Assembly: GCA_030539275.1 (NCBI GenBank) | Contig: JAUNSK010000005.1 | Span: 1-64,000 of the forward strand | Reading direction: 5' to 3' | DNA length: 64,000 nucleotides | Origin: Oscillospiraceae bacterium | Lineage (GTDB): Bacteria; Bacillota; Clostridia; Oscillospirales; Ruminococcaceae | Part shown: piece after piece, positions 1-64,000 of the stretch | Numbering within the stretch: position 1 is the first letter of the stretch | Layout of the letters: each line of letters opens with the position of its first letter | Position numbers and translations under genes: made by a program | The notes under the pieces: model-generated | Databases searched by the model: none | Seen by the model: the letters and a program-made list of their open reading frames with translations, nothing else | Told to the model about the DNA's origin: nothing

Positions 1-454
1 GACGACAACGGTAACGACGACAACAACACCAGAGCTGACAACAACGGTAACAACGACAACAACTCCAGGGGCATCAGCACAAATACAGGAAATTGAGATT
101 GATGCAGTCAATAAGATAAACCAGGCACGAACTAGTGCAGGCTATAGAACTCTGAAGATGGATACTACACTTTGTTATTGTGCAGATATACGTGTGAAGG
201 AATTGCAGCAGTCATATTCGGTAAACAGGCCTGATGGAAGCCAGTACAATACTTTACTGATGAACAACGATGCACCTGGCTGGTATCAGTCGTATCAGTA
301 TGCTAATAAAAATTTTACCAGTGCTGATTCATTTGTTGCACAGCTTGTCAGGTTTTTTGCTAAAAATCCCGGTCAGGGTATAAATGACCCGGCATTCAAT
401 AATATAGGCGTAGGATATGATAATGGATACTGGGTAGTCTTCTTTACAGTCTGA
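1..454 (+). CDS. CAP (SCP/PR1-like) domain secreted protein, C-terminal part
   Basis: Only the 3' end of this gene is in the window; the open frame runs in from the left edge (codons from base 2). It begins in a low-complexity Thr-rich linker (about 25 residues of Thr runs broken by Val and Pro-Glu-Leu), then a CAP-type domain. Visible CAP features are the helix pattern VNKINQARTSAG followed by a D-x-x-L-C-x-x-A-x-x-R-x-x-E-L segment, an RPDGS motif typical of the family, and a C-terminal G-V-G-Y-D-N-G-Y-W-V-V-F-F strand. The CAP domain is about 120 residues, a normal bacterial size. The protein is almost certainly extracellular. The next gene has the same linker-CAP plan with a dockerin in front, so the missing 5' part may also hold a signal peptide and dockerin (inference). 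The biochemical role of bacterial CAP proteins is mostly unknown. Confidence 0.85.
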   Translation, partial: TTTVTTTTTPELTTTVTTTTTPGASAQIQEIEIDAVNKINQARTSAGYRTLKMDTTLCYCADIRVKELQQSYSVNRPDGSQYNTLLMNNDAPGWYQSYQYANKNFTSADSFVAQLVRFFAKNPGQGINDPAFNNIGVGYDNGYWVVFFTV

Positions 455-469
455 CGCAGCAATGATAAA

Positions 470-505
470 AAATCTCCCTGTGGATTAACAGGGAGATTTT
501 TTTAT
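470..505 (+). terminator. Rho-independent terminator after the CAP gene
   Basis: Perfect 11-bp inverted repeat AAATCTCCCTG/CAGGGAGATTT with an 8-base loop, followed by a T-run; 16 bases after the stop codon. Confidence 0.85.
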
Positions 506-550
506 TAAAAGATATTTACCCATTATTTATAAGTAATTACAAGTAAATAA

Positions 551-579
551 TTGACATATTGAATTTGAGGTGGTATAAT
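551..579 (+). promoter_or_regulatory. Sigma-A type promoter for the dockerin-CAP gene
   Basis: TTGACA at 551-556 and TATAAT at 574-579, both perfect consensus hexamers with a 17-base spacer. It would give a leader of about 65 bases before the ATG at 654, which has GGAGGAG upstream. Confidence 0.85.
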
Positions 580-653
580 GTGCAATACAAAAACCCATAA
601 AATTTAATATTAAACATAATTAAAAATGTAAAAATACTAATGGAGGAGTAAAT

Positions 654-1541
654 ATGAAAAATAAAAATATACTTGCAGCTGCAGTGCTGTCAGGTTTTAT
701 GATGGCATCAGGGCTTGCGGTTTCCCTGTGTTCGGCACAGGATGCAGTAATCGCCGGAGATGTTAATCAAGATGGCTCAGTTACAGCAGCAGATATTTTA
801 TGTATGAAACAGTATCTGCTTGGTGTGACAAAGAGCATTGATAAGTGTTCAGACCTTAATAATGACGGCAAAGTAAATATTATTGATCTGATTTTACTTA
901 AGAATGTACTCATGAGCGAAGTTATGGTTACATCTGCTCAAACTGATGATCCGCAAACTGAAGTGAAAACATCTCTGACTACTGAGGCTGATGTTACTAC
1001 AACTACATTACAGGAAACATCAATAACTACTGTATCGACTGTTAAGAATGAGAACTCTCTTACATCAACACAGCCTGTTTCATCAGTCCAGACAACGGTA
1101 ACTACAACAGATGCAACTACAGTTATTACAGATCAGACTTCTGCGGTAACTACTACAGCTGTACCAGCAGCCAATAAAGATGAGGCGCTGCTTGAACAAA
1201 TAAATAAACTCAGAAGTGAAAATGGAATCTGGCAGTTAGAGATGAGTTATGATCTGTGCAGTACTGCTGACTTACTTATCGGGACAGCCGCTGCAAGTGT
1301 AGATGATCAGACACCTTACGGTAAAGTTGATATTGAGCTGCCTGCGGGAATGGCGTTTTATCAGGGTAAATTCAGCTGTTACTGTCTTGAATCCGATGAT
1401 CCTGCGGCAGCTGCTGAATATATCAGAAATGACCCCGACAGCGGTGCTGTTGATTCAAGATATGTTATGATGGGAATGAGTTACTGCAGGCTTACGGGGA
1501 CGTCATCAAACAAAAACATATGGTATTTTATTGTGATGTAA
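654..1541 (+). CDS. Secreted dockerin protein with Thr-rich linker and divergent CAP-like domain
   Basis: A 295-residue protein. Residues 1-29 form a signal peptide ending near Ala-Gln. Residues about 36-88 form a type I dockerin: two calcium-loop repeats (GDVNQDGSVTAAD and SDLNNDGKVNIID), each followed by a helix with L-L/K patterns. A linker rich in Thr, Ser and Val (about 95-170) leads to a C-terminal domain that matches the CAP plan of the preceding gene (LLEQINKLRSENG, then a Cys-containing helix and a final M-G-M-S-Y-C...W-Y-F-I-V strand) but lacks the RPDGS motif. Dockerins bind cohesins of cellulosomal scaffoldins, so the protein is likely displayed on a cellulosome-like complex. The start is fixed by GGAGGAG eight bases upstream and by a consensus promoter. 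An N-terminal dockerin is less common than a C-terminal one. Confidence 0.88.
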   Translation: MKNKNILAAAVLSGFMMASGLAVSLCSAQDAVIAGDVNQDGSVTAADILCMKQYLLGVTKSIDKCSDLNNDGKVNIIDLILLKNVLMSEVMVTSAQTDDPQTEVKTSLTTEADVTTTTLQETSITTVSTVKNENSLTSTQPVSSVQTTVTTTDATTVITDQTSAVTTTAVPAANKDEALLEQINKLRSENGIWQLEMSYDLCSTADLLIGTAAASVDDQTPYGKVDIELPAGMAFYQGKFSCYCLESDDPAAAAEYIRNDPDSGAVDSRYVMMGMSYCRLTGTSSNKNIWYFIVM

Positions 1542-1897
1542 AGTTCAGATCAAGTAAAATATGAATACTTTTTACATCACCTGATGAAACAATTATATAA
1601 CCGAAGAGAGAGCGGCTGATTAGGAATCAATAGAAATAACCAACATTAAAACTTTTCTTTTTTTAACATTCAAAGTATCGGGTTTGATATAATTGTATCA
1701 CAAAAAATAATGGTATTATATACGCACTGTATGCAGAATACAAAAACTCTGAAATAGATGTGTGTGAAGGTTATAATGTTTAACGATAACAGTGTTTAAA
1801 TCTGATAGATTAATACTGGTTTTTATATAAAAACCCCGTATATCATATTATATAGTATTTCTTGAGCTATATAATATTAATATACGGGGTATTTCTT
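1542..1897. other. Intergenic region with a possible orphan promoter and a terminator
   Basis: No open frame of useful length on either strand. On the plus strand TTAACA (1663-1668) and TATAAT (1688-1693) are 19 bases apart, a suboptimal promoter that points at about 130 bases of non-coding DNA ending in the hairpin at 1831-1895. This could be a small transcript, but the spacing is poor. Confidence 0.3.
1831..1895. terminator. Bidirectional terminator between the dockerin-CAP and GH5 genes
   Basis: CCCCGTATAT pairs with ATATACGGGG; an inner ATATAG/CTATAT pair extends the stem. Read on the minus strand the stem is followed by TTTTT, right after the GH5 stop; on the plus strand the tail is weaker. 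Confidence 0.75.
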
Positions 1898-3070
1898 TTA
1901 TTTTAATCCGCTCATCAGGGAATCGACTATGTCACTGTAGATCCATGTACAGCTTTTTCTGCTGATAAGTCCGAAAGCCTGATCTTTTCCTATATAAACG
2001 CCGTTGTCCCACCATATACACGGAATCCCGGCCTGTGATGCCTGACTTATGTAATACTGCGCCCATGAACATCTGTTTTCTTCATTAGAGCGGCCGGTCG
2101 CTCCCATCTCTCCGATTATAACAGGAATGCCGCCCTGGGTAAATCGAGTGCTTAACAGATCAATAAGATGATCAATCTCGTTTGTACATGATGCATCATT
2201 CCTGTCCCAGTAATCTGTGCCTCCGTCCTCAAGCGCAAACGAATAAGGAATATATGCGTGAACAGAGACGATCAGCTTATCATCGTCAGGTACTGTAAAT
2301 GAGTTAATGGCATTGTCAGTGCTGCTTGCAGCATAGGTAGGAATCATAAGATGACGTTTGGGATTGTTGCCGGAAAGTGAGCGTATAGTTTTTACAAATG
2401 CTTCATTCAAAAGATTGACGCACTCCTGACCTTCAGAATCTCCGCCGTTCCATTCAACGGCAGTACCTTTTTTTCTGGGTTCATTAAGACCTTCAAATAT
2501 AAGCTTTTCATTGTATCCTTCAAAACAATTGCCTATCTGTGTCCACATGGCACAAAGCTGTGTTTTGTTTGCTTCAAGTGTATCATATGAAGGAAACAGC
2601 CAGTCTTCATGATGTGTATTCAGAATGACAAACATATCCTGATCAATTGCGTAATCTACTACTTCATGTACTCGTGACATCCATTGTGGATCAATAGTAT
2701 ATTTCTCGTCCTGACTTACATGTTCTCCCCATGAAACGGGTATACGTATTATATTAAAACCGGCATCCTTAACTGATGTAATAAGTTCTTTTGTAACCAG
2801 AGGATTTCCCCATCCGGTTTCATATTGTTCAGGGCTGCCTCCGGCTGAGCCAATAGCAGAATCAAGTGTATTTCCAAGTGACCAGCCTATTTTCATTTCT
2901 TTTACCAGATCAGATGAAGGGATATCCCTGATATCATCAGGATCATGTGCTGATGAACTAAGAGACGAACTGCTGTCAGATGATGACTGGCTGATGCCCG
3001 GTCCGGAACATGAAACAAACATAAAGATACAGGCAGTGACAGATAATATATGTGATAATATTTTTTTCAT
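1898..3070 (-). CDS. Lipoprotein GH5 endoglucanase (cellulase family A)
   Basis: A 390-residue glycoside hydrolase of family 5, predicted to cut beta-1,4-glucans by a retaining mechanism. Residues 1-21 are a lipoprotein signal with lipobox FVSC (Cys21), followed by a Ser-rich linker to about 45. Catalytic-domain motifs appear in the usual order: GWSLGNTLD (62-70), NIIRIPVSW (106-114), THHED (152-156), GLNEP with acid/base Glu197, HAY (271-273), and IGEMGA with nucleophile Glu321. All key residues are present. There is no dockerin or carbohydrate-binding module, so the enzyme should be anchored to the outer face of the membrane rather than incorporated in a cellulosome. A close paralogue without a lipoprotein signal lies at 58998-60023. 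The start is supported by AAAGGAG before the ATG. GH5 members also include mannanases and xyloglucanases, so the exact substrate is uncertain. Confidence 0.92.
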   Translation of the reverse strand: MKKILSHILSVTACIFMFVSCSGPGISQSSSDSSSSLSSSAHDPDDIRDIPSSDLVKEMKIGWSLGNTLDSAIGSAGGSPEQYETGWGNPLVTKELITSVKDAGFNIIRIPVSWGEHVSQDEKYTIDPQWMSRVHEVVDYAIDQDMFVILNTHHEDWLFPSYDTLEANKTQLCAMWTQIGNCFEGYNEKLIFEGLNEPRKKGTAVEWNGGDSEGQECVNLLNEAFVKTIRSLSGNNPKRHLMIPTYAASSTDNAINSFTVPDDDKLIVSVHAYIPYSFALEDGGTDYWDRNDASCTNEIDHLIDLLSTRFTQGGIPVIIGEMGATGRSNEENRCSWAQYYISQASQAGIPCIWWDNGVYIGKDQAFGLISRKSCTWIYSDIVDSLMSGLK

Positions 3071-3224
3071 AATGACTCCTTTATGATGTCAGATGGTATA
3101 ATGACGTATTAATTGCAGTATGTGTAAAATGAAATGATTGTAAATATTCAGAGTGGACAGGCAGACAAACTAATAAAAAATACAAACATAGCAATTGCTT
3201 AATTAAGCCTGAACAAAAAAACTG

Positions 3225-3265
3225 CAAAAAAATACTCCGTTTGAGAATATCAAACCGGAGTATTT
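3225..3265 (-). terminator. Terminator of tRNA-Leu
   Basis: On the minus strand ATACTCCGGTTTGA and TCAAACGGAGTAT form a 13-bp stem with one bulge, followed by seven T residues. It starts one base after the encoded CCA end. Confidence 0.85.
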
Positions 3266-3352
3266 TGGTGCGGATGACGGGACTTGAACCCACATGAAAT
3301 TGCTTTCACTAGCACCTGAAGCTAGCGCGTCTGCCAATTCCGCCACATCCGC
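3266..3352 (-). tRNA. tRNA-Leu(CAG)
   Basis: Class II tRNA of 87 bases. The acceptor stem is GCGGATG/CATCCGC with discriminator A and an encoded CCA. The anticodon arm GCTAGCTTCAGGTGCTAGT places CAG as the anticodon. There is a long variable arm, and the T-loop GTTCAAGTC is standard. Confidence 0.97.
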
Positions 3353-3353
3353 A

Positions 3354-3666
3354 TATATACAACAGATATACAAAGTTATCTGTTAATACCTATGGTAAAA
3401 TTGTGAATAAACTGAATAAGCTTGATTTTTGCCTGATGTCTGAAAACTATGATCTAAGCGATATAAAGCTGTAATAAAATGTTTTGTTCACAACTTGAGA
3501 CAATTATATCACAAAACACATTGCTTGTCAAGACATCATTAAAATAAATAGTAAGTATTTTTATGTTGACTTTTTTGTGTATTTTGTTATAATAAAATAT
3601 GTATAGATTGTCACAGACCATATTTTGTTATTGGATTAATATAAGGGGTGATGAAATCCGGGAAGT
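3354..3666. other. Intergenic region upstream of the polysaccharide operon
   Basis: AT-rich and without a usable reading frame. It holds the promoter at 3566-3593 and about 70 bases of leader; nothing else is recognised. Confidence 0.5.
3566..3593 (+). promoter_or_regulatory. Promoter of the polysaccharide biosynthesis operon
   Basis: TTGACT (3566-3571) and TATAAT (3588-3593) with a 16-base spacer, about 70 bases before the first gene. Confidence 0.75.
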
Positions 3667-5067
3667 ATGCCAGGCATAAGTTCCGGGATGTTTATGAGAA
3701 ACAGAGAACAGTACAAAAGGATGGTTCAATGGATTTTTACACTTATAAATGTTTCACTGCTTGCGCTTGCATTTGCAGCAGTGTGGTATATATTTTATTC
3801 TGATGAAATAGTACTGCCGTATTACCGGAAAGGAAACTGGATGGTAATAGGCGTGTATATAGTTATAACAGCAATAGTCAATAAAATATACGGCAGTTAT
3901 AATGTGGGCTATCTCAAAGAAAATGATGCCTTTTATTCGCAGCTTATTTCTCTGGCAGGCGTTAATATAATAGCATATTGTCAGATAAGTCTTATCGGCC
4001 GAGATTTTATGAAAGTTGCTCCGATCATACTGCTTACGCTGATAGATATTGTGATTTTGCTTTTGTGGACAAAGTTATATTCAAAGGTTTACAGAAGCTT
4101 GTATCCACCCAGAAAAATGATAATCGTGTACGGCAGCCGGATGGCGAGTACACTTGTTGTCAAAATGTGCATGAGAACAGACAAATATATAATTGCAGAA
4201 TCTATAAAAAGTGATGCTGATCTTTCTGTTATTGAATCAAAGATAACAGGCTATGAAGGCGTAATTGTATGTGATGTAGATGATAAGCTCAGAAATGATA
4301 TACTGAAATATTGTTTTGACCGTTCAATAAGAGTATATTTAACGCCAAAAATTTCTGATATAATAATAAGGGGCGCGCAGGATATCAATCTTTTTGATTC
4401 ACCGCTTCTCCTGTGCAAAAATTATGGTCTGCCTTTTGAATCAAGACTTTTCAAAAGGATGATGGATATTGTTTTTTCCATTATAATGATACCGGTCCTG
4501 TCACCTGTAATGGCAGTAACCGCACTCGCCATAAAATTATATGACGGCGGCCCTGTTATATACAGACAGGAAAGACTTACGATAAACGGAAGAGTTTTCA
4601 ATGTCCTCAAGTTCAGAAGTATGATCTGTGATGCCGAAAAAGACGGTGTTGCCAGACTTGCTGCTGACTCTGACAGCAGAATCACTCCGGTAGGTGCATT
4701 TATAAGAAAATGCAGACTTGATGAACTTCCTCAGCTTTTTAATATTTTAAGAGGGGATATGTCACTTGTCGGACCACGTCCTGAAAGACCTGAACTTGCA
4801 GGCGAATACGAAAAAACTATGGCAGAATTCAGTTTCAGGCTTACAGTAAAAGCAGGACTTACCGGGTATGCTCAGGTTATGGGCAAATATGATACAACAC
4901 CATATGATAAACTTAAAATGGATCTTATGTATATAGAAAAATACTCATTAATAAATGACATTAAAATTCTTTTCATGACACTGAAAATAATGATTTTTCC
5001 GGGAAAAACTAATGAGAAAGAGAGTATTGAAAGTTTTGGCGGTGCAAACAGTTCAAAACACAGATAA
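3667..5067 (+). CDS. Polyprenyl-phosphate sugar-phosphate transferase (WbaP/WcaJ type)
   Basis: A 466-residue polytopic phosphoglycosyl transferase that would start the repeat unit by moving a sugar-1-phosphate from a nucleotide sugar to undecaprenyl phosphate. Residues 17-130 hold four hydrophobic segments. Residues about 130-250 are a nucleotide-binding-like linker domain. Residues 259-460 are the bacterial sugar transferase domain: the membrane re-entrant helix starts at KRMMDIVFS, then PVIYRQERL, LKFRSM, and DELPQLFNILRGDMSLVGPRP, the family's active-site signature. It is the first gene of an operon with manC, gmd, two glycosyltransferases and rmd. The start is not certain: the ATG at 3667 has only a poorly spaced purine stretch, and in-frame ATGs at 3688 and 3694 are possible. 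The transferred sugar cannot be told from sequence. Confidence 0.9.
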   Translation: MPGISSGMFMRNREQYKRMVQWIFTLINVSLLALAFAAVWYIFYSDEIVLPYYRKGNWMVIGVYIVITAIVNKIYGSYNVGYLKENDAFYSQLISLAGVNIIAYCQISLIGRDFMKVAPIILLTLIDIVILLLWTKLYSKVYRSLYPPRKMIIVYGSRMASTLVVKMCMRTDKYIIAESIKSDADLSVIESKITGYEGVIVCDVDDKLRNDILKYCFDRSIRVYLTPKISDIIIRGAQDINLFDSPLLLCKNYGLPFESRLFKRMMDIVFSIIMIPVLSPVMAVTALAIKLYDGGPVIYRQERLTINGRVFNVLKFRSMICDAEKDGVARLAADSDSRITPVGAFIRKCRLDELPQLFNILRGDMSLVGPRPERPELAGEYEKTMAEFSFRLTVKAGLTGYAQVMGKYDTTPYDKLKMDLMYIEKYSLINDIKILFMTLKIMIFPGKTNEKESIESFGGANSSKHR

Positions 5068-5130
5068 TCCCTGAAAATTTGCCTCAAAACATAAGAACAG
5101 ACGAAAAAACTGAAAGGTTGGTAAATTAAT

Positions 5131-6204
5131 ATGAAGGTTACAGCAGTTATAATGGCAGGCGGCCGGGGAGAAAGATTCTGGCCTAAGAGCAGAAATTCTT
5201 ATCCGAAACAGTTTCTCTCACTTACTTCAGACGGAGAGACTATGATTCAGAAGACTGTGAAGAGACTTCTTCCCATTGTAGCCTATGAAGATATATTTAT
5301 TGTAACAAATGAAAATTATGTGCCGATTATATGCACACAGCTTCCTGAAATCCCAGTATCAAATATTCTTGCTGAACCTGTTGCCCGTAATACAGCACCA
5401 TGCATAGCACTCGCAGCAGCAGCAGTAAATAAAAAGTATGATGATGCGGTAATGATCGTTCTTCCTTCTGACCATCTGATAAAGTATGACGAATTATATA
5501 TCAATACAATGAAGCATGCAGTTAAGGTAGCACAAAAAGAAGATAATCTTGTTACTGTAGGAATTACTCCTACATATCCTGAGACAGGTTATGGATATAT
5601 CAAGTTCAGTACTGATGAAAATGATGATATGGGTGTATACAAGGTTGAAAAGTTTGTAGAAAAACCATGTCTTGATGTTGCAAAAGAATATCTTAACAGT
5701 GGAAAATATCTCTGGAACAGCGGTATGTTTGTCTGGAAAGTATCTTCTATCTGCAAAAATCTTCAGAAGTTTCTGCCTACCATTTATGAAGGCATGCTAA
5801 AAATAAAGGACAGCATAGGTACTGACAGTTATGAACAGACACTGTCAGAATGTTTTGAAAGCTTCCCGTCAGAGTCAATTGACTTCGGCATAATGGAGAA
5901 AGCGGATAATATCTATACATTGTCGGGAAGTTTCGGCTGGGATGATGTCGGAAGCTGGCTTGCTCTTGAAAAGATTAACAAAACCGACGAATATGGAAAC
6001 TATGTAAGCGGGGATGTAATTACGATCAACACGAACAGAAGCATAATCTGTTCAAACAAAAAGCTTATTGCATCAGTAGGGCTTGATGACATAATTGTTG
6101 TGGATACAGACGATGCTATTCTAGTATGTGACAAGGAACATACACAGGAAGTCAAGAAGGTAATAGAAAATCTGAAGATCTGCAACAGACGTGATCTTAT
6201 CTGA
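5131..6204 (+). CDS. manC: Mannose-1-phosphate guanylyltransferase
   Basis: A 357-residue cytoplasmic enzyme forming GDP-mannose from mannose-1-phosphate and GTP. The nucleotidyltransferase signature MAGGRGERFWP is at residues 8-18, followed by PKQFL. The metal- and sugar-binding segments LPSDHLI, VEKP and WNSGMFVW are present, and FGWDDVGSW is near residue 268. It is the short single-domain form, lacking the C-terminal phosphomannose isomerase cupin seen in long ManC/AlgA proteins. It sits 63 bases after the initiating transferase gene and before gmd, so its product feeds Gmd. No phosphomannomutase gene is in the window; it must come from elsewhere. Confidence 0.94.
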   Translation: MKVTAVIMAGGRGERFWPKSRNSYPKQFLSLTSDGETMIQKTVKRLLPIVAYEDIFIVTNENYVPIICTQLPEIPVSNILAEPVARNTAPCIALAAAAVNKKYDDAVMIVLPSDHLIKYDELYINTMKHAVKVAQKEDNLVTVGITPTYPETGYGYIKFSTDENDDMGVYKVEKFVEKPCLDVAKEYLNSGKYLWNSGMFVWKVSSICKNLQKFLPTIYEGMLKIKDSIGTDSYEQTLSECFESFPSESIDFGIMEKADNIYTLSGSFGWDDVGSWLALEKINKTDEYGNYVSGDVITINTNRSIICSNKKLIASVGLDDIIVVDTDDAILVCDKEHTQEVKKVIENLKICNRRDLI

Positions 6205-6292
6205 TATATACGCACAATAAATTTTTAATGGCTTTGGTCCATCAGTCAGGAAAAACTGCCTGAAATATTTTTACAGGAGAATAGATGATACT

Positions 6293-7342
6293 ATGAAAAA
6301 TGCTTTGATTACCGGAATTACTGGACAGGATGGTTCTTATCTTGCAGAACTGCTTTTGGAAAACGGATATAATGTTTACGGCATTATGAGACGAAAAAGT
6401 GTAGTTGACTATGGAAACGTAGACCATATCAAGGATAAGATAAAGTTTATATATGCTGATATGACAGATGAGATATCACTTATAAATGCTATGAGGATCT
6501 CACAGGCAGACGAAGTGTATAACCTGGCAGCTCAGTCATTCGTTGCAACAAGCTGGGAACAGCCGATCGCAACAGCTGAAATAGACGCTATCGGTGTTAC
6601 AAATATGCTTGAGGCAATAAGAACTGTAAAACCTGAATGCCGTTTTTACCAGGCATCCACATCAGAGATGTTCGGTCTTGTTCAGGAAGTTCCGCAAAGC
6701 GAAAGCACACCGTTCTATCCGAGAAGTCCGTATGGTGTAGCAAAGCTGTATGGTCACTGGATCACTAAAAACTACCGTGAGAGTTACGGATTGTTCACAT
6801 GTTCAGGAATTCTCTTCAATCACGAGAGTGAGAGACGCGGAAAAGAATTTGTTACAAGAAAGATCACAGATGCAGCGGCAAGAATCAAAGCCGGCCTTAT
6901 GGATTGTGTAGAACTCGGAAATCTTGATTCCAAGAGAGACTGGGGACACTCCAAGGATTACGTCAAGGCAATGTGGCTCATGCTTCAGCAGGATACTCCT
7001 GACGATTATGTAATAGCAACTAACCAGACAAGAACAGTAAGAGAATTTGTAGATGCAGCATTCAGATATGCAGGCATTGATATAGAATTTACAGGTAAGG
7101 GCATTGATGAAAAGGGAATAGACAAGGCTACAGGAAAAACTCTTGTCAAGGTTTCAAGAGATTTCTTCAGACCGGCTGAGGTAGATATTCTGCTTGGTAA
7201 TCCTGAGAAGGCTGAAAAGGTTCTCGGATGGCACAGAGAAATTTCATTTGATGATCTTGTAAAGAGAATGGTTGATAATGATATGAAGCTTATAGCTGAA
7301 GAAATGTCATTTGAGAAGATCAAAAATAATATTGATAAGTAG
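6293..7342 (+). CDS. gmd: GDP-mannose 4,6-dehydratase
   Basis: A 349-residue extended short-chain dehydrogenase converting GDP-mannose to GDP-4-keto-6-deoxy-D-mannose. The NADP-binding motif GITGQDG is at residues 8-14 and the Arg-rich MRRKS segment at 32-36 marks NADP preference. Catalytic residues Thr123, Glu125, Tyr147 and Lys151 are in the contexts STSEMFG and YGVAK. The HESERRGKEFVTRKI segment is characteristic of Gmd. It lies between manC and glycosyltransferase genes, 88 bases after manC. Paired with the Rmd-like reductase at 9651-10589 it points to GDP-D-rhamnose rather than GDP-L-fucose. Confidence 0.96.
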   Translation: MKNALITGITGQDGSYLAELLLENGYNVYGIMRRKSVVDYGNVDHIKDKIKFIYADMTDEISLINAMRISQADEVYNLAAQSFVATSWEQPIATAEIDAIGVTNMLEAIRTVKPECRFYQASTSEMFGLVQEVPQSESTPFYPRSPYGVAKLYGHWITKNYRESYGLFTCSGILFNHESERRGKEFVTRKITDAAARIKAGLMDCVELGNLDSKRDWGHSKDYVKAMWLMLQQDTPDDYVIATNQTRTVREFVDAAFRYAGIDIEFTGKGIDEKGIDKATGKTLVKVSRDFFRPAEVDILLGNPEKAEKVLGWHREISFDDLVKRMVDNDMKLIAEEMSFEKIKNNIDK

Positions 7343-7350
7343 GGATTGAA

Positions 7351-8505
7351 TTGAAAATTGCATTTGATGTACTGCCTCTGGTAAGTGACAATATGTCAGG
7401 AATCGGATACTGCGAAGCAGGTTTTGTCAGTGAAATGACTAAAGCTCACCCTGAGGATCAGTTTTATTTTGATTACTTCTCAAGGAAAAATCATGAGGTC
7501 AAACGCGCCCGGCTGTCACGCTATAAAAGAGAAAACTGTACTCTGAATGAATCCCATTTTTCCGGATTTGTGTACAGGATGATAATGAATATTATACCTG
7601 TCCCGTACAGCATGTTTTTTGGAAAGAAAGCAGATGTGACACATTTTTTCAATTATATTATTCCGCCTTTCGTAAAAGGAGTAAAGATCGTTACAATCCA
7701 TGATATGGTTGTAAGGGCATATCCTGAGACAGTCAGATGGCGTACAAAGCAGCTTCTCAATACGGGAATGAAAAAGTCAATGAGAAGGGCAGATATTATA
7801 ATAACTGACTCCGAATTCAGCAAAAAAGAGATACAAAAATATTATCCTGCCTATGCTGATAAGGTTAAGGTTGTTTACTGCGGAGTAAATCTCCGGAAAT
7901 TTCATCCTGTAGATGACTTAAATCAGATAGACAAGGTCAAAGAGAGCCTTGGCATAAACGGTGATTATTTTCTTTATCTTGGAACGATAGAACCCAGAAA
8001 AAATCTTGAAAGACTAATAGAAGCGTATAAATGTCTTTGTGACAGTGATAGTAATGCCCCATCCCTGGTTATGGCAGGCGGCAAGGGCTGGCTCAACAGC
8101 AGCATATATGAAAAAGTTAATTCTCTTTCACTTTCAGACCGCGTTATATTCACAAAATATGTTCCTGATGAGGACCTGTGTCCGCTTATCAACGGTGCCA
8201 CGGCATTTGTCTTCCCGTCAATATATGAAGGATTCGGCATGCCGCCGCTTGAGGCTATGGCATGCGGAGTTCCTGTAGTTGCATCAGGAGAGGCTTCACT
8301 GCCTGAGGTTGTTGCAGACAGTGCAGTCATTGTTGATGCTTATTCACCTCAGTCAATTGCGCAGGGAATGAAAAAAGTATATACTGATAAGAAATTTGCG
8401 CTTGAGCTAAGAGAAAAAGGTCTCAGGAGAGCTGCTGAATTTACCTGGGAGCGTTTTTCAGCGCAGCTCTATGATATTTATAAGACAGCGGCTGAGCGGA
8501 GTTAG
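7351..8505 (+). CDS. GT4 family glycosyltransferase
   Basis: A 384-residue retaining glycosyltransferase of the GT-B fold, probably adding mannose- or rhamnose-type residues from a GDP-sugar in the cytoplasm. The N-terminal domain begins MKIAFDVLPL...SGIGYCEAGF. The C-terminal nucleotide-sugar domain shows LYLGTIEPRKNLERLIEAY, then YEGFGMPPLEAMACGVPVVAS, which holds the E-x7-E motif. This family resembles the mannosyltransferase MtfB group. The start codon is TTG at 7351, with AGGGA six to ten bases upstream and only eight bases after the gmd stop, so translation is probably coupled. Confidence 0.87.
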   Translation: MKIAFDVLPLVSDNMSGIGYCEAGFVSEMTKAHPEDQFYFDYFSRKNHEVKRARLSRYKRENCTLNESHFSGFVYRMIMNIIPVPYSMFFGKKADVTHFFNYIIPPFVKGVKIVTIHDMVVRAYPETVRWRTKQLLNTGMKKSMRRADIIITDSEFSKKEIQKYYPAYADKVKVVYCGVNLRKFHPVDDLNQIDKVKESLGINGDYFLYLGTIEPRKNLERLIEAYKCLCDSDSNAPSLVMAGGKGWLNSSIYEKVNSLSLSDRVIFTKYVPDEDLCPLINGATAFVFPSIYEGFGMPPLEAMACGVPVVASGEASLPEVVADSAVIVDAYSPQSIAQGMKKVYTDKKFALELREKGLRRAAEFTWERFSAQLYDIYKTAAERS

Positions 8506-8523
8506 CTGTCTGGTTATGAGGTA

Positions 8524-9654
8524 ATGATGAAGATTTTACAGGTGAACAAGCTCTACAGTCCTCATATAGGCGGTATTGAGAGAGTCATTCAGGATATAGC
8601 AGAAGGTCTCAGTGACAGATATGATATAAAGGTTCTTGTATGTCAGCCAAAGGGAAAAGCAATTGATGAGATCATAAACTCTGTCAGTGTAAGGCGAAGC
8701 TCAAGCATCGGCACTTTTTTCTCGATGCCGGTTTCGTTTCAGTTTTTATGTGATTTCAGACGCTTGTCAAGGTCTGCTGACCTGGTTCACATACATATGC
8801 CGTTTCCTCTGGCAGATATAGCATGTCTGTTATCCGGATACAAAGGAAAGGTTGTTGTAAGCTGGCACAGTGATATCGTTAAGCAGAAGAAAATGATGAC
8901 GCTGTACAAGCCTTTTATGACTGCACTATTAAAAAGAGCAGACTGTATATTGGTGGCTACTCCGGGGCATATAACAGGATCTGCTTATCTTGGACCATAC
9001 AAGGAAAAGTGCAGGGTTATTCCATACGGAATAGATATAGAAGCTTACGAAAAAGCTGAGGCATATGATATTCTTACTCAGAAGCTTACTGACCCGGACA
9101 GTAAAAAAATACTGTTTACAGGAAGACTGGTATATTATAAGGGCGTAGATGTACTTCTGAAAGCCTTTTGTCAGACAACAGACTGTGAGTTGTTTATTGC
9201 CGGAGACGGTATACTGAGACAAGATCTTGAAAATGAAGCAAAAGCTGATAATATTGAAGACCGCGTACATTTTCTTGGCAGACTTTCAGACAGTGATCTC
9301 AAGGCTGCACTCAGAGATTGTGATATATTTGTTCTGCCTTCAGTAGAAAACAGCGAAGCTTTCGGAATTGTACAGATGGAAGCTATGGTTTACTCTAAGC
9401 CTGTAATAAACACATCACTTCCTACCGGTGTACCTTATGTAAGTCTTGACGGAGAGAGCGCAATTACAGTTCCTCCGAAGGATGAGAAAGCTCTTGCCGG
9501 GGCTATAAACACTCTTGTTCATGATGATCAGATGAGGCAGCAGTACGGACAGGAAGCGTTAAGATGTGTCAGGGAAAAATATGATATGAAAAAAGTTATG
9601 GACTCAATCAGTAAGATGTATGAGGAAATTACCGGGCAGGAGGTGCAGGGTTGA
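8524..9654 (+). CDS. GT4 family glycosyltransferase, WbpZ-like
   Basis: A 376-residue GT-B enzyme. The N-terminal domain holds MKILQVNKLYSPHIGGIERV and a WHSDIVKQK motif. The C-terminal domain holds FTGRLVYYKGVDVLLKAF and the donor-binding ENSEAFGIVQMEAMVYSKPV with the E-x7-E spacing. The HSDIV...Y-K-P pattern and IPYGID match the family containing WbpZ, a D-rhamnosyltransferase of Pseudomonas A-band polysaccharide; the acceptor is inferred only. Two ATG codons stand in tandem at 8524 and 8527; the second is better placed after GAGG at 8518-8521. Its stop overlaps the start of the next gene. Confidence 0.86.
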   Translation: MMKILQVNKLYSPHIGGIERVIQDIAEGLSDRYDIKVLVCQPKGKAIDEIINSVSVRRSSSIGTFFSMPVSFQFLCDFRRLSRSADLVHIHMPFPLADIACLLSGYKGKVVVSWHSDIVKQKKMMTLYKPFMTALLKRADCILVATPGHITGSAYLGPYKEKCRVIPYGIDIEAYEKAEAYDILTQKLTDPDSKKILFTGRLVYYKGVDVLLKAFCQTTDCELFIAGDGILRQDLENEAKADNIEDRVHFLGRLSDSDLKAALRDCDIFVLPSVENSEAFGIVQMEAMVYSKPVINTSLPTGVPYVSLDGESAITVPPKDEKALAGAINTLVHDDQMRQQYGQEALRCVREKYDMKKVMDSISKMYEEITGQEVQG

Positions 9655-10589
9655 AGTCACTGGTTATAGGCGCAGCAGGATTTGTAGGACATTATCTGTG
9701 TGATTATCTGTCAAAGTGCGGTCATGATGTGTATGCGACAAAGCTTAAGAATGAAATGCTGGAACTTGATGTAAATGTATATGATCTGGACATTCTGAAT
9801 CAGCAGGAGATCAGTTCATTGCTGAATGAAATAAAGCCTGATATGATCTTTCATCTGGCAGCACAGAGTTCTGTAAGACTGTCCTGGGAAGCACCGCAGC
9901 TTACAGCAGACGTAAATATAAAGGGAACTATTAATCTTCTTGAAGCTCTCAGACAGTCAGACTGCCGGTCAAAAGTACTGCTAATAGGGTCCGGAGAAGA
10001 ATACGGATATATAGAACCTGGCGAGGTGCCTGTAAAGGAGACTACTCCTCTCAGATCAGGAAATATATATGCTGTAACAAAAGTCTGTCAGGAGATGCTT
10101 GGTTCTGTATATGCACGTGCATACAGCATGGACATAGTAGCAGTCAGGGCGTTTAATCATGTAGGACCAGGACAGCTTCCGCAGTTTGTTGTTTCAGATT
10201 TCTGCAGACAGACAGCTCTTATCGAGAATGGCATGCAGGAGCCGGTTATCAATGTAGGAAACCTGAGCGCAAGGCGCGACTTTACGGACGTAAGGGACGT
10301 AGTAAGGGCGTATGTTCTGCTTATGGAATCAGGTGTAAGCGGTGAGGTTTACAACGTCGGAAGCGGACATGCAAGGAGTATTGAAAGTATGCTGTGCATG
10401 ATATTGTCACAGTCGAGTGTTGATATCAAAGTTCAGGTGGACAAGTCAAAGATGAGACCGAGCGATATTCCTGTTATAGAGGCAGATATCTCAAAGATCT
10501 ATGCACATACTTCATGGAGGCCTCAGATAGATATAGAACAGACCATAAAAGACACGCTGTGTTACTGGAGGTCAAAGTTCAGCCGGTAG
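9651..10589 (+). CDS. rmd: GDP-4-dehydro-6-deoxy-D-mannose reductase (GDP-D-rhamnose forming)
   Basis: A 312-residue extended short-chain dehydrogenase that would reduce the Gmd product at C4 to give GDP-D-rhamnose. The nucleotide-binding motif GAAGFVG is at 7-13, HLAAQSSV at 68-75, and the catalytic Tyr140/Lys144 in IYAVTK. The RAFNHVGPGQ...FVVSDFCRQ segment is that of Rmd rather than of GDP-L-fucose synthase, which also epimerises. The start codon is TTG and overlaps the stop of the preceding glycosyltransferase; an ideal AGGAGGTG lies at 9638-9645, so the start is well fixed. It is the last gene of the operon before a strong terminator. Confidence 0.85.
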   Translation: MKSLVIGAAGFVGHYLCDYLSKCGHDVYATKLKNEMLELDVNVYDLDILNQQEISSLLNEIKPDMIFHLAAQSSVRLSWEAPQLTADVNIKGTINLLEALRQSDCRSKVLLIGSGEEYGYIEPGEVPVKETTPLRSGNIYAVTKVCQEMLGSVYARAYSMDIVAVRAFNHVGPGQLPQFVVSDFCRQTALIENGMQEPVINVGNLSARRDFTDVRDVVRAYVLLMESGVSGEVYNVGSGHARSIESMLCMILSQSSVDIKVQVDKSKMRPSDIPVIEADISKIYAHTSWRPQIDIEQTIKDTLCYWRSKFSR

Positions 10590-10653
10590 ATCCGTTTGAA
10601 CATATGCAGGTGCAGCATATTTCATTGAGTATAAGTTTAACTATATAAAAATC

Positions 10654-10722
10654 AAAAAGAGAGTATCTGAATTGATATGTACCCAGAATTCTGGACACAT
10701 ATCAAATAGTACTCTCTTTTTT
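10654..10722. terminator. Long bidirectional terminator after rmd
   Basis: AAAAAGAGAGTA pairs with TACTCTCTTTTTT, and an inner TTGATATGT pairs with ACATATCAA around CAGAATTCTG, itself a palindrome. The nearly continuous stem ends in T-runs on both strands. Confidence 0.85.
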
Positions 10723-10753
10723 AGTACTGATAAATTGTATCTGCACAGCATAT

Positions 10754-10782
10754 TTGATTTTATAAATTTATTGTGGTAAAAT
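10754..10782 (+). promoter_or_regulatory. Promoter of the ABC transporter pair
   Basis: TTGATT (10754-10759) and TAAAAT (10777-10782) with a 17-base spacer, 77 bases before the ATG at 10859. With the terminator just upstream this makes the ABC pair a separate transcription unit. Confidence 0.65.
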
Positions 10783-10858
10783 ATTGAATGAATATATTTT
10801 TTTAGCTGAGGATTCAGCTGTCAGATAAAAAACAAAAAATAAAAGACCGGAGAACAAT

Positions 10859-11566
10859 ATGAAATTATTAATTAAAGATGTTAAAAAGAGCTTTGAAAAA
10901 AAAGAGGTTCTTATCGGGGCTTCGTACACTTTCCAAACAGGTAAAATATATGGACTGCTCGGCCGGAACGGAGCGGGTAAGACCACCCTGTTCAACTGTA
11001 TTAATGATGATATTCCGATAGATTCAGGAAGCATCAGTGCAGATGAAAACGGAATTTGCCGTGCACTGTGTGCTGATGATATAGGTTATGTGCTGTCAGT
11101 TCCTGTGGTGCCGGAATTTCTTACAGGACGGGAATTTCTGAAGTTTTTCATTGATATCAATAAAGATAAAATAAAGAACTTAAGGACGATCGATGAGTAT
11201 TTTGAACTGATGCGCATTAAAGATTCAGACCGTGACAGGCTTATGAAAGATTACTCACATGGAATGAAAAACAAAATGATGATGCTTGTAAACTTAATTG
11301 CACAGACACCTGTACTGCTTCTTGATGAACCGCTTACATCATTTGATGTTGTTGTAGCTGATGAGATGAAACAGCTTCTGCGCAATATAAAATCTGAGCA
11401 TATAATAATTTTTTCAACTCATATAATGGAGCTTGCGCTTGATCTGTGCGATGAAATCATTATTCTTAACAATGGTATACTTGAGAAAATAGATAAGGAG
11501 AATCTTGATAATCATGCATTCAAGGACAGAATAATATCTGCGCTGCGAGGTGAAGATGATGATTGA
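10859..11566 (+). CDS. ABC transporter ATP-binding protein
   Basis: A 235-residue ATPase subunit. Walker A is GRNGAGKTT (about residues 35-43). The signature motif is a variant, YSHGMKNK, and Walker B is PVLLLDEP, followed by the H-loop IIIFSTHIME. The form resembles CcmA/DrrA-type subunits that pair with ABC-2 permeases. The next gene overlaps its 3' end and encodes the membrane partner. The substrate is unknown; the position between two polysaccharide operons does not prove a shared role, since the pair has its own promoter and terminator. Confidence 0.85.
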   Translation: MKLLIKDVKKSFEKKEVLIGASYTFQTGKIYGLLGRNGAGKTTLFNCINDDIPIDSGSISADENGICRALCADDIGYVLSVPVVPEFLTGREFLKFFIDINKDKIKNLRTIDEYFELMRIKDSDRDRLMKDYSHGMKNKMMMLVNLIAQTPVLLLDEPLTSFDVVVADEMKQLLRNIKSEHIIIFSTHIMELALDLCDEIIILNNGILEKIDKENLDNHAFKDRIISALRGEDDD

Positions 11567-13133
11567 CAGTTTTCTTATATCTTTCAGACTCAAAAATACA
11601 TATCGGACAAACAGTTTTATCTACTCCCTGAAATCCCTTCCGTTTATAAGGAAGCTGCTGCCGGCATCTTTGTATGCCAACACAGTACTTAAAACTCTTA
11701 TTAATATCCTCAGCGCAGTTACTGGGTTTTTAACTATGTTTATCGGAAAAGCAGTATATCTGCTTATCGTATGGCTGCTTGTTCAGATAATGAAAGCACC
11801 GGGAGGAGACAGTTTTGCAAATATGCTTATATTCCTCACACTGATAGGAGGAATTATAAACACTCAGCTTTTTGATCCCTCAAAGGATAAATTTTATGCG
11901 ATGTTCATAATGCGCATGGATTCAAGAGAATATATTCTGACGAACTTTATGTATTTTCTGCTGCGGACATTTATCGGTTTTATTCCGTCTGCACTGATTT
12001 TCGGATCATTATCCGGTGCATGTGCTGCAACATGTTTATGCATACCGGTTTACGCTGTCAGTATCAAACTATGCTTTGCCGCCGTCGGACTCAGGGATTA
12101 TACATCGAAAGTAAAAAAAGAAACAAGCAAAAAAGAAATACTGATCAAGTGCATTTCAAGTCTTGTTCTGCTTGCTCTTTCTGCTTCCGGATTTACCGGA
12201 TATGTACTTGGTGAAAAGATTCTGTGGATCATTTCAGCAGCGGTGCTTATCCCTGCAGCCATTGCACTGCGCTATATCATCTGTTTCAAATTCTACAGGA
12301 ATGTTTCCAGAAAATTGCTCAGACATGAACAATATGCTGATGTCTCATATACAAAAACAATGGCAGAGGCCCAGCAGATATCCATGCAAAAGAAGATCAT
12401 TCAGGATACTTCATTGACAAGCAGCAAAAGCGGGTATAAATACTTTAATGAGCTGTTCATGAAGCGTCATGCCAGACTTCTTACAAAGTCTGCAAAGCGG
12501 ATAACTGCAGCGGCGGCTGTTTTGCTTGCAGCCAGTGCAGCAGCTGTCATGTTAATGCCCGCAACGCACCCTCAGATCAGATCGGTACTTATGAACTATC
12601 TGCCATATTTTCTGTTTCTGATGTATCTTATAAACAGGGGGAAAGTTATAACACAGGCAATGTTCATGAACTGTGACCACAGTATGCTTACATACCGGTT
12701 TTACCGGAAGCCTGAAGCACTGCTTAAGCTCTTCGCTCACAGACTCAGATATGTTGTCCTTATAAACCTTATGCCTGCAGCAGTTATTGCGACGGGACTT
12801 CCGCTGCTGCTGTATCTGACCGGAGGTACTGATGAACCTCTGAACTATCTGGTTCTGTTTATATCAATAATAGCAATGTCGGTCTTTTTTTCAGTTCACA
12901 ATATGGTCATGTATTATCTTCTTCAGCCATATAACGTTAATATGGAGAGCAGGAATGCTGCATATGGTGTTGTAAACTGGGTTACATATATGGTATGCTA
13001 TGTCTTTGTTCAGACTAAAATGCCCACTCTTATATTTGGTGCAGCAGTATCAGCATTTTGTATTATTTACATAGCTGTTGCTCTGATACTTGCTTACAGG
13101 CTTGCACCAAAGACCTTCAGGCTAAGAAATTAA
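11550..13133 (+). CDS. ABC-2 type multi-spanning permease
   Basis: A 500+ residue membrane protein with about a dozen hydrophobic segments grouped in two halves, separated by a basic cytoplasmic stretch (about residues 240-310). It overlaps the ATPase gene by 17 bases when read from the GTG at 11550. ATG codons at 11556 and 11559 are better spaced from GAGG at 11547-11550 and are the likelier starts. The long N-terminal segment before the first hydrophobic run and the overall size fit large ABC-2 exporter subunits of Firmicutes. I do not recognise a named family or substrate. Confidence 0.75.
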   Translation: MKMMIDSFLISFRLKNTYRTNSFIYSLKSLPFIRKLLPASLYANTVLKTLINILSAVTGFLTMFIGKAVYLLIVWLLVQIMKAPGGDSFANMLIFLTLIGGIINTQLFDPSKDKFYAMFIMRMDSREYILTNFMYFLLRTFIGFIPSALIFGSLSGACAATCLCIPVYAVSIKLCFAAVGLRDYTSKVKKETSKKEILIKCISSLVLLALSASGFTGYVLGEKILWIISAAVLIPAAIALRYIICFKFYRNVSRKLLRHEQYADVSYTKTMAEAQQISMQKKIIQDTSLTSSKSGYKYFNELFMKRHARLLTKSAKRITAAAAVLLAASAAAVMLMPATHPQIRSVLMNYLPYFLFLMYLINRGKVITQAMFMNCDHSMLTYRFYRKPEALLKLFAHRLRYVVLINLMPAAVIATGLPLLLYLTGGTDEPLNYLVLFISIIAMSVFFSVHNMVMYYLLQPYNVNMESRNAAYGVVNWVTYMVCYVFVQTKMPTLIFGAAVSAFCIIYIAVALILAYRLAPKTFRLRN

Positions 13134-13149
13134 CATTCATAAAATATAG

Positions 13150-13200
13150 TACAAGAACCTCACATTTAACCGGTATAACCGCAAATGTGAGGTTCTTGTA
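13150..13200. terminator. Hairpin between convergent transcription units
   Basis: A perfect 18-bp inverted repeat, TACAAGAACCTCACATTT and its complement at 13183-13200, separated by 15 bases. T-runs are short, but it lies exactly between converging genes. Confidence 0.7.
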
Positions 13201-13204
13201 ATCT

Positions 13205-13942
13205 TTATTGTTTTCCGTTTAAAAAAGCCTGGTATTTGTCACAGATCTCTTTTGTAGGTCCGAAGTCAACCTGTTTGCCCTTATCGAGCCAGAGGACTTT
13301 GTTTGCCATACGTCGGATCTGTTCAAGTGAATGTGAAACAAGTATGGTAGTAGTTCCGCTTCGGATAACTTCGAGCATTTTTGCTTCACTCTTTTTTCGG
13401 AATGCGCCGTCTCCTACAGATAAAACTTCATCAAGGATAAGTATATCAGGATTGACAAGACACGCTATGGAGAATGCAAGTCTTGATTTCATACCGGAAG
13501 AAAGATGTTTGAACGGCCTGTCCTGAAAGTCGTTCAGATCCGCAAAATCAATTATCTTTGAATACATACTGTTCATAAACTCACGTGTATAGCCAAGCAT
13601 AGCGCCACGCAGAAATGTGTTTTCTGTAACAGTCAGGTCACCGTCAAAGCCTGAGCCGAGTTCAAGAAGGGAGGCTATACTGCCTTCTATGGCCATTGTA
13701 CCTGCTGATGGACACATTATCCCGGATATGACTTTGAGAAGTGTTGATTTGCCGGCACCATTGCTGCCGACTATACCGAGTAGATCACCCTTTTCAAGTG
13801 AAAATGAAACGTTGTTTACAGCCATAAATTCCTTGACCTTATATGTGCCTTTTATTTTTCTTATAATGTAGTCTTTTAAACCGATATCAGTAAAGTCTCC
13901 GGTTATATAGCGTACACATACGTTATTCAGTTCAATTTTCAT
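13205..13942 (-). CDS. wzt: Polysaccharide ABC exporter ATP-binding subunit (Wzt/TagH type)
   Basis: A 245-residue ATPase that would power export of a finished lipid-linked polysaccharide. Walker A is GSNGAGKST, the signature is LSSGMKSRLA, and Walker B is PDILILDEV; the ELGSGFDGDLTVTEN segment is typical of Wzt/TagH/RfbB exporters. It ends soon after the nucleotide-binding domain and lacks the C-terminal carbohydrate-binding domain that reads the capped chain end in long Wzt proteins. It is the last gene of the minus-strand operon, 18 bases after the permease gene. Confidence 0.9.
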   Translation of the reverse strand: MKIELNNVCVRYITGDFTDIGLKDYIIRKIKGTYKVKEFMAVNNVSFSLEKGDLLGIVGSNGAGKSTLLKVISGIMCPSAGTMAIEGSIASLLELGSGFDGDLTVTENTFLRGAMLGYTREFMNSMYSKIIDFADLNDFQDRPFKHLSSGMKSRLAFSIACLVNPDILILDEVLSVGDGAFRKKSEAKMLEVIRSGTTTILVSHSLEQIRRMANKVLWLDKGKQVDFGPTKEICDKYQAFLNGKQ

Positions 13943-13960
13943 AGGTCCGTTCTGCCCTCC

Positions 13961-14728
13961 TTACATGTAATACAGGAACTTGTAGTTATTTTTCTTGTAT
14001 ATCATTGCGCCGATAAAGAGTGATACTACAGCGTAACCGAGACACAGAATATGAAGCTTAAGGGACGGAACATCCTGATAAATAACTACCTGCCTGAAAT
14101 ACGTTATATATGCGTAAATTGGATTTGCGTAGAAAGCCTTCTGAACCATAGGTGAATATGAATCGGTGGTGTAGAATATAGCTGACATATAACTCAGAAG
14201 AAGTGTGAATATATCATACAGATACTGTGTGTCCTTGAATACTACAAACATTGCTGAAAGTATAAATCCGACCCCTATATTGAATGCAATAAGACATATT
14301 ATCGGATAAACGAGAAAGATAAATCTCCATGTTATAGGTATATGATCAAAGACCGTAAACAGGAAGAAAATAATCAAAGTCAGACCAAAGTTTATTAGGG
14401 ATGAGATATTTTTAGACATAAGAAACATGTATTTAGGAACATTTATCTTTGTGATAATGTTTGAATTTGCCATGAGAGACGACATTCCGCCGGATGTTGA
14501 GTCTTTAAAAAATGAAAATACCAGGTTGCCCGCGAAAAGATATATTGTATAATGCGGAGTACGGTTTCCGAAGAACTGTTTAAATACAACGCTCATTACA
14601 AGCAAAGAAAGCAGCGGTGATAATACACTCCACATCATTCCGAGAACCGTGCGTTTGTATTTCTTTTTAAAATCTCTTTTAACAAGTTCTTCAAAAAGAA
14701 ACTTATTTTTTTTAAGCTTTTCTATCAT
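13961..14728 (-). CDS. wzm: Polysaccharide ABC exporter permease (Wzm/TagG type)
   Basis: A 255-residue ABC-2 permease. The amphipathic N-terminus LVKRDFKKKYKRTVLGMMWS is the hallmark of Wzm/TagG proteins, followed by about six membrane helices and the FYANPIYAYITYFRQ segment typical of the family. It pairs with the downstream ATPase. Together they would move the undecaprenyl-linked polymer made by the neighbouring transferases across the cytoplasmic membrane, meaning polymerisation takes place in the cytoplasm. Confidence 0.92.
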   Translation of the reverse strand: MIEKLKKNKFLFEELVKRDFKKKYKRTVLGMMWSVLSPLLSLLVMSVVFKQFFGNRTPHYTIYLFAGNLVFSFFKDSTSGGMSSLMANSNIITKINVPKYMFLMSKNISSLINFGLTLIIFFLFTVFDHIPITWRFIFLVYPIICLIAFNIGVGFILSAMFVVFKDTQYLYDIFTLLLSYMSAIFYTTDSYSPMVQKAFYANPIYAYITYFRQVVIYQDVPSLKLHILCLGYAVVSLFIGAMIYKKNNYKFLYYM

Positions 14729-14758
14729 GTTTTATGTCATTCCTTTCATGAATGATAA

Positions 14759-17179
14759 TTACAGAACATTTAGAGGTATGTCGACCTGTGTGCGGTAGCC
14801 TGTTTTTTCTATCTGACAGATTATTCTGAGTGTGAACTGATTGCCAGCCACATGAGCTCTGAGATGACATCCGGTTTCAGTCTGTACCGGTGTTGCTTTT
14901 ACATGTGAAGAACATAGTGAACGTCCGTCTTTATCATGGATCTCTGCAGTAATTTTCATAGTATGCTTGTTGCAAAGCGAGTACTTGTCCCTTGCGATGC
15001 GGAATCTGACCCTGTTGAGTACATCACTTTTCATCGTATAAAACTCAGGTGCTGTTATAGTAACTGCATCATTTACAGTATCCGGGCAGTAAATTGATAC
15101 AGAAGGGATCTGACGATACTGTGAGGCATGTGAAGATGCGAAGTCATCATATATATTAAAACCTGCTTCACAGTCAGACTGTATACGAAAAGCTATATCT
15201 GTTTTAAGCTTATTCTGTTCTTCAATATTTTCACTGTATTTTGTTGAGAATCCGTAAAAAATGCGGCCCTTGTCGTAGTTGCTTTCATAAAAGTTCTCAA
15301 ATAAATACTCTTTATTTCTTACACTGTACTTCCAGCATGTTCCTACATTAGGCCAGCCGAGAGTTACATACGGAACCTGTCTGAAGTACTGCTTATGACG
15401 AACAGCACAGAAGTTGAAATATGTGCTCCATTCGTCATAACCCTTTGTTGTAATGTCCGGATGAACAGATATCATCTGGCGATACCACTTTTTATTGATA
15501 ATCTGCGGCTGATGTGCAGAGTACTGTAACGTAGGGTATCCGTTGCACTTGAGAAAATCAAGAGTCTTGAAGTGACAGTAGTCATAAGAAAAGAGATCTG
15601 TTACTGTATGCTTCCAGTTATCTATATCCATAAAGTAAAAAGCATTATAGCGTCCGCCGCTGAAAAATACTTCTTCTGTTATATCAGTCAGAGGACGATA
15701 GTCATCATCACTCATGATAAATTCGTTATCTATTTCATCACGTTGTATTGCAAGGCATCTGAGGAAAAAGTTCCTGGTAGAATGATCCTCAGGAAGCTCA
15801 TGTCCTGCAAGCAGCATGCTGTCTGTTATAACTGTGAGCTTAAGTCTGCCAGTGTAGTTTGTTTTAAGAAACTCAGCCATATTGTCAGGACAGCATACAA
15901 CCATTTCGGTGATGAATTTCATAAATCTTTCAATAAACGGGAGCGTGTCCAGAAGCGGCTCAGGTCTTGCAGACAGATATACGATCTGTTTGACAGGTGA
16001 GTGAGTAAACTTGTCTTCTGTCTGAAGGTCTATAAGCTCAATAATTTTTTTAGTGGTAACTTCCCATTCAGGGATTCTGTATTCTTCTATATATTTTTTC
16101 TGCTGTGCATACAGCTGAGGATCGTCAAGGTATCCTTTAATGATAGATGCGAGCTCTTCTGCGTTATCCGGATCAAAAAAGCTGCAGAAATCTCCGCCTG
16201 TTTCATGCATAACAGGAATATCTGATACAATAACAGGTACTTTGTGTATAAGTGCTTCAATTGTAGGAAGTCCGAAACCTTCTGTATATGATGCAAATAC
16301 AACTGCAAAGGCATTTTCATAAAGATAGCTTATAGTAGCATCGTTTGCGTTGTCAATGATATGAAGCTTTTTGCCGTAGTGAGGATGTGTTTTAAAATTA
16401 TTAATAAGTTTATCGACATTCCAGCCTATATGACCTGCAAAAACGAGCTGAATGTCCTCATCTTCAAGATACTCGTTATATGCATCAAAAATAACACTGT
16501 GGTTTTTGCGGGGTTCTATTGTACCGACAGTGAGAATATATTTACCGTTTGATACAATGTTTTTTGCAGTTCTTGATACGCGGCCGATGCTGTGGTGTAC
16601 TTTATGGGTAAAGTCAGCTCCGAGAGGAATTACAGTAACGGGCTTTGGATTCATATCAAGTTCACGGTAAAGCGTATATACATCATCGGCAACTGCTATG
16701 GAGTTTGTAATGATCTTGTCTGCATATCTCATATGAGCTATAATATAGTGCATAAATTTCATTCTGGTCTGATCAATAAGAAACTGCGGATGAGTAATCG
16801 GGATCAGATCATAAATCAGTACAATAATTTCTACGTTTTTATTTTTCAGTCTTGGAAGCAACCAGCTTCTCTGAGGAATCGTATGCCAGCAGCTGTTTAT
16901 ATCAAGAAAAACACTGTCACTGCATATGTCATCAATGGTGACGGTTATATCAGTATAACATTCCTCGGCATATGGTCTGCCGGTTGTTATATGGCTTACG
17001 AACTTCTGGCTGTCTACAACGATATACGAATTGTATTTTTTTGAGAATGAGAGCAGACATATGTCTGCGCCTGCCTTTATCATTCTTGTTGTTACCTCGG
17101 TCAGTACACGGGGGATTCCTGTAAAAGACTGAATCTCAAGAATATTAGTAATATCAGTATAAATTTTTTTACCAGTCAT
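14759..17179 (-). CDS. Multidomain glycosyltransferase: GT4 plus a second transferase-like region plus beta-rich tail
   Basis: An 806-residue protein. Residues 1 to about 390 are a GT4 glycosyltransferase of the MtfB-like group: YTDITNILEIQSFTGIPRV, LTVGTIEPRKNHSVIFDAY, and the donor-site EGFGLPTIEALIHKVPVIV. Residues about 395-680 form a second domain with QIVYLSARPEPLLDTLPF, an aspartate cluster FIMSDDDYRP and a SAHQPQIINKKWY segment. The order and spacing faintly recall Stealth-type or GT-A sugar/phosphosugar transferases, but I cannot assign it firmly. Residues about 690-806 look like a beta-sandwich, with alternating hydrophobics and no membrane segment. The GT4 half is confident; the rest is inference. 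It lies between the exporter genes and another GT4, and probably builds or caps the exported polymer. Confidence 0.82.
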   Translation of the reverse strand: MTGKKIYTDITNILEIQSFTGIPRVLTEVTTRMIKAGADICLLSFSKKYNSYIVVDSQKFVSHITTGRPYAEECYTDITVTIDDICSDSVFLDINSCWHTIPQRSWLLPRLKNKNVEIIVLIYDLIPITHPQFLIDQTRMKFMHYIIAHMRYADKIITNSIAVADDVYTLYRELDMNPKPVTVIPLGADFTHKVHHSIGRVSRTAKNIVSNGKYILTVGTIEPRKNHSVIFDAYNEYLEDEDIQLVFAGHIGWNVDKLINNFKTHPHYGKKLHIIDNANDATISYLYENAFAVVFASYTEGFGLPTIEALIHKVPVIVSDIPVMHETGGDFCSFFDPDNAEELASIIKGYLDDPQLYAQQKKYIEEYRIPEWEVTTKKIIELIDLQTEDKFTHSPVKQIVYLSARPEPLLDTLPFIERFMKFITEMVVCCPDNMAEFLKTNYTGRLKLTVITDSMLLAGHELPEDHSTRNFFLRCLAIQRDEIDNEFIMSDDDYRPLTDITEEVFFSGGRYNAFYFMDIDNWKHTVTDLFSYDYCHFKTLDFLKCNGYPTLQYSAHQPQIINKKWYRQMISVHPDITTKGYDEWSTYFNFCAVRHKQYFRQVPYVTLGWPNVGTCWKYSVRNKEYLFENFYESNYDKGRIFYGFSTKYSENIEEQNKLKTDIAFRIQSDCEAGFNIYDDFASSHASQYRQIPSVSIYCPDTVNDAVTITAPEFYTMKSDVLNRVRFRIARDKYSLCNKHTMKITAEIHDKDGRSLCSSHVKATPVQTETGCHLRAHVAGNQFTLRIICQIEKTGYRTQVDIPLNVL

Positions 17180-17227
17180 TATTACACCTCTGATGTTGGC
17201 GGTAATTATCTTAATACATAAGTCCGG

Positions 17228-18682
17228 TTATCTCTTAAATAAATTACTGCAAACATTTATTTTTATATCAGCAAATTCTTTCGAGTTTACTATATCTACA
17301 AGATGTTGTGACAATTTCTTTTGAAAATCATATGTTGAGGTTTCCTTTATATCTATATCCCAGAATTCATATTCGCCAGGGGTAGGAAGCCTGTAGAAAA
17401 AAGTATAATAAGCGGCTTCAAAAAATGATTTGTTGTCCATATTTGAGTCTATAAGAGATGCAACGTCAGCACATCCCGGTGCAAGCTCAGAACAATTTAA
17501 AAATACATCCTTAGAGAACGGTATTTCACTGCCGCTTTTTTTCATTCTGTTATTTACTATATCATATAAAACAGAATACTGACTGTTTACTTTTTTATTT
17601 TTTTTTTTCATTCCATCAAGGAAGTTCTCGAGTATTTCTCGAAACTGCCTGCTCAGCGGTTCAAATCTGAAATCATCAAGACGTTTTCTCTGTGATTCTA
17701 TCATATGCTGTCTGAGCTGTTCATCGTTGACTACACGATCAATGACTTTTGATAAAAAGACAGGATTTTTATTATCAACGACTATACCGCTGCCTCCCAT
17801 TGTCTCAGGTACAGCGCAGCTGTCATAGGCTATTATAGGTACATCAAAGACCATAGCTTCTACAAGCGGTACACAGAAGCCTTCATGTTCACTTAGACAT
17901 AAAAATACATCTGCAGATTTGTACAGACCCAGGATTCCGGCAAATGAGATATGACTTGTAAACTCTATATCCCTGACGCCGAGCTCCTCAATATAGGAAA
18001 CAAGGTCTGTATAGTAATTATTGATCCCGCCGTGGCTTCCGGCAAGAATAAGTCTGGATTTTGGATTAACGTTTTCTTTATAGTAAGCAAAAGCACGTAT
18101 CATATCCTCATGCTTTTTATTCGGAGCAACTCGTCCGACAAAAAGAATGTTGGTATATCCGTCATTATAATGATCAATGATCTCCTGATCAGGTTTCTGC
18201 TTGTAATCATCAAGAGCAACAATGATCGGTACCACATCTATAGTATCTGCATCATATCCCATAGAGATAAGATCGCGCCTGTTAAAATCTGACACAGCGA
18301 TACAGTGATCAAACTTACCGGCAAGCGCCTTGACATCCTCGAGACCCTGCCTGCAGCTTTCTACCTTCTCAGCACAGTCAATTTCAAAGAAATGAGGCGG
18401 AGTAATGTTGTGGTAGATCATTACTTTGCGGCATTTGTAATCTGCAACGATATGATTAAGCTCAGAGCCTATTGACATATGATATATTACAACGTCTGTT
18501 GTTTTCAGATTATCAAGATCATCAACCAGATAAACATCAGGTTCTGTGATCTTTTCATGTATTGAGTTGCAGTAGATTGCTGTTTTATATCCCATATCCT
18601 CAATAATATGTTTTATAGCGATAATATAATTTCCTATTGCATCGCCGTAATTAAGGCTTGGAACCATCTGTACTATTCTCAT
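17228..18682 (-). CDS. GT4 glycosyltransferase with DUF4214-like C-terminus
   Basis: A 484-residue protein. Residues 1 to about 365 are GT-B: MRIVQMVPSLNYGDAIGNYI, the acceptor-side IYHNITPPHFFE, LFVGRVAPNKKHEDMIRAF, and SEHEGFCVPLVEAMVFDVPIIA. Residues about 375-484 are an all-helical tail with FFEAAYYTFFYRLPTPGEYEFW and a closing V-N-S-K-E-F motif, matching the DUF4214 plan seen fused to cell-surface and glycan-assembly proteins. Its first codon overlaps the stop of the upstream gene by four bases (ATGA), so the two are translationally coupled. Confidence 0.87.
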   Translation of the reverse strand: MRIVQMVPSLNYGDAIGNYIIAIKHIIEDMGYKTAIYCNSIHEKITEPDVYLVDDLDNLKTTDVVIYHMSIGSELNHIVADYKCRKVMIYHNITPPHFFEIDCAEKVESCRQGLEDVKALAGKFDHCIAVSDFNRRDLISMGYDADTIDVVPIIVALDDYKQKPDQEIIDHYNDGYTNILFVGRVAPNKKHEDMIRAFAYYKENVNPKSRLILAGSHGGINNYYTDLVSYIEELGVRDIEFTSHISFAGILGLYKSADVFLCLSEHEGFCVPLVEAMVFDVPIIAYDSCAVPETMGGSGIVVDNKNPVFLSKVIDRVVNDEQLRQHMIESQRKRLDDFRFEPLSRQFREILENFLDGMKKKNKKVNSQYSVLYDIVNNRMKKSGSEIPFSKDVFLNCSELAPGCADVASLIDSNMDNKSFFEAAYYTFFYRLPTPGEYEFWDIDIKETSTYDFQKKLSQHLVDIVNSKEFADIKINVCSNLFKR

Positions 18683-19224
18683 CTTGAGGATTCACCGCCA
18701 ATCTTTGCAATTTGATTTTTAAGTTCCTTATTTTCCTGTTTAAGATTATTGATCTCTGTGATCAGTGTATATATCTGTTCGTTCATCGTCTCAAGGTTCT
18801 GGGAATTTGCAAGAATACGGTGGTTAAGAACAGAAAGATTTTTCATACTGTTTTCCTGTGAATTAACATATGCCCTCAGATGCTGAAGACAGCGCATGGT
18901 GTGTAGGTTTACTGAGTTCTGTTGTATCGTCATCGGGTATATGAGGAATTTTAATGATTTACGGATAACCTTCTTGAAAAAGAATACTAATGAGGTAAAG
19001 CGGTTTTTAAATGAAGTAAGCTGTGCATAGTATTCTATCTGGTTGTTATTTTCAAGAACAGCCAGGTCATTTAAAAATGCCAGTCTGCTGAAGCTTGTAT
19101 CGAATGACTGATGTTTTTTCATCCAGAAGTCTTCAAAACTGATAAGGCTGCAGTTTTTTCCTTCTGATACAACTTCACGATTAATATCCTTTAATATGTC
19201 TGCAACATTAATGGCATCGTCCAT
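18679..19224 (-). CDS. Unknown coiled-coil protein opening the exporter operon
   Basis: A 181-residue protein without a recognised family. A longer frame reaches 19326, but the ATG at 19224 has GGAGG seven bases upstream and follows the promoter at 19330-19358, so it is the real start. The first half is polar with a FEDFWMKKHQSFD segment. A hydrophobic, basic stretch (about residues 93-106, KKVIRKSLKFLIYP) may touch the membrane. The last 75 residues are a heptad-like coiled coil (NEQIYTLITEINNLKQENKE). Coupled to the GT4 gene, it may scaffold the transferases or measure chain length; that role is a guess from position and shape. Confidence 0.72.
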   Translation of the reverse strand: MDDAINVADILKDINREVVSEGKNCSLISFEDFWMKKHQSFDTSFSRLAFLNDLAVLENNNQIEYYAQLTSFKNRFTSLVFFFKKVIRKSLKFLIYPMTIQQNSVNLHTMRCLQHLRAYVNSQENSMKNLSVLNHRILANSQNLETMNEQIYTLITEINNLKQENKELKNQIAKIGGESSR

Positions 19225-19493
19225 TATAATCCTCCGTTTATTATATATTAATAGTTGGCATAATTTTTTTGCAGAACACCTGTAATTATAACATTCAGCT
19301 GTATTACCCAGTGAACTGCAATCCACATCATTATATCACAGCGTAATAAATATTGCAAGATAATCACACCAGATCACGTTGTTTTAGTGGGATATGCAAT
19401 ATTATCTGAATAATGATGTCAGTAGTTTTGTTAAAATTACAGATACATATATTATACATAAAATGCATTATTTTTATACATTAAAAGAAAAAA
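19225..19493. other. Intergenic region upstream of the exporter operon
   Basis: Holds the minus-strand promoter at 19330-19358 and a leader of about 100 bases; the remainder up to the pyk terminator is AT-rich with no feature recognised. Confidence 0.5.
19330..19358 (-). promoter_or_regulatory. Promoter of the minus-strand glycan operon
   Basis: On the minus strand TTGCAA (19358-19353) and TATAAT (19335-19330) have a 17-base spacer and precede the start at 19224 by about 105 bases. Confidence 0.7.
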
Positions 19494-19524
19494 GGTACAG
19501 CAATAAAGCTGTACCGTAAAAAAA
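19494..19524 (-). terminator. Terminator of pyk
   Basis: GGTACAGC/GCTGTACC stem with an AATAAA loop; on the minus strand followed by a T-rich tail. It lies 13 bases past the pyk stop. Confidence 0.85.
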
Positions 19525-19536
19525 TTATGCATTCAG

Positions 19537-20958
19537 TTACTTGACTACCTCTACGCGCATAATGTTTGTTGTACCTGATACGCCCAGAGGGATACCTGCA
19601 GTAATAACGACTGTATCGCCTGTATCAACAAATCCCGCACTCTTTGCAGCTGTGATAGCATGTTCAAAAAGTTCGTCAGAATTAGTCTTTTCATCAATAA
19701 CAAGCGGTGAAACACCCCATGAAAGATTCATCTGACGCTGTATCTTTTCATCTGTTGTACAGCTTATGATAGGGGCACTTGGTCTGTACTTTGAGATAAG
19801 TCTTGCTGTTGAACCGGCCTTTGTAACAGTGATGATTGCACGTGCATTCAGGTCATGCGCTGTTGTAACAGTGGCATGTGCTATAGCATTGGCAATGTTT
19901 GAATCAGTATCAGGCGGTCTGTTTGCAAAACGTGAACGATAGTTTATGTTCTTCTCAGTTGTCTCGGCAATAAGAGCCATTGTTTTGACAGTATCTACAG
20001 GATACGCACCTGCAGCTGTCTCACCTGAAAGCATTATCGCACTTGTTCCGTCATAGATGGCATTTGCGACGTCAGTGATCTCTGCTCGTGTAGGACGAGG
20101 GTTGGTTATCATGGACTCAAGCATCTGTGTTGCAGTAATAACCTGTTTGCCGGCATTATAACCCTTGTGGATAAGTGTTTTCTGGATTGCGGGTATCTGT
20201 TCAAAAGGAATTTCAACACCCATATCTCCTCTTGCAACCATGATACCGTCTGATGCTTCAAGGATCTCGTCTATGTTCTCAACACCGTCGAGATTTTCTA
20301 TCTTTGCAATGATACGAACATTGAACCAGCCAAGACTGTGTGTATATTTTCTGAGATAATTTATGTCGGCAGATGTTCTGACAAAGCTTGCAGCGATAAA
20401 GTCATATCCCATTTTTGCACCGAATTCAAGGTCATTCATGTCGGCATCGCTGAGATACGGCATGGAGAGATTTACTCCCGGAACATTTATTCCCTTGTTG
20501 TTAGATAAAATACCGCCGTGGATAATACGGCATACGATACTGTCAGCGGTTATTTTTTCAACCAGAAGGTCAATCACTCCGTCATTGATCAGTATGCGGT
20601 TTCCTATAGAAACATCCTGGGGAAGCTTTTTAAATGAAATGCTTCCTATCTTATCTGTGCATGGAATATCATTTGTAGTAAGTGTATAAGTATCTCCGTC
20701 TTTTATCTCTACTGGTTTATCGTCTACAAATTTTCCGAGGCGTATTTCAGGACCTTTTGTATCGAGCATAGTTGCAACAGGAACTCCCAGCTCGTCACGA
20801 AGTCTGGTAATCTGCTCAAATCTTTTCTTGTGTGTTTCATAATTTCCGTGTGAGAAATTAAATCTTGCAACATCCATACCGCCGAGCATCAGGTTGCGCA
20901 GTACGTTTTCGTCGTCAGTTGCAGGACCAATGGTGCAGACTATTTTGGTTTTTCGCAT
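19537..20958 (-). CDS. pyk: Pyruvate kinase
   Basis: A 473-residue glycolytic enzyme making pyruvate and ATP from phosphoenolpyruvate and ADP. Present are KTKIVCTIGPA at the N-terminus, the active-site Arg and nucleotide site in ARFNFSHG, TMLDTKGPEIR, the catalytic-lysine region IIAKIENLDG, the metal-binding ARGDMGVE, and TATQMLESM. The C-terminal allosteric domain is of normal size; the extra PEP-utiliser-like domain of some Bacillus enzymes is missing. It is monocistronic, with its own promoter and terminator. Confidence 0.97.
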   Translation of the reverse strand: MRKTKIVCTIGPATDDENVLRNLMLGGMDVARFNFSHGNYETHKKRFEQITRLRDELGVPVATMLDTKGPEIRLGKFVDDKPVEIKDGDTYTLTTNDIPCTDKIGSISFKKLPQDVSIGNRILINDGVIDLLVEKITADSIVCRIIHGGILSNNKGINVPGVNLSMPYLSDADMNDLEFGAKMGYDFIAASFVRTSADINYLRKYTHSLGWFNVRIIAKIENLDGVENIDEILEASDGIMVARGDMGVEIPFEQIPAIQKTLIHKGYNAGKQVITATQMLESMITNPRPTRAEITDVANAIYDGTSAIMLSGETAAGAYPVDTVKTMALIAETTEKNINYRSRFANRPPDTDSNIANAIAHATVTTAHDLNARAIITVTKAGSTARLISKYRPSAPIISCTTDEKIQRQMNLSWGVSPLVIDEKTNSDELFEHAITAAKSAGFVDTGDTVVITAGIPLGVSGTTNIMRVEVVK

Positions 20959-21012
20959 TTGTGTTTATCCTCCATTATTTGTACAGACTTAAATATATAT
21001 TTAACAAGTACA

Positions 21013-21041
21013 ATTATATATGATGATAGTTAAATGGTCAA
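21013..21041 (-). promoter_or_regulatory. Promoter of pyk
   Basis: Minus strand: TTGACC (21041-21036) and TATAAT (21018-21013), spacer 17, about 55 bases before the pyk start. Confidence 0.75.
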
Positions 21042-21078
21042 GTCCAAACAGATAAAAATTTATTAAATTTATATAAAG

Positions 21079-21109
21079 ATTCAGTGTCCCGTTTTGCGGG
21101 ACACTGAAT
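21079..21109 (-). terminator. Hairpin after the SpoIID-like gene
   Basis: ATTCAGTGTCCCG and CGGGACACTGAAT form a perfect 13-bp stem with a five-base loop directly at the 3' end of the spoIID-like gene, partly overlapping the stop region; the following T-content is only moderate. Confidence 0.65.
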
Positions 21110-21110
21110 G

Positions 21111-22160
21111 TCAGATACTGCTGATAACTGCACCTGTATAGTAATGGCTGAGAATTTCTTCATATGTCTTTCCTTCACCTGCCATCGTGTTTGCTCCGTA
21201 CTGACTCATGCCCACACCATGACCAAAGCCTTTAGTGATTATATTGAACCCTTTTTCTTCACTGTAGTTTACGTCAAAGTCTGCAGAACGAAGAGAAAAC
21301 AGACTTCTCAGGTCATTTCCGCTCATTGTGATGCTGCCTGCGGTAAATTCAAGAACAGTTCCGGAATCGCTTCTGGATGTAACTGCAAACCATTTTGAAT
21401 AGTCATCACCGAGCTGTATATCAGGATACTTTGATATAAGCCTTGCTTTAAGTTCTTCTGGGGTAAAGGTGTATTCCTCACTGTAGGTAGGAGCGAGCTT
21501 ATCACCCGGACTGTCAACGGGGACAAGGTATGATATATCGCTTCCCCATACATTTGATGCACTTTCTGTAGTGCCTGATGACATTGAGTGGAAGGCTGCA
21601 ATGATAGGTTCATTGTTGCAGGTCAGTATAAGACCTGAAACAGCGTCAACTGCAGCAGCAACTTTATTATAATACTCATCGTAACTGTCACCGTAATATT
21701 CTTTTATCTTATCATTTGTAAAGAATGCCTGGTATTTAGAGCAGTCATTTGAGAAATCAGCTCCATCTATCTCATCATCAGGATTCTGACGATGAAGAAG
21801 TGCCTGTCTCAGTGCATATGTGTGTACAGCTACGGCCTGCGCCTTGAGTGCTTCCGTTTCAAATGATGCCGGCATTTCAGCACATACTGCACCTATGACA
21901 TAATCACGTGCGGATACATCCAGTACCTGCTTCGAATCTATATCATATACATGAAATGTATCTATCAGACTGAACGATCCGGAGTCCGGGCTGTCAGCTG
22001 GTTTCACTGCAGTCGTATAAGGTGTGTCCGGACTTCGGCTGTCTTCCTGCTGTACAGCTGTAGCTGCAGGTCCCGGTCCGGGTTTGTCTAACATTGAAAA
22101 AGCAGGTATACCAGCAGTGACAACACAAAACGATATTATCAGACTCAACATATGTCTCAT
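21111..22160 (-). CDS. spoIID: SpoIID/LytB-domain protein
   Basis: A 349-residue exported protein of the SpoIID family, lytic transglycosylases that cut peptidoglycan strands during spore engulfment. The N-terminus is a signal or membrane anchor (about residues 4-23), followed by a Pro/Ser/Thr-rich linker. The domain has YVIGAVCAEMPASFETEALKAQ, in which Glu of EMP matches the catalytic Glu, then AVHTYALRQ, STTE-type GTTESASNVWG, and the C-terminal GFGHGVGMSQYGA signature. It suggests a spore-forming lineage, although vegetative SpoIID-like proteins also exist. It is divergent from citrate synthase. Confidence 0.9.
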   Translation of the reverse strand: MRHMLSLIISFCVVTAGIPAFSMLDKPGPGPAATAVQQEDSRSPDTPYTTAVKPADSPDSGSFSLIDTFHVYDIDSKQVLDVSARDYVIGAVCAEMPASFETEALKAQAVAVHTYALRQALLHRQNPDDEIDGADFSNDCSKYQAFFTNDKIKEYYGDSYDEYYNKVAAAVDAVSGLILTCNNEPIIAAFHSMSSGTTESASNVWGSDISYLVPVDSPGDKLAPTYSEEYTFTPEELKARLISKYPDIQLGDDYSKWFAVTSRSDSGTVLEFTAGSITMSGNDLRSLFSLRSADFDVNYSEEKGFNIITKGFGHGVGMSQYGANTMAGEGKTYEEILSHYYTGAVISSI

Positions 22161-22260
22161 GGCTAAACCTCCATAAATTATATTTATATTAAAAAATAAT
22201 CAAAAAATCAGTCAAAAACGTTCTAAAAACAGCAAAATAGGACATCATATAAACACTATA

Positions 22261-22290
22261 TTGACAGCTATACAAATAATAGTGTATTAT
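22261..22290 (+). promoter_or_regulatory. Promoter of citrate synthase
   Basis: TTGACA (22261-22266) and TATTAT (22285-22290), spacer 18, about 65 bases before the coding start. Confidence 0.7.
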
Positions 22291-22356
22291 TATATATGTG
22301 TTATTATGCAGCTGATATGCAGCTGTTCTTAATTATTGGAAAGGACGATGTGTTGT

Positions 22357-23721
22357 ATGAATGCAAATGGACAAGCTCCTGTTGAGAGTTTATGCAGTAA
22401 ACTCAGGGATTATTCCACTATAGATCCGGCACTTTACGAAAAATTTCATGTTAAAAGAGGACTCAGAAAGTCAGATGGAACAGGTGTAGTAGCCGGAATA
22501 ACAAAAATATGCAACGTACATGGTTATATTATTAATGAGGGAGAACTCGAGCCCATCCCGGGTGAACTGATATACAGGGGCTATAATATAAATGATCTTG
22601 TTTCAAATGTAACAAAAGAAGGCCGTTTCGGCTATGAAGAGGTTGCGTACCTGCTTCTTTTCGGAAGTCTTCCTTCAGCATCAGAATTAAAAATGTTTAC
22701 TGATTATATCTCTAAAATGAGAGAGCTTCCTGACAGCTTTGTTGACGACATGATCCTTAAGGCACCGTCCAGAAATATAATGAACAAAATGGCCAGATCT
22801 GTACTGGCACTGTATTCATATGACGAAAATGAAGAAGAAAAATCACTTGAAGCTGAAATGCATAAGGCTATATGTATGATTGCCCGTCTTCCTGTAATTA
22901 TGACTCATGCATATCAGGTAAAGCAGAGACATTACTACAACGAAAGCATGATTATCCATCCGCTTCGTCCTGAAGAAAGTACTGCAGAGACAATATTGTC
23001 AATGCTCAGATTTGACAGACAGTATACAAAGCAGGAAGCACATCTGCTCGATACGCTGCTGATGCTGCATGCTGAACACGGCGGCGGCAACAATTCAACA
23101 TTTACCTGCAGAGTGCTTACTTCATCGGGTACAGATGCATATTCGGCATACTCTGCTGCAATAGGCTCACTGAAGGGACCAAGACACGGCGGAGCAAATA
23201 TCAAGGTCGTTCAGATGGTTGAGGACTTCAAGAAAAATATAAAGAACTGGCAGGATGAAGGCCAGGTTGCTGACTACATAAGAAAAACGATAGGCAAAGA
23301 AACAAATGATCACAGCGGCCTTATATACGGAATGGGACATGCTGTATATACGTTGAGTGATCCAAGAGCTGTAATACTCAAGGAGAAGGCTTATGAGCTT
23401 GCAAAGGGAACAGAGTTTGAAGCTGAATTCAACCTTCTCAGGACTATTGAAAAACTGACTCCTGAAGTGTTCAGACAGGTGAAGGGTGATTCAAAGGTTA
23501 TCTGTGCAAATGTCGATATGTATTCAGGACTTGTCTATAAAATGCTTCAGATCCCTGAGGATCTGTATACACCTCTGTTTGCCGTTTCAAGAATTGCCGG
23601 ATGGGCAGCTCACAGAATGGAAGAAATACTGACTGGCGGACGAATAATAAGACCTGCTTACAAAGCAGTTGCAAAGGAAAGAAAATATACTGTTCTGAAT
23701 GAAAGACCGGACAGCGTATAA
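22357..23721 (+). CDS. gltA: Citrate synthase
   Basis: A 454-residue Si-type citrate synthase joining oxaloacetate and acetyl-CoA. Motifs are PGELIYRGYNINDL, LHAEHGGGNNSTFTCRVL with the active-site His, KGPRHGGAN, the second His in YGMGHAVYTLSDPRA, and the catalytic Asp in CANVDMYSG. The frame extends upstream through an ATG at 22348 to a TTG at 22336. The ATG at 22357 is chosen because AGGA at 22342-22345 is 11 bases away, whereas the others lie too close to it or upstream of it. In anaerobes without a full TCA cycle it supplies 2-oxoglutarate for glutamate synthesis (general knowledge). Confidence 0.94.
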   Translation: MNANGQAPVESLCSKLRDYSTIDPALYEKFHVKRGLRKSDGTGVVAGITKICNVHGYIINEGELEPIPGELIYRGYNINDLVSNVTKEGRFGYEEVAYLLLFGSLPSASELKMFTDYISKMRELPDSFVDDMILKAPSRNIMNKMARSVLALYSYDENEEEKSLEAEMHKAICMIARLPVIMTHAYQVKQRHYYNESMIIHPLRPEESTAETILSMLRFDRQYTKQEAHLLDTLLMLHAEHGGGNNSTFTCRVLTSSGTDAYSAYSAAIGSLKGPRHGGANIKVVQMVEDFKKNIKNWQDEGQVADYIRKTIGKETNDHSGLIYGMGHAVYTLSDPRAVILKEKAYELAKGTEFEAEFNLLRTIEKLTPEVFRQVKGDSKVICANVDMYSGLVYKMLQIPEDLYTPLFAVSRIAGWAAHRMEEILTGGRIIRPAYKAVAKERKYTVLNERPDSV

Positions 23722-23733
23722 AATATTAATAAG

Positions 23734-23775
23734 AAACTGCCTCATGTATAATTATTATACATGAGGCAGTTTTGT
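23734..23775. terminator. Terminator after citrate synthase
   Basis: AAACTGCCTCATGTATAAT and its complement make an almost perfect hairpin of about 18 bp ending in TTTT. Confidence 0.85.
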
Positions 23776-23847
23776 ATATAAATTTATTAAGGAGAACCGG
23801 GTTAGTATCTTTATGAAAGATAAGTTTGACAGCAGCAGATTTTCTAG

Positions 23848-26235
23848 TTACAGCATTTCATTCAGATAACGTGATACCTTGTTCTGGATTGAAACGGCAG
23901 CTTCTCTGGCAGTACAGCCTGATGAAAAGAATATTTCTGATTCTTCATTAATTATAATCATTATTTTATGAAAGCAGATCGCGCTTCTGGCCGGTGATTC
24001 CATAAAGTTTCTGAATGACTCTCTTTCCGCCAGATTCACAGCAGGTAAAGTATAAGGATTACCATTTTCATCGTATGTTTCTCTTAGTGTTTCATCATTG
24101 CAGAGCTGATTTGTTCTCTTATATAAGGACGACTTTTTAAGTGGGAGATCGTTGATTATTATGCCGTCCTGATATTCATCAGTCAGAAACTGACGGATAA
24201 ACATCCATGCACCTTCCTTGACATCTGAGTTTTCTGTAACGGAGAAACTAAGACCAGGTTCTACAGTTCTATGTATTCCACTGTCAGAAGGGATGCCGGG
24301 CAGACTGACATTTTCGCCAGCATATAAATTTATCATACGGTGAAGTCCATATATATCATTCATATAGATATATCTCATAAGAGACATATCATTTTTAAGT
24401 GCATATGTAAAGTCTGTCCACTCCGCGGATTTTTCCTGTTCAGACGGTATCGTATCGTCATTAATGAACTGAAGTATTTTTTCAAAAGTATCATTGTCAA
24501 AGTCACAGCTGTGTTCATCAAAGTTTACGTGATCATAGGCATATGACTCCATAAGAGACATAAATATCATGTATCTGTAGTCGCTGTCAAATGGCTGAAT
24601 GTCCGGGTGTTCACTGGCAAACGAGAAAAACTCATCATATGTCCATTTGTCACGTTCACCCCAGTATGATGTTTTTACAGCATATGTAGCAGATGAATAC
24701 TTAACAGGAAGAAGAAACAGTTTTTCTTTATAGGTATAGGCATCAAGAATACTGCTGTAATAATCATCTCGGTTAAACTGCGCATCGGAGTCAATAAAAC
24801 TATTCATATCAGCAAGCAGTCCTTTTGACAGGTATGCCGGTATATCCATTGTGGAATCAGGAAGTAATATATCAGGAATATCTCCTGACAGTATATCTGA
24901 ATCACATTTTATGCCTGCTGTAATATTATTGGTGTCATAAGATGATGAATACGCAGAATAATCCGTTGCTGCTATTCTGTAGTCGTCGTTTTCACTGTTA
25001 AATTTCTGTATCATTAATGTGACGGATAAATCATCCAAACAGCCGGCAAGTCTTATTATCTGTTTCGAATTAAGCTCGTCAAGTCTTTCCTGATCGGCCT
25101 TAACATATTTGCACAGTCTGCAGTTTGTATCGGAAAAATTATTATTAACTGCTATGATCAGTTCAGGCGAAAGTACAGCAGCGGTTGACGGGAAGGTATC
25201 GCAGTCACAGTCCATATTCATAAATATCTGATCTGATTTTCCGTTGGGTATACTGTATCCCATGATCCCGTACTTATTCTGATAATAAAAATCATATCCA
25301 CAGCTGCCTTTATAAAATGTATTTTCGCTGGCTGCTGTGAAATCGGAAACTTCTGTAAGTTCACCTTTTTGGGTATCTATCCTGTATAGTTTGCTCTCAT
25401 GGCGTTCAATGCAGTAAAGTGAATTATCTGCCCCTGTAAATATATAAGTAATTTCCGCGTTGTCATCCGGACATTCAATAGTATATTCAGGGACCGGGTC
25501 AGAACCATAGACGTAAATACCGGTATGGTTTGTAGTGAAATCCATCATAGGAATCAGTATTTTACCGTTTTTGTCAATACAGAAGCTCTGCGGAATATAG
25601 TTATAATCAAATGTCTGAGAATCAAAGATCTTTACACTCTGAGACTGTGCACCTGCTTTATAAACGCAATAAGATGAGATACCGTGTTCGTCCTCGTCAG
25701 GTGAAACACCGCATTTTGTTACCATATAGTACAGATTATTCTCATCTATGGGCAAAATTTTTATGTCATACGGTCTGCCTCCCTCATCAGTACAGTCAGA
25801 AGCAGTATATGTATTTATTACAGTTCCTTCTTTGTCAACCTGAACTATTTCTCTTTCCCTGTTATCCGGGACGACTGATGCTGCGCCTGAATGTGACGGA
25901 TCATCAGAATTTGTACAGCAGGTTTTATATGAGCACATGTCCGCAGATGAATAAGACATACAGTATATACTGTCAGTTGTATTTCCGATAATTCTAAAGT
26001 CGTCTGATATCGGATTGCCTGATTTCAATTCGACCTGATCGAAAAACCTTGTAAGCTTCTGCGGCTTTGCAGGGGCATCTGTGATTATTTGTTCGGTTAC
26101 AGACTGTTCGGTTTCAGACGGCTGACCGGGAAGAGAAACTGTTTTTTTTTCACTGCAGGATAAAAGAGTGACAGGGAAAGTGCATGCAAGGCAGAATGCA
26201 CATATTTTTTTAATTTGATTTTTTATTTTAACCAT
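23848..26235 (-). CDS. Lipoprotein with short propeller-like region and solute-binding-protein-like C-terminus
   Basis: A 795-residue lipoprotein (lipobox LLSC, Cys near residue 27). After a Thr/Glu/Pro linker and the segment KLTRFFDQVEL comes a beta-rich region (about 60-375) with repeated blade-like strands such as FCIDKNGKILIPMMD and LYRIDTQKGELTEVSDF. From about residue 385 the sequence resembles family 1 extracellular solute-binding proteins: KFNSENDDYRI, DILLPDSTMDI, LLADMNSFIDSDAQF, LFLLPVKYSSATYAVKT, KWTYDEFFSFASEHPDI, and GAWMFIRQFLTDE. It is 75 bases downstream of a longer paralogue and probably co-transcribed with it. No ABC permease lies nearby. Compared with the paralogue it lacks about 250 residues of the N-terminal region. 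The ligand is unknown. Confidence 0.8.
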   Translation of the reverse strand: MVKIKNQIKKICAFCLACTFPVTLLSCSEKKTVSLPGQPSETEQSVTEQIITDAPAKPQKLTRFFDQVELKSGNPISDDFRIIGNTTDSIYCMSYSSADMCSYKTCCTNSDDPSHSGAASVVPDNREREIVQVDKEGTVINTYTASDCTDEGGRPYDIKILPIDENNLYYMVTKCGVSPDEDEHGISSYCVYKAGAQSQSVKIFDSQTFDYNYIPQSFCIDKNGKILIPMMDFTTNHTGIYVYGSDPVPEYTIECPDDNAEITYIFTGADNSLYCIERHESKLYRIDTQKGELTEVSDFTAASENTFYKGSCGYDFYYQNKYGIMGYSIPNGKSDQIFMNMDCDCDTFPSTAAVLSPELIIAVNNNFSDTNCRLCKYVKADQERLDELNSKQIIRLAGCLDDLSVTLMIQKFNSENDDYRIAATDYSAYSSSYDTNNITAGIKCDSDILSGDIPDILLPDSTMDIPAYLSKGLLADMNSFIDSDAQFNRDDYYSSILDAYTYKEKLFLLPVKYSSATYAVKTSYWGERDKWTYDEFFSFASEHPDIQPFDSDYRYMIFMSLMESYAYDHVNFDEHSCDFDNDTFEKILQFINDDTIPSEQEKSAEWTDFTYALKNDMSLMRYIYMNDIYGLHRMINLYAGENVSLPGIPSDSGIHRTVEPGLSFSVTENSDVKEGAWMFIRQFLTDEYQDGIIINDLPLKKSSLYKRTNQLCNDETLRETYDENGNPYTLPAVNLAERESFRNFMESPARSAICFHKIMIIINEESEIFFSSGCTAREAAVSIQNKVSRYLNEML

Positions 26236-26310
26236 TTAATCTCCTGTTATAAAATATCATCTGTCATGTAAGCCTGCTTAATTTACTTATTGTGATCAGA
26301 TTTTATTAGT

Positions 26311-29300
26311 TTATAAAAGTTCATTCAGATAAAGCGTTACTTTACTTTGTACAGCACTTGCCGCATCACTTGCAGTGCAGTCTGATGAAAAGAAAGCATT
26401 TGTTTCATCCTGAATTATATCAAGGATCTTTGAATAAATAAGGCCGCTTACAGCAGGTTTATCAAGGTACTGTTTATAGGCATTTATTTCTTCATCATTT
26501 AATGGAGGGATCTTTACTTCTCCGTTTTCTGTATACGCATAAGACGTTGCTTCAGGGTCTGAAGCTGTCTCGTCAATTTTTTTCTGTAATGATGAGCGCT
26601 TCACCGGATAACTGCCGTAGATACCGACACGGCTGTAACCTTCCTGGGTGTACTGTATATCATCGGTCAGGAACTGTTTGATAAATTCCCACGCTCCCTC
26701 TTTTTCTTTGGAGCTTTCGGATATAGAAAAACCTTCAGATGACGAGACGATATTTTTACCTGATGATTTTGATGCAACACCATTGATGCTGACAGGTTCA
26801 GCGGCATAACACTGTACAAGCTGGTGGTAGCTTAAGATATCCATTGAACTGTATGGTGAAAGAAGAACGGAATTGTCTTTGAGTGCGGCAGGGTCATGTT
26901 CATCATATCCATACTTCATGTCATCATCCTGATCAGTATTGTTTTTTATGACATCAAGAAGTCTCAGAAATGTTTCATTGTTAAAGTCACAGCTATGCTG
27001 TTTAAAGTCGACAAAATCATTTATATAGGAAGTCATAAATTGATTCAGAACGGTTTCTCTCGGAACATGATTAAATACCGGGATATCTTCATTTGTACTT
27101 ACAAATGATAAAAAGTCATCATATGTCCAGTTGTCAAATGAGCCGCTCATAGATGTCCTGGAGGCATAGGTATTAAGTTCATAGGAAACCGGAAGATAGA
27201 AAAGCTTATCGTCAAACGTATATGCGTCAAAAATATTTGTATAGTAGTCTTCACGTTTTATGTCAGGGTCATTGTCTATAAAGCTGTTCATATCCGCAAG
27301 GAATCCTTTTGAAAGGTATGACATGACATCCATATCGTTATCCAGCATCAGTATGTCAGGAATATTTCCATTGATCAGATCATTGTCAAGCTGGCTGCTG
27401 CCTGGTATATAACTGTCTTCAGTATTCTTGTCATACAATGAGTAATCCCTGGCACAGATACGATATTTGTCACTGGTCTTATTGAATTTTTTAATTTTGC
27501 TGCCGATTCCGGACTGAGACAGCCAGGTCCCTGCCAGCGTTACTACTTTACGTGAGTTAAGTTCATCAAGTCTTTCCTGACTGGCTTTAACAAGTTTTTT
27601 TATTTTGAATGAAAACATATCTGACACGTCATCAGCTTCATATGCGGCAACTATAATTTCCTCCGGTGATAAAACACAGCATTGCTGAGGATCTCCTTCA
27701 TAATCAGTATCAGTCCAGAGAATAATTTCATCAGTCTTATTGTCCTTGATACTATATCCGAAAATACCGCAGTTTGTTGAATAATAGAAATCATATCCAT
27801 TGCTGCCGGCATAGAAATTATTGGAATATAAAGCAGTGCTGCAGTCCGGCAGCTGAGTAACGGACATTGTGTCAGTATCTATTTTGTATACTTTACCGCT
27901 ATCAACGGTGTATACTGACCCGTCCTCTCCTGTAAACATAAAGGTCAGATAATGCAGATTATCAGGAGTACTTATACTGTCTGTCAGTGTTCCGTCAGGT
28001 GCATATACATTGATATTTAATTTATAGTTTATATCGCATACCGGAATCAGTATATTTCCGTTTTTGTCCAATGACAAAGCCATGGGTGTATAATCATAAT
28101 CAAGTGTAGGAGTTTCAAACATTTTAATACTTTCCCCGCTGCTGTCAATTTTGTAAACAGTAAACGAGGATGTTTCATAATAATTGCCGTCACCGTCACT
28201 GCCGGTTCCACGGTTAGTTATCAGATAGTACACATTGCCGTCTGCCCCCGTATACATGCATGATAAACCGGAATTTTCAGATACTTGCGGCAGCTTGTAA
28301 TCATTAAGAACATTACCGTCCGGATCTAATTTAATCAGATGTTCACCAGTATCCTCATATAAGGCACTCGTTACATATGCTGTATCGCCCGTCAGCTGAA
28401 TGTTATAAAATTCCTTATCTTCTCCGGTATAAACATCCTGTGAGATAAGTGAAGTTGATTCATCGTCCTGATAGTTGTATCCGAAAATCCCGTCTGAAGA
28501 ATGGTACACCATATCATATCCGCAGCACGCACCGTAAACCTCCTGGGCATCCTGCAGTTCATATCTTAATATTGTATCTCCCGTATTCATGTCAAATTTG
28601 TTGATCATTAAACCTGCATATCCTGTGCACATGATAACAGAACCGTCATCACATGCAAACATGTTTGTAAGAGAGCCTTCCATATCAGAAATGACACCAG
28701 TCAGATCTGTAAGTTTTTCATCCTTATCAAGCTTAAAAATACAGTAAGTATCATTTCCTTTATTCCAGCATCCGAGAAAAATGTTCCCGTCACTGCTTAC
28801 ACAACTAGCATATACCATATTTACAGGACAACCAGTTTCAGAGATAAGCTTGCTTATTTCAACTTTTTTTGTCTGCTCAAGTTCTTTTGTAAATATAAAC
28901 ATAGCATCATATGTAATAACATATAGATTTTGCTGTGCGTCAGTATGAATTGAACTGACACCTGTCGCTGAGTCAAAGCTGACAGTTTTATCGTTCCCTG
29001 TTGCTATATCCGTACAATGCAGTATCATTTCTCTTTCAGTAGTCCCTCTTGATGCCCAGCAGATGCCGTCAGAGGTTCTGAGGCTAACATCACAATACTG
29101 CGTTTGCGGACCATGTTCATCAGCTGCACTGCTCTGAGAACCATCTGAAAGATTTATTTTTATTGTGCTGAATGAACTTGGAATCTTATCAGCTTTTGAA
29201 ATCATATAAAATGAGTTGCTGTCACCTGCTAAAATATTAGACTGCATTGAATAGTTATTAAAAGAGGTTTCTTTTTCATCAAAAAAGCGGGTGATCTTCT

Positions 29301-29472
29301 GAGGTGATGCTTTATCTGTCTTATTTGTATTTTTGACTGACTCGGAAGGGGCGCTGTTTTCAGATGTCAGTGCCGTATTTTTTTTATTGCCGCATGAGCA
29401 TAACGATGTGCAGCATGTGCATGCAAGACAGAAAGCTGTAAGTCCGGATATAAATAATTTTACTTTATTCAT
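26311..29472 (-). CDS. Large lipoprotein with propeller-like region and solute-binding-protein-like C-terminus
   Basis: A 1053-residue lipoprotein with a Cys-rich lipobox region (LCSC at about 24-27). Residues about 60-640 are beta-rich, with blade-like repeats of the form GYDMVYHSSDGIFGYNY and GYDFYYSTNCGIFGYSI, LDPDGNVLNDYKL, and LSLDKNGNILIPVCD, suggesting a propeller. Residues about 660-1053 match the solute-binding part of the 795-residue paralogue: LADMNSFIDNDPDIKREDYY, LFYLPVSYELNTYASRT, WTYDDFLSFVSTNEDIP, and GAWEFIKQFLTDD. Both end in a similar FFSSDCTASDAASAVQSKV helix. The start follows AAGGAG. The domain combination is unusual; it may sense or capture a ligand at the cell surface, but no partner transporter is adjacent. 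Confidence 0.8.
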   Translation of the reverse strand: MNKVKLFISGLTAFCLACTCCTSLCSCGNKKNTALTSENSAPSESVKNTNKTDKASPQKITRFFDEKETSFNNYSMQSNILAGDSNSFYMISKADKIPSSFSTIKINLSDGSQSSAADEHGPQTQYCDVSLRTSDGICWASRGTTEREMILHCTDIATGNDKTVSFDSATGVSSIHTDAQQNLYVITYDAMFIFTKELEQTKKVEISKLISETGCPVNMVYASCVSSDGNIFLGCWNKGNDTYCIFKLDKDEKLTDLTGVISDMEGSLTNMFACDDGSVIMCTGYAGLMINKFDMNTGDTILRYELQDAQEVYGACCGYDMVYHSSDGIFGYNYQDDESTSLISQDVYTGEDKEFYNIQLTGDTAYVTSALYEDTGEHLIKLDPDGNVLNDYKLPQVSENSGLSCMYTGADGNVYYLITNRGTGSDGDGNYYETSSFTVYKIDSSGESIKMFETPTLDYDYTPMALSLDKNGNILIPVCDINYKLNINVYAPDGTLTDSISTPDNLHYLTFMFTGEDGSVYTVDSGKVYKIDTDTMSVTQLPDCSTALYSNNFYAGSNGYDFYYSTNCGIFGYSIKDNKTDEIILWTDTDYEGDPQQCCVLSPEEIIVAAYEADDVSDMFSFKIKKLVKASQERLDELNSRKVVTLAGTWLSQSGIGSKIKKFNKTSDKYRICARDYSLYDKNTEDSYIPGSSQLDNDLINGNIPDILMLDNDMDVMSYLSKGFLADMNSFIDNDPDIKREDYYTNIFDAYTFDDKLFYLPVSYELNTYASRTSMSGSFDNWTYDDFLSFVSTNEDIPVFNHVPRETVLNQFMTSYINDFVDFKQHSCDFNNETFLRLLDVIKNNTDQDDDMKYGYDEHDPAALKDNSVLLSPYSSMDILSYHQLVQCYAAEPVSINGVASKSSGKNIVSSSEGFSISESSKEKEGAWEFIKQFLTDDIQYTQEGYSRVGIYGSYPVKRSSLQKKIDETASDPEATSYAYTENGEVKIPPLNDEEINAYKQYLDKPAVSGLIYSKILDIIQDETNAFFSSDCTASDAASAVQSKVTLYLNELL

Positions 29473-29552
29473 TTTAATCTCCTTAATAATGTGTTATAAT
29501 TTTTTACGTGAATGTATAGCAGAAAATTTAATATGCTGAAAGGATATGCAAA

Positions 29553-30392
29553 ATGGAAACAGCTAAAACTTTGTTTATCTCTGACCTTGACGGAACTCTG
29601 ATGAACAGCGAGGCAAGGGTAAGTGATAAATCGGCAGAGCTTCTTAATAAAATAATAGATAAAGGTTGTCTGTTTACTGCAGCTACAGCAAGAACAGCAG
29701 CCACAGCAGTACCAATACTGTCAGGAATAAATATAAATGTTCCTGTAATCCTTATGAACGGTGTGTGCATATATGATATAGAAAAGTCCCGATACGTAAA
29801 CATTGAGCAGATAGATGAAACATCATGCAGACAGCTGTTCGGTGTTCTTAAAGACTTTCATCTCTCAGGCTTTGTATTTTCAATTACAGGCAATGTACTT
29901 ATGACATTTTACGAGAATGTTGATTCTCCGAACGCAAAAAAATTTGTTGAGGAAAGAACCAGAAAATTCGGAAAAGTATTTACTCACACCGATAACTTCT
30001 GCAGTTGTATTGAACAGGGTGTGATCTATTATTCCGTTACCGATACAAAAGAAATACTAGACCCTGTTTACGATGCCATTAAGGGTGTAGATGGTATTCA
30101 TATTGATTACTACCGTGATATATACGATGAGAATTACTGGTATCTTGAAATCAGCTCACAGCATGCATCAAAGTATAATGCAGTAATGTATCTCAGAAAA
30201 ATGCTCCAGGTTTCCTGTGTATACGGATTCGGAGATAATTTCAATGATATACCTCTGTTTCGTGCCTGTGACGCCTGTTTTGCAGTAAAAAATGCAAAAC
30301 CTGAAATATGCAAGCTTGCATGCGAGGTTATTGATTCTAATAATGAGGATGCAGTTGCACGAAAAATAACCGATATGGTGAAGGATGAGTGA
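29553..30392 (+). CDS. HAD-superfamily phosphatase (Cof type)
   Basis: A 279-residue cytoplasmic hydrolase. The catalytic DLDGTL is at residues 11-16 with the nucleophile first Asp. TAATARTAA supplies motif II, and GFGDNFNDIPLF is the metal-binding motif IV near residue 228. The cap domain lies between, placing it in the IIB (Cof) group that acts on sugar phosphates, FMN or similar small phosphates. It is divergent from the lipoprotein operon. The substrate is not predictable. Confidence 0.9.
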   Translation: METAKTLFISDLDGTLMNSEARVSDKSAELLNKIIDKGCLFTAATARTAATAVPILSGININVPVILMNGVCIYDIEKSRYVNIEQIDETSCRQLFGVLKDFHLSGFVFSITGNVLMTFYENVDSPNAKKFVEERTRKFGKVFTHTDNFCSCIEQGVIYYSVTDTKEILDPVYDAIKGVDGIHIDYYRDIYDENYWYLEISSQHASKYNAVMYLRKMLQVSCVYGFGDNFNDIPLFRACDACFAVKNAKPEICKLACEVIDSNNEDAVARKITDMVKDE

Positions 30393-30470
30393 ATCTTCCT
30401 GCATATAAAAAACAACTGAAAAATAGAAAAAGTTTCAGACTTTTAAATATTTTTTAATTTTTGCAGTAAA

Positions 30471-30531
30471 AAACCAGCCATAAACTGTCAGGCGTATAAT
30501 GATGTGCCGGCAGCTTATGACTGGTTTTAAA
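30471..30531 (+). terminator. Possible terminator of the HAD gene
   Basis: AAACCAG...ATAA...CTG pairs imperfectly with CAG...TTAT...CTGGTTT, followed by TTTAAATTT. Confidence 0.4.
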
Positions 30532-30569
30532 TTTATTATATTATAGATCTGAGATAAAAATTTTTCAGA

Positions 30570-30616
30570 AGTCCTGCTGTCATACGCACGGAAGACCGAC
30601 AGACAGGAGTTTTTTC
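30570..30616 (-). terminator. Possible terminator of the Sir2 gene
   Basis: Minus strand: CTCCTGTCTGTC pairs with GACAGCAGGACT with one bulge and a 16-base loop, followed by AAAAATTTTT. Confidence 0.5.
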
Positions 30617-30619
30617 TGA

Positions 30620-31345
30620 TTATATTCTGATTTTTGAAAAGACATCGCCGATGGGTTCACATATTACAAGATCACATCTGCTGTCAAGCTGGGTCTGTGA
30701 CTTGTTGATGATAACAAGCTTTTTGCCTTTGAAGTATCTGAGCAGTCCGGCAGCCGGGTAAACGACCAGGGAAGTACCGCCTACTATAAGAAGTTCGGCA
30801 TTGCTTATTGCTTTTACTGAGTTTTCAACTATACTGTCGTCAAGGCCTTCGTTATAAAGTACAACATCAGGTTTTATAAGACCGCCGCATTCACAGTGAG
30901 GCACTCCGCCGGAATTCATTATGTACTGCGAATCGTATAATTTTCCGCAGTCAAGACAATAGTTCCTGTTTACACAGCCATGCAGTTCAAAGACATTTCT
31001 GCTTCCTGCCAACTGGTGCAGACCGTCGATGTTCTGGGTGATCACTGAATCCAGACGTCCTGCTTTTTCAAGCTGGGCGAGTTTTATATGTGCCATATTC
31101 GGTTTTGCCTGTGGCGCAATAAGTTTGTCACGGTAAAACTCATAAAATTCTGCTGTCTTTGCAAAGAAAAATTCATGACTTATGATCTGTTCAGGAGGAT
31201 ACCTGTACTTCATGCTGTAAAGTCCGTCTGTACTCCTGAAATCAGGAATTCCGCTTTCAGTTGATACGCCTGCTCCGCCGAAAAAGACTGTTGAGCCGGA
31301 TGAATCTATCCACTTCTGAAGCGTTTCTATTTTGTCCATATCCAT
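30620..31345 (-). CDS. cobB: NAD-dependent protein deacylase of the Sir2 family
   Basis: A 241-residue sirtuin removing acyl groups from lysines with NAD consumption. The NAD-binding [16 protein letters not shown] is at about 22-37, [11 protein letters not shown] at about 105-115, and the catalytic His lies in ELHG. Four zinc ligands come as NYCLDC and HCECGG. The [10 protein letters not shown] stretch and [13 protein letters not shown] complete the fold. The sequence is full length. GGGGAC precedes the ATG. No partner acetyltransferase is adjacent. Confidence 0.95.
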
Positions 31346-31386
31346 AATAATGTCCCCTTTATTATAAACTTAAGATTCCTGTTCAT

Positions 31387-32301
31387 TTATCCGTTACTGT
31401 ACATATCGGTCTGTTTTTTTAGTTCCTCAATATAAGAAAGAGCGGTCATGCTGAGGTTTGCCTTTTCGTTTTGTATCCAGCCGACATTCATTTTTTCATA
31501 AGTCTTAAGCGGTAAAGATATAATATTGTCACCGTTGAGATTTCTGTTGAGTACACCGGTACAGATCGTATAGCCGTTAAGTCCGATAAGAAGATTGAAA
31601 AGAGTTGCACGGTCACTCACGTGAATAATTTTTTTGTGAGGTGCAGTACTCAGTATTTCCTCAGAGAAGTAAAATGAGTTGTATTCACCCTGTTCAAAAG
31701 CAAGACACGGATATTCATCAAGGTCTTCAAGGGTAATGGAGGCATGTCTGGCCAGAGGGTGGGCGGAGCTTATAAAAACATGAGGATCAGCGGTAAAAAG
31801 GTGATTGAAGACAAGATGATTTTCTGAAAGGATCTTGGTTATTACCTTTTCGTTGAATTCACTCAGATATAGTATGCCTATCTCACTGTGAAAGTTTTTT
31901 ACATCTTCTATGATCTCATACGTTCTTGTTTCACGAAGTGTAAATTCATATTCGTCAGTATCAAGGGCTGACAAAACATTTACAAAAGCATTTACCGCAA
32001 ATGCATAGTGCTGAGTTGAAATACAGCACAGCTGTCTGGAAGGTTTTTTTCCGGTATACCGCTGCTGCATAAGCTCAAACTGTTCTGTGACCTGTCTTGC
32101 ATATGACAAAAATTCGTTTCCGTCCGTAGTGAGAGTAATACCCTTTGCAGAACGTGCAAATATTATTATATCAAGTTCCTCTTCGATGTCCTTAACTGCA
32201 TTTGATAGACTGGGCTGGGAAATGAAGAGCCTTTTGGCTGCTTCGGTTATAGAGCCGTATTTTACGATGGCAATAACATATTTTAACTGCTGAAGAGTCA
32301 T
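31387..32301 (-). CDS. LysR-family transcriptional regulator
   Basis: A 304-residue regulator. The N-terminal winged helix-turn-helix is MTLQQLKYVIAIVKYGSITEAAKRLFISQPSLSNAVKDIE, textbook LysR. A LysR substrate-binding domain (about 90-300) follows, including HVFISSAHPLARH. LysR proteins sense a small co-inducer and usually control a neighbouring operon, but the adjacent genes on either side here are a sirtuin and a tRNA, so the target is unclear. It lies 41 bases upstream of the Sir2 gene on the same strand and the two may be co-transcribed. Confidence 0.92.
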   Translation of the reverse strand: MTLQQLKYVIAIVKYGSITEAAKRLFISQPSLSNAVKDIEEELDIIIFARSAKGITLTTDGNEFLSYARQVTEQFELMQQRYTGKKPSRQLCCISTQHYAFAVNAFVNVLSALDTDEYEFTLRETRTYEIIEDVKNFHSEIGILYLSEFNEKVITKILSENHLVFNHLFTADPHVFISSAHPLARHASITLEDLDEYPCLAFEQGEYNSFYFSEEILSTAPHKKIIHVSDRATLFNLLIGLNGYTICTGVLNRNLNGDNIISLPLKTYEKMNVGWIQNEKANLSMTALSYIEELKKQTDMYSNG

Positions 32302-32334
32302 TATATCACCTTGATCTGAAAAAATTTAACAAGA

Positions 32335-32369
32335 AAGCCGAAAACCCGGATGAAGAGGTTTTCGGCTTG
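32335..32369 (-). terminator. Terminator of tRNA-Arg
   Basis: AAGCCGAAAACC/GGTTTTCGGCTT stem with a short loop just 3' of the tRNA on the minus strand, T-rich tail. Confidence 0.85.
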
Positions 32370-32374
32370 GTTAG

Positions 32375-32448
32375 CGTTCCCGAGGTGATTCGAACACCCG
32401 ACCTACCGCTTAGGAGGCGGTCGCTCTATCCGGCTGAGCTACGGAAAC
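32375..32448 (-). tRNA. tRNA-Arg(CCT)
   Basis: A 74-base tRNA without encoded CCA. Acceptor GTTTCCG/CGGGAAC, D-arm AGCTCAGCCGGATAGAGCG, anticodon arm CCGCCTCCTAAGCGG with anticodon CCT, and T-loop GTTCGAATC. Confidence 0.96.
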
Positions 32449-32563
32449 AAATCTGAAAAAATGCTGTCGATGAGCATTCAAGTGTATATATTATATCATA
32501 TTAAAACGGAAAAAACAAGTGTAAAAATAAAAAAACAGTCATATGTTCATATACATAGAACAA

Positions 32564-32593
32564 GAGCAGTCACATGAAAATCTGTGACTGCTC
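32564..32593 (-). terminator. Hairpin downstream of the CotH-dockerin gene
   Basis: Perfect 11-bp stem GAGCAGTCACA/TGTGACTGCTC with an eight-base loop; the tail is only partly T-rich. Confidence 0.6.
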
Positions 32594-32630
32594 TGAGACT
32601 CTTTCGTTCAACAGTCTCCGGGATGATTGT

Positions 32631-34550
32631 TTAAAGTTCCAGGATTGCTTTTTTCATAAGACAAAAGTCAATGATATTAAGAACACCGTTTTTGTCATAG
32701 TCAGCGGGAGTTATATCTTCAATATCTGCGGCTCCGAGAAACCATTTCTGAAGCAGTACTATATCACTGACAGTAAAACTTCCGTCGGAGTTAAGATCAC
32801 CCTGAATGATTTCCGGTTTTACAGGCACCAGCGACAGATGTTCGATTTTTACAATGCCGCTCCCTTTAAACTCCATGACCAGAGCACAGTTTGTATCATT
32901 GGCTGAAGCAGTAAATTCTTTGAATGCTGTCTGTTTTTCTGCAGATGCAGCTACAGATTCGCGGAAATATGGTGCATAGGTATCATGATTTTGCTGTATA
33001 CGGTAGTCAACAGAGGCACTGCCTGTGCAGCTGTATTCAAATGACAGCTTATACTTCTGGCCTTCCTGAATCATAAAACCTGCAGCCAGTGCCTGAGGAG
33101 CCCACCAGCCGCCTCCTGAAGTTGCCGGCGCTTCAAATCCGGGACTGTCTGTGTCAACAGTACCTTCTCCGCCATAGAACATCAGGGAACTTGCACTCAT
33201 AAGATCATCAGAGTTTATTTCTTTGCCATTCTCATCAAGAAAAACACCGTCTGAGAATTCTCCGGAATCAAAGTATTTATCAAGCCATTCAATACGGTTA
33301 TCTATCCAGGTGCTCAGATATTGTGCATGAGCCATATGTGTATCAAGTGCTGCAATTTCTTCAGGTTCATTATATACACTGGTTCCGAGGGTTTTCCATT
33401 TTGTAAAGTTTCTTTCGTATGAACGGGCATTGGCTGCTGCCTCATGAGTTACAAAGCCCGGAACAGTCTTTATTGTATCATACATTTCGTTATAACGCTC
33501 AGTTACTGCTTCACGAAACCATGCTGACTTCATAGCATAACATAACCACGGATTTGAGTTGGCGCCGCTGTCTGTGACATTAAAAATATTCAGACCCATA
33601 TATGAATCAATACCCTTGGCTTCATTGTTGTTGCCAAGTGCGAGGTCATAGTCCCACATCGGTTCAAATATAAGTTTTGAATCAGCGTCTTTTGCAATAT
33701 AATAGCTGTCCCAGCCTGAATCGACGTTTTTGCAGATCTCATTGGCGATGAAGTTGTCAACAAGTGATGCTGTGTCAATATACTGCTGTGCAGCTTCCTT
33801 GTTTCCGCTTTTAAGAGCCGCAAGAGCATCACGGACATATTCTGAAATATACTCTGTCTGCTGCTGCGCAATCTGTGGATCTTCTGACAGATCACTCTTA
33901 ATCTCGTACTGTGAGTTTCCTGCAGAAAATACATTTTCCTCGGCATAATGTGTCATCTGAACCAGATAGCCGTTATCTTCAACAAGCGCCGGATTTTCTG
34001 TTACAGCTACACGGTTTTTGTTTACATTAACTGCTTCACACAACAGATATACACCCTGATATTCTCCGTTTACATAGACTTCAACAGATCTGCTGTTGGC
34101 GGAGTATGGCATTGCATCCATAAGATCACCAAGATGATATGCAGCCATATTTCTAAGCATTGATGTATCATAGTAGTTTGCAACAAGGTTCCAGGTCTTG
34201 CCTTTGCCGTCTCCTACACTAAGAGGATTCTGCTTTTCAGGGAACTTTATTTTATAGCTTTTCTTATCAAGTTTAAGGGTTATGTTTCCGCGCAGACGCA
34301 CAGACATATCAGTAGTATCCATATCAAGTACCTGATTTTCATCCCAAATCTTGATTTTGGCATCAACATACGTGTCTTTGGAGGCAACACTCTGTCCTCC
34401 GGTGTCAATACATATTACAGGCATATCAAGCTGCGAAGCTATGATATCATCATCTGTAACGGCGTTAATATGCAGATGAGGTATCTGCAGGGTCTGAAAT
34501 ACGGTTAATGATACAGCTAATGCTGCAAGTGATGCAATCAGTTTTTTCAT
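32631..34550 (-). CDS. Secreted CotH-kinase-family protein with C-terminal dockerin
   Basis: A 639-residue protein. Residues 1-28 are a signal peptide (the ATG at 34550, with GGAG eight bases upstream, is preferred over the ATG at 34562). The CotH domain spans about 45-410 and shows MSVRLRGNIT, YKIKFPEK, WNLVANYYDTSMLRN, GEYQGVYLLCE and the late FEPMWDYDLALGNN motif. A beta-sandwich module (about 445-570), perhaps carbohydrate binding, follows. A type I dockerin ends the protein, with calcium loops GDLNSDGSFTVSD and ADYDKNGVLNIID. Bacillus CotH is a spore-coat protein kinase, but CotH-dockerin proteins are known in cellulosomal anaerobes, where their role is unclear. It lies 63 bases after a histidine kinase gene on the same strand. 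Confidence 0.9.
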   Translation of the reverse strand: MKKLIASLAALAVSLTVFQTLQIPHLHINAVTDDDIIASQLDMPVICIDTGGQSVASKDTYVDAKIKIWDENQVLDMDTTDMSVRLRGNITLKLDKKSYKIKFPEKQNPLSVGDGKGKTWNLVANYYDTSMLRNMAAYHLGDLMDAMPYSANSRSVEVYVNGEYQGVYLLCEAVNVNKNRVAVTENPALVEDNGYLVQMTHYAEENVFSAGNSQYEIKSDLSEDPQIAQQQTEYISEYVRDALAALKSGNKEAAQQYIDTASLVDNFIANEICKNVDSGWDSYYIAKDADSKLIFEPMWDYDLALGNNNEAKGIDSYMGLNIFNVTDSGANSNPWLCYAMKSAWFREAVTERYNEMYDTIKTVPGFVTHEAAANARSYERNFTKWKTLGTSVYNEPEEIAALDTHMAHAQYLSTWIDNRIEWLDKYFDSGEFSDGVFLDENGKEINSDDLMSASSLMFYGGEGTVDTDSPGFEAPATSGGGWWAPQALAAGFMIQEGQKYKLSFEYSCTGSASVDYRIQQNHDTYAPYFRESVAASAEKQTAFKEFTASANDTNCALVMEFKGSGIVKIEHLSLVPVKPEIIQGDLNSDGSFTVSDIVLLQKWFLGAADIEDITPADYDKNGVLNIIDFCLMKKAILEL

Positions 34551-34613
34551 AATTAACTCCATTGTAGAATAAATTTACAGGTAATTTTAAGAGAACCCGT
34601 ATAAAACCTCTTA

Positions 34614-36302
34614 TCAGCAGGGAAGAGAAACAGAAAAAGTCACCAGGTTGCTGTGATATGAAACCTCGATTTTGCCGTTGTGCAGTTCGGCTATTGCCTG
34701 TGCGATCGAAAGACCGAGCCCATATCCCGGCCTTTCTTCGCTGCCCGGTTGATCGCAACGGTAAAAACGCTCAAACAGACGGTTTATTTCAACTGGATTG
34801 AGTCTGCTGCATAAGTTGGTGCAGCTAAGACATACTCTGTCTCTGCTCTGATTTACTGCAATACTGATGCTGCTGCCGGCATCTGAGTATTTGAGTGCAT
34901 TATCTATAAGAATTCCGATCAGACGTTCTGTTCTTATTTCGTCACCATAAAACATAATATTTTCATCTATTTTCTCAGACAGCGGATGATTTTCCTCATA
35001 AGCTCTGCTTTCAAAGTAAAGGACAGTGTTATGTACTGTCTGGCTGAGGCAGAACTTTTCAAACTGAAGTCTGCAGTTGTGTGTTTCAGAAAGTCTGGAC
35101 AGTTCCAGAAGTTCGTTTACCAGACGGCTCATTTTATCTGACTGTGCCCTTATACAGGCAGTCCATCTGTCAGGACCTGTTTGTTTCTCAAGCAGGTCTG
35201 TCGTTGCGGAAATTACTGTTATAGGTGTTTTAAGCTCATGCCCTGCATTTGAAATAAACTGCTTTTGTTTTTCAAATGTCTCAGACACAGGTTTTACAAT
35301 TTGTCCTGATACAATAACTATTATCACAAACAGGATCAGCAGGATCACAGCACCTGAAACAACTGATGCGAATAGCAGCTGTCTGAGAAAATTTTTATCT
35401 GAATTTTTGCGGACAAAAGCAATGATACAGTGCTGAGCGTTTTTTTCACAGTTGTAGTAATACTGCGCTCCGGAATCAGTCCTGATAACTGATAAAGACT
35501 TATCAGTACTGAGAATCTGCTTTGCAAGCATGGAGGCCTCTGCATCATCTAAAGGTGAAGACATATTTCCGTCGTTGACTGCGGTAAGCGTGCCGTCCGG
35601 ATCCGTCACAATGCAGAAGCTGTCTGCAGAGTCAAGTATCTGAGGCACTTCGTCTTTAAAGCTTTCTGTATAGTTTGTGTGAGGAATAAAATTCATCGTA
35701 TCCTTATAGTGTATTTCTATACTGTCAAGCTCAAGTGAGATGTCTTTTGATGCACTTTCAAAACCTTTGTCTGATGAGGTATACCAGACAACTGAGACAA
35801 GGAAATTGTTCTGATCAGCCATGCTGTTTATGTATGCCTGGGGATCTCTTTCATACTTAAGATTTTCAAGGTCTGTGAAATCTATAGTGACCTCCCGGGT
35901 GTTTTTGTTAAATGTATACTCGCGGTACGCAAAAGCAGGCTCTGAGTCAGACTCTGATATTTTGAACATAAGTCCGCCGCCGGCACTGTACCATTCCTCA
36001 CTTTCAGTTTTGCTTCTTATTTCACCGGTAAGTGTTACGCTGGCTATACTTTCTATAGAACGTGGAATTATATAATCGCCGTCAGGATTCTGCGGCATCT
36101 GACTGAGTATGAAGTATTCATTTTTATAGTCATAGCCGGATTCATTGCGCAGTATTATGTCAAGCATGGCATCCTTGTCTGAGTAGTATGTAATATTCAT
36201 CATAACATTCAGAATAACAAGCATCAGAAGCACGACACAAAAGGCTATTGATAAAGCCGAAAAAATATATTTTCTGCGGAGCCTCTTAATTGCTGTTTCC
36301 AT
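34614..36302 (-). CDS. Membrane sensor histidine kinase
   Basis: A 562-residue kinase. Residues 11-33 and about 303-330 are membrane helices flanking an extracellular sensor of about 265 residues with no recognised family. The HisKA domain has the phosphoacceptor His in SNAGHELKTPITVI. The ATPase domain has NALKYSDAG (N box) and GYGLGLSIAQ (G2 box). The start overlaps the end of the response regulator gene by 17 bases, so the two form one two-component system. The CotH-dockerin gene downstream may be part of the same transcript and so could be its output. Confidence 0.93.
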   Translation of the reverse strand: METAIKRLRRKYIFSALSIAFCVVLLMLVILNVMMNITYYSDKDAMLDIILRNESGYDYKNEYFILSQMPQNPDGDYIIPRSIESIASVTLTGEIRSKTESEEWYSAGGGLMFKISESDSEPAFAYREYTFNKNTREVTIDFTDLENLKYERDPQAYINSMADQNNFLVSVVWYTSSDKGFESASKDISLELDSIEIHYKDTMNFIPHTNYTESFKDEVPQILDSADSFCIVTDPDGTLTAVNDGNMSSPLDDAEASMLAKQILSTDKSLSVIRTDSGAQYYYNCEKNAQHCIIAFVRKNSDKNFLRQLLFASVVSGAVILLILFVIIVIVSGQIVKPVSETFEKQKQFISNAGHELKTPITVISATTDLLEKQTGPDRWTACIRAQSDKMSRLVNELLELSRLSETHNCRLQFEKFCLSQTVHNTVLYFESRAYEENHPLSEKIDENIMFYGDEIRTERLIGILIDNALKYSDAGSSISIAVNQSRDRVCLSCTNLCSRLNPVEINRLFERFYRCDQPGSEERPGYGLGLSIAQAIAELHNGKIEVSYHSNLVTFSVSLPC

Positions 36303-36981
36303 CTGTGTGCTCCTTTAATGCATATCCGAGGCCGCGTGAGGTAACGATCTGTACGCTGGAATTTATGGCACTGAGCTTTTTTCGTAGAAATGAAATATAT
36401 ACTTCAATAGAGTTATATTCGATATCTGAGTCAAGCCCCCAGATTTTGCTGACAAAATGCTCCTTGGATATGAGCTGTCCCTTGTTCATCAGAAGCATTT
36501 CAAGGATGTCATACTCTTTTTTGCTGAGCATAACATGCTGTTTATTGCATCGAAGTTCGTGTGTTGCCTTATCAATTATGATATCTGAATATGAGTACGA
36601 ATCGCCGCAGTATTCAGCTGTTTTTCTGCGTGACAAAGCGCGCAGGCGGGCAAGCAGTTCCTTTGTTATAAATGGCTTGGTAAGATAATCATCGGCTCCG
36701 CTGTCAAGTCCTGAAACCTTGTCCTCAATCTGGGATCTGGCGGTAAGCATGAGGACAGCACTAGAGATGCCTTTTTTGCGTATTTCACGCAGTACCTGCA
36801 GTCCGTCGACCGCACCAAGCATTATATCAAGAATGATAATATCGTAAATACCGGTCAGCGCATATTCAAGCCCGTCGGCTCCGTTATAAACCGCATCAGT
36901 GTAATATCCTTCTATTTTAAGCATTTCAGAAAGTACAAGCGACAGATCTTTTTCATCTTCTATAATAAGTATTCGTATAAT
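36286..36981 (-). CDS. OmpR-family response regulator with no standard start codon
   Basis: About 231 residues. The receiver domain includes the acidic pair in IIEDEKD, the phosphoacceptor Asp in DIIILDIMLG, and the Lys of LTKPF. The C-terminal winged helix is OmpR/PhoB type (LSKKEYDILEMLL, IEVYISFLRKKL, GLGYAL). The first in-frame ATG (36924) would remove the first beta strand and the acidic residues. The homologous reading continues upstream to ATT or ATA codons at 36984, 36981 and 36978, where the family normally begins Met-Arg-Ile-Leu. An ATG at 36987-36989 is one base out of frame. So either a rare ATT/ATA start is used, or one G is missing. The 36981 start is a provisional choice. Confidence 0.85.
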   Translation of the reverse strand: MIRILIIEDEKDLSLVLSEMLKIEGYYTDAVYNGADGLEYALTGIYDIIILDIMLGAVDGLQVLREIRKKGISSAVLMLTARSQIEDKVSGLDSGADDYLTKPFITKELLARLRALSRRKTAEYCGDSYSYSDIIIDKATHELRCNKQHVMLSKKEYDILEMLLMNKGQLISKEHFVSKIWGLDSDIEYNSIEVYISFLRKKLSAINSSVQIVTSRGLGYALKEHTDGNSN

Positions 36982-37064
36982 AATCCCATCCCGGTTTAAA
37001 TTTTTTTATTTTATTATACCATATTAAGCTTGAAAGTTACTGAATATATTTTAAACTTTTTTTA

Positions 37065-37093
37065 TTGCCACACAGCCGAAAAAATGCTATAAT
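37065..37093 (+). promoter_or_regulatory. Promoter of the methyltransferase operon
   Basis: TTGCCA (37065-37070) and TATAAT (37088-37093), spacer 17, 46 bases before the ATG at 37139. Confidence 0.7.
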
Positions 37094-37138
37094 ATCATTT
37101 GTTATAAACTCTTTTAAACGAAAGGACGTATTTGGTGC

Positions 37139-37858
37139 ATGAGTGAAGCGGAGTATTCATATGAAAGGCTCGCTGAAGACATATGGGTATGTACAAGTGA
37201 GAATCACAGATTCGGGACTGATGCTTTTTTGCTTACTGATTTTACAAAATATAAAAAGAAAGACATCGTATGTGAGCTTGGAACAGGCTGTGGAATAATT
37301 CCTATGATAATGTCGAGAGTCGATCCTCCGCAAATGATCTATGCGGTGGATATACAGGAAAATGCTATTGAACAGCTTAATCTCGGCATAAAGAAAAGCA
37401 GAGCGGCCAATATTATTCCGGTATGTGCAGACCTGAAAGTACTCTGGGACAGTGCACCGCTTGGCAATTGTACTCTGGTAGTCTGCAATCCGCCGTATAA
37501 GGCTGCCGATGCAGGAATTCAGAGCGGAATTATGTCGCAGAAGATAGCAAGACATGAGATCATGTGCGGTATTGATGATGTGTGTCTGGCAGCTTCACGT
37601 CTTCTGAGATTCGGGGGAAGACTCTGTATGTGCAACAGACCGGAAAGGCTTCCGGATGTAATTACGGCCATGAAAAATAATGATATAGAGCCTAAAAGAC
37701 TCAGATTTGTAAGCAATAATCCGTCACAGGCTCCGTGGCTGTTTCTTATAGAGGGCAAAAAAGGATCAAAGCCGTTCATGAATATAGAAAAGCAGCTGTA
37801 CATGCAGGGCGAAAACGGATATTCTGATGAGGTAAAGAGAATATACAGGATTGATTAA
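37139..37858 (+). CDS. trmN6: tRNA1(Val) adenine-N6 methyltransferase-like protein
   Basis: A 239-residue SAM-dependent methyltransferase. The N-terminal DIWVCTSENHRFGTDAFLL matches YfiC/TrmN6, which methylates A37 of tRNA1(Val). Motif I is CELGTGCGIIP, and the adenine-N6 catalytic motif NPPY is in VVCNPPYKAADAG near residue 120. It is 24 bases before rsmI, an arrangement common in Firmicutes, where this gene and rsmI are neighbours. The N-terminal helix is short, and the exact target in this group is inferred. Confidence 0.88.
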   Translation: MSEAEYSYERLAEDIWVCTSENHRFGTDAFLLTDFTKYKKKDIVCELGTGCGIIPMIMSRVDPPQMIYAVDIQENAIEQLNLGIKKSRAANIIPVCADLKVLWDSAPLGNCTLVVCNPPYKAADAGIQSGIMSQKIARHEIMCGIDDVCLAASRLLRFGGRLCMCNRPERLPDVITAMKNNDIEPKRLRFVSNNPSQAPWLFLIEGKKGSKPFMNIEKQLYMQGENGYSDEVKRIYRID

Positions 37859-37882
37859 GTCATCCGGAAAGGCGGTCACAGG

Positions 37883-38713
37883 ATGTCAGGAACATTACAT
37901 GTACTGGGCACACCGATAGGAAATATTTCAGATATAACACTCAGGGCACTTGATACATTAAATGAAGTTGATTTTATTGCAGCGGAGGATACTCGTGTAA
38001 CTCTTAAGCTGCTCAACAAATATGATATAAAAAAACAGCTTGTGAGTTATCATGACCATAGTTCAAGGTTATGTGCTGACGGCATAATAAACAGGCTTCT
38101 TGCAGGGGAAAGCTGTGCGGTAGTAACTGATGCAGGTATGCCGTGCATATCAGATCCCGGTGAGGGACTCGTAAAGCTCTGCTATGAAAACAATATACCT
38201 GTCAGGGTCATTCCCGGACCAAGTGCTGTTGTCTCTGCACTGGCTGTCTCAGGCCTTGATACATCAAGATTTTCTTTTGAGGGTTTTTTAAGTGTGACAA
38301 AGAAGCAGCGTATTCAACATCTGGAAAGTGTAAAAAACAATACAAACACAATGATCTTTTATGAAGCACCGCACAAGCTTGTGACAACACTTGAGGATAT
38401 GCTTAAGTATTTCGGAGACAGAAAGATCTCTCTTTGCAGAGAACTGACAAAGATCTATGAAGAAGTGATCCGTTTAACTATATCAGAGGCAATAAAGTAC
38501 TATGAGAGCAAATCACCTAAGGGTGAGTATGTACTGGTCATAGAGGGTGCAAAGCCATCTGAGGTACCCGCCCTGACGATAGAACAGGCAGCAGAAATGG
38601 TGAAAAAGCTTATTGATGACGGGATAAAAGCAACTGCTGCATGCAAGGAAGTCGCAGCCGAGACCGGATATAAGAAGAGTGATCTGTACCAGATGATCAA
38701 TTCTGAAAATTAG
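37883..38713 (+). CDS. rsmI: 16S rRNA (cytidine-1402-2'-O)-methyltransferase
   Basis: A 276-residue tetrapyrrole-methylase-fold enzyme that modifies C1402 in the ribosomal decoding centre. Motifs: LGTPIGNISDITLRA, AAEDTRVTLKLL, VTDAGMPCISDPGE, and IPGPSAVVSALAVSG, all full length. It has a GGAAAGG-type ribosome binding site and closes the two-gene operon with trmN6. Confidence 0.97.
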   Translation: MSGTLHVLGTPIGNISDITLRALDTLNEVDFIAAEDTRVTLKLLNKYDIKKQLVSYHDHSSRLCADGIINRLLAGESCAVVTDAGMPCISDPGEGLVKLCYENNIPVRVIPGPSAVVSALAVSGLDTSRFSFEGFLSVTKKQRIQHLESVKNNTNTMIFYEAPHKLVTTLEDMLKYFGDRKISLCRELTKIYEEVIRLTISEAIKYYESKSPKGEYVLVIEGAKPSEVPALTIEQAAEMVKKLIDDGIKATAACKEVAAETGYKKSDLYQMINSEN

Positions 38714-38735
38714 ATTTTATACCAGAATATAAAAA

Positions 38736-38772
38736 ACCATATTTCACTGTTAAGTGAAATATGGTTTTAATT
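38736..38772. terminator. Bidirectional terminator between rsmI and htrA
   Basis: ACCATATTTCACT/AGTGAAATATGGT stem with GTTA loop, A-run on the left and T-run on the right. Confidence 0.85.
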
Positions 38773-38778
38773 TTGTGT

Positions 38779-40077
38779 TTAATAGTTTCCTGATTTGTCA
38801 TCCATCAGTTTGAATTCAATGTCAATGGTTTCTCTTGATTTGTCATCATGAACGCGGATGATCTTAGCATGAACTGTATCACCGGCTTTTTTGCCTTCTA
38901 TTGCTTCCATGAGAGAGTCATAACTGTTTACTTTTTTGCCTTCGACCTCAGTAATAACGTCATCTTTCTGGATGCCTGAATTAGCAATGTCGCACTCCTC
39001 GTCTATGCTCTGTACAAGTATGCCTTCCGGAAGATCTTTCGCACTGGCTGCATACTCGTTAAGTGCCAGAAAAGTTATTCCTACTCTGAAGCGTCCGGCG
39101 ACATACCCATTGGCTGTCAGCTCCTCAATTATCGGCTTTGCTTCGTTTATAGTGATGGCAAATCCGAGACCTTCGTAGCTCGAACTTACATATTTTGATG
39201 ATGTAATGCCTATTACCTGACCATACATATTAACAAGTGCACCGCCTGAATTTCCCGGACTGATAGCGGCATCTGTCTGTATGCACTCCATTTCAAATCC
39301 TGTACTGTCAGCGCGGATCTTTCGTTTTATTCCGGAAACATATCCGCCTGAAATACTTCCTGTAAGTCCTCCCGGGTTGCCTATTGCCATTACCTGTTCA
39401 CCCTGAAGTACCTCATCTGAATTTCCGAATTGTGCCGGAGTAAGCTTCTTCATGCCGGTTGTGATCTTTATCACTGCAATATCGGTTTTGGCGTCAAATC
39501 CGATAACTTCAGCGTTATATTTTGACTTGTCACTGAGACTGGCGGAGAGATATTTTGCATTGTTTATAACATGTGCATTTGTTACAATATAACCGTCCTC
39601 GGACAGTATAACACCTGATCCGCTGCCAACCGGTACAGACATAGTTATATCATTGTATGTCAGGATCTCAACTACACTTGGCAGAACGTGCTTAGCTATT
39701 CCGGCGGTTGTATACGTTCCGTCTTCCCTGAGAAATTCATCACCGGAAGGCTTGCTGTTGAGCCCCAGAATAACTGTTGCGCCTGTTTTCGGACTGTAAT
39801 ATCCGGACTGCAGATGTGTAAGCTCTGAGATCATGCAGAAAGCGGAAAATGCCGAAACAAATGCAATAGATGATATGATCAGAACGATTCCAGGTTTAAT
39901 TTTTTTGCGGGGTCTGATGCTTTTGTCTCTGTAATCAGATGTGCAGGTGAAATAACCGATTTCATATTCACTGCGGTTTTCAGGGATGCAGCTGTATGAA
40001 CTGCCAGTATCAGCAGACTGTTTCATCTGGCTTTCATTTTCACACTGGCTTATGGATGAATCTGTATCTGGCTTCAT
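38779..40077 (-). CDS. htrA: Membrane-anchored HtrA-type serine protease
   Basis: A 432-residue S1C protease with a cytoplasmic N-terminus, one membrane helix (about 63-84) and an extracytoplasmic protease domain. The catalytic triad is His169 (TNAHV), Asp199 (TDIAV) and Ser277 (GNSGGA). One PDZ domain follows (about 320-420) for substrate recognition. HtrA proteases degrade or refold misfolded envelope proteins. The gene starts 31 bases after a sensor-less histidine kinase and response regulator on the same strand, so it is probably the third gene of that operon, as CssRS controls HtrA proteases in Bacillus. Confidence 0.95.
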   Translation of the reverse strand: MKPDTDSSISQCENESQMKQSADTGSSYSCIPENRSEYEIGYFTCTSDYRDKSIRPRKKIKPGIVLIISSIAFVSAFSAFCMISELTHLQSGYYSPKTGATVILGLNSKPSGDEFLREDGTYTTAGIAKHVLPSVVEILTYNDITMSVPVGSGSGVILSEDGYIVTNAHVINNAKYLSASLSDKSKYNAEVIGFDAKTDIAVIKITTGMKKLTPAQFGNSDEVLQGEQVMAIGNPGGLTGSISGGYVSGIKRKIRADSTGFEMECIQTDAAISPGNSGGALVNMYGQVIGITSSKYVSSSYEGLGFAITINEAKPIIEELTANGYVAGRFRVGITFLALNEYAASAKDLPEGILVQSIDEECDIANSGIQKDDVITEVEGKKVNSYDSLMEAIEGKKAGDTVHAKIIRVHDDKSRETIDIEFKLMDDKSGNY

Positions 40078-40108
40078 TTGTTTCCTTTCTTAAATTACGT
40101 TTTATTGT

Positions 40109-40780
40109 TTACTCAAGAGTTACTGTAAATTCTGTATATGTTGCGCCGTCACTGCCGGCTGTAACATCTCCGTTGTGAAATCCTGCGATCATGCGGACAA
40201 TAGTCAGGCCCAGGCCGTTTCCGGGAATACTGTCTGTACCGTCAGCTCTGTAAAATCTGTTGAATATTTTTGGCAGATCCTCAGCGCTTATTCCTTTTCC
40301 GCTGTTTTTTATAACAATTTTTTTAGCCCCGTCAGCTGTTACTGAAGCTTTTATTGATATCGTCCCGTTTGTGTCTGTATATTTGACCGCATTTTCAATA
40401 AGATTATAGAACATCTGATAAATAAGGTCAGGATTTGCGTGAATGATGATATCAGTGTCTTCAAAATCAACACTTATATTTTTCTCATCTTTTCTGGCAC
40501 AAAGTGATTTTGCACTTTCGTGAATAATATCAGAGAGACTCAGATCGCACATTTTAATTTCTTCAGGATTTTCAAGCTTGCAGAGAGTCAGCATTGAGTT
40601 GATAAGAGAAGACATTCTTTTGATCTCAGATGATACAATAGTAAGATACTTTTCATAATTTTCAGGGCTTATTGTCTTGTCAAGTATTGCATCAACGAAG
40701 CCGCCGGCTGTCTGAAGCGGAGATCGCAGTTCATGTATGACATCATACATATCAAAATTATTGCTGTCAGGTTGTTTCAT
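40109..40780 (-). CDS. Soluble histidine kinase lacking a sensor domain
   Basis: About 223 residues if started at the ATG at 40780, which follows GAGGA by 11 bases; the frame reaches back to 40843 inside the regulator gene. It opens almost directly with the HisKA helix (phosphoacceptor His16 in VIHELRSPL) and then the ATPase domain (NLIENAVKYTD, GKGISAEDLPKIFNRFYR, GNGLGLTIVRM). There is no signal peptide, membrane helix, PAS or HAMP region. It overlaps the response regulator gene by 14 bases and is followed by the HtrA gene. It must get its signal from a partner protein or a cytoplasmic ligand; this is inference. Confidence 0.88.
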   Translation of the reverse strand: MKQPDSNNFDMYDVIHELRSPLQTAGGFVDAILDKTISPENYEKYLTIVSSEIKRMSSLINSMLTLCKLENPEEIKMCDLSLSDIIHESAKSLCARKDEKNISVDFEDTDIIIHANPDLIYQMFYNLIENAVKYTDTNGTISIKASVTADGAKKIVIKNSGKGISAEDLPKIFNRFYRADGTDSIPGNGLGLTIVRMIAGFHNGDVTAGSDGATYTEFTVTLE

Positions 40781-41504
40781 CACGGTTTTGTTCCTCTTTT
40801 GTTTCCTCGTTGGTCTCAGTAAGCTCAAACTTGTAGCCGACACCCCAGACTGTTTTTAAAGCCCACTGTGTGGAAATACCGTCCAGCTTTTCCCTGAGTC
40901 TTTTTATATGAACATCTATAGTTCTTGAATCTCCGTAGTATTCAAATCCCCATACTTCATCAAGAAGCTGGTCTCTTGTGTACACCCTGTTAGGGTTTGA
41001 GGCAAGATAGAACAGCAGTTCAAGTTCCTTAGGCGGTGTATCTTTTATTACACCGTTTACCTTCAGTTCATATCTTGTCATGTTTACACTCAGTTTGTCA
41101 TACCTGACCTCTTTTGCCGTAGTCTCCGTGCCTGACTGGTTGGCACGTCTGTATACTGCCTTTATACGTGCAATTACTTCTTTTACATCAAAAGGCTTTA
41201 CAACATAGTCATCAGCACCGAGCTCAAGACCGAGCACCTTGTCAAAGGTCTCATTCTTGCCGGTTATCATTATAATAGGTACATTTGATTTTTTTCTTAT
41301 TTCACGGCATACCTGCCAGCCGTCAAGCTTCGGTATCATTATATCAAGAAGTATGATATCAGGCTTTAAGGCATTGAATTTTATGAGTGCCTCCTCACCA
41401 TCATGAGAGAGTATCACCCCACAGCCTTCCTTGTCAAGGTACATTCTCAGTAAACTGCATATATTTTTATCATCGTCAACGATAAGAACTTTTCCAAGAG
41501 CCAT
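40767..41504 (-). CDS. OmpR-family response regulator
   Basis: A 245-residue regulator. The receiver shows acidic residues VDDDKN, phosphoacceptor Asp in IILLDIMIPKLDGW, and Lys in VKPFD. The DNA-binding winged helix shows PPKELELLFYLAS, RTIDVHIKRLREKL and WGVGYKFE. Its last 14 bases overlap the sensor-less kinase gene. The two plus the HtrA gene downstream form a likely envelope-stress operon. Confidence 0.95.
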   Translation of the reverse strand: MALGKVLIVDDDKNICSLLRMYLDKEGCGVILSHDGEEALIKFNALKPDIILLDIMIPKLDGWQVCREIRKKSNVPIIMITGKNETFDKVLGLELGADDYVVKPFDVKEVIARIKAVYRRANQSGTETTAKEVRYDKLSVNMTRYELKVNGVIKDTPPKELELLFYLASNPNRVYTRDQLLDEVWGFEYYGDSRTIDVHIKRLREKLDGISTQWALKTVWGVGYKFELTETNEETKEEQNRDETT

Positions 41505-41565
41505 GTGTCATCATCCTTTGTTTTTGAATTTTTAAATTTTTTGTGATAAATATATTATTTATTTT

Positions 41566-41594
41566 ATTATACAATATTAACGAAATATGTACAA
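41566..41594 (-). promoter_or_regulatory. Promoter of the regulator/kinase/HtrA operon
   Basis: Minus strand: TTGTAC (41594-41589) and TATAAT (41571-41566), spacer 17, about 60 bases before the start at 41504. Confidence 0.65.
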
Positions 41595-41775
41595 GTTTTT
41601 TAATATGAATAAATTATGTGTATAATATTAATAAGTTTATATAAATTAACTAATATAACAAGTATATATTATTAACGCTTATTGAATTTAATGTGACATA
41701 TTATAAAAAATACGTTAAAATAAGTTTATATATCTATGCAAATGTCCAAACTTTTTTAAATAATATAAAAAAGTC

Positions 41776-41803
41776 TTGATTTTTCATATTAAGTTGCTAA
41801 AAT
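41776..41803 (+). promoter_or_regulatory. Promoter of groESL
   Basis: TTGATT (41776-41781) and TAAAAT (41798-41803), spacer 16, ending six bases before the CIRCE element. Confidence 0.65.
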
Positions 41804-41808
41804 AATAG

Positions 41809-41835
41809 TTAGCACTCAGAGATTAGGAGTGCTAA
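41809..41835 (+). promoter_or_regulatory. CIRCE operator (HrcA binding site)
   Basis: Perfect consensus inverted repeat TTAGCACTC, nine bases, GAGTGCTAA, placed just after the groESL promoter. HrcA binds it and represses chaperonin genes until heat shock. No hrcA gene is in the window. Confidence 0.97.
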
Positions 41836-41841
41836 AACTGA

Positions 41842-42180
<339 letters not shown>

Positions 42181-42205
42181 AGATCTGTAATATAATTTGT
42201 TTTAA

Positions 42206-43849
<1,644 letters not shown>

Positions 43850-43884
43850 TCTGACAAATAAATCAAAATATATAAAATATAAAA

Positions 43885-43926
43885 AAAATCCCCACCAAAA
43901 TCAGATGATTTGTGGGGATTTTTTTG
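43885..43926 (+). terminator. Terminator of groESL
   Basis: AAATCCCCAC/GTGGGGATTT stem with a 16-base loop and a run of T. Confidence 0.88.
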
Positions 43927-43942
43927 TGCATATTAAATTAAA

Positions 43943-43971
43943 TTGATTTTTAAGTTAGTGTCTGCTATAAT
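43943..43971 (+). promoter_or_regulatory. Promoter of the LacI-family gene
   Basis: TTGATT (43943-43948) and TATAAT (43966-43971), spacer 17, 45 bases before the ATG. Confidence 0.65.
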
Positions 43972-44015
43972 ATTATTAATATAGAATTTGAATATGATTA
44001 TTTGGGAGGACATTT

Positions 44016-45011
44016 ATGGGCAATACAATAAAAGACGTTGCCAGGTTAGCAGGTGTTTCAGTAGCTACTGTATCAAGAGTTCTTAACAACAGTGCAACAG
44101 TGTCAGAAGAAACGGCCCAACAGGTAAAAAATACTATAAAGGAGTTGAATTACAGACCAAATTTTCTGGGGAGAAATCTAAGAAAAAGAGAAACACATGT
44201 TATACTGGCACTTATTCCTTCTACCGAACATACTTACTACAGTGAAATACTTCATGGAATGCAGAGCAAGGGGTCAGAGTTCGGATATGATATTCTCATG
44301 AGTACCACAAACAGCAATCTCAAGACGGAAATGAGACTGCTGGAGATGATCTCAAACAGGACAGTTGATGGTGCTGTTCTTATGGGAACAAGACTTGACA
44401 AGAATATGCTTTGTGAAATGAATCAGTACAACGGTGTGGCACTGTGCTGTGAGACTGTGGAAGGCAGCGATATTCTAACAGTTAAGATAGATAATGAAGC
44501 TGCAGCATATGATGCAGTAAACTGTATGATAAGCAAGGGACACAAACGAATAGCAATGATATCAACTGATGTAAGGGCATCGTCAAGCGTCGAGAGAGAA
44601 AAAGGTTATATGAGGGCTCTCAGAGACAACGGAATAGAATTTAATACTGATTATCTTTATCAGTCATCCTATGACTATATTAACGGCAGTATAGCTGTCG
44701 AACAGTTTATGAAGCTCGACAAGAAGCCGACAGCCGTATTTGCAATATCTGATTTTATTGCAGCAGGTGCAGTTATAGGTGCAAACAAGCTCGGGCTTAA
44801 TGTCGGTAAGGACTTTGCAGTAATGGGTTTTGACAATATCAGCATGTGCGAGATGTTTATGCCCACGATTTCTACAGTTGAGCAGCCTTGTTTCAAAATA
44901 GGAGAAGTGGTTGCAGAGCGACTGATAGAAAATATATCAGGAAAGTTCAGAAATACCGGAATAGTAAACCTGGATCACAGGCTTGTTCTCAGACAATCAA
45001 CGGGAGATTAA
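44016..45011 (+). CDS. LacI-family transcriptional regulator
   Basis: A 331-residue repressor. The helix-turn-helix and hinge are classic: TIKDVARLAGVSVATVSRVLNN (4-25) and YRPNFLGRNLRKRET. The periplasmic-binding-protein-like sensor domain runs from about 60 to 331, with AVFAISDFIAAGAV and a closing FKIGEVVAERLIE. LacI proteins usually sense a sugar. No sugar-use gene adjoins it, so its targets are elsewhere. Its last 15 bases overlap the convergent cca gene. Confidence 0.93.
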   Translation: MGNTIKDVARLAGVSVATVSRVLNNSATVSEETAQQVKNTIKELNYRPNFLGRNLRKRETHVILALIPSTEHTYYSEILHGMQSKGSEFGYDILMSTTNSNLKTEMRLLEMISNRTVDGAVLMGTRLDKNMLCEMNQYNGVALCCETVEGSDILTVKIDNEAAAYDAVNCMISKGHKRIAMISTDVRASSSVEREKGYMRALRDNGIEFNTDYLYQSSYDYINGSIAVEQFMKLDKKPTAVFAISDFIAAGAVIGANKLGLNVGKDFAVMGFDNISMCEMFMPTISTVEQPCFKIGEVVAERLIENISGKFRNTGIVNLDHRLVLRQSTGD

Positions 45012-46322
45012 TTCTGAGGCAGCAGATATCAGAACTTCTTTTTTGTTTTCAATTTTTTCATTTATAATTTGTTCAAGTAACATATTCAGAGTTTTTCCGA
45101 TCTCGGGGCCTTCGGCTCCGAGATTTTTTATATCTGTACCGTTTATTTCCATATCACATATGCGGTAGCACTCACCGTTTGAAATAACAGATTCAGCAGT
45201 TTTCTTGACATTTGAAAGATTGTTTATAGGGTTTGTACACTGGCCGTCCTTGGCATCGGCATCAGCCTGCTGGACAACAAGAAGAGTAAAGAAAAGTTCT
45301 TCACCCATGATCCGGAGTATTCTTTTTATATCAGCCTTGTTTTTGAAACGATGGTCATGATATCTGATGAGAAGACACACACTGTCAGTTGTTGCATTGT
45401 CATACTTAAGCCTTCTCAGAATTTTCTGAGCCACCTGAGCTCCCTTTTCCGGATGATCCCTGAAGTGACCGCTGCCGCTGCTGTCCAGAGTAAAGCACAG
45501 AGGTTTGGCTACATCATGAAAAAGCATCGTTATACGTGCCAGGCGGTTATATGGAGCTGAACATACAGCACGTACTGTATGCTCCCAGACATCATATCTG
45601 TGGTATTTGCTGTGCTGATCAAAGTGTTCAAGAGCAGTCAGTTCCGGAATAAACACACATAGAACACTATGATAAGACATCAGGATGTCAAATGCAAACG
45701 GTCCGTTGATCAGCTTTTCGAGTTCAGTTCTGAGCCTTTCTGCTGAGATAATGCTGAGGGTATTTTTAAGAGCAAGTATACTCTTTTTTGTATTGTCTTC
45801 AATGCCGAAACCAAGCTGAGATGCAAATCTGACTGCACGCATAATGCGCAGTGCATCCTCCTCGAATCTCATGGCAGGTTCTCCTACACAGCGTATAAGT
45901 TTTTTTTCAAGATCTTCGCGTCCGCCGAAAAAGTCAGCAAGGCCGAAAGATTCATTATAGGCAAGTGCGTTTATGGTAAAATCACGGCGTGACAGGTCAT
46001 CACGGAGTCTGGGGGTGAACCTGACAGACTCCGGATGACGCTTGTCCTTATATTCGCCGTCAATCCTGTATGTTGTTATTTCTATCTGCATTCCATTTAT
46101 AAGTACGGCAATAGTACCGTGTGCTTTTCCTATATCAATGCATTTGAAGTGCTCAAAAACCTTCTGTGTCTGATCAGGCAGTGCATTGGTAGTAATATCA
46201 TAATCTGACGGTATCCTTCCAAGAAGTGAATCACGTACACATCCGCCGACTATATATGCTTCATAACCATTTGTCCCGAGCATTCGGAGTGCAGTACAGA
46301 CCTGTGGTGGCAGTTTATTCAT
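44997..46322 (-). CDS. cca: CCA tRNA nucleotidyltransferase
   Basis: A 441-residue class II nucleotidyltransferase that adds or repairs the 3' CCA of tRNAs. The head domain has GGCVRDSLLG and the metal-binding Asp pair in SDYDIT, then RRDFTINALAY and EDALRIMRAVRFASQL. An HD-type domain follows (LFHDVAKP). At least one tRNA in the window (Arg) lacks an encoded CCA, which fits the need for this enzyme. The C-terminus overlaps the end of the convergent LacI gene by 15 bases. Confidence 0.95.
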   Translation of the reverse strand: MNKLPPQVCTALRMLGTNGYEAYIVGGCVRDSLLGRIPSDYDITTNALPDQTQKVFEHFKCIDIGKAHGTIAVLINGMQIEITTYRIDGEYKDKRHPESVRFTPRLRDDLSRRDFTINALAYNESFGLADFFGGREDLEKKLIRCVGEPAMRFEEDALRIMRAVRFASQLGFGIEDNTKKSILALKNTLSIISAERLRTELEKLINGPFAFDILMSYHSVLCVFIPELTALEHFDQHSKYHRYDVWEHTVRAVCSAPYNRLARITMLFHDVAKPLCFTLDSSGSGHFRDHPEKGAQVAQKILRRLKYDNATTDSVCLLIRYHDHRFKNKADIKRILRIMGEELFFTLLVVQQADADAKDGQCTNPINNLSNVKKTAESVISNGECYRICDMEINGTDIKNLGAEGPEIGKTLNMLLEQIINEKIENKKEVLISAASELISR

Positions 46323-46531
46323 GTCATTTATCCTTTCAGTAAGTTTATTTATATAAATATTGCTGTATATTTCATAAGGTCGGTTTAATTATATCATGAT
46401 TTAACCTTGTTTTCTATAGGCTATCATATTTTTATCACATAAAAGTTTAAAATTATAAATGTACTTTAAAAGAGTAACAGAAAACCTGAAAAAAACAAAT
46501 ATTAAATTTTAAATATAAAGGAGTTAATAAT

Positions 46532-48022
46532 ATGTTTGAGAATAACTATAATAACGAAACAGATACCAGAGAAACGGTATACACTCCTGTACCAGAACCG
46601 GGAAACCAGGAACCCGACTCCAAAAAACATAAAAATAAGAAAAAAGGTTCGGTAAAAAAATTATTCAAGGCTATTGGCCTTATATGCTGTATAGCTGCAA
46701 TTTCGGCAGGTTCAATTGCAGGATACAGATATATTGATGAAAACGGAGTTCCGTTTATATCAGACAAATCAGATAATGACAGCAAAAAAGAAGATAACTC
46801 AAAAAAGGATGATGAAAGCACAGACAAGGAAAGTTCAACTACAATTGACAGAAGCAAGTATGAAGGAAAAAGCCTTGTAGAACTTTCAAAGAGTGAAAAT
46901 GCCCTGTCAACACAGCAGATCTATCAGAAAGTTTCACCTTCAGTTGTCGGAGTTTCATCTACCTTTGAATATCAGTCAACAGCATACAGCTTCTTCGGAT
47001 ATGCAGGTGATTCGTCAACTCAGCAGCTTACGGGCACAGGTACCGGAATCATTACTTCAAGTGACGGTTACATACTTACAAATGCACATGTAATATATGA
47101 TTCACAGTATGGCCGTGCTACAGATATTTCGATAATACTTCATGATGAAACAGAATATAAGGCTGAAGTAGTAGGCTATGATGAACAGAGTGATATCGCA
47201 GTTCTCAAGGTTGATGCAGCTGATCTGACAGCTGCAGAATTTGGTGACAGTGACGGTGTTCAGGTCGGCGACGCAGCACTTGCTATAGGAAATCCTCTTG
47301 GATTTGATCTTTTCGGAACACTTACAGTTGGTTATATTTCCGGTGTTGACAGAGAGATCTCCGTAAATGATACAGTCATGAAGCTGATCCAGACAGATGC
47401 AGCTATCAACTCAGGAAACTCCGGCGGACCGCTTATCAATGACTGTGGTCAGGTAATCGGCATCAATTCAATGAAAATGTCATCCTCATACAGCTCATCA
47501 GGTGCATCTGTTGAAGGCCTCGGATTTGCAATTCCTATCAGCCAGGCAAAGACAATTATAGATGACCTTATGTCATACGGTTATGTTACAGGAAGACCAC
47601 AGCTTGGTATAACATGCAGAGATGTATCAACAGCAGGAGGTTCACAGCAGTATGGCAGTCAGCAGGGCAGCGGTCAGGATGGATCTTCAAGCGGTGTTCT
47701 TGTAATTGATGTTACACAGGATGGTCCTGCAGACAAGTGCGGAATCAAAGCAGGTGATATTATCGTAGGTGTTGACGGAGAACTCGTTACATCCATTCAG
47801 GAGCTGAACGAAGCTAAAAATAAACACAGCGCAGGCGATAAGATCCGTCTTACGATTATAAGGGACAGAAGCTATCATGACGTTACAATAACACTTGAGG
47901 ATCAGAAAAACTCTGCCGATGATGAGAGCAGCCAAAATGATTCAGAGGATCAGAATAACAAACAGGATGAAAATACATTTGATCCGTTTGGTCAGCTTGG
48001 ACCGGATGGTCAGTTTAATTAA
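46532..48022 (+). CDS. htrA: Membrane-anchored HtrA/DegP-type serine protease
   Basis: A 496-residue S1C protease. A basic cytoplasmic stretch (31-46), a membrane helix (about 46-64) and a Lys/Asp/Ser-rich linker (70-110) precede the protease domain with His186, Asp221 and Ser297 (TNAHV, SDIAV, GNSGGP). A PDZ domain (about 360-465) and an acidic Asn/Gln-rich tail follow. A Gly/Gln/Ser-rich insert, about 375-392, sits inside the PDZ region. It is the second HtrA of the window and stands alone under AAGGAG. Its role in envelope quality control is inferred from family. Confidence 0.94.
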   Translation: MFENNYNNETDTRETVYTPVPEPGNQEPDSKKHKNKKKGSVKKLFKAIGLICCIAAISAGSIAGYRYIDENGVPFISDKSDNDSKKEDNSKKDDESTDKESSTTIDRSKYEGKSLVELSKSENALSTQQIYQKVSPSVVGVSSTFEYQSTAYSFFGYAGDSSTQQLTGTGTGIITSSDGYILTNAHVIYDSQYGRATDISIILHDETEYKAEVVGYDEQSDIAVLKVDAADLTAAEFGDSDGVQVGDAALAIGNPLGFDLFGTLTVGYISGVDREISVNDTVMKLIQTDAAINSGNSGGPLINDCGQVIGINSMKMSSSYSSSGASVEGLGFAIPISQAKTIIDDLMSYGYVTGRPQLGITCRDVSTAGGSQQYGSQQGSGQDGSSSGVLVIDVTQDGPADKCGIKAGDIIVGVDGELVTSIQELNEAKNKHSAGDKIRLTIIRDRSYHDVTITLEDQKNSADDESSQNDSEDQNNKQDENTFDPFGQLGPDGQFN

Positions 48023-48061
48023 GATTTTTCTTATTCTCCTTCCTATTTTTTAATTATATAT

Positions 48062-48100
48062 AAAAATGCCCGTATCATACGTGATACGGGCATTTTTCAT
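48062..48100. terminator. Bidirectional terminator after htrA
   Basis: AAAAATGCCCGTATCA/TGATACGGGCATTTTT, a perfect 16-bp stem with a TACG loop. Confidence 0.9.
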
Positions 48101-48114
48101 ATTTAGCCTCTGTT

Positions 48115-49050
48115 TCAGTTTTCTTTTCTGATAATTGTGTACTGACGTATGGACAAAAGAACAGAAACATTAATAATGATACATGCAAGGATAAGCCATT
48201 TTGTAGTTGTATTACGCAGCTTGAAAACTTCTGTTTTAGGAAGAATTCCAAGAATTACTTTATCATTATATACCCTGTAGCGTATCAGAGATGAATGACC
48301 ATATATCCTGTATGATATATTGCCTGTTTCTTTGTCAAAACGTTCAACAGGAACAGGACACTGGGTATTTACCAGGGCCTGTGTGGTGTGACTAATAAAG
48401 TTTGTACTGTTAATGTCTACTATGGCTGTAATACCGGACTGGAGAAGAGGATAGTTTGTGGTTACAGAAGCTATTGAACTGTAGCTTAGTATATCATTAA
48501 GTGATGAGTCAATAAAAGTGAAAAGAATAAGTCCGTCAGAATCACGGCGTGAAACTGCACTTTTGAAAATATATGTTCCGTTATCATCAAGTTCAATAAT
48601 GGTTTTTGCATAGCTTTTTTTATCAAGACCATCTTCGAATTCATTGTTGATATTATTGTTTTCGTCATCAGCTGTGCTGAAGGTTATATTACCATATTCA
48701 TCTGTCACGCTGATAACATCAGCCCCGATTGCCAGTCTAAGCTCTTCAATAGCCATATCCTCCGAGAGTGCCCTCGGGGTCTGGTACAGGATCACAGAAA
48801 ATGTTTTTGCCTTTGACTCATATTCATCTGCGATCTGCTGTTTAAGATCATTAAACTCGACAGTTGTTTTATCCAGTTTTGATATGATCTGATTTATACG
48901 TGTGTCAGCTATTTCTTTTGCAGAGTTTTTCTCAATAACACCGATTGAGTACCAGCTGATAAAAATAAGTACAGCAGATACTACTATTGACGGTATCAGG
49001 ATATTGTACAGATGTGGCTTTTTCATATTAAATATATTACCTTTTCCCAA
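48115..49050 (-). CDS. Membrane protein with a Cache-like extracellular domain and no output domain
   Basis: About 311 residues. A helix at about 15-38 and another at about 284-303 bracket an extracytoplasmic region beginning with a long helix (SKLDKTTVEFNDLKQQI). The D-E-Y-G-N-I-T-F-S segment and its surroundings resemble Cache/PAS-like sensors of chemoreceptors and kinases. After the second helix only some eight residues remain (RQYTIIRKEN), so no HAMP, kinase, GGDEF or methyl-accepting part is present. The start may be TTG at 49050 (AAAGGA five bases upstream, directly after the preceding stop) or ATG at 49026. It is the third gene of an operon with a DUF368 translocase. Function unknown. 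Confidence 0.75.
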   Translation of the reverse strand: MGKGNIFNMKKPHLYNILIPSIVVSAVLIFISWYSIGVIEKNSAKEIADTRINQIISKLDKTTVEFNDLKQQIADEYESKAKTFSVILYQTPRALSEDMAIEELRLAIGADVISVTDEYGNITFSTADDENNNINNEFEDGLDKKSYAKTIIELDDNGTYIFKSAVSRRDSDGLILFTFIDSSLNDILSYSSIASVTTNYPLLQSGITAIVDINSTNFISHTTQALVNTQCPVPVERFDKETGNISYRIYGHSSLIRYRVYNDKVILGILPKTEVFKLRNTTTKWLILACIIINVSVLLSIRQYTIIRKEN

Positions 49051-49428
49051 TCAGGTCAGGTCCTTTACTGGTAAATTGTTGATGGCACAGTCTTTCTGCA
49101 GTGTACATATCTTATTGTATTGTCTGTACATTTTCTGAACACTGTTTTCCAGAAAGTAATAATGCCATATGTATGGAATGATGAGGCCTATAGTAAGTAC
49201 TATAAGTGCAAAAAAAGCAATATTTTCAGTAGTGCAGAACAAACCGATGCAGATAAACAGAATAACTGCAAACATAAATGTGACCAGAAAATGGATAAGT
49301 CGTTCGTGCTGCATAAACTGTATCTGTCTCAGATGTTCATTTTTTAGTTCGTCCAGGTTATCAACCGTACCTGAGGCGAGCGTCTGATCAATATAATTCA
49401 GATATGCTGTGAGATATTTTCTCATCAC
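49051..49428 (-). CDS. Small two-helix membrane protein of unknown function
   Basis: A 125-residue protein. The soluble N-terminal half is helical and charged (LDELKNEHLRQIQFMQHERL), followed by two hydrophobic segments (about 45-65 and 69-90) and a polar tail with a Tyr/Asn-rich stretch. It lies 17 bases after the DUF368 gene and its stop abuts the start of the Cache-like protein, so all three look co-transcribed. I do not recognise the family. Confidence 0.7.
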   Translation of the reverse strand: MMRKYLTAYLNYIDQTLASGTVDNLDELKNEHLRQIQFMQHERLIHFLVTFMFAVILFICIGLFCTTENIAFFALIVLTIGLIIPYIWHYYFLENSVQKMYRQYNKICTLQKDCAINNLPVKDLT

Positions 49429-49445
49429 GCATTGCTCCTTTTATA

Positions 49446-50282
49446 TTATTTTGCCTTATTTTTTGTTGATTTATCAGCTCTTTCAAATAAAATAGGAATA
49501 AGAAAACCTATTATAAGAAGTACTATTCCCACAATGCCCTCTGTATTGAAACGAAAATCAGACGGGAATATTGTAAGGAGTGAGCCGACTATAAGTCCTA
49601 TTATAACAGCATATGTACCCTGACGGAAATTTTTAAGAAGCAGGGATATGCATTTTGCTCCGGCAAGGAGACCAATAACAGCACCTGCAGCAAAAGGTAT
49701 CAGAAGTGCAATATTAAGTTCCTTGACGCTTGTGGTGGCTGTCTGATACATTCCCATGATAGTCAGCATAAGAGAACCGCTGATGCCAGGAATTATCATT
49801 GAAACAGCAGCTATTATTCCGCCGATAACAAGTTTTACAGCAAGTCCGACACTGAAATCTCTCGCAACGACATCAGATGTACCAGAGTTTTCAAGGAAGA
49901 ACATAACGATCATAACACCGAGTGCCACAATGAACGGGACAGTGCTTACAGGCTGAAACTTCTTTTCAGCTGTACATTCATGCCATATCATCGGGAGACT
50001 TCCGCATACTATACCGACAAGGGTAAGCTTAGTTGCTGTCGGATAGTTTTCAAACAGCCATGTAAGTCCGAAAGATGTGGCATATATGCCGATTCCAAGA
50101 CCAACTGCAAGTGTCAGCAGAAATGGTATGTTCTTTTTGAGTTTTTTAAAATTCAGTGAAATAGCATTGAGAAGACGGTCGTAAATTTTAAGAATAACCG
50201 CCATTGTACCTCCGCTGAATCCAGGGATTACAAATGCAATACCCATTGCAATACCTTTTAATACATTAATTATGTGTCCCAT
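49446..50282 (-). CDS. popT: DUF368 family polyprenyl-phosphate translocase (PopT-like)
   Basis: A 278-residue integral membrane protein. The family signature GIAFVIPGFSGGTMAVILKIYDRLL is split across the N-terminus, and a second copy of the motif, MIIPGISGSLMLTIMG, lies about residue 165, reflecting an inverted internal repeat. About eight to ten hydrophobic segments are visible. DUF368 proteins were shown in other bacteria to return undecaprenyl phosphate from the outer to the inner leaflet, recycling the carrier for wall and polysaccharide synthesis. It leads a three-gene operon and has a paralogue at 54505-55377. Confidence 0.9.
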   Translation of the reverse strand: MGHIINVLKGIAMGIAFVIPGFSGGTMAVILKIYDRLLNAISLNFKKLKKNIPFLLTLAVGLGIGIYATSFGLTWLFENYPTATKLTLVGIVCGSLPMIWHECTAEKKFQPVSTVPFIVALGVMIVMFFLENSGTSDVVARDFSVGLAVKLVIGGIIAAVSMIIPGISGSLMLTIMGMYQTATTSVKELNIALLIPFAAGAVIGLLAGAKCISLLLKNFRQGTYAVIIGLIVGSLLTIFPSDFRFNTEGIVGIVLLIIGFLIPILFERADKSTKNKAK

Positions 50283-50332
50283 GTTTTCCTCCGTAAATTT
50301 TTACTGTATGTAGATAAAAAAACCTATACTTA

Positions 50333-50361
50333 ATTATATATAGTCTTATACTTTTTGTCAA
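50333..50361 (-). promoter_or_regulatory. Promoter of the DUF368 operon
   Basis: Minus strand: TTGACA (50361-50356) and TATAAT (50338-50333), both consensus, spacer 17, about 50 bases before the start. Confidence 0.82.
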
Positions 50362-50575
50362 TTAATATTGATGTTTTGTGATTTTGGGTATACAGCAAAA
50401 CAGTATATTGTATGTTAAAATACAAGGTATCCGTATATTTGCAAGCTTTAGTAATTTATATACTATAAAGGGAATAACACCCAAAAATACTTAAAAATGT
50501 TTTACACAAACATTTAAAAATATGAAAAATCATAGGATATTATGTACATATGTATATATATGTATATAAAATATC

Positions 50576-50604
50576 TTGATTTTGGCTAAACGCTGTGTTA
50601 TAAT
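50576..50604 (+). promoter_or_regulatory. Promoter of the subtilase/repeat protein gene
   Basis: TTGATT (50576-50581) and TATAAT (50599-50604), spacer 17, about 90 bases before the ATG at 50693, which follows AGGAAAGGA. Confidence 0.72.
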
Positions 50605-50692
50605 TGTGACGTCATTTACACTAAAATGACAAATATATTATAGCGTTATATGGATATTCATAAAAACATACAACGCAGGAAAGGAACAATAA

Positions 50693-53600
50693 ATGGAAGG
50701 AAAGATTTTAAAACGTTTCCTGGCATTTGCAGTTACAGCTGCTGTTATGACCTCTGTCATACAGCCTGCAGTACAATCAGATATTTATGCAGATGCGAGC
50801 GGTGACACGCGGGCTCATTCAGCGGATTATTCATATTCACACGGAGGATGTGATATCAATTCACAATACTGCTGTGATGGATGTGATACTGTTTATACCG
50901 GTGAAGGTATAAAGATTGCAGTGCTCGATTCAGGTATTTCAAAATACAAAACGGAGAAAAGAATATCATTTGTTGACGATTCAGATATTACATTTGAACA
51001 TGGCAATGATATGGCAGCTGTTCTCAGTGATCTGGTACCAGAGGCAGATATTTATGATGTCCGGGTACTCGATAACAGCGGAGAAGGTAAGTATACAGAT
51101 GTAAACAAGGCAATTACATGGGCTGTAGATAATGCAGCTGATATCATAGTAATGAGTTTTACAGGAAATGAAGCATCATCAGTACTTGAAAGTGCGCTTG
51201 AGTATGCAGAGGAAAATGAAGTGCTTGTTGTTGCTGCAGCTGGCAATGATTCATCCCGGAAAGCTTCATATCCTGCAGCATATCCTACAGTTATTTCTGC
51301 CGGTGCACTTGATGAGTCCGGAGAGATCAGCAGTTATTCAAACTTTGGCGAAATAGTTGATATATATGCGTGTGCCTCTGAAGGTACATCATCCGCAGCT
51401 CAGTATATGCAGGAGAGTCCTGAAAAGAACTGCTCTGAGATCCGGAATATGCTCGTTTCAGGAAAAGTCAAGAATTTTGACTGCAGTTCTGTTACAGAGG
51501 AGTCGGTTGTCCGTGCGGCTGCATGCAAAAGCCATACATTCAACGGTTCATATACAACCACAAAAAAAGCAACATGTACATCATCAGGAACAAAAGTTGG
51601 TAAATGTACAAAGTGCGGAAAAGTAGTTTCAACAGTAACTATTCCGGCGCTTGGACATAGTGCAAGTTCTTCATGGACAGTAACCAGAAGTGCTACCTGT
51701 TCGTCAACAGGTACCAAGATTAAGAAGTGCACACGCTGCGGGGCAACAGCGCAGACTGCATCAATTGCCAAAACAGGCCATACATTCAACGGCTCATATA
51801 CAACTACTAAAAAACCTACATGTACAGCAGCCGGAACAAAGGTAGGAAAATGTACAAAGTGCGGTACAGTAGTATCAACAGTATCAATACCCGCTCTTGG
51901 ACATAATGCCAGCTCATCATGGACTACAACTAAATCGGCAACATGTTCAGCTACGGGTACCAGGGTTAAAAAATGTACACGATGCAGTGCAGTTGTAAAG
52001 TCAGAAACAATTGCAAAGACCGCTCATACATTCAACGGTTCATACACAACAACAAAAGCCGCAACATGTACAGCAGCCGGAACAAAGGTAGGAAAATGTA
52101 CAAAGTGCGGTGCAGTGGTCTCAACAGTTTCGATACCTGCACTCGGACATAATGCGGGTTCCTGGACAACAACAAAAGCCGCAACATGTACAACGTCCGG
52201 AACACGTGTAAAAAAATGTACACGTTGTTCAAAGGTTATGAGTACAGAGACAATATCCAGCACAGGGCACACATTCAACGGTTCATACACAACGACAAAA
52301 GCCGCAACATGTACAGCAGCCGGAACAAAGGTAGGAAAATGTACAAAGTGCAGCGCAGTAGTCTCAACAGTATCAATACCGGCACTCGGACATTCATATG
52401 GTTCCTGGACAACTTCAAAGGCTGCAACCTGTACTGTGGACGGAACAAGAAAATGCACATGTACAAGATCAGGCTGTACAAGCAGCAAGACAGAGGTAAT
52501 CAAAGCAAGCGGTCATGTATTTAACGGTTCATATGACATAACAAAGGCTGCAACATGCACAACTGACGGAACAAAGGTAGGAAAATGTAACAAGTGCAAC
52601 GCAGTAGTCTCAACAGCAACAATACCGGCACTCGGACATTCATATGGTTCCTGGACAACAACAAAGGCTGCAACCTGTACTGTGGACGGAACAAGAAAAT
52701 GCACATGTACAAGATCAGGCTGTACAAGCAGCAAGACAGAGGTAATCAAAGCAAGCGGTCATGTATTTAACGGTTCATATGACATAACAAAGGCTGCAAC
52801 ATGCACAACTGACGGAACAAAGGTAGGAAAATGTAACAAGTGCAACGCAGTAGTCTCAACAGCAACAATACCGGCACTCGGACATTCATATGGTTCCTGG
52901 ACAACAACAAAGGCTGCTACATGTACAGAGGACGGAATGAGAAAATGCACATGTACAAGATCAGGCTGTACAAGCAGCAAGACAGAGGTGATCAAAGCAA
53001 GCGGTCACAACTTCAACGGATCATTTGATGTGAAGAATGCAACATGTACCGAAGACGGATACAGAATTGCAAAATGTACAAAGTGCGGTGAAGAGATCTC
53101 ACATGATATTTTAAAAGCAACAGGACATGATCATATAACTGAAATAATCAAGCCTACATGCACTGAGGCTGGTCTTTCAACAGAAAAGTGTAAAAACTGC
53201 GGAAAGATATTCGAAATGAAGCTTCTCGCAGCAACAGGTCACAACTATGGAAAAGCTGTTGTAACAAAAGAACCTACAACAACAGAAACAGGGCTTGAGA
53301 AAATGACATGTTCACTTTGCGGAGATGTAAAGACTATAGTTCTTGATAAGGTCAGCGTCAAACTTGGCAACTACAGCTACGACACGTTCTTCTTTAATGC
53401 AGAAGGTTATGCAGATGCGTTTATTCATTCCTGGGCTATGGTTGACTCAGAGTCAGGATCTATATATCTTGAAATTGAATCAAACCAGGACTGGACAATG
53501 TCATCAGACTGCAGTTATGTAAAACTTACAACAACTGACGGATCAAGCTACGGCAAGATAAGCGGAACTAAAGGTAAGTCAGCAATGCTTATAAAGGCTG

Positions 53601-54376
53601 ATGCGCAGGCAATCACTGCAAGAAACAGCCGTACAAGTACAATTACGTTTACAAGCGGTACATATACTAAAAAGTTTACTATTGATCAGTATGCATATGA
53701 TGTAAACGGAGAAGCCGGTGCATCATACGACAGCAGGATAAAAAACAGTGGATTTTATAACTATATAGCACAGTGTCCTGCAAAGGATTATATCCTTGGC
53801 TATAAACTTACGGACAGTATCATTACAGGAAAATGTTCCGGATATGATGACGTATATTATGCTGTTCAGACAGATATGTATGATCGCATGATATATCCTA
53901 GATATATCATATACAAGGCAGAGAAGAGAAATGATGCTGATGCCAGAGAAATAAACATTCAGGTTATTGAAGCATGCAATATGAGTATTGTCAAGTCAGG
54001 AACACCTATGATCACTGCGGAAGGACATTTCAGGGATTCTCAGATGATCGTAGCAGCAAACTCAAACGACATGGCATACAAGAGAACTCAGTTTGCAGTT
54101 TCAGCAATATCAAATGTAGCAGGTTTTATCTTTAAGCCGGTTACATGCCTGGGACTCAACTGCATACTTGCAGAAGTCGGAACAGATGATTCTACCAGTG
54201 CAGATGTAAGAAATAAAGACAGGATCGAAGTTGCACTCAATGACAAGGATACAGTAATGGATGCTGCAGGACATTGTATGGATTTAACTATTTTCTCTGC
54301 ATCTGAAGTTCAGTATAACTTAAATCTTACTTTCTCAACAGGAAGCAAAAGTGCAAGTTACAATATAAGCAAATAA
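50693..54376 (+). CDS. Secreted compact subtilase with 15 CxxC-type repeats and a BACON-like domain
   Basis: A 1227-residue exported protein. Residues 1-34 are a signal peptide. A Cys cluster (Cys53, 60, 61, 64) precedes a small subtilisin-like domain (about 70-265): Asp79 in AVLDSGI, His103 in EHGND, Asn185 in AAAGNDS, Ser233 in GTSSAA. The triad is in S8 order, but the spacing is short, and no I9 propeptide is seen. Residues about 280-880 are 15 repeats of about 40 residues, alternating two types that start with FNGSYTTTK or GSWTTTKAAT and end in ALGH or ASGH, each with Cys in T-C-T and K-C-T-K-C positions. A BACON-like domain (about 895-1005, SNQDWTM) and an unassigned C-terminal domain follow. 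Such Cys/GH repeats occur in Firmicute surface proteins. Metal binding and proteolysis are inferred. Confidence 0.85.
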   Translation: MEGKILKRFLAFAVTAAVMTSVIQPAVQSDIYADASGDTRAHSADYSYSHGGCDINSQYCCDGCDTVYTGEGIKIAVLDSGISKYKTEKRISFVDDSDITFEHGNDMAAVLSDLVPEADIYDVRVLDNSGEGKYTDVNKAITWAVDNAADIIVMSFTGNEASSVLESALEYAEENEVLVVAAAGNDSSRKASYPAAYPTVISAGALDESGEISSYSNFGEIVDIYACASEGTSSAAQYMQESPEKNCSEIRNMLVSGKVKNFDCSSVTEESVVRAAACKSHTFNGSYTTTKKATCTSSGTKVGKCTKCGKVVSTVTIPALGHSASSSWTVTRSATCSSTGTKIKKCTRCGATAQTASIAKTGHTFNGSYTTTKKPTCTAAGTKVGKCTKCGTVVSTVSIPALGHNASSSWTTTKSATCSATGTRVKKCTRCSAVVKSETIAKTAHTFNGSYTTTKAATCTAAGTKVGKCTKCGAVVSTVSIPALGHNAGSWTTTKAATCTTSGTRVKKCTRCSKVMSTETISSTGHTFNGSYTTTKAATCTAAGTKVGKCTKCSAVVSTVSIPALGHSYGSWTTSKAATCTVDGTRKCTCTRSGCTSSKTEVIKASGHVFNGSYDITKAATCTTDGTKVGKCNKCNAVVSTATIPALGHSYGSWTTTKAATCTVDGTRKCTCTRSGCTSSKTEVIKASGHVFNGSYDITKAATCTTDGTKVGKCNKCNAVVSTATIPALGHSYGSWTTTKAATCTEDGMRKCTCTRSGCTSSKTEVIKASGHNFNGSFDVKNATCTEDGYRIAKCTKCGEEISHDILKATGHDHITEIIKPTCTEAGLSTEKCKNCGKIFEMKLLAATGHNYGKAVVTKEPTTTETGLEKMTCSLCGDVKTIVLDKVSVKLGNYSYDTFFFNAEGYADAFIHSWAMVDSESGSIYLEIESNQDWTMSSDCSYVKLTTTDGSSYGKISGTKGKSAMLIKADAQAITARNSRTSTITFTSGTYTKKFTIDQYAYDVNGEAGASYDSRIKNSGFYNYIAQCPAKDYILGYKLTDSIITGKCSGYDDVYYAVQTDMYDRMIYPRYIIYKAEKRNDADAREINIQVIEACNMSIVKSGTPMITAEGHFRDSQMIVAANSNDMAYKRTQFAVSAISNVAGFIFKPVTCLGLNCILAEVGTDDSTSADVRNKDRIEVALNDKDTVMDAAGHCMDLTIFSASEVQYNLNLTFSTGSKSASYNISK
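51533..53350 (+). repeat. Coding tandem repeats, alternating A and B units
   Basis: About 15 units of roughly 40 codons, organised as A-B pairs of about 80 codons. Early units differ at many positions, while those around 52380-53008 are almost identical, showing recent expansion. The last two units (from about 53112) are the most divergent. Confidence 0.9.
52517..53008 (+). repeat. Two near-identical 246-bp tandem copies
   Basis: The copy starting at 52517 (GTATTTAACGGTTCATATG) recurs at 52763, a period of 246 bases, an exact number of codons (82). The copies are the same except near the end, where the second turns to GAGGACGGAATGAG. Confidence 0.93.
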
Positions 54377-54449
54377 AGTTTAGCAAGTTTATTAAAGACA
54401 GCTCAGTGCAGTTATTTGCTCTGAGCTGCCTGTTATTTTATGCTGAACC

Positions 54450-54487
54450 TGAAAACCCGTGTATTCTGATCATACACGGGTTTTTCT
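54450..54487. terminator. Bidirectional terminator between the repeat protein and DUF368 genes
   Basis: AAAACCCGTGTAT/ATACACGGGTTTT stem with a TCTGATC loop, T-run on both strands. Confidence 0.88.
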
Positions 54488-54504
54488 TATTAAATCAGGT
54501 TATA

Positions 54505-55377
54505 TCATGCGGCAGCTTTTCTGGAAGCTGCAATTTTTGCAGCCTGCATTCCAATAACAATAGCTGCACCTATAGCGAAAAATATAATATCGAAAGTTTC
54601 CATTGTCATTGCCTGTCTTGGTACCTTCAGAGTGGTCGGACCCTGTACAATTGCATACAGAGAGCCGATCATCATACCCACTACAGTGTAAATTGTCTGG
54701 CCGCGGAATCTGTCCATAGACTTTTTAATAACTCCGACAGATAAAAATATTCCCGCAAGTATTCCGAAGCCGACAGAGACTATAAGGATTATGCCTGAAA
54801 AATCAAGATGCATGAGGCATTTTAGTGAATCTATAACCGGCATGTACAGGCCGAATGTAAGAAGAATCGTTGAACCTGATATTCCCGGAAGAACCATCGC
54901 AGATATTGCACACATTCCGGCGATAAACGAATAAATGATCATGGCAGTATTCATTGTCCCGGTATCGGCAGTACTGTCAGTACCTATTACAGAAATAAGG
55001 ATCACTAATGCAGCACCTGGCAATATAAACAGTGAATTTGCGGGTTTTTTCAGACTGTCCCGTTCATCATATATCATAACAGGTATTGCAAACAGGATAA
55101 ACCCTAAAAAAAGTGAACTTACTTCATAAATACCCTGTTCAAATACAGCTGCGAGAACTGTAACTGCAAGAGCCATGCCTATAAGCCAGCCTGCACCGAG
55201 CTTAAGAAGAAACAAAGCCGCATCTGTGCGTTCCTGTTTTGTGCCTTTTATGATGTGATCGAGCGATACAATAAACTCATCATAAAATCCCATGAGAAAT
55301 GCTATCGTTCCTCCGCTTACTCCGGGGACGCTGTCGGCCAACGCCATACAGAATCCTCTTATCATGTTAATAATCAT
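54505..55377 (-). CDS. DUF368 family polyprenyl-phosphate translocase (second copy)
   Basis: A 290-residue membrane protein; the ATG at 55377 is chosen because AGGAG lies ten bases upstream, while the frame reaches 55431. It shows both family motifs, SVPGVSGGTIAFLMGFYDEF and VLPGISGSTILLTFG, and about eight to ten hydrophobic segments. It belongs to the same family as the protein at 49446-50282 but differs clearly in the loops, so the two are old paralogues rather than a fresh duplication. The expected role is undecaprenyl-phosphate recycling. It is monocistronic. Confidence 0.9.
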   Translation of the reverse strand: MIINMIRGFCMALADSVPGVSGGTIAFLMGFYDEFIVSLDHIIKGTKQERTDAALFLLKLGAGWLIGMALAVTVLAAVFEQGIYEVSSLFLGFILFAIPVMIYDERDSLKKPANSLFILPGAALVILISVIGTDSTADTGTMNTAMIIYSFIAGMCAISAMVLPGISGSTILLTFGLYMPVIDSLKCLMHLDFSGIILIVSVGFGILAGIFLSVGVIKKSMDRFRGQTIYTVVGMMIGSLYAIVQGPTTLKVPRQAMTMETFDIIFFAIGAAIVIGMQAAKIAASRKAAA

Positions 55378-55468
55378 TGTTGTCTCTCTCCTGATAATGA
55401 ATGTTCTGACTGACAAATTTACATGCTGCACGTTGAGTACAGTATAAAATAAGAAGTGATCTGACTAT

Positions 55469-55497
55469 ATAATATCATCTGAAAATGACAAAGTCAA
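55469..55497 (-). promoter_or_regulatory. Promoter of the second DUF368 gene
   Basis: Minus strand: TTGACT (55497-55492) and TATTAT (55474-55469), spacer 17, about 90 bases before the start. Confidence 0.7.
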
Positions 55498-55552
55498 ACA
55501 TTATCAGTGTATTGACATAAAGCTTAATGCTTTATTAACACCAGAAAAGATA

Positions 55553-58500
55553 TTACTGCTGTTTGTCTGACAAAATATTTTTTTCAAACTCGTCAAAGGT
55601 CATAGGATAATAATACATATATCCCTGAACGTATGTACAGCCTATATCTTCAAGAACCAGAGCATGTTCATTCTTCTGTACTCCTACAGCTACCAGGTCC
55701 TTGTTGTATCTTCGGGTAACTTCAAGTGCCTCTCTTATAATAGGAAGGGTGTCATCAATGTTGTAGTCAACAAACAGCTGTCTGTCAAGCTTTACAACAT
55801 CAAACGGAAGAAGACGGATAAGCTTCATAGAAGACGGTCCTGTTCCGAAGTTGTCAAGTGTTATTCTGTAGCCCTTTGATTTGAGTGAGTCTGTGATGAC
55901 CAGGAGCTTGCTGATATTCGGAAGTATAAGTCTTTCCGGAATTTCGATCTCAATGAAGTTTCTTGGTATGCGGTACAGAGAAATAAGCTTTTCAATGCAT
56001 TTTTCAAAGTTGTTTTCGAGAAGTGTGCATTGTGAAACATTGATTGATATACGCTGAATGTTTTTGCCGCTGTCAAGCCATTCTCTCAGTTTTCTGAAAA
56101 GCTTTTTATATATACACATTTCAATTTCAAACATATAGCCGTTGTGCTCAAATGTCTCAAGGAACTCAGAAGGATAGTAACAGCCGCCTTCATCGGTAAG
56201 CCAGCGGACATGCGCCTCAGCTCCTGTTATCTTGCCGGTTCTTATATCAAGCTTAGGCTGCAGAAAAACTTTGAACTCATCGTTTGCAAGCGCTTCAGTC
56301 ATATTTGCCTCAAACATACTGTTACGGTCTTCAATATCCTTCATATGCTGGTCGTATTCTGCAGACTGATACGGTGACGGAGAAATGAAAGATGAAAGAC
56401 TCTTCATGGCAGTATGAGCTTTGTCAATACATGATGTTACTGATGAATCATTGTCACCAAGATAATAAAAGCCCAGTGAGATCTTCGGATTTACACGGCT
56501 GTACCTGTCATTTACGGCACTTACTATTGAGTTGAGGGTCATGCATATTCTTGTAAAGAAATTTGTTTTGTCATTATAGCCGAACAGAACAGCAAATTCA
56601 GAGTCATGAACTCTGCACATGATCTCATTGTTTTTGAGTGTAACGGACATTTCACCGGCAAACAGTCGTATAACATTTTTTATAACATTAAAGCCAAATT
56701 CGGATATAAGATCATTGTAGTTATTTATCTGTGTATAAACTATTACATGATGTCCCGGCTTCTGTGCAGTTATTATCCTGTCTGCTTCACAGGCAAAGCG
56801 TGCATATGTATAGACGTTGGTCCATGGATCAAATTCATTGGATGAGATAATAAATTCAGATATATCCTGCCACGAAATGCAACAGACATCTCCGTGTCCG
56901 GGTACTGCCTCTGTACGGTATGAAGGACGCATCCATATGTTGTACTTAGGAACAAAAATATCTTTGCTGTTATGTTCTTTACTGTTTGAACATAAAACAG
57001 GACATACACTGCAGGGCTTTGACCCGGTATGAAATGCTTCATAACAGATCTTACCCGGGGCTGCTTCAGGAAAAACAGACTGCATAACAGGAGACAGATA
57101 TAAAAGCTGACATGTACGGCTGTCGATAGCATAGCTGTATGTTTTATCCGTTTCACATATGTAGTTCCCCGGTTTTTCCGGATCGCAGCTGCTGATGCCC
57201 GCCGATGATTGTGAAACTTTGATTAATGCAAGACTTAAAAGGCATGAAATATCATGAAGGGATGCTGTGATGCTGTCAGACCAGTTTCTGCATGAAAGAC
57301 AGTCTTCAAATGCAACATAGCCGATACACTTGTCTGCACTGTAGATCCCAAAATATATAAATGAATGTATTCCTGAGGTACGCAGCAGTTTTCTGTATTT
57401 ATTAAATTCAGGATCGTCTGCATCACAGCACTTTAATGTTTTTGATTCATAGAAGCTCTCCTGAATCTGTTCCCAGCTCTCATTTACTGCTGTGTTGTCC
57501 GCCGGTGTCTGACCACCATCGCTTACCCAGCTGTGACGAACATTCATTAGCTGGTTTTCATCGCTTCTTAAAACAATGTATATTCGTGACAGGTTGAGAT
57601 ACTGACCGGTCTGTGAGAGAACACGTTCTATGGCTGCAGACAGGTCATCAGAGCCTGTAAGAGTATCCAGTGCGTAGCTTTTCATAGCTTTCGGTATATC
57701 AGAGCATGATGTTGTGTTTGAGGAGTTTGTATACTGAGCAAAAGTATTTTCAAAGCAGCAGTAGCTGTTTATGCCTTTTCTTCTGGATTCACATAATGCC
57801 TTTGATGTATTCTCACAAAGTGTTTCATAATTCGGTCCGTCATATGGGTATACAGCAGTTCCGATGTTTACAGCTGCACTCTGGCCTCTTTTTACATCAA
57901 TGTTTGAGACACAGTCAATGAGCATCTGTGCAAGCTCAGTCATTTCGTTTTTACTCCTTATATCTTTTCTGAGGAGAACAAAAGTGTCATGACTGTAACG
58001 GCCCGTAATATCATCGCTTTCAGCAGTATCAGCTATTGCATGTGCTGCTTTGCCGATAACTGATTCAGCAAATGTATTGCCGAACGTTTCACTGAGATAT
58101 CCGAAATTTGATATATTTATCATTATAAGTCCGTGTATGCTGTTTGAATCGCAGCATGAGAACTCATTGATGATGCGGGATCTGAATGATCTGCTGTTAA
58201 GAAGACCGGTTGAGCGGTCCAGCAGCTTTTTGTTTTCGGCTTCAAGTTCTGCAGTTTTTTCATTGGTTATATTGGATGTTATACCTATAACGGTAACAGG
58301 TACCCCGTTTTCATCTTTAAGAGATGCACCTGAGTATCTTAGCCATTCATACTTGTTCTGGTCAGTAATGGCTCTGAATTCATACTCAAAGCTCTCATCT
58401 CCGTTATCCATACTGTCACAGTAAGCTTTGAATATATCTATGTCGTCAGGGTGAGTAGAGTTCCAGGACAGTACGGTATCACGATAATTTTCTATTTGCG

Positions 58501-58642
58501 TATTTCTGTCGGACCATTTGCCGTCAAGCTTACGTATCAGTGTCAGCTTTCTGGTTCTGATATCGTATTCCCAAAGTGCGCATTTTAATATCTTTGGAAT
58601 TAAGAGATATTTATTTTTAAACAGTTCATCCTGGCTTAACAT
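55553..58642 (-). CDS. PAS-GGDEF-GAF-GGDEF-EAL protein with altered signature motifs
   Basis: A 1029-residue cytoplasmic protein of cyclic-di-GMP type architecture without signal or membrane helices. Residues about 15-130 are PAS/PAC (STHPDDIDIF, RYSGASLKDENG). A first GGDEF domain (about 135-295) has SHDTF in place of GGDEF. A GAF-like region (about 330-480) and a Cys-rich second sensor region (about 495-620) follow. A second GGDEF domain (about 625-780) has HDSEF. The EAL domain (about 790-1025) has EAH for EAL, DNFGTG for DDFGTG, and VGVQ where EGVE is usual, while INVSQ and KLDRQ remain. So cyclase activity is unlikely and phosphodiesterase activity doubtful; it may bind a nucleotide or act by protein contact. 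It is divergent from the GH5/LacI operon. Confidence 0.88.
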   Translation of the reverse strand: MLSQDELFKNKYLLIPKILKCALWEYDIRTRKLTLIRKLDGKWSDRNTQIENYRDTVLSWNSTHPDDIDIFKAYCDSMDNGDESFEYEFRAITDQNKYEWLRYSGASLKDENGVPVTVIGITSNITNEKTAELEAENKKLLDRSTGLLNSRSFRSRIINEFSCCDSNSIHGLIMINISNFGYLSETFGNTFAESVIGKAAHAIADTAESDDITGRYSHDTFVLLRKDIRSKNEMTELAQMLIDCVSNIDVKRGQSAAVNIGTAVYPYDGPNYETLCENTSKALCESRRKGINSYCCFENTFAQYTNSSNTTSCSDIPKAMKSYALDTLTGSDDLSAAIERVLSQTGQYLNLSRIYIVLRSDENQLMNVRHSWVSDGGQTPADNTAVNESWEQIQESFYESKTLKCCDADDPEFNKYRKLLRTSGIHSFIYFGIYSADKCIGYVAFEDCLSCRNWSDSITASLHDISCLLSLALIKVSQSSAGISSCDPEKPGNYICETDKTYSYAIDSRTCQLLYLSPVMQSVFPEAAPGKICYEAFHTGSKPCSVCPVLCSNSKEHNSKDIFVPKYNIWMRPSYRTEAVPGHGDVCCISWQDISEFIISSNEFDPWTNVYTYARFACEADRIITAQKPGHHVIVYTQINNYNDLISEFGFNVIKNVIRLFAGEMSVTLKNNEIMCRVHDSEFAVLFGYNDKTNFFTRICMTLNSIVSAVNDRYSRVNPKISLGFYYLGDNDSSVTSCIDKAHTAMKSLSSFISPSPYQSAEYDQHMKDIEDRNSMFEANMTEALANDEFKVFLQPKLDIRTGKITGAEAHVRWLTDEGGCYYPSEFLETFEHNGYMFEIEMCIYKKLFRKLREWLDSGKNIQRISINVSQCTLLENNFEKCIEKLISLYRIPRNFIEIEIPERLILPNISKLLVITDSLKSKGYRITLDNFGTGPSSMKLIRLLPFDVVKLDRQLFVDYNIDDTLPIIREALEVTRRYNKDLVAVGVQKNEHALVLEDIGCTYVQGYMYYYPMTFDEFEKNILSDKQQ

Positions 58643-58997
58643 AACCTGATTCCTCCATTAAAATATACTATGATTTTATTATACAACAAAAAGAATAAAA
58701 AAACAAAATATTTTTATCTGAAACCGTTTATTATTTATTGTTTTGCTGATTTTGAAATATAGCAATATTTTGTAACATTTAGCACAATAAATTGACATCT
58801 TTTATTATTTTTTTTTGATATACTTAAAAAGTATATAGCCTGTATATATTTTCGGTGCATTGAAATATATTCCGGGCAAATACCAAAATCTTATTTATCA
58901 GAAGTTAAACGTTGACAAGTTGAAAACAGACGTGATATAATTATCTTAAATGTTTATATTAGCAGTAATAAATGCATTTTATGGGGGTTTGATTTTT
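58643..58997. other. Divergent regulatory region upstream of the GH5 gene
   Basis: AT-rich, no gene. It contains a palindrome TATACTT-AAA-AAGTATA at 58819-58835, the GH5 promoter, and an imperfect LacI-like operator candidate around GTTAAACGTTGAC (58905-58917) overlapping the -35 box. Confidence 0.5.
58912..58941 (+). promoter_or_regulatory. Promoter of the GH5-LacI operon
   Basis: TTGACA (58912-58917) and TATAAT (58936-58941), spacer 18. Transcription would start near 58948, almost on top of the ATG at 58950, which argues for the downstream TTG at 58998 as the real start. Confidence 0.8.
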
Positions 58998-60023
58998 TTG
59001 AAAGTTGGATGGAATCTGGGGAATACGCTTGATGCGCTCCCTCATTTTACAGTAAAGATGCATGTCGGAGATTATGAGACCTCATGGGGAAATCCTAAGA
59101 CAGACAAGGAAATGATAGATGATATCAAAAAGGCAGGATTCAATATTGTCCGTATACCTGTTACATGGACCGGACATATTGGGGATGCGCCGGATTATAG
59201 AATCGATATTGACTGGTTTCAGAGGGTTGAAGCAGTAATCGATTATGTTCTGGACAATAATATGCAGGCTATCATTAATCTTCATCATGAGGATTGGTAT
59301 ACACCGACATCAGGGAATTTTGAAGCAGCAGCAGATAAACTTGAAAAGCTGTGGACTCAGATTGCCGTGTATTTCAGCGGTTATGACAGTCAGCTGATCT
59401 TTGAGGGACTGAACGAACCGCGACTTATAGGTACTGAATATGAGTGGAACGGCGGTAATGTTGATTCATGGGATATAGTAAACAGGCTCAATAAAATATT
59501 TGTAAGAGCTATCCGCAATACGGGCGGATTAAATAAAACAAGAAAACTAATGATCCCTACATATGCCGCATCCTGTTGTGAATCAGCAATAAATGCTTTT
59601 ATTATTCCTGAAGGTGAACATGATAATATTATAGTATCAGTTCATGCGTACATCCCATATGATTTTGCTCTCAACGGAGACGGTACCTCTGAGTGGAGCA
59701 GTGAAAATAAGAAAGATACATATGATATTGATCACTTGATAGACCTGTTGTACACAAGGTTCACGAGTAATGGCATAAAGGTTATTATAAGTGAATTTGG
59801 TGCTGTGGACAAAAATAATAAAAATGACAGAACGCAATGGGTAAACTATTTTATATCGCAGGCATCTCAGAAAAACATAGCATGTATCTGGTGGGATAAC
59901 TGTTCATTTACAGGAGACGGAGAGCTTTTCGGACTTTACGACAGAAATTCAAAAAAATGGGTTCACCCGGAAATTGTACAGGCAATGATGGAAGCGGTAA
60001 ATCATCAGAGTCTTGCAATGTAA
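58998..60023 (+). CDS. GH5 glycoside hydrolase, apparently cytoplasmic
   Basis: A 341-residue family 5 enzyme starting at TTG 58998, which has GGGGG ten bases upstream and a promoter about 50 bases before it. The ATG at 58950 lies at the predicted transcription start and would add 16 mostly hydrophobic residues (a weak possible export signal). From the TTG the protein opens at once with the catalytic barrel: KVGWNLGNTLDA, NIVRIPVTW, LHHEDW, GLNEP with acid/base Glu140, HAYIPY, and SEFGA with nucleophile Glu266. It is closely related to the lipoprotein GH5 at 1898-3070. A cytoplasmic GH5 would cut imported oligosaccharides. A LacI gene follows 24 bases later, suggesting sugar-controlled expression. 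Confidence 0.9.
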   Translation: MKVGWNLGNTLDALPHFTVKMHVGDYETSWGNPKTDKEMIDDIKKAGFNIVRIPVTWTGHIGDAPDYRIDIDWFQRVEAVIDYVLDNNMQAIINLHHEDWYTPTSGNFEAAADKLEKLWTQIAVYFSGYDSQLIFEGLNEPRLIGTEYEWNGGNVDSWDIVNRLNKIFVRAIRNTGGLNKTRKLMIPTYAASCCESAINAFIIPEGEHDNIIVSVHAYIPYDFALNGDGTSEWSSENKKDTYDIDHLIDLLYTRFTSNGIKVIISEFGAVDKNNKNDRTQWVNYFISQASQKNIACIWWDNCSFTGDGELFGLYDRNSKKWVHPEIVQAMMEAVNHQSLAM

Positions 60024-60047
60024 ATAAAGCAAAGGAATCTGATAAAT

Positions 60048-61052
60048 ATGAAAAAAGGAACCAGAATGATAGATATTGCGGAATCATTGAATATCAGTGT
60101 GGTTACAGTATCGAATGCACTTAATAACAGGGGTGGAGTTAGCCCTGAACTCAGAGAAATGATAAAAAAGATGGCTGATGAGATAGGTTATCAGTATGAT
60201 AACTCATCAAAGAATGGCAGCAAATCTGAATCAGTGACAATAGGTATCCTTTATTCTGATTCTGCTATCGGTGGCAACGATAATATGGTATGGCAGATGT
60301 GTCAGAAAATCTCAGAGGAATTTGTAAAGGTAAATTCTTTTGTCATAACAGAAAACGTAAGTAAAAATATGATCTCAGAAGCTATTCTTCCGAGACTTAT
60401 AACAGAAAACAAGGTAAGCGGAGTAATTATTCTCGGTAATCTTCCGAAACTGTATATAACAGAGATTAAAGATTACGGTCTTCCTATGCTAATGGTAGAA
60501 TGTGAATCAGAAAATAAAGATTCCATAATGGTTGACAAGTATAACTCAGGATTTATGCTTGCTGACTATCTTTACAGCAAGGGACACAGGAAGATAGGCT
60601 TTGTGGGAGAAATATCTTCAGATGATAATGTATGCGATCTGTATCTGGGATATCTCAAGGCAATCCTCAGATATAATCTTGAAAAAAATGAAACGTGGCT
60701 GTTGAGTGACAAAGACAGCAGCGGACTGATGAAGAGAAAATTTGATATAGACTTAAAAACACTTCCTACAGCTTTTGTATGTTCAAGAGATGAATCAGCT
60801 TTCAGACTTGCAGCATCACTTAAGGCATCCGGAATAAATGTTCCAGGTGATGTTTCAATAGTAAGCTTCGGAAACAGCTTTGCGGCTGAGATGAGTGATC
60901 CTCCGATTACATCTGTCGGAGTAGATGCAGACAATATCTCAAGAATTGCATCTGAGATGATGGTAAAAAAACTCAATGACGAATCTGTCTCATACGGTAC
61001 AAGCTATATTGCGGGAATTATCAAAGAACGCGAATCTGTAAGTGAGATATAG
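60048..61052 (+). CDS. LacI-family regulator, likely controlling the GH5 operon
   Basis: A 334-residue repressor. The helix-turn-helix is MIDIAESLNISVVTVSNALNN, with the hinge MADEIGYQYDNSS. The sensor domain runs from about 65 to 334, with LADYLYSKGHRKIGFVGE and DVSIVSFGNSFAAEMSDPPI. AAAGGAA precedes the ATG. As the second gene of the GH5 transcript it is probably autoregulated and sensitive to an oligosaccharide; both points are inference from position. Confidence 0.92.
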   Translation: MKKGTRMIDIAESLNISVVTVSNALNNRGGVSPELREMIKKMADEIGYQYDNSSKNGSKSESVTIGILYSDSAIGGNDNMVWQMCQKISEEFVKVNSFVITENVSKNMISEAILPRLITENKVSGVIILGNLPKLYITEIKDYGLPMLMVECESENKDSIMVDKYNSGFMLADYLYSKGHRKIGFVGEISSDDNVCDLYLGYLKAILRYNLEKNETWLLSDKDSSGLMKRKFDIDLKTLPTAFVCSRDESAFRLAASLKASGINVPGDVSIVSFGNSFAAEMSDPPITSVGVDADNISRIASEMMVKKLNDESVSYGTSYIAGIIKERESVSEI

Positions 61053-61075
61053 AAAATAAGAAAATGATTAAAGAG

Positions 61076-61127
61076 AATACCATAAGATAACAGGCATATT
61101 GTATGCGTTTATCTTATGGTATTTTTT
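61076..61127 (+). terminator. Terminator of the GH5-LacI operon
   Basis: AATACCATAAGATAA/TTATCTTATGGTATT 15-bp stem, inner GCATA/TATGC pair, then a T-run. Confidence 0.88.
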
Positions 61128-61137
61128 ATATAAAGTA

Positions 61138-61166
61138 TTGACATCTTATGTATATTAGTATATACT
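61138..61166 (+). promoter_or_regulatory. Promoter of the GntR-ABC operon
   Basis: TTGACA (61138-61143) and TATACT (61161-61166), spacer 17, immediately before the GntR gene. Confidence 0.8.
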
Positions 61167-61190
61167 GTATATACCGTATATAAACAGTAT
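61162..61190 (+). promoter_or_regulatory. Putative GntR operator
   Basis: ATACTGT (61162-61168) and ACAGTAT (61184-61190) are an inverted repeat centred just past the -10 box, with TATATAC/GTATATA symmetry inside. The place suits autorepression by the first gene of the operon. Confidence 0.6.
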
Positions 61191-61202
61191 GGAGGTGAAA
61201 CA

Positions 61203-61583
61203 GTGGAAATTATAATCAGCAATGCTGATGATCGTCCGATTTATGAACAGATCTACAAACAGATAAAAAAATATATTATGAGTGGAAAGCTGTGTGAGGG
61301 AGATGCTCTGCCGTCAATAAGGTCACTGGCAAAGGATCTGAGAATAAGCGTAATTACTACAAAGAGAGCCTATGATGAACTTGAAAAGGATGGATATATC
61401 AACACGGTAGCATCAAAAGGTTGTTATGTTGCTGCAAAAAACAAAAGCATTATACGTGAACAGTATCTTACCCAGATAGAAACTCACCTCAGAGAGGCCG
61501 CAGAACTGGCACAGATGATAGGATTGTCTGAGGATGAGGTTATAAAGATATTTAAAACACTTAAAGAGGAGGAATACATATGA
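61203..61583 (+). CDS. GntR-family regulator, YtrA type
   Basis: A 126-residue repressor of the short YtrA subgroup: an N-terminal winged helix (RPIYEQIYKQIKKYIMSGKL, LPSIRSLAKDLRISVITTKRAYDELEKDGY) and a brief helical dimerisation tail rather than a large ligand domain. The start is GTG at 61203 with an ideal GGAGGTG upstream. The stop overlaps the ABC ATPase start by four bases. YtrA-type regulators typically repress their own operon encoding an ABC transporter, sometimes induced by cell-wall antibiotics. Confidence 0.93.
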   Translation: MEIIISNADDRPIYEQIYKQIKKYIMSGKLCEGDALPSIRSLAKDLRISVITTKRAYDELEKDGYINTVASKGCYVAAKNKSIIREQYLTQIETHLREAAELAQMIGLSEDEVIKIFKTLKEEEYI

Positions 61584-62431
61584 ATGCGGTCGAACTGAAC
61601 AATATAAGCAAAACGTACAAAGATTTTTCGCTCAGCAACCTGAGTCTTAACGTTCCTACTGGCAGTATTGTAGGTCTTGTAGGTGAGAATGGGGCAGGTA
61701 AAAGTACAACCATAAAACTAATAATGAATGTTATCTCTCCGGATGCAGGTACGATCAAAGTGTTTGGCAAGCCTAACAATACTGATGATTTTATCAGTGC
61801 AAGGGATGATATAGGTGTTGTCCTTGATGAGTCCTATTTTCCGGAAATAATATCTGCGTCAAATGTTGACGTAATAATGAAAAATACCTATAGGAACTGG
61901 AATTCTCAGCAGTACCTGAGTTACATTCAGAAATTCAGTCTTCCTCTGAAAAAACCATTCAGGGATTTTTCGCGAGGCATGAAAATGAAGCTTGCGATTG
62001 CTGTTGCAATGTCACATGCTCCGAAACTGCTTATTCTGGATGAAGCTACAAGCGGACTTGATCCGATGGTCAGAGATGAAATGCTTGATATCTTCAATGA
62101 TTTTACAAGGAACGAGGAAAATTCTATTCTTATATCATCGCATATAGTAAGCGATCTTGAAAAAATATGTGACTATATTGCATTTATTCATCAGGGAAGA
62201 CTTGTTCTGTGTGAGGAAAAGGACAGACTTATTCAGGAGTATGCCATTGTTAAGCTGACAGCTGATAAGTTTGAAAGTATTCCGGACCAGGCAGTGAAAA
62301 GTAAAAAGGTTACTCCTTATGGCGTAGAAGCACTTGTGAAAAGGTCGCTCATATCATCGTCATTCAGAACAGAATATACAACACTTGAGGACATTATTCT
62401 TTTTCTTGCAAAGGGGGATACAAACAAATGA
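61580..62431 (+). CDS. ABC transporter ATP-binding protein, YtrB type
   Basis: A 283-residue ATPase. Walker A is GENGAGKST, the signature FSRGMKMKLAIA, Walker B KLLILDEATSGLDP and the switch region SSHIVSDLEKICD. A C-terminal extension of about 70 residues follows the nucleotide-binding domain. It overlaps the genes on both sides by four bases (ATGA), so the three genes are coupled. It works with the small permease downstream. Confidence 0.92.
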   Translation: MNAVELNNISKTYKDFSLSNLSLNVPTGSIVGLVGENGAGKSTTIKLIMNVISPDAGTIKVFGKPNNTDDFISARDDIGVVLDESYFPEIISASNVDVIMKNTYRNWNSQQYLSYIQKFSLPLKKPFRDFSRGMKMKLAIAVAMSHAPKLLILDEATSGLDPMVRDEMLDIFNDFTRNEENSILISSHIVSDLEKICDYIAFIHQGRLVLCEEKDRLIQEYAIVKLTADKFESIPDQAVKSKKVTPYGVEALVKRSLISSSFRTEYTTLEDIILFLAKGDTNK

Positions 62432-63039
62432 AAGGTCTGATTATTAAGGATTTTTATACGCTTATCAAACAGATGAAGATATATATCTGTATGATCATTA
62501 TTTTTTCGATAATTCCGGGTTTCTCAGCATTTTCATTCGGCGTTGTATATGCATCAATGATGCCAATTACGGCATGTGCATATGATGAGAGATCAAAATG
62601 GAATACTCTTGCCGGCATGATGCCTTACAAGGTAAGTGACATAGTACTTAGCAAATATATGCTGGGATATATTTTTATCGGTGCCTGCACTGTTCTTGGC
62701 CTGCTTTCATCGTTTATTATGGAGACTATAAAAAATACCAGTGTTTCCGGATTTGAAAATATTTCGGCATTACTGGGTGTTATGAGTATTGCTCTGATCA
62801 TGGTGGCTGTAAACATGCCGGCAATGTTCAGATTCGGCGTGGAAAAGGGCAGATTTGTTATGATGGTTATAATTGCAATAGGCGTCAGCGCAGCATATTT
62901 CACAGACAGCCTTTCAAAGCTTGGAAATCAGAAAATAAATCAGACTGCTGTTTCACTTCTGGTGGTACTGGCAGCTGTTGTTTTCAATGTTTTATCAGTT
63001 ATGCTGTCAATCACAATATACAGGAAACGCGTCAGATAA
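62428..63039 (+). CDS. ABC-2 type permease subunit
   Basis: A 203-residue membrane protein with six hydrophobic segments, beginning MKGLIIKDFYTLIKQMKIY, the start typical of the small ABC-2 permeases that accompany YtrA/YtrB systems. It contains AYDERSKWNTLAGMMPYKVSDIVLSKY between the helices, a motif shared by this permease group. Substrate unknown; related systems respond to cell-envelope stress. Confidence 0.88.
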   Translation: MKGLIIKDFYTLIKQMKIYICMIIIFSIIPGFSAFSFGVVYASMMPITACAYDERSKWNTLAGMMPYKVSDIVLSKYMLGYIFIGACTVLGLLSSFIMETIKNTSVSGFENISALLGVMSIALIMVAVNMPAMFRFGVEKGRFVMMVIIAIGVSAAYFTDSLSKLGNQKINQTAVSLLVVLAAVVFNVLSVMLSITIYRKRVR

Positions 63040-63060
63040 CATAGATCCTGCATCAGAAAT

Positions 63061-63100
63061 AAAAATTCCCGTCAGTCTGATATGGCTGAAGGGAATTTTT
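63061..63100. terminator. Bidirectional terminator
   Basis: AAAAATTCCC...CAG pairs with CTG...GGGAATTTTT, between convergent genes, with A/T runs at both ends. Confidence 0.82.
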
Positions 63101-63103
63101 ATA

Positions 63104-64000
63104 CTAATCAGAATTAAGCAACAGCATAACAATAAATACAAAATCCTTAACATTGTATTCACCGTCATTATTAAGATCATAAAATATCATCTCGTTATCT
63201 GTAGGAACATCAGATGAAAGCAGTTTGTGTTTTATCAAAGCCAGGTCGGCAGCATTGACCGTTGAATTATCATCAACGTCGCATAGAAGCGGTGTATATG
63301 GCCTGGTAAACGCTTTGACACAGGCGTGGCCGCAGTTTATTCTTACACAGTAAACGTTTTGTATCGGATCAGGTGCTACGGACGAAATAAAATTAAAGTT
63401 AATAAGGTTATGCTTGTACAGATCGTACCATTGTATTCCGTCAGCACTGACAAAACTCTGGTTTGGATATGAAAATGATGCGATATCATTGTCTTTGACA
63501 TTTCCAAGTGTTTTTATACTGTTGTTAATCGTCATTGCAATGGAAGCATCAATAGGAATAACATACGGGGATGACTGATTGGTTATCTTCACTGTAACAG
63601 AAAAAGTTTCATTTTCATGGATCCTTACCGGTTGATTCAGTTTAACGGTATGATATCCTGAGTATTTTTCGCTGCCGGATGTTACCGGGTGACTTGTTCC
63701 GGATACAGGATAAGAAGAATATTTCATTTGTTCATCAGGCGCAGCATGAGGGTCGATCTGTGTGAACACGGAGATCTCATATGAAGCATCCGGCTCAATG
63801 GTATAAAATGATACCGCGCTTACAAGCTCATCCTGGCTTGCAGCAAATACATTGGACATATATCCGGTCAGCAGTCTCGGAGTGCTGTTGCCGGGAGTGG
63901 GATTAATGAGATCTGTTGACAGGGATGTGGACCATCCATAATTATCGTAGTAGTAATTATGCAGATATGTACCCGCCGGTTCACAGAAATAAGCTGCGGC
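63104..64000 (-). CDS. Dockerin protein with lectin-like domain, C-terminal part (probable cysteine-peptidase tail)
   Basis: The 5' end lies beyond the right edge; the frame is open to base 64000 even though an internal Met is at 63859. The visible 298 or so residues start AAYFCEPAGTYLHNYYYD, then GW, YMSNVFAASQDELVSAVSFYT, and YEISVFTQIDP, a pattern I associate with the lectin-like domain after papain-family (C1) peptidases in clostridial proteins. The C-terminus (about the last 60 residues) is a type I dockerin with calcium loops CDVDDNSTVNAAD and YDLNNDGEYNVKD. The first loop has Asn-Ser in place of the usual Asp-Gly. So the whole protein may be a cellulosomal cysteine peptidase; the catalytic part is not in the window. 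Confidence 0.8.
   Translation of the reverse strand, partial: AAAYFCEPAGTYLHNYYYDNYGWSTSLSTDLINPTPGNSTPRLLTGYMSNVFAASQDELVSAVSFYTIEPDASYEISVFTQIDPHAAPDEQMKYSSYPVSGTSHPVTSGSEKYSGYHTVKLNQPVRIHENETFSVTVKITNQSSPYVIPIDASIAMTINNSIKTLGNVKDNDIASFSYPNQSFVSADGIQWYDLYKHNLINFNFISSVAPDPIQNVYCVRINCGHACVKAFTRPYTPLLCDVDDNSTVNAADLALIKHKLLSSDVPTDNEMIFYDLNNDGEYNVKDFVFIVMLLLNSD

Follow-up and report, generated by a model that had tools for sequence, protein, structure and literature searches.

Subtilisins are the textbook example of enzymes whose folding depends on a prodomain and on calcium, and protein engineers have bypassed this requirement by deleting the calcium loop. In subtilisin BPN', loss of residues 75-83 greatly speeds both unfolding and refolding, and a mutant designed to fold easily does so without the prodomain, whose presence still gives it a great speed-up (PMC4865297); the 75-83 deletion is also given for the 3bgo variant (PMC7935941). 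Two further S8 systems are relevant: QhpE, of quinohemoprotein amine dehydrogenase biogenesis, is a compact cytoplasmic protein with a single turnover on its partner (PMC7876137), and CspC and CspA of Clostridioides difficile provide a precedent for subtilases that are inactive but otherwise used, having lost triad residues, with the prodomain kept in CspC (PMC6636752). Outside S8, the closest described system is the IgA protease of Thomasclavelia ramosa (M64; PDB entry 9qa6), whose catalytic domain is an unrelated metalloprotease and which carries two domains named ZBD1 and ZBD2. ZBD1 is built of subdomains with three strands each, whose interfaces hold putative zinc sites (two His, two Cys), and it measures about 110 A per 129 residues; its description reports no observed disulfides, and the protease is monodisperse only with a reducing agent (PMC12237041). 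The ZBD is presented there as a possibly novel metal-binding fold, predicted and awaiting experiment (PMC12237041); for the IgA protease, too, the zinc domains have the status of predictions.

A search of literature listings returned no description of an S8 head fused to a ZBD-type rod. Such a fusion appears to be encoded in the window, by which we mean the whole stretch of 64,000 nucleotides from an Oscillospiraceae bacterium analysed here, in the form of a 1227-aa open reading frame with an ATG start. The features are:

50693..54376, + strand: whole gene, 1227 aa (ORF list)
50576..50604, + strand: candidate promoter-like site whose second hexamer is preceded by TG, some 90 bases 5' of the start codon (consensus scan, weak)
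50693..50797, + strand: likely signal peptide, residues 1-35, with KR, a hydrophobic stretch and ADA (sequence, by eye)
50798..50899, + strand: linker with Cys, His and Asp, residues 36-69 (sequence composition)
50900..51412, + strand: S8 (subtilase) domain, residues 70-240, with Asp79, His103, Asn185 and Ser233 (profile, alignment, fold)
51383..51412, + strand: catalytic-Ser helix as modelled, residues 231-240, in frame and 8 residues short (alignment, model)
51533..53371, + strand: array, 15 His- and Cys-bearing units of 38-44 aa (sequence; strands of units 1-3 modelled)
53372..54373, + strand: C-terminal domain, 334 aa, with a BACON-like start below cut-off (profile and tail comparison)

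The promoter-like site is weak because the consensus scan gave 24 sites where 13.7 were expected. From its N-terminal sequence the protein is probably secreted. Taken as a whole, the explanation that we consider somewhat probable is that of a rod-shaped surface or extracellular protein with a stripped-down S8 head, metal-clasped units and a changeable tip, belonging to a family with active heads in which the window head itself would be inactive. The head would have a subtilisin fold reduced by the loss of calcium site A and of any recognisable propeptide; the middle would be a rod built from 15 small units, each three-stranded and clasped to its neighbours by metal, most likely zinc.

Among the named bacterial genomes scanned, the design recurs in Ruminiclostridium hungatei (L009), Pseudobacteroides cellulosolvens (L011), Ruminococcus flavefaciens (L012; also L013 and L014, from separate contigs of a single MAG, with L014 truncated by a contig end) and in two MAGs assigned to Oscillospiraceae (L008) and Ruminococcus (L010); L015 and L016 were left out of the membership count. 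Searches of whole genomes contributed two more: G267, whose gene shows no difference, over the 2427 bases compared, from the one identical gene carried by six IMG/VR contigs (L047-L052), and L064 (G475), which a contig end truncates so that the head, and no array, is seen. With G1040 and the R. hungatei record counted once, this makes ten genes in nine genomes, window included. At E 1e-40, matches were found in 2 of 396 genomes of the family, 2 of 394 of the order, 2 of 391 of the class and 1 of 398 of the phylum, in overlapping samples that each include the own genome. Relaxing the threshold to 1e-10 at family level gave 27 of 396 genomes, with only the own genome and G267 below 1e-40; the two inspected among the remaining matches (L019, L020) are other subtilases. 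Within the genus, 2 of 11 genomes matched at E 1e-5, namely the own genome and G009, which has a different subtilase (31% identity), and no family member was found in the ten other genus genomes. The S8 head on a ZBD-type rod is rare in the Clostridia sampled. In eight members the number of units, judged from the Cys pattern, is 15-24. The heads of two R. flavefaciens genes differ with dN 0.081 and dS 0.74 (217 codons), which indicates purifying selection for protein sequence in that pair.

The original prediction had described a compact subtilase on a repeat stalk, a reading backed by the profile, the fold and eight aligned relatives. Residues 1-289, searched alone, matched PF00082 with 85.2 bits against a cut-off of 21.8 (E 6.4e-24), over profile positions 1-225 of 288 and window residues 70-240; PF00082 was absent from the match list when the whole 1227-aa protein was the query. 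The predicted structure of the window head has the subtilisin fold, S8 being recognised over 203 residues. The catalytic residues Asp79 (DSG), His103 (HGN), Asn185 (AGN) and Ser233 (GTS) lie where they had been placed, in an order kept in all nine aligned heads, and the proposed Asp-to-Ser distance of 154 holds. The segment after the His is indeed short, with 128 residues from His to the G of GTS against 140-168 in 24 comparison subtilases, several of them near-duplicates (39 loci inspected, 15 unscorable). The His motif is HGN in the nine aligned heads and likewise in L064, whereas the same 24 subtilases have HGT (22) or HGS (2). When the own genome was searched with PF00082, the window head was the best match (1.1e-21); elsewhere in that genome two adjacent PF00082 genes (C38 44665-47612; open frames of 613 and 584 aa) were each matched in two pieces.

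More specific S8 families were considered. The top NCBIfam model for the window was that of mycosins (TIGR03921), and identity with a T7SS mycosin was rejected, as the score of 91.8 is far under the cut-off of 278.75. Second came QhpE (NF049966; 82.1 bits, cut-off 165), also the best model for four of six heads searched. This ranking, and tails that vary between members as they would where the tip is a released cargo, could point to a single-turnover or self-processing protease that, as QhpE does on its partner, acts once, here on its own chain, and frees rod and tip. We regard such self-cleavage as very unlikely: the QhpE scores of 78-91 bits are far under that cut-off, and the recognisable tail looks like a binding module. 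The array is absent from the 219-position QhpE model, which resembles the head in its compactness.

With the head taken as that of a rod protein, its compactness can be traced to particular loops. By sequence and by fold, the best PDB matches of the head were BPN' variants, several titled calcium-independent, with ordinary subtilisins that have the calcium loop close behind in Foldseek and equal in VIA-align (L010 trimmed, window head untrimmed). The calcium-independent variants other than 3bgo presumably carry the 75-83 deletion as well. Aligned with the canonical subtilase L019, five family rows lack 9 aa at calcium site A, which we read from the alignments as BPN' residues 75-83, with further losses of 13-14 aa ahead of the Ser, 3 aa ahead of the His and 5 aa following the Asn. 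The family looks like a natural counterpart of calcium-free BPN' (deletion 75-83): a nine-residue loop is absent at the same place, here by nature. The engineered enzyme retains the rest of the fold, whereas the family lacks further loops and has a linker rich in His, Cys and acidic residues before the domain. Set against S8 and BPN' in general, with which they share profile, residue order and fold, the family heads are without the calcium-A loop and the hairpin before the Ser and have HGN in place of HGT; the window head has no propeptide family, and it alone is without eight residues of the Ser helix.

A propeptide is the usual element of many subtilases at the place occupied by the family's linker. 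That none is seen in the window, as first proposed, agrees with the lack of a propeptide family in a Pfam search of residues 1-289 that went up to E 1. His, Cys, Asp and Glu make up 37-54% of the leaders in eight relatives and 29% in the window (from residue 26). We infer that the family heads fold without a prodomain. A natural family without calcium loop and recognisable propeptide would directly test subtilisin folding theory. A bolder proposal, which we hold to be doubtful, is that these subtilisins form a class occurring in nature, extracellular and free of both prodomain and calcium site A, in which the His/Cys/acid-rich leader and the zinc-clasp rod would tie folding or activity to metal, extracellular zinc acting as switch or brace, with interchangeable targeting tips.

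The original prediction also included the guess of a pseudoprotease. Judged from the alignments, compactness is no reason to suppose lost activity, because relatives with all four catalytic residues are equally compact. The guess is probably right for the window copy all the same, on the different basis of a shortened helix, which it has alone among nine. Against each of eight aligned relatives, the window head shows an 8-residue gap directly after GTSSAAQ, overlooked in the original prediction and in frame; the full helix behind the catalytic Ser is present in these eight members and in the canonical L019. Because this loss shortens the catalytic-Ser helix, the window head is, from alignment and model, most likely inactive, and without the full helix we file it as an S8 homologue and not as an active S8 peptidase. 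It differs in this from CspC and CspA, where triad residues are lost: the window keeps the triad and has the Ser helix cut. The relatives' heads, by contrast, are most likely active proteases.

It is unlikely that the window head remains an active protease that tolerates the short helix and works outside the cell like its relatives, given that neither the eight relatives nor L019 lack these residues and that the Ser half is modelled with low confidence in the window copy, with no such drop there in L010. The L010 model is also weak at the junction and first unit (blocks at 60, 71 and 69), and low confidence from a shallow alignment is no proof of misfolding. Against a dead protease stand the open 1227-codon frame and the four intact catalytic residues, which a long-dead protease need not keep. 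An error in the assembly could also account for the gap; a further record of the window species was not found. An inactive window head, if kept at all, would serve as a structural or binding head. The window copy itself is of lesser weight than the family, because it is probably an inactivated member.

Behind the head, the original prediction of 15 repeat units is borne out over residues 281-893. Every unit has a His at its start and a Cys pair, Cx2C in 12 and CxCx4C in three, in line with the CxxC-like description; the first Cys is present in 14 units and missing from the last. The array holds 47 Cys, three or four in 14 units and two in the last, with exactly three, an odd number, in 11. Two unit types, HxFNGSY and GSW/SSW, mostly alternate. 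The three window units modelled have three strands each (block pLDDT 76-94). When the first 256 aa of the array were used as query, the sole PDB match up to E 1 was 9qa6, residues 923-979 (E 1.9e-6), a segment that, by our own conversion of numbering, would fall within ZBD1; the whole array gave a weaker match (E 0.016). Array and ZBDs are alike in sequence, in their three strands per unit and in His and Cys as likely ligands, and differ in extent: 15 units in the window against three and two subdomains in ZBD1 and ZBD2 (PMC12237041). At 110 A per 129 residues, the 613-residue array would be about 52 nm long.

Of the metal- or disulfide-stabilised stalk first suggested, the metal side is favoured, because the only PDB match is a putatively zinc-binding domain from a protein without observed disulfides; by the ligand pattern and this match the metal is most likely zinc, held by His and Cys. 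An array held by disulfides would suit a probably extracellular protein with 47 array Cys, but the producer genera are anaerobes, 11 of the units have an odd number of Cys and all 15 have a His. With the related IgA protease, moreover, free of reported disulfides and in need of a reducing agent for monodispersity (PMC12237041), we find disulfide bracing quite unlikely. The array is a general building block and not part of the protease, because in three of ten other genomes of the genus similar arrays adjoin other domains in other proteins. These Cys arrays belong to large proteins (L087-L091, in G001, G003 and G005), some with lysozyme-like or NlpC-like starts and dockerin-like ends by eye. 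A ZBD-type zinc-binding fold, of which the only description we found, itself a prediction, concerns a single IgA protease, would thereby become rod material in several gut clostridia.

The C-terminal domains differ between members. The BACON-like module proposed for the window persists as a weak match to PF13004 (E 0.005), its 17.2 bits falling short of the cut-off of 25. Among eight members, a tiny set, none of the 28 tail pairs fell below E 0.02, the best being L013 to L011 (0.025); window and L012 tails (E 0.073) are the only pair weakly alike along their length. The L011 tail ends in CARDB and dockerin domains, and the dockerin suggests that this protein belongs to a cellulosome. Pfam showed no cell-wall anchor in seven of the eight tails searched, and in L011 only the dockerin. 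The tip is changeable and most likely binds something, be it substrate, the cell wall or, in one relative, a cellulosome via its dockerin. A polymorphic toxin could be read from the dissimilar tails and from the pretoxin-HINT/LHH gene adjoining L013; against it, none of the eight tails searched matched a toxin family in Pfam, and directly 3' of the window gene on the same strand there is only a 112-aa ORF, which overlaps the opposite PF04018 gene. The L013 stretch concerned (11177-15643) holds the pretoxin-HINT/LHH nuclease gene and small genes that are WXG100-like by eye.

The IMG/VR contigs raised the idea of prophage cargo. In L047 the S8 gene has tail, holin and M23 genes as neighbours, an arrangement suggestive of lysogenic conversion. 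The prophage of G267 (C13; L092-L094), which also has tail, holin and M23 genes (family names taken from the identical IMG/VR stretch), interrupts a Mn-catalase (cotJC-like) gene, whose halves lie at 145827-146195 and 179060-179245 (N-terminal half). Prophage cargo was rejected because in G267 the start of the S8 gene, near 179.8 kb, lies past the latter half, which places the gene outside the prophage and makes it chromosomal there. A search for attachment-site repeats in G267 gave only an 11-base match, taken as chance; one end of the prophage carries a serine-recombinase-like gene by eye.

Inspection by eye found no obvious gene neighbourhood shared by the window and the flanks of six relatives. 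In the window, PF04018 (undecaprenyl-phosphate-translocase-like) genes lie on both sides on the opposite strand, at 49446-50282 (-) and 54505-55431 (-), the former preceded by a 12/12 sigma-70 promoter match at 50333-50361 (-). The relatives are cellulolytic, and a GH5 cellulase gene near the window gene (58950-60023, +) is in keeping with this.
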